From contig NC_054886.1 in the NCBI RefSeq assembly GCF_018320785.1, positions 32,595,732 through 32,659,731 of the forward strand: a stretch of 64,000 nt of DNA, given 5' to 3'. Below, in pieces: positions 1 to 64,000 of the stretch. This stretch comes from Cheilinus undulatus (Eukaryota; Chordata; Actinopteri; Labriformes; Labridae). Under the pieces are notes generated by a model. It saw only the letters and a program-made list of their open reading frames with translations. It was not told where the DNA came from and made no database searches. A program made the translations under genes and the position numbers. Every line of letters starts with the position of its first letter. Positions within the stretch are counted from its first letter, which is position 1.

Positions 1-715
1 GGGTTTTATTTTCAGTGTGATCATATTTGATAATCCAACAGAAAAATGAACATAAAGAAAGAAAATGAGAGACATGGGGAATGGTCACAACAACAGAAAA
101 TTAAATGTAAAAAATTTTGAAAAAAGGAGTCAATTTTGGTTTTGTTCAATGGCGTTATTTTGTTTTCTTGTTTTAATAAAATTCTTGAGGAAAAGAAAAT
201 CATGTGGCCCATTTGGAAAGGTGAAAATTTCAAAATAAAAGCCCTCATGTATAAATTTAAGCCATCCGAGCCAACATTTACCTACTACACAGACTGTTTG
301 TTTTTTGCTCTTATTATTTATCTATTCACTTATTTATTGTGTAAACACACTAATAAATAAACCTTCCCACCAAATAATACAATCGTAAATTTAGAATCTG
401 ACTCCTGCTGTGTACATGGATAAATACCTCAAGCAGTCCAGGCTTTATTTATATTAATTTATTTTCTCCCTAATATTAATGTAGTCCATTAAATCACCAG
501 TATGTTTACTGTTGACATTTTTGAAATATTGTATAGAGCAAATAGGCCTATTTTTATTCTGTAAAACACAGTGGATGTCTATTATATGCTAGATTATCAA
601 CATTAATTTCGAAATGTTCACCTTTCCCAACAGGTCATAGGATTTCCTTTTCCTCAAGTATTTCATAAAAACAGGCAACAAAATAATGGAATTGAATAAA
701 AAATGCTTCCTAAAC

Positions 716-747
<32 letters not shown>

Positions 748-2300
748 TTTGTTTTCCCGTTTTTGTGACCAAAATAAGATTTAATAATTTGATCTGATAG
801 ATTTGATAATTTTTCCACTTTTGTCCAAATGGCTTATTATTCTGTTTTTCCAGTGTTTGATGTTTGCCAAAACTTAACAACAACAACAACTCCTGATTTT
901 TGGGTCTGGTTTCAACCAGGATATGGATCTGACAGAAGATACACTGACCTTTAGTCTAGGGTAAGTCCATAATCAGTGATTACATTTGAGTTTTTACTTT
1001 CAGTGAAAACATTTATTCTCTTTGTCTGAATCTGGTCAAACCTTACATATGCGTTCTATGCATTCTGCCAATGCTGGAATTCCTGTTATCTGCCCACAGT
1101 GAAATAATAAAATGTATTTTTAATGTCTGATGAAAACTACATTACTTTATGTCTTGTGTTGGTCTCCCTGATGAAAACTAAATTTACTTCCAGTCAGAGT
1201 TTTAGTTTTAGGAGATCTATTTTTTAGCTAAACTCGATCTTGGCTTTTTCATGGAATGAGGAAGTCAAGGAACATTTTTAGTCATAGTTTAGTCACTGCC
1301 CCTCATCACAAGTGACAACTGAAAGACACCACCCAATCCTGGGAAATGTCTGAATGTTATTTGTGAAATGTTGAGATAAGTTTAATCAATATTTTGACAA
1401 AAGTATGACTAATTTAACAGTAAATTAAACTAATGGCTAGCTTAGCCTAGCTTAAACACTGGAAACTGGAAAATGTGACTCTGTTCTAATTTTCTTACCT
1501 GTGACCATAAAAACTCACGTCAAACTAGAGTCTTTCTTTGTTACTTTCTTTCTATACCAGTGACATTTAGCTAGCTAGCTAGCTCTTTCAAAGTTGATTT
1601 GAGGGATAAGTGTGCAACAAATGGGCTTTAAAAGGTGACTGAAGTAAACAAAAATGTTATGTAATGTATGTGTTCAACATTTAATAACATCAGTTTAAAC
1701 CAGATAAACAGTATCAGTATTTTACCGATATGTGTAGAAGAAATGTCAAGCTGAAGCAAAGAAAAGAATAAACACACAAATTAATGATGAAAAATTAACT
1801 ACACATTTCAGTCATCGCTTAATTTTCAATATCTTATTCTTAATGATGGTAGGAAGCCAAAACTTTAACTGAATCTCCTAGCACCGGCTAGTTGATTTCA
1901 CATTTAACCTGTTTTAGTTGTCATTAGCTTAGCTAAGATCTGTAATTTTTAGCTAACACTGCCAAATGTGAACATTATCCGATTTGTGGTTTAAGTTGTG
2001 CTTTAATAATTTTATTCTTCAAAAAACCCCTGAACTGTCCAGCAGACAAAACTCAAGTAAATAAGCATTTTGGAAAATACACTTCCCAATTTCAGTCGTT
2101 TTTCAAGATCTTATGAAATAATCTTGTCATCAGGCCAGCACCACGATTGTTAACCCAAAGTAGCGAGAACTTGATCTTGTTCTTACCACACATTGATAAA
2201 ATACATAAATGAAATGGAACTGTCTTAAAAAAGTGGAAATACTGAAAATACTCCAAAACAGGAACAGAAACAGTGAAAGAGAATTACATCACCGCCCTCT
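1..2300. other. Intergenic / upstream flank, no gene recognised
   Basis: AT-rich sequence with no exon-like open frame that I can support; the short open frames near 21-360 have no recognisable domain or splice context. It holds an A-homopolymer at 716-744, a short TAGC-rich patch around 1570-1585, and otherwise unique-looking sequence. Confidence 0.6.
716..744. repeat. Poly(A) tract (29 A)
   Basis: Uninterrupted run of adenines. It could be the tail of an old retroposed element, but no recognisable body precedes it, so it is recorded only as a homopolymer. Confidence 0.9.
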
Positions 2301-2446
2301 TATCATGCCTTCAGTCATAAAGCGGGGATTAACACACCCACAGAGGGCTGTACTCCCTGCTATCACACGTGTTGGCTCTTATGGTTGTCTCTGTTACTGT
2401 TTGGATCTAACAGCAGCGGTGTTCACGCATTTTCTGACTCCTGAAG
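2300..2446 (+). promoter_or_regulatory. abcg2: Probable promoter-proximal region and non-coding first exon of abcg2
   Basis: A CG-containing stretch in AT-rich surroundings ends in a good donor (CTGAAG|GTAAGT, exon end 2446). The next acceptor in register is TGCTCAG at 4808, 15 nt before the abcg2 start codon. ABCG2 genes usually have a non-coding first exon, so this is the best candidate. The 5' boundary is not defined by the sequence. Confidence 0.4.
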
Positions 2447-3400
2447 GTAAGTGATGAACTCTTTCTAACTCATTTAGCCGTGTGTAGATTAAATGAAGAT
2501 AAAGTTAAGTTAAACACGACCCTGAGTACAATTTATCCACTGTTTTTGTCTGAACTTAACACTAGGAAAGAATAAAATGCCAAGTTAGCAAAGTCCAGGT
2601 AGTACGATGCTTAAAAACTACGTTTTCGGTATTTACACACTAATATTGCGAACTTTCTTACTGCGTTATTTCTCATTGAAAATAATGTCGCTCTAGCCTT
2701 TTATGACGGTCTTTAATTGCAGTTGTAAGGCTGTCAAAAACTTCTCTGTAGACCTTATCCGATACTTTTTACATCACCACGTGCTTTTACACATACCCCC
2801 GTGTTTAAAATAAACAACAAAAGCATACAGAAGCTGTAGAAACATCCGCTGTACCCAAGCCTGTTATATCATACTTGATACATACTTTTATGATACCTCT
2901 AATCAATATGATCAATAAATTACTTTAAAAAAACTTATGAATATAATCTGATAAATGATGAAAATGCCCTCAAGATTATCTGTTACCAAAAACACCTAAT
3001 GTATCAAATGAGATAGAAAATCCAAATTTCTACAAAATTTTGATATTTTTTTAATTTCAGTAAATAGTTAATTAAACATTTCAGTTCCAAAAAATAAGAA
3101 TTTTCTGGCTATTATTTGTGTTTTCAGGCTTTAAGGGGTTAATATGCACAATATGATTCTCAGCATGTTTAATGATTTTTTCTTTTAAAGATAAAGTTGT
3201 GTTGTCTACTGTAGGGTTGTCATATCGGAATTTAAAACGTTGATGTAATGCTTAAAAGATGGCTGTATGCATCAGCAACTAAAAATAGTCTTAGTCATGC
3301 TGTTCTTGTTAATTTCTTTAAATCCTTCACTCTGCCTTTAATGCACGTGCCCTGGCAATGTTTTGTATCGGTGAAAAGCCATTTTAGAAAATGCATTTTT
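2447..3400. other. Putative 5'-UTR intron, no feature seen
   Basis: AT-rich sequence between the presumed non-coding exon and the minisatellite; no recognisable repeat or exon. Confidence 0.5.
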
Positions 3401-3404
3401 TCCA

Positions 3405-3925
3405 ATTCTGAGATTAAAGTCAGAATTCTGAGATTAAAGTTAGCTCTGAGATTAAAAATTAGAGTCAGAATTCTGGGATTAAAGTAAGAATTGAGAGTTA
3501 AAAATAGAATTCTGAGATTAAAGTCAGCTCTGAGATTAAAGTCAGCTCTGAGATTAAAAATTAGAGTCAGAATTCTGTGATTAAAGTCAAAACTAAAATT
3601 AAAAATTAGAGTCAGAATTCTGGGATTAAAGTCAGAACTGAGAGTTAAAAATAGAATCTGAATTCTGAGATTAAAGTCAGCTCTGAGATTGAAAATTAGA
3701 GTCAGGATTCTGAGATTGACGTCAGAATACTGAGATTAAAGTCAGAATGGGGTTAAAGACTTAAAGCGAAAATTTGAGATTAAAATTAGAACGCTGAGTT
3801 TAAAGATGAGAGTCAGAATTCTAATATTTTTGTCAGATATCTGAGATTAGAGTCAAAATTCAGAGTTTAAAGATTTTAGTCAGAGTTCTGAGTTTAAACA
3901 TTAAAGTTAGAATTCTGAGATTCAT
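3405..3925. repeat. Degenerate minisatellite (unit about 20 bp, TCTGAGATTAAAGTCAGAAT)
   Basis: About two dozen imperfect tandem copies built on the words GAGATTAAAGTCAG and AATTCTGAGATT, with many single-base and indel differences. The array stops where the hAT-like element at 3928 begins; weaker copies reappear after that element around 4500-4560, so the element landed inside the array. Confidence 0.85.
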
Positions 3926-3927
3926 GC

Positions 3928-4500
3928 CAGTGTTAATTTCGTCGACTATACTATGACCAAAACTGTTTGTTGACAAACTTTTTTCCACGACAAAAACTAG
4001 ACTGAGACTAACAAATATAGATTTGTGATGACTAAAACTAGACTAATACTAACAAAAATAGATCTGTGATGAGTAATAGTTTTTGTCAAGATGACTGAAA
4101 CTAGACTAAAATGTAATGAAGTTTTCGTCAGACATTCAGGATCTGTGAAATTTCTCCACTGTTTGTAATTCTGTCTAAATACAATGCATCTGTATCTATT
4201 CTGCCTCTCAGCTGTAGAAAGCAGGGACCCCAGGTTTGGCAGGGTGCAGAGAACACACTACCATGATTTGGTACCAGATTTAGGAAAGAAAATTAATGCT
4301 TCGACTAAAAGTAAAGACTAAAATGTGAGGACTTTTTTTGGACCAAAAATAAGACTAAAATGTTTAGAGTTTTCGTTGACTAAAACTATACTCAAACTAA
4401 AAAGGGTAGAAATGACAATATGTGACTAAAACTAAAATGCATTTCTTTTAAAGACTAAAACTGAGACTAAAATTAAAAATAGCTGCCAAAATTAACACTG
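3928..4500. mobile_element. Non-autonomous hAT-like DNA transposon
   Basis: The ends are inverted: CAGTGTTAATTTCG on the left and, read from the right end inward, CAGTGTTAATTTTG. The flanks are ATTCATGC and ATTTATGC, an 8-bp target duplication with one mismatch, which is the hAT size. The 573-bp body is full of GACTAAAACTA words and has no coding capacity. It sits inside a minisatellite. Confidence 0.7.
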
Positions 4501-4823
4501 ATTTATGCCGGAATTTGAGATCAAAGCCATAATTCTGACAAACTCAAAATTCTGATTGTTTTTTTGTTGAACTGGGAAAAAGGATTGCAGATTTTTTTCA
4601 GTGTCCCTTTTCTCCTTCCACAGGTATCATTTGATTTTACCAGAATTATATTGAAGTTTAAACGACTATAGTCATAACAAACTTTTTACCCTGATATAAA
4701 ATGGAGTGATTAATAAAAATATTATTAATGGAGAATGCTAACAATTGCACAACCTGAACTGCCTTTGTCTTCTCCAATTTGATGTTAAAATGTGTCTTTG
4801 GTGCTCAGTGAGAGAGGAGGAGG

Positions 4824-29239
<24,416 letters not shown>

Positions 29240-29635
29240 ACCTTCACCACGATGATGACCCTCTTCCTCATCCAAACCAGCGTTTATGTCTACGTTTTTA
29301 TTCCATCCAGAAGAAGCAGAGCCCAAACCTTTTTGTCCAGGTCTCTGCACCTGGAGGTTCATTGTTTGTACATGTTAATACTACTGCTGTTCATGTTTAT
29401 TTCCTGCTGATTCATATTTAAAGTATAAACAGATCAGCTCCAGTTCTCTAATACTAATGACTGATGTGTAAAATAGAAAGTTTTTTTTGATTATTTATGC
29501 ACTCCTTTCTAATACCATAGTCCTTAATGTAATAACTGTTGAAAAAATGTGATTTTTGCACTTTAATGTGAAGAGCCAAAGAAGTAATTATTTCTCACCA
29601 AAATACAAGAAGTTTATATTTTTGAGTTTTTAAAA

Positions 29636-29641
29636 AATAAA
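29636..29641 (+). terminator. abcg2: Poly(A) signal AATAAA of abcg2
   Basis: Canonical hexamer about 400 nt after the stop codon at 29239, giving a 3' UTR of ordinary length. It is the first AATAAA downstream that I see. Confidence 0.6.
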
Positions 29642-29859
29642 TTACTAATTTAAGATTCTGATCTCAGCCAGTGCTCTTTTTTACCTGCTCATATCTGCAG
29701 TGGAACAATTACAGTAACTAAAATCTCATGGTCCGTTTTTATTAGAGCTTACAGGCTTGGGTGAGCTTTCCAAAACAGACACTCTCTTTGCCTTCAAAAT
29801 ATGATTCCTCCCTCCTCCCAAGTAGACACATTTTGAAATGGTGCCCTTTTAAGTGCTCT

Positions 29860-30600
29860 CTTAAGTGGACAAAATTGGACAAAAAGCCCTCTTTAGTGCC
29901 CTCTACGTGGAGAAAATTGGACAAAGTGCTCTTTTTAGTCCCCTGTAAGTGGACACATTTTGACAAAGTGCCCTTTTTAGAGCCCTCCAAGTGGACACCA
30001 TTTGACAAAGTGCTCCTTTTAGTCCCCTGTAAGTGGACACATTTTGACAAAGTGCCCTTTTTAGTGCCCTCCAAGTGGTCACTGTTTGACCAAGATCTCT
30101 TTTTAGTCACCTCTAAGTGGACACATTTTGACAAAGTGCCCTTTTTAGTGCCCTCCAAGTGGACACTATTTGACAAAGTGCTCCTTTTAGTCCCCTGTAA
30201 GTGGACACATTTTGACAAAGTGCCCTTTTTAGTGCCCTCCAAGTGGTCACTATTTGACCAAGATCTCTTTTTAGTCACCTCTAAGTGGACACATTTTGAC
30301 AAAGTGCCCTTTTTAGTGCCCTCCAAGTGGACACTATTTGACAAAGTGCTCCTTTTAGTCCCCTGTAAGTGGACACATTTTGACAAAGTGCCCTTTTTAG
30401 TGCCCTCCAAGTGGTCACTATTTGACCAAGATCTCTTTTTAGTCACCTCTAAGTGGACGCATTTTGACAAAGTGCCCTTTTTAGTGCCCTCTAAGTGGAC
30501 ACTATTTGACCAAGTGCTTTTTTTAGTCCCCTACAAGTGGACAAAATCTGACTCAGTGCCCTCTAAGTGGACAAAATATGCAGAAGTACTGCCTTAAGTA
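29860..30600. repeat. 42-bp minisatellite with 168-bp higher-order period
   Basis: The monomer runs AAGTGGACACATTTTGACAA then AGTGCCCTTTTTAGTGCCCTCC. Four monomer variants alternate in fixed order, so the marker AGTGCCCTCCAAGTGGTCAC recurs at 30063, 30231 and 30399, exactly 168 bp apart. Because 42 is divisible by three, long open frames exist on both strands (29761-30597 + and 29742-30470 -); both are repeat artefacts. It lies between abcg2 and the next gene. Confidence 0.92.
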
Positions 30601-31480
30601 CCCTTTCATTGGGCAGGATGCCTCTCAATCACCAAAACCTGAGCGGGGGACATTTCCTACAGTGGAGATAAAGCAATTAAGGGCTCTAATTTCATTTTCA
30701 CAAACAGCCTCCCTTGTGTATCTTTGTTAAATACTTTAATAGTTTGTAATTACGCTTCATTTTTTAAACAAAGGTTTAAGGTGTAGTTATATATACAAAA
30801 AAGTTAAATCTTATGCAAAGTTTCTAACTATTTGACATAAGTTAAAAAAAGCTGTGGTATGACTAACATCTGTAGAGGTTACTGGCACCAACAATTGTTG
30901 CACCAAATTTCATTCCAATCCATCCAAAAGTGACTAAAATATTTGTGTCAGAACTAAAGCATAAAACTACGTTAATGTCATTTAAAGAGCCAAGCTACTG
31001 AAAAAGTCTTCAACTCTGACAAGATAATCACATACAAGCACGTGAGATTAGAGGGCTCAGTGGACTGTGTTTGTTTAAGACACTGTTACCATAGCAACTG
31101 TGGTTTTCGACAGCCCTTATGAATGTGTTACATGTGAGGAAATCTCTAGTTACAGTTGAGTAACATCAGAACAGGTAAAGACTTTAACACACCTGGTGTT
31201 TGGGTGTGTTGTAGGGAATGTTGGATCAGGAAATCAATGAGTAACTGAATTAGGAACTTATTAACCTTCCCTTAAGTCTGTAGACTATCTAAAAGACGAG
31301 AAGATAGAGTAAAGTGAGGTTATCAGAGTGGACATTGGGGAAAACTCCTCTGAGTGTTTCTGAGATATCGAGCTCACAAGAACGGTCTGTACAGACAACC
31401 CAAACTATAACGGTCTTGGCCCCAACTGCAACATATACCTGACTATTAGAGTGTTACTATTGCTTTGTAAACCTCCCCTG
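30601..31480. other. Intergenic, upstream of the secreted-protein gene
   Basis: No coding or repeat feature recognised. Confidence 0.5.
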
Positions 31481-31488
31481 TATAAATA
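31481..31488 (+). promoter_or_regulatory. TATA box of the odaph-like gene
   Basis: TATAAATA within CCCCTGTATAAATAGTTTAC, 224 nt upstream of the start codon. A start site about 30 nt downstream (near 31512) would give a 5' leader of about 190 nt. Confidence 0.65.
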
Positions 31489-31704
31489 GTTTACAAAAAT
31501 AGGATCAACTCTGTTGCAACTCTCCACAATTCTCTCAGCTCTGCTCTGACTAAACTCAACAGTCTAGACATTCTTGTCTTTCCCTTCCCGTCTCCTCCCT
31601 CCTCTTCCACTCCACCTCTCTTTCCTTCTATCATCTTTAGTCAGTTCATCTCTTATTTTTCTCCTTTCAGTCCTCTTTAGTAACCCTTTTCCTCTGCTGC
31701 TGTC

Positions 31705-34700
31705 ATGTTCTGGAGGTTTGCAGCTCTGTCTCTCATTTTTCTCCTCCTCCTCGTTCAAGGTCGGAACCTCAACTTGACTGACGGTGAGTAAAAATACACT
31801 CTTCTTATCATAATCTTTATCACACTCTGCTTTGGCTCTGTAGAGTAAAAACAATGTGGATCTGAAAGGTCACTTTGTGGGGTTGTTTTGGAACCAAGCC
31901 TGTTTTAATCTTGTCGTCTTCGTGCTAGCTTTGCCACAAACAAAGACAGACACAAAAGACAAACACACCTCAGAGCTTTCATCATGAAATATGCAGTACA
32001 GACTGACAGATTGGATAGCAGCACAGACACCTTAAACACTGACATGAAGGCTGCGGCACCTGTTGACCTATTTGTACCGACAACAGAAAGGTCCAGGGTT
32101 GAGTAAAGGGAGTGGCTAAAGACAAATAAAGCAAACCTCATATGCAAAACAAGCAATTTAAAAAGTAACTGTTCAGATCTTGTGAAATGTGCCGTTTAAC
32201 AACAATTTAGAGGGTTGTTGCAGACGTTTAAAAGTCGAGTAAAAACTATTTAAGAACCAATTGAAGAAATTTAAGACTATCTAGAACTTTAAAACCATGA
32301 TAGCCTTAGTTCTCTTCATATTCCACGAGGGACTCTGCAAGTTTTTACTGTTTCTTTTGGCACATCTTGCAAGGTGGCTCTTAACTGTGGCAAACAATAA
32401 ACATTCACAATAAAACAGCTTTATGAAACAACTTTGCTAATATGCTTTTACCCTAAGCTAACTAAATTTTGTTATTTAGCCAAACATTAGCATTATATTT
32501 GCAGACTCAAAGTAAAACCCCAAAGCTATTTTCTACTTTTACTTTAAAGTTCAAATTTTAGCAAGCTAAAAGAGCCCTACACAACTGTTATACATCCATC
32601 CATTTTCTACACTGTTTATCCTGTTGGGGGTCGCGGGGCTGGAGCCTATCCCAACTGTTATTGGGCGAGAGGTGGGGTACCTAGGCTGGTTGCCTGTCAA
32701 TCACAGTGCTGACACATAGAGACAGTCAACTAGATGTGCCCACATTCACACCTATAGCCAATTCAGAGTGATACAATAACTGGACTTAAATATTTATTCA
32801 TCGCAATTGGAATTTTTTTTGTTTGGTGTAACCAATCTTAATATAGCTATGTGTAAATATACTTGATATTTGCCTTAGTTTAAACTATGCTAAGTCACTC
32901 CTGACAATCTCATGCAAATCTGCTTCACTGTAACGTAACTTTCTTGGAAAGATGATTTTCAACTGACCAACGATTGTCAGAAATGTTATCAGCTGTCTGC
33001 AATTCATAATTCATTTTAGAAGTCATTTAAAGGTTTATGTTGGGGCACAGATGGCCTAGTGGTTAAGGTGCATCCCATTTGCACAGGCAACCGAGGTTCA
33101 AGGAGCCAGTGGCTCCTTTCCTGCATGTCTCACCCCCATTCCAGTTCACTGTCCTCCTCTATGATTAAAGTAAAACAATGCACAATGTATTTTATTGAGT
33201 TCATGTCCAATGGGGTTTTGTGTTTTTATTTAAGTTTCAATCACTGAGCTATGTAAATTTATATAAATATAGTTAAATGAAGTGGATTGGATTGAATAAT
33301 TGCAAGAAATTAACTCACATATCACATATTTTCCTCCATCAGTTCAGTACTTTTCCTCTCCATGGGAATTTGGCTTTCCAGAGATTGATGGCTCACCCGT
33401 GAACACGTGTGGGATCCCTTCTGCCTCCACCCTCGACATCACCACTACCACTACAGTATCCACTACAACCACAACTAAAACAACACCCGTCACCAGGAAG
33501 GTGAGTCAGCCCTAAATGAAAGCTGTAGATTGACTGGGATTTGGACTTACTGAAAAACGCTTTCTTTCCTTTTCCCATAAGGGGAAATCTGATAGGGTTA
33601 AGAAATCCAGACAAATATTCTCCAAGGCTCAAAGCTAGCTTAAAGGTTTATTGTACAACTTTTAGGGCAATTTTTAGACCAAAACAAGCGCCCCCTTTGG
33701 AAAAAAACAGACTCTTCTATATCTGTTCATGATCTGAAAATAAAATAAAATTCAGCCGACCTTCATATCCCTTGTGGTGGCAGGTCTAACTGTTCAAAGA
33801 GGGATGGTCTCACAGTCAAGTATGAAACATGTTTAAGCCTCTGAGTGAAACAAGCTGAAGCTAGCACCATCACGTTAGTGTGAACACAGAGCTGAGAACA
33901 GCAAACCCAGAGGAGGTTTGGAAGTCAGTACAATTAGTCAGTTTCATTGGGATGAGCATTGAAATCCAGTACCGACATAGTAGCGGTAGCAACACATCTG
34001 ATACCTAAAGTACCGAATGAAAATTTAGATTTAGGTACTTTGTTTTGGTACCTTGCTGCCCCAATGCCATCCCCATCACTCCAAAGGAAAGGAACAAAAT
34101 GCTTTATGTTAAGTTACACCTGTTTCTTTTACCTGTTTGTTCTACTGGCATCTTATCTCTAAATAATTTATATCAAGACAGCTGCCAACTTTTAAGACGT
34201 TTTTCTCTCGAGAGTATCAATTCTGGCACCGTTCAAGGATCAGTTTAGCACTGGTATTATAAAAACACACAAAGATCCCCAATAAACCTTCAATTAAGAG
34301 CCATGGATGGACCAATTAGAAGTCAGTTAAGAGTGCTGACTGACATGCTTTTTGTAGCCTTGCATTGCCTAGCTTTACCCATTCTTTCAAAGGTTTTTGC
34401 CTTCTTTAACCTCTTTTGTCACGCATTTTCCAGCAGGTGGTGACCACGATCAAAAAGCCAACCATCCAATCATCACCAAGAAAAGCTCAAACTAGAAAAA
34501 ATGTGACACCAATCAGGCCGATGCCTGCACCTTCAGCACCAATCACTAACAGACACTCCAACCCTTCCCTCAACCTTCTCTATCAGCTCCTGACCAACAG
34601 CAGGCGCCACCAGGGTGGCTCTACACTACGATTCAGAAATCTGAGCTCTCAGCCAATGGGAGGGCGGCCTCATCGAGGTCAAAGGGCTGAGAGAAAAAGA

Positions 34701-34742
34701 TGGAAAATGGGTTCGTCTTCTTCAGAGGACTCGAGTGACTAG
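31705..34742 (+). CDS. odaph: Small secreted phosphoprotein-like protein, candidate ODAPH (C4orf26) orthologue (3 coding exons, 181 aa)
   Basis: Exons 31705-31783, 33343-33500, 34434-34742; 546 nt, in frame. Residues 1-19 are a signal peptide (MFWRFAALSLIFLLLLVQG), so the product is predicted to be secreted. Then come a short acidic/aromatic stretch, a single Cys in NTCGIP, a Thr-rich mucin-like run (about 59-75), a Pro/Arg/Lys-rich basic body, and a C-terminal GSSSSEDSSD in which S-x-E sites fit the secretory kinase FAM20C. Human ODAPH is a small secreted basic enamel-matrix phosphoprotein that also ends in a Ser/Glu cluster, and in human it lies directly beside CDKL2; here cdkl2 is the next gene. 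That position plus the tail is the case for orthology; overall sequence similarity is weak. A classical SCPP gene is less likely, because the first intron here is phase 1. The exon-3 acceptor is a NAGNAG (CAGCAG), so one Gln may be optional. TATA box at 31481, poly(A) signal at 35133. Confidence 0.6.
32588..32780. repeat. Common fish interspersed repeat
   Basis: Starts ACATCCATCCATTTTCTACA and continues GGGGTCGCGGGGCTGGAGCC and ATTCACACCTATAGCCAATT, words found in a very abundant ray-finned-fish retroposon family. In intron 1 of the odaph-like gene. Confidence 0.6.
33046..33175 (+). mobile_element. tRNA-derived SINE
   Basis: GGCACAGATGGCCTAGTGGT followed by TAAGGTGC carries an RNA polymerase III A box (TGGCCTAGTGG), and ACCGAGGTTCAAGGAGCC carries a degenerate B box. 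It does not fold as a functional tRNA, so it is called a SINE head rather than a tRNA gene. Confidence 0.7.
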
Positions 34743-37122
34743 TCTTTAAATTATATCACATCTTCCTTTTGTTTTTGGGTACAACGTTTTTGTTAAAATC
34801 CAAGTCATGGAACGATTCTACAATTTCAGTCACAATTTTATAATGGGTTGACATGCATGTTGGAAAAAAACTGTTGCATTGTCATTATAGATGTTGTATA
34901 TTTCTAAAATGTGTATTTATTGGAATGTAACTATTTATTTTCTGCTGATGTACCAAACACCATGACCAATCTTAATTTTTGCCAATATTTTTATTTCCAT
35001 GATGTCCAGTTTAAAATTTCAGTATAGAATAGTTTAACAAATATACCAAAAAAGTATTCACATATCAAACATCCTGTTCGTCTGAATAAGAAGTGCTTAG
35101 TTGTTGTTACATAAAACTTTTAATCAACTGTTAATAAAATGCTTTATCACTCATAAATTTCATAAGCTTTAAATTCTATCACCATATGTATAAAATGCAG
35201 CCTCACCCAAATAATATGAGCATTTAAAATTTGCCAGATATGTCATCCATGATGGAGGTGGTCCTTAGATCCTTGTGGAGCATGTCTTGTATTTCATAGC
35301 TTTAAGTTTAAATTCAGAGCGTTGCTTCTGTCAGTACATTCGTGTATCAGCACTGTTGTTTCCAAGCTTCTGCTGATCCGAGGGTGAAAGAGTCTGAACT
35401 GGTTGTTTGTCTTTTCTCTGATCTTTGGAGGGGCCTTTGGTGTGTTGTTTACCTGAGAACACATCAGAGGAAATCCTGTTGAACTGACTTGTGAAAAAAA
35501 CATGGGCAAACTTTGCTTTTCATTGTTTCTGAGCTCCTGAAGTCCTGAAATGAACTCTCTGGCCTGGGGAGATCCCTCAGAGTTTTGTTTTATAACTATA
35601 AGAGATTTAATGACAGATTTAAGTAGCCTTGATTGATTCTAGGCCCAGGTCACCCCACCAATGATCAAGCAGTCTTGGCTAACGTCAAGGCTCTGCAATA
35701 ATCCTCAAGTGTGTGGCGCAAATAGAAATAATGTACAGCTCCCATTGGGTCTGAGCCTATTAATGATTCCAGATTGGAATGTCTCCAATGGGATACGACT
35801 ATAGGTTTTTTGCAAATGATGTTGAGCTGCAGTGGAGAACTCCAGATGGGGTCAAGTAATTTATGCACAGACAGAAACATTAGTAAAATGGCAAGTTTAC
35901 GACTATGCCAACTGTTCAAAGTATGAAAATAAACATTCTTTAGCCACTTTTGTGTCCCGAAAGTAGAGCACATTCATCTAAAGGCTGGAGGAGTGGTGTC
36001 ACACAGCTATCGTACCATGTCCTTTCCCACAAAGTTGTCTGGCTTGGATAAAGAACAGTTTGCTTTAGCTCATTAAACTCTGATCTTGCACCTGTTCCGT
36101 CAGCCAGTCGGTCTCGTCTCACTTCTTGTGGAGAGAAAATCAATCTTTTTAAGGAGATGTGAATCATTTGGCTCATCTCAGTAGAACTGGTTGTTCAGCT
36201 TCCAAACGGCTCTTTATTTGGCAGTTTGGCTTTTTAAATGTGGATTATATAAAAAATAGAGGAAAGAAAACTGGGAGCTAGCTACTGTGGTTCAGTTTCA
36301 GAGATCATGCTCGTTCGTGAACAACATGCCATCATTCAGGCTCTTGCCTCACAAGGTTTATTTTCTGAGAAGTTTATCAGTGTCTCAATTAAAAGCATGA
36401 CAAGGACATACAGATGCAACAAAAGAAGATATGTGGTTGGTTAGAGTCACTATGGTGCTCATACCTTCTCTTCCTCTGAGCTCCGGCAACACTGAACTTC
36501 TTACATTTGGGAAATGGATGTCAGACTTTCTTTTGGCCACTAAATTGCCACCGCTGTTACTAACGTTACAACGGTCAGACAGGAAGGAGTGCTCGCAGAT
36601 TTGACTCCTCTCTGGCATCTGAAGAGAATAGAGAGGAAACATTGGACAAGCAGTTTCTTCACTGGGGTGGTATTAGCACATACACTGTGTTACCTGGTAC
36701 GTCAGTGGTCCTGTAAGGTGGCTGGGCAAAGACTGTTGGGTCAATCGACTGTACATGCCACTCTGATGCCATGGTTTTTCTGTGCACCTTTGAGGAAACA
36801 CACTAAATCGTAATCTAGAACATGGCAAATTGTTCCGATAACAATTAACTGTTTTGTTGGGTGTGTGAAATCAGAGCAAAACTCAACATTTCAAATGTTG
36901 TATATTCTGACTTACTCAAGGGACAATTTTACATTCTTAACTATAAAGTGTTGTCAAGAAAATCTACAAAACATGACAGTTCTTGTTTTTATAATGGTCA
37001 GGTGACCTGATACTTTTGTCCGTATAGTGTACCTTACTATATCATTTCAAAGCTGCACCTGAGAAACGTACAGACTAGACCTCATTGAGCAAAGGCTTTC
37101 AAGTCTTTAGTTTTCTGCTAAA
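34743..37122. other. Region between the odaph-like gene and cdkl2 (converging genes)
   Basis: Contains the 3' UTR of the odaph-like gene to about 35160 and the 3' UTR of cdkl2 on the other strand. No gene is supported; the 71-102-aa frames at 35294-36176 have no domains. A Tc1-like end, CTGATACTTTTGTCCGTATAG, lies at 37007-37027. Confidence 0.5.
35133..35138 (+). terminator. Poly(A) signal AATAAA of the odaph-like gene
   Basis: AATAAA about 390 nt downstream of the stop codon, in an AT-rich 3' UTR. Confidence 0.6.
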
Positions 37123-41529
<4,407 letters not shown>

Positions 41530-41839
41530 CTACAGGGGAGAGGAATTATAATAGTTCTTAAACGTGAAATAAAACTATGAAACGCCATAGCTAAAAGGAA
41601 TAAAAAACAATATATTTCAAAAGAACTGTAAGTACTGTAAGTTCTAAAAGAACTGCGCTGTCAAGGTGCTTTGACAGTTTTTTTCTATTGTCTCTTTTTG
41701 CTACATTTAGATTTTTAATAAAGACTGTATACATAAAGATATTATAGATGTTATGGTTTAAAATGTTTCACGGGGATTTGTTGTAGGCTTTTAAGTGGAC
41801 CACAAGGTTAAAAACTAAACCAAACGTGAGAAAACTTAA

Positions 41840-42080
41840 CTTCTAAAAAAAAAATTCTAATTAAAAAAATAAAAAATAAAAAAAATAAAATACAAATAAA
41901 AATATAAATAAAATATAAAAATAAAAATAAATAAATAAATAAATAAAGAATAATAAAATGTTATAATAAAATAAAATTTAAAAAATTATAATAAAAATAT
42001 GAAAAATAGAAAAATAAGTAAAAAAAAAAAAAAAGAATAATAAATAGAAAAATAAATAAAATAATAAACCAAAAATAAAA
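41840..42080. repeat. A-rich (AAATA)n low-complexity tract
   Basis: Almost pure A/T words (AAATAAAAATA) for about 240 bp in the first intron of cdkl2. Confidence 0.85.
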
Positions 42081-43640
42081 ATCAAAGTAACTGCCAGAGT
42101 ATCTCTTGAGTCATTTTTGCCGGTGCCAAGCCCAGATAAAGGAGGAGGGTTTGGAAATGTGACATTATAACAACAAGAATGGACAAAAGCAAGTTCATTT
42201 GTAGTACTAAACATGTTTAGGGTCTTTTTACTCACTTTTTTTCTCTCTCATGATGTTTTTCCTCTCTCCTACAGCGTCCATTACAATTAAATGTATACCA
42301 AAAATTATGAAAATTAGGCAATGACGTCATTTAGCAACTTCTAGTGACTTTTAGAACAGCCAATAGCTACTTTCCTTACTGAGGAGTTGGCAACACTGGT
42401 CTTCAACATAGCAGAGGTGATGTACTGTACTCTGTGGAAGGGCAATCTCTGGGTCAACTTTCAGTCTTTGTTACTTATAGTCAATATAATTGGCTTACTT
42501 TGAGTGGCATGATGTGAATGAAATAAGTGAAAATTGCAGTGGATGAGAAACATGTGAATTACATATTTTAACTTGAGTTAAACTCAGAACATTTATTTCC
42601 TCTACTTAAAACCTCTCATGTTATCAGTTAAGAAAAATAAACTTAAAACAAAAAGTAAGGCCATTTGTGTTTGGTACATTATTTCTTTGTTGTAACAATG
42701 CTTGTTGGTAATAAATCTCACGCCGTTGGAAAGCCTGTTTATTACCCTTTTAAATGATGCCACATTTGTAAGGATCATGCGTTTTTGGGACAAGCGGCAG
42801 AGCTGAGTATGTGGGTTGCGCTCATGAGACATGTGCCATGTACAATAACCAATAATAATTACCAAGTTTCAGTATAAAAAATTGTTTTATTTTTGCTAAA
42901 TGTTCCTTGGCAATGTTACTACTCAGGTACTCTTGTGTACTTTTTTTTTTTTTTTTTTTTAACAGGTATATGCTGAATCATTTTTAGCTCTGGATGGTTT
43001 GGTAAATGAGAAAAGCATCTGTCACAAATTTCTGTATTTGAAAAAAAAATATCTGATTTGTGCTGGAAAATAGAAAAATATAAATAGAACATAAAAAAAT
43101 AATGAACCAGAAGTTGCAGCCTTGTGGAAAATTAAGAAACTAAACCAACTCTAACTGTTATAGTCTGCTTTTGAAAAAAGCATTTGGAAATACCTAATGA
43201 ATGAATGAATTGAATTCAAACAACTTTATTAATCCCTCAAGAGGCAATTGGATAGGAAAAGCAGAAGAAAACAGCTTAAACTAGTCTAATATTTAACTAA
43301 ACTCAGACAATATTTGTTAGCTAAAATACAAAACAAGACCTAAAAAATAAATGCTGGTATGGCGATATGGAAGTTGACCAAATTTAGAGGACTTTTCCCC
43401 TTTAAGCCTGTATTCTAATTGTCATTTAACTAGCTACACGATAAATGCAGCTTAACAGAATATTTTCATTGAGTGGTATTTGTACTTTAAGTAGTCTAAA
43501 ACCTAAAAGTCCATTCCAAACCCCAATAAAGGACTTCATAAGGTGTTATGACGAGCAAGTAGTCGTGATCACGTCAGAAATGAACAAACGTTCAGCACTG
43601 CTGGCAGCTTAATTTCGGTGAACAAAGTCAAACATGAACA
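42081..43640. other. cdkl2 5' intron, no exon recognised
   Basis: Between the non-coding exon (ends 43648) and the first coding exon. It includes a T-run at about 42938-42960 and a short (GAAT)n with CAACTTTATTAATCCCTCAA (43220-43240), possibly a LINE 3'-end scrap on the minus strand. Confidence 0.5.
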
Positions 43641-43860
43641 AACTCACCTCTCTGTGGAGTTCCTGAGTCGATGAAACCGTCCCGGTGAGCGTCCGTTAAT
43701 AACGTAAACACCGTTGTAACCTCGTCTCTGTGCTCTGAGACACCGGAGAAGACCGTTTGCCCTTGCGCGCGAGCGTGCGTGTGGTTCTGACTCGTTGCCA
43801 TAGTAGCGCCTCCCGCCACGCTCCACGCGACCATGAAATGAAAGGACAAGAGTGTGACGT
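43640..43860 (-). promoter_or_regulatory. cdkl2: CpG-rich promoter and non-coding first exon of cdkl2
   Basis: The densest CpG block near this gene (GCGCGCGAGCGTGCG at about 43764-43779). On the minus strand it ends in a clean donor CCACAGAGAG|GTGAGT (exon end 43648), which pairs with the acceptor at 41530, six bases before the start codon. An ATG at 43801 would open a frame that runs out of phase into the coding exon if the transcript begins upstream of it. Confidence 0.6.
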
Positions 43861-43869
43861 CAACATTTT

Positions 43870-44515
43870 TCATATTAACGGTAGTTTTTAAAATAAAAAA
43901 AAACAACCTTTGTTAGCTTTCAAAACGAGAACTAGGCGGTTGAAGGTAAGACATTCCTCTATTAGAAGAAAAGTTTTTAACAAAGATGTCCCGAGTATAT
44001 TACTACTTTTCTACCCCAAGAAACCCCGTTTAAACAAACGTCTTTAAAATAAATTTAATCATATAAATATAATCATATTATAGTGTTCTTAGACTGAAAA
44101 ATGGCACATGATTTATATGGAGTTAGCTGTATAATTTGCTCCCAGCCACCTGAAATTTTTCATTTAAAACCCATTACATTAAAACACACGTTTAGCATCT
44201 ATGATCACAATTAGAAAATGCTAAATGCCATCTTTTCGTTAAACAAATCAACTACCACTACCCTATTCTCCACAGCGGCATCATAGAAGCCTCAATGAAC
44301 AGAAGCTCTTTAACGCCACCTGCTGTCCATTGAAGTACACATACTATTTTACTACTGCGGCTCTCATTTTTGTTTCCACAACACAGCCATCCTCAAATAA
44401 ATCCCGTTTATATTAAGGTAAAGTTTGTTAATTTTATGTTAAGAGATATTTGATTGAACAGCATGTATCACCACTTAACATGACTGACTTAATATCTCTG
44501 ATTGATATAGAGGAA

Positions 44516-44556
<41 letters not shown>

Positions 44557-44654
44557 TTATTTATTTAACCAAAATACAACATTACAAAAAGAAAGAAAAC
44601 ATTTTTTTTAAACCATTAAGACCAGAGATCATAGCTGACTTTAATGGAAAAATA
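43870..44654. other. Spacer between txk and cdkl2
   Basis: Both neighbours are on the minus strand, so this is the 3' flank of txk and 5' flank of cdkl2. It contains a (TA)n microsatellite at 44520-44552. No gene recognised. Confidence 0.5.
44520..44552. repeat. (TA)n microsatellite
   Basis: About 16 TA dinucleotides followed by (TTTA)n. Confidence 0.9.
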
Positions 44655-44660
44655 TTTATT
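44655..44660 (-). terminator. txk: Poly(A) signal of txk
   Basis: TTTATT on the given strand, i.e. AATAAA on the minus strand, about 85 nt after the txk stop codon, implying a short 3' UTR. Confidence 0.55.
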
Positions 44661-44741
44661 TGCAATGACAAATAATGGTTTATATACAGTTATTATTTAC
44701 ATTAGAAAAATCTTTACAATCAACACTGAAGCTTGTTTGTA

Positions 44742-63447
<18,706 letters not shown>

Positions 63448-63620
63448 GATCGATATTCTTTTGTCGGTTTGACCTTTTCTCCTCTTAATCCCTCCTCCTC
63501 CTCCTCTTCTTCTGCTCCAGATTTTCTTTTATGGGCTCTTTTGGGGTCAGTGATGATTTCTCAACATTCAGTTGCATCGAGAGAGTTGGTGTGATGCATT
63601 AGGTGGGAAATGGCTGAGAC
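63448..63620 (-). promoter_or_regulatory. txk: Likely txk 5' UTR / promoter-proximal region
   Basis: Lies directly upstream of the txk ATG (63447 on the minus strand). On the minus strand it is purine-rich (GAGGAGGAGGAGGGATTAAG near 63486-63505). No TATA box recognised; the start site is not determined. Confidence 0.35.
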
Positions 63621-63629
63621 AGAAACAAA

Positions 63630-63900
63630 GGGAAAGAGAGAGAGAGTGAGAAAGAGAGACAGAGAGGCAGGTGGGCGGAGGATATAGAGAGGTTGAAGGT
63701 GAGAAAAAAGATATGAGGAGGATAGAGTAAAAGACAGAAGAGAAGGCCAAGAAAGGACAGATACCGATTAGAGATAATTTTTCCACCTCTGTTACGGTGT
63801 GACAAAAAAAGTATTATTATTAATGTGGTAAAAGAGAGTTAGAGAGCGAGTGGAGAGAGATTAAGACAAAGAGAGGAAGTGAAAGAATGACGTCTGTCAA
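63630..63900. repeat. GA-rich low-complexity region
   Basis: GAGAGAGAGTGAGAAAGAGA-type purine tract; the 68-72-aa frames on the other strand are composition artefacts. It lies 200-450 bp upstream of the txk start codon. Confidence 0.75.
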
Positions 63901-64000
63901 ACCACAAAGCATCCGTCTTTGAGAATCCAGGAAGAAAACACGCTAAGACAACCATGTGACTTCAAATCATCATAACATACAAGTTAATCTGGAGATTTAC

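Follow-up and report, generated by a model that had tools for sequence, protein, structure and literature searches.

Gene order and coding exons in the window

The window, i.e., the whole 64-kb stretch of Cheilinus undulatus DNA that was analyzed, carries a candidate gene of three coding exons on the forward strand, between abcg2 and cdkl2. The features of this region, in order of position, are the following.

near 4861-5103, forward strand: earlier abcg2 exon, assigned by eye
16945..29239, forward strand: abcg2, with exons that match the human protein from residue 66 on and the stop at 29239; upstream neighbour of the candidate
31481..31487, forward strand: TATA-box-like TATAAAT (pattern match), 224 bases before the ATG; putative promoter element
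31705..31783, forward strand: coding exon 1, 79 nt; apparent signal peptide and first mature residues; ends in phase 1
33343..33500, forward strand: coding exon 2, 158 nt; PEIDGSPVNTCGIP motif and Thr-rich segment ending in TPVTRK; ends in phase 0
33408..33410, forward strand: codon of Cys49, the sole Cys of the wrasse protein, within CGIP in exon 2
34437..34742, forward strand: coding exon 3, 306 nt; starts at 34434 if the alternative acceptor is used
34710..34739, forward strand: GSSSSEDSSD C-terminus, a predicted target of the S-x-E kinase FAM20C that would be phosphorylated
35133..35138, forward strand: AATAAA, candidate poly(A) signal (pattern match)
41523 to ~37126, reverse strand: cdkl2, with kinase exons from 41523 to 39415; tail to tail with the candidate

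The three coding exons join in frame across GT...AG borders and end with a stop codon at 34740-34742. Exons 1 and 2 add up to 237 nt, which places intron 2 in phase 0, and intron 1 is in phase 1. Exon 3 is preceded by a tandem CAGCAG acceptor; thus, the product has 180 or 181 aa, the longer form using the upstream CAG. This exon encodes a basic Pro-containing body, the LLYQLLTNSR and SQPMGG motifs and a C-terminal Ser/acidic cluster, followed by the stop. At the other end of the protein, the N-terminus is hydrophobic and, by eye, looks like a signal peptide. The initial annotation had described a 181-aa protein from three in-frame exons, with a signal peptide, a Thr-rich segment, a single Cys in CGIP, a body rich in basic residues and GSSSSEDSSD at the C-terminus, and a TATA box and a poly(A) signal around its gene. 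Our analysis confirmed the 181-aa frame, and the remaining elements were all recovered: the sequence motifs are present, the N-terminal residues have, on inspection, the look of a signal peptide, and both signals correspond to pattern matches. The 180-aa form, which is also possible, is identical to the public protein P0001 of C. undulatus (humphead wrasse), recorded as nucleolar and spindle-associated protein 1-B-like isoform X2. The gene model is, therefore, already in the databases, under a misleading name. Since an identical public wrasse protein exists, together with related proteins in 11 other named fishes, the candidate is not a chance reading frame. Within intron 1, the segment 33040-33160 resembles, by eye, a tRNA-derived SINE.

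In structure-library searches, ABCG2 was the nearest match of an abcg2 exon, and the first cdkl2 exon best matched CDKL2 (86.6 bits, vs. 72.9 for CDKL1). A 715-residue open last exon would also belong to cdkl2, judging from its position and the appearance of its first residues. Given the end of abcg2 and the extent and orientation of cdkl2, the candidate lies directly downstream of cdkl2. Neither abcg2 nor a Tec-family kinase, which lies beyond cdkl2, is known to be a neighbour of ODAPH in human, and conserved synteny is thus limited to the cdkl2 side; G3BP2 was absent from the 64-kb window. In PMC7807025, non-eutherian Odaph was likewise sought downstream of Cdkl2, using intron-spanning RNA-seq reads.

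Other elements were observed in the window. Between abcg2 and the candidate, a minisatellite (29818-30562) consists of approximately nine copies of an 84-base unit (2 x 42) and creates spurious long reading frames on either strand. Beyond cdkl2, a gene for a Tec-family tyrosine kinase is present in pieces on the reverse strand at 44945-55825; the piece at 48862-49161 had ITK and BTK as its best matches, and the other pieces were assigned by eye. A fragment of a Tc1/mariner-type transposase (DDE_3, HTH_Tnp_Tc3_2) lies at 8494-9186 on the reverse strand, and a reading frame at 60063-60521 on the forward strand matches the Pfam family ALKBH8_N, a match common in LINE retrotransposons.

Related proteins in spiny-rayed fishes

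Two protein searches, the first yielding 8 proteins and the second these 8 plus 7 more, gave 15 related proteins in total, including that of the wrasse. The second search scored only the 7982 candidates with the most shared words; because such a search catches only sequences with common short words, missing relatives in other fishes mean little. Besides Cheilinus, the named carriers are 11 species, all of which we take to be spiny-rayed fishes: Labrus mixtus, Scatophagus argus, Gasterosteus aculeatus, Zoarces viviparus, Cyclopterus lumpus, Chelmon rostratus, Sebastes umbrosus, Sparus aurata, Pagothenia borchgrevinki and two Dissostichus species.

The alignment comprised 13 of the 15 proteins, omitting a second stickleback model (P0006) and a partial notothenioid sequence (P0008). 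Exons 2 and 3 are both conserved among these fishes, and the majority consensus includes PEIDGSxVDxC, TKKPAVQ, GTPIRPQPAP, SLLxYLLANSR, SQPMGG, an SSSDSDE cluster and a C-terminal SSEDSSDES. The Cheilinus and Labrus proteins end at SSD, the tail Glu being replaced by Ala in Labrus, and the middle acidic cluster is absent from the Cheilinus protein. Exon 2 of Sparus encodes two adjacent Cys. At the junction of exons 2 and 3, an extra Gln is present in some species (e.g., RKQVV in P0011) and absent from others, a variation that would fit a phase-0 tandem acceptor. Every one of the 13 sequences contains S-x-E motifs, from 1 to 5 per protein.

A Pfam scan of 8 fish proteins returned no domain at its cut-off. 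The Thr-rich segment gave weak mucin-like profile matches, and a New_glue match of P0003 (residues 61-107), which falls within the Thr-rich stretch, was discarded for being below the cut-off. Six unrelated automatic names (those of P0001, P0003, P0006, P0010, P0012 and P0015) are in use for this one family; apparently, the database names stem from low-complexity matches.

Comparison with mammalian ODAPH

As a positive control, the human ODAPH sequence was recognized by the Pfam family PF15848 with an E value of 3.4e-48. Used as a query, it retrieved 93 proteins from 111 candidates, 87 of them carrying PF15848; no fish-named protein and no non-mammalian ODAPH was among the 93, some of which have no species name. 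From these matches, 49 formed the mammalian set, from which short or near-duplicate models, reading frames with no stated source and six proteins without PF15848 (P0103-P0108) were omitted. In the mammalian alignment, conservation is highest in TDCQIFTLTPPPTTRxPVTR and in SSSEE. Only 11 of the 49 proteins end exactly at SSSEES; the other 38 do not.

Direct searches between the two families gave little. PF15848 was not matched by the 8 fish proteins at E values up to 10, in a search whose filters remove most matches above 0.1. The hhalign comparison of the fish and mammalian profiles had a probability of 1.9% (P 0.025), and the Cys motif was the only part aligned. Nothing was gained from BLASTP of the fish protein against human isoform 2, which is uninformative because this isoform carries no ODAPH domain.

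Profile-to-profile scoring was done under two schemes. With ends-free BLOSUM averages, no signal was obtained: the observed score was 1.2, vs. 4.4 for the reversed profile, the best path was trivial, and the observed score was reached by 42/300 column, 75/300 block and 42/300 window shuffles. The second scheme used log-odds column scores with end-to-end alignment, and was then run under 24 settings; its p-values are weakened since it was chosen after the first result was known. In its first run, the score was reached by 0 column, 0 block, 8 window and 3 rotation controls of 400. Column shuffles never reached the observed score in any of the 24 settings (0/300 in each), while the harder controls did so to varying extents (within-window 1-32/300, block 0-17/300, rotations 0-4/158). 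Taken singly, 12 of the 13 fish proteins exceeded all of their 100 self-shuffles; the exception was P0013, which covers a piece of exon 3 lacking the Cys and whose score 2 of the 100 shuffles reached. In a decoy test with the disordered cdkl2 tail, 111 overlapping windows of this one decoy gave a highest z of 1.88.

In these log-odds runs, and in the part-by-part comparison below, the mammalian profile was truncated after GSSSEES, the point at which just the 11 mammalian proteins mentioned above end. With the uncut profile, column shuffles remained at 0/300, window shuffles reached the score in 11/300 cases, and single sequences exceeded their shuffles in 11 of 13 cases. Rotations, nevertheless, reached the score in 31 of 158 cases, vs. 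1 with the cut profile, and this result slightly lowered our confidence in orthology. The profile comparison suggested by the initial annotation, made here with mammalian ODAPH, was of mixed outcome: nearly all single proteins exceeded their self-shuffles with either profile, and neither PF15848 nor hhalign recovered the relationship.

Where the likeness resides was addressed part by part in the 10 of the 13 sequences with a full N-terminus, the mature starts, and the exon 2/exon 3 borders of the other species, being set by eye or by motif. After removal of the C-terminal tail, 6 of the 10 full-length fish proteins still exceeded all 100 shuffles. The exon-2 part resembles the N-terminal part of mature ODAPH, with z of at least 2 against the mammalian profile in 8 of the 10, and the exon-3 body resembles the mammalian middle in one protein and not in the other nine. 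Based on these scores, the two ends of the protein appear alike and the middle does not.

The fish candidate and mammalian ODAPH are both small and (for the candidate, apparently) secreted proteins, with a phase-1 intron 1 close behind the signal peptide. The Cys follows the intron-1 junction by 22 codons in the wrasse, 20 in human ODAPH and 19 in mouse. Intron 1 is located at c.67/68 in human; Cys43 in human, and nt 64/65 and Cys41 in mouse, are the positions given in PMC7807025. The fish motif reads D-T-C-x-I-F (DTCRIF) and the mammalian one D-C-x-I-F (TDCQIF), followed in both by T-P, and P-V-T-R is found in mammalian ODAPH and in two wrasses (PVTRK, at the end of exon 2). Near or at the C-terminus, the fish tail is GSSSSEDSSD(ES) and the mammalian tail GSSSEES; the fish Ser cluster, whose phosphorylation is predicted, is thus SSSSEDSSD(ES) instead of the SSEE type of ODAPH. 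In contrast with mammalian ODAPH, the fish protein is longer, is rich in Thr, carries no Cys beyond exon 2 and lacks a Phe/Arg-rich middle.

Probable orthology to ODAPH and possible role in enameloid

We consider that, in spiny-rayed fishes, the candidate is probably the positional ortholog of ODAPH, with both ends kept and the middle changed almost beyond recognition. This reading is favoured by its position next to cdkl2, the intron-1 phase, the motif and spacing of the Cys, the C-terminal tail and the self-shuffle results; the phase-0 intron 2, the lack of an exon-3 Cys, the lack of PF15848, the unalignable middle, the weak hhalign result, the null outcome of the first scoring scheme, the less clear harder controls, the want of a fish-named protein among the matches of human ODAPH and the Ala in the Labrus tail count against it. 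Because of the intron-2 phase, the missing exon-3 Cys and the missing Pfam match, we refer to it as a probable positional ortholog of variant form and not as a confirmed ODAPH member. Orthology had been proposed from locus and architecture: the cdkl2 side, intron-1 phase, Cys motif and tail favour that proposal, and the intron-2 phase, exon-3 Cys, Pfam result and middle do not.

The principal alternative, which we regard as appreciably less likely, is a fish-specific gene for a secreted phosphoprotein or mucin-like protein that arose or settled beside cdkl2, the true ODAPH having been lost. Its likeness to ODAPH would then come from Thr/Pro-rich bodies and acidic Ser tails, which are common in secreted mineral-related proteins. 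This would account for the differences just listed in intron-2 phase, exon-3 Cys, middle, Pfam and hhalign, for the number of fish-profile rotations that reach the score with the uncut mammalian profile, and for the mucin-like profile matches of the Thr-rich segment, all of them weak. However, it requires that the location, the phase of intron 1, the last residues and both the motif and the spacing of the Cys all agree by chance.

Membership in the SCPP family, a set of genes of tooth and bone, is very improbable. The SCPP genes are clustered on the same human chromosome as ODAPH, and their products (AMBN, ENAM, ODAM, AMTN and the fish scpp proteins) are, like the candidate appears to be, secreted, low-complexity and provided with S-x-E motifs. 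Nevertheless, all SCPP introns are in phase 0 according to PMC7807025, and the phase-1 intron 1 of the candidate led us to reject this assignment; additionally, the words odaph, abcg2 and cdkl2 do not occur in the text of a 2026 survey of SCPP genes in 63 teleost genomes (PMC13367325). That the database names assigned to P0001, P0003, P0006, P0010 and P0015 are correct, i.e., that this is a nucleolar/spindle, let-653-like, endochitinase A-like, kinase or kinase inhibitor protein, is hardly credible and was rejected, since the names conflict within one family, the N-terminus reads as a signal peptide and no Pfam domain reached the cut-off in the 8 proteins scanned.

Regarding the favoured reading, a fish ODAPH, its function may be outlined by analogy. 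Enamel maturation in mouse and human requires ODAPH, whose phosphorylated form promotes hydroxyapatite nucleation in vitro (PMC7807025). In mammals, ameloblasts express Odaph from the post-secretory transition, and the protein accumulates at their basement membrane; when Odaph is lost, a cyst separates the ameloblasts from the enamel and maturation fails (PMC7807025, PMC13331816). The fish product would be secreted, O-glycosylated in its Thr-rich segment and phosphorylated by FAM20C in its S-x-E tail. It would act where the tooth epithelium meets the maturing enameloid, either in mineral binding or in epithelial attachment, in the manner of mammalian ODAPH at the basement membrane of ameloblasts.

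As a more tentative and rather doubtful proposal, teleost ODAPH may be a fast-evolving, Thr-rich survivor with a continuing role in the tooth epithelium during enameloid maturation, and the mammalian two-exon gene may correspond to exons 2 and 3 joined and not, as in the published view, to the loss of exon 2. Such joining may explain the mammalian gene because the fish C-x-I-F exon corresponds to the beginning of the second exon in mammals. In PMC7807025, mouse exon 2 is given as coding nt 65-165, which would place a phase-0 boundary within the coding region of the mouse gene, yet mammalian genes are described there as two-exon. The mammalian reading frames P0050 and P0097, which look genomic, continue straight through the mouse exon-2 end point.

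True enamel is lacking in teleosts. A surviving teleost ODAPH would mean that the gene outlived it, would make removal of the gene possible in laboratory fish and would account for several misnamed fish proteins; the fate of the gene in toothless fishes would bear on whether it has a tooth role in fish too. Our literature search, based on titles and the start of abstracts and with subscription journals mostly outside its coverage, found no report of a teleost ODAPH.

Odaph orthologs have been reported in alligator, anole, caecilian, gar and reedfish, and non-mammalian Odaph is described as having both introns in phase 1, with exon 3 encoding one or two Cys (PMC7807025). The candidate differs from this description in its phase-0 intron 2 and in the exon-3 Cys, found in 0 of 13 fish sequences. 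As judged from that published description, the candidate shares with non-mammalian Odaph the three coding exons, the phase-1 intron 1, the single exon-2 Cys, the Ser/acidic cluster and the chromosomal position.
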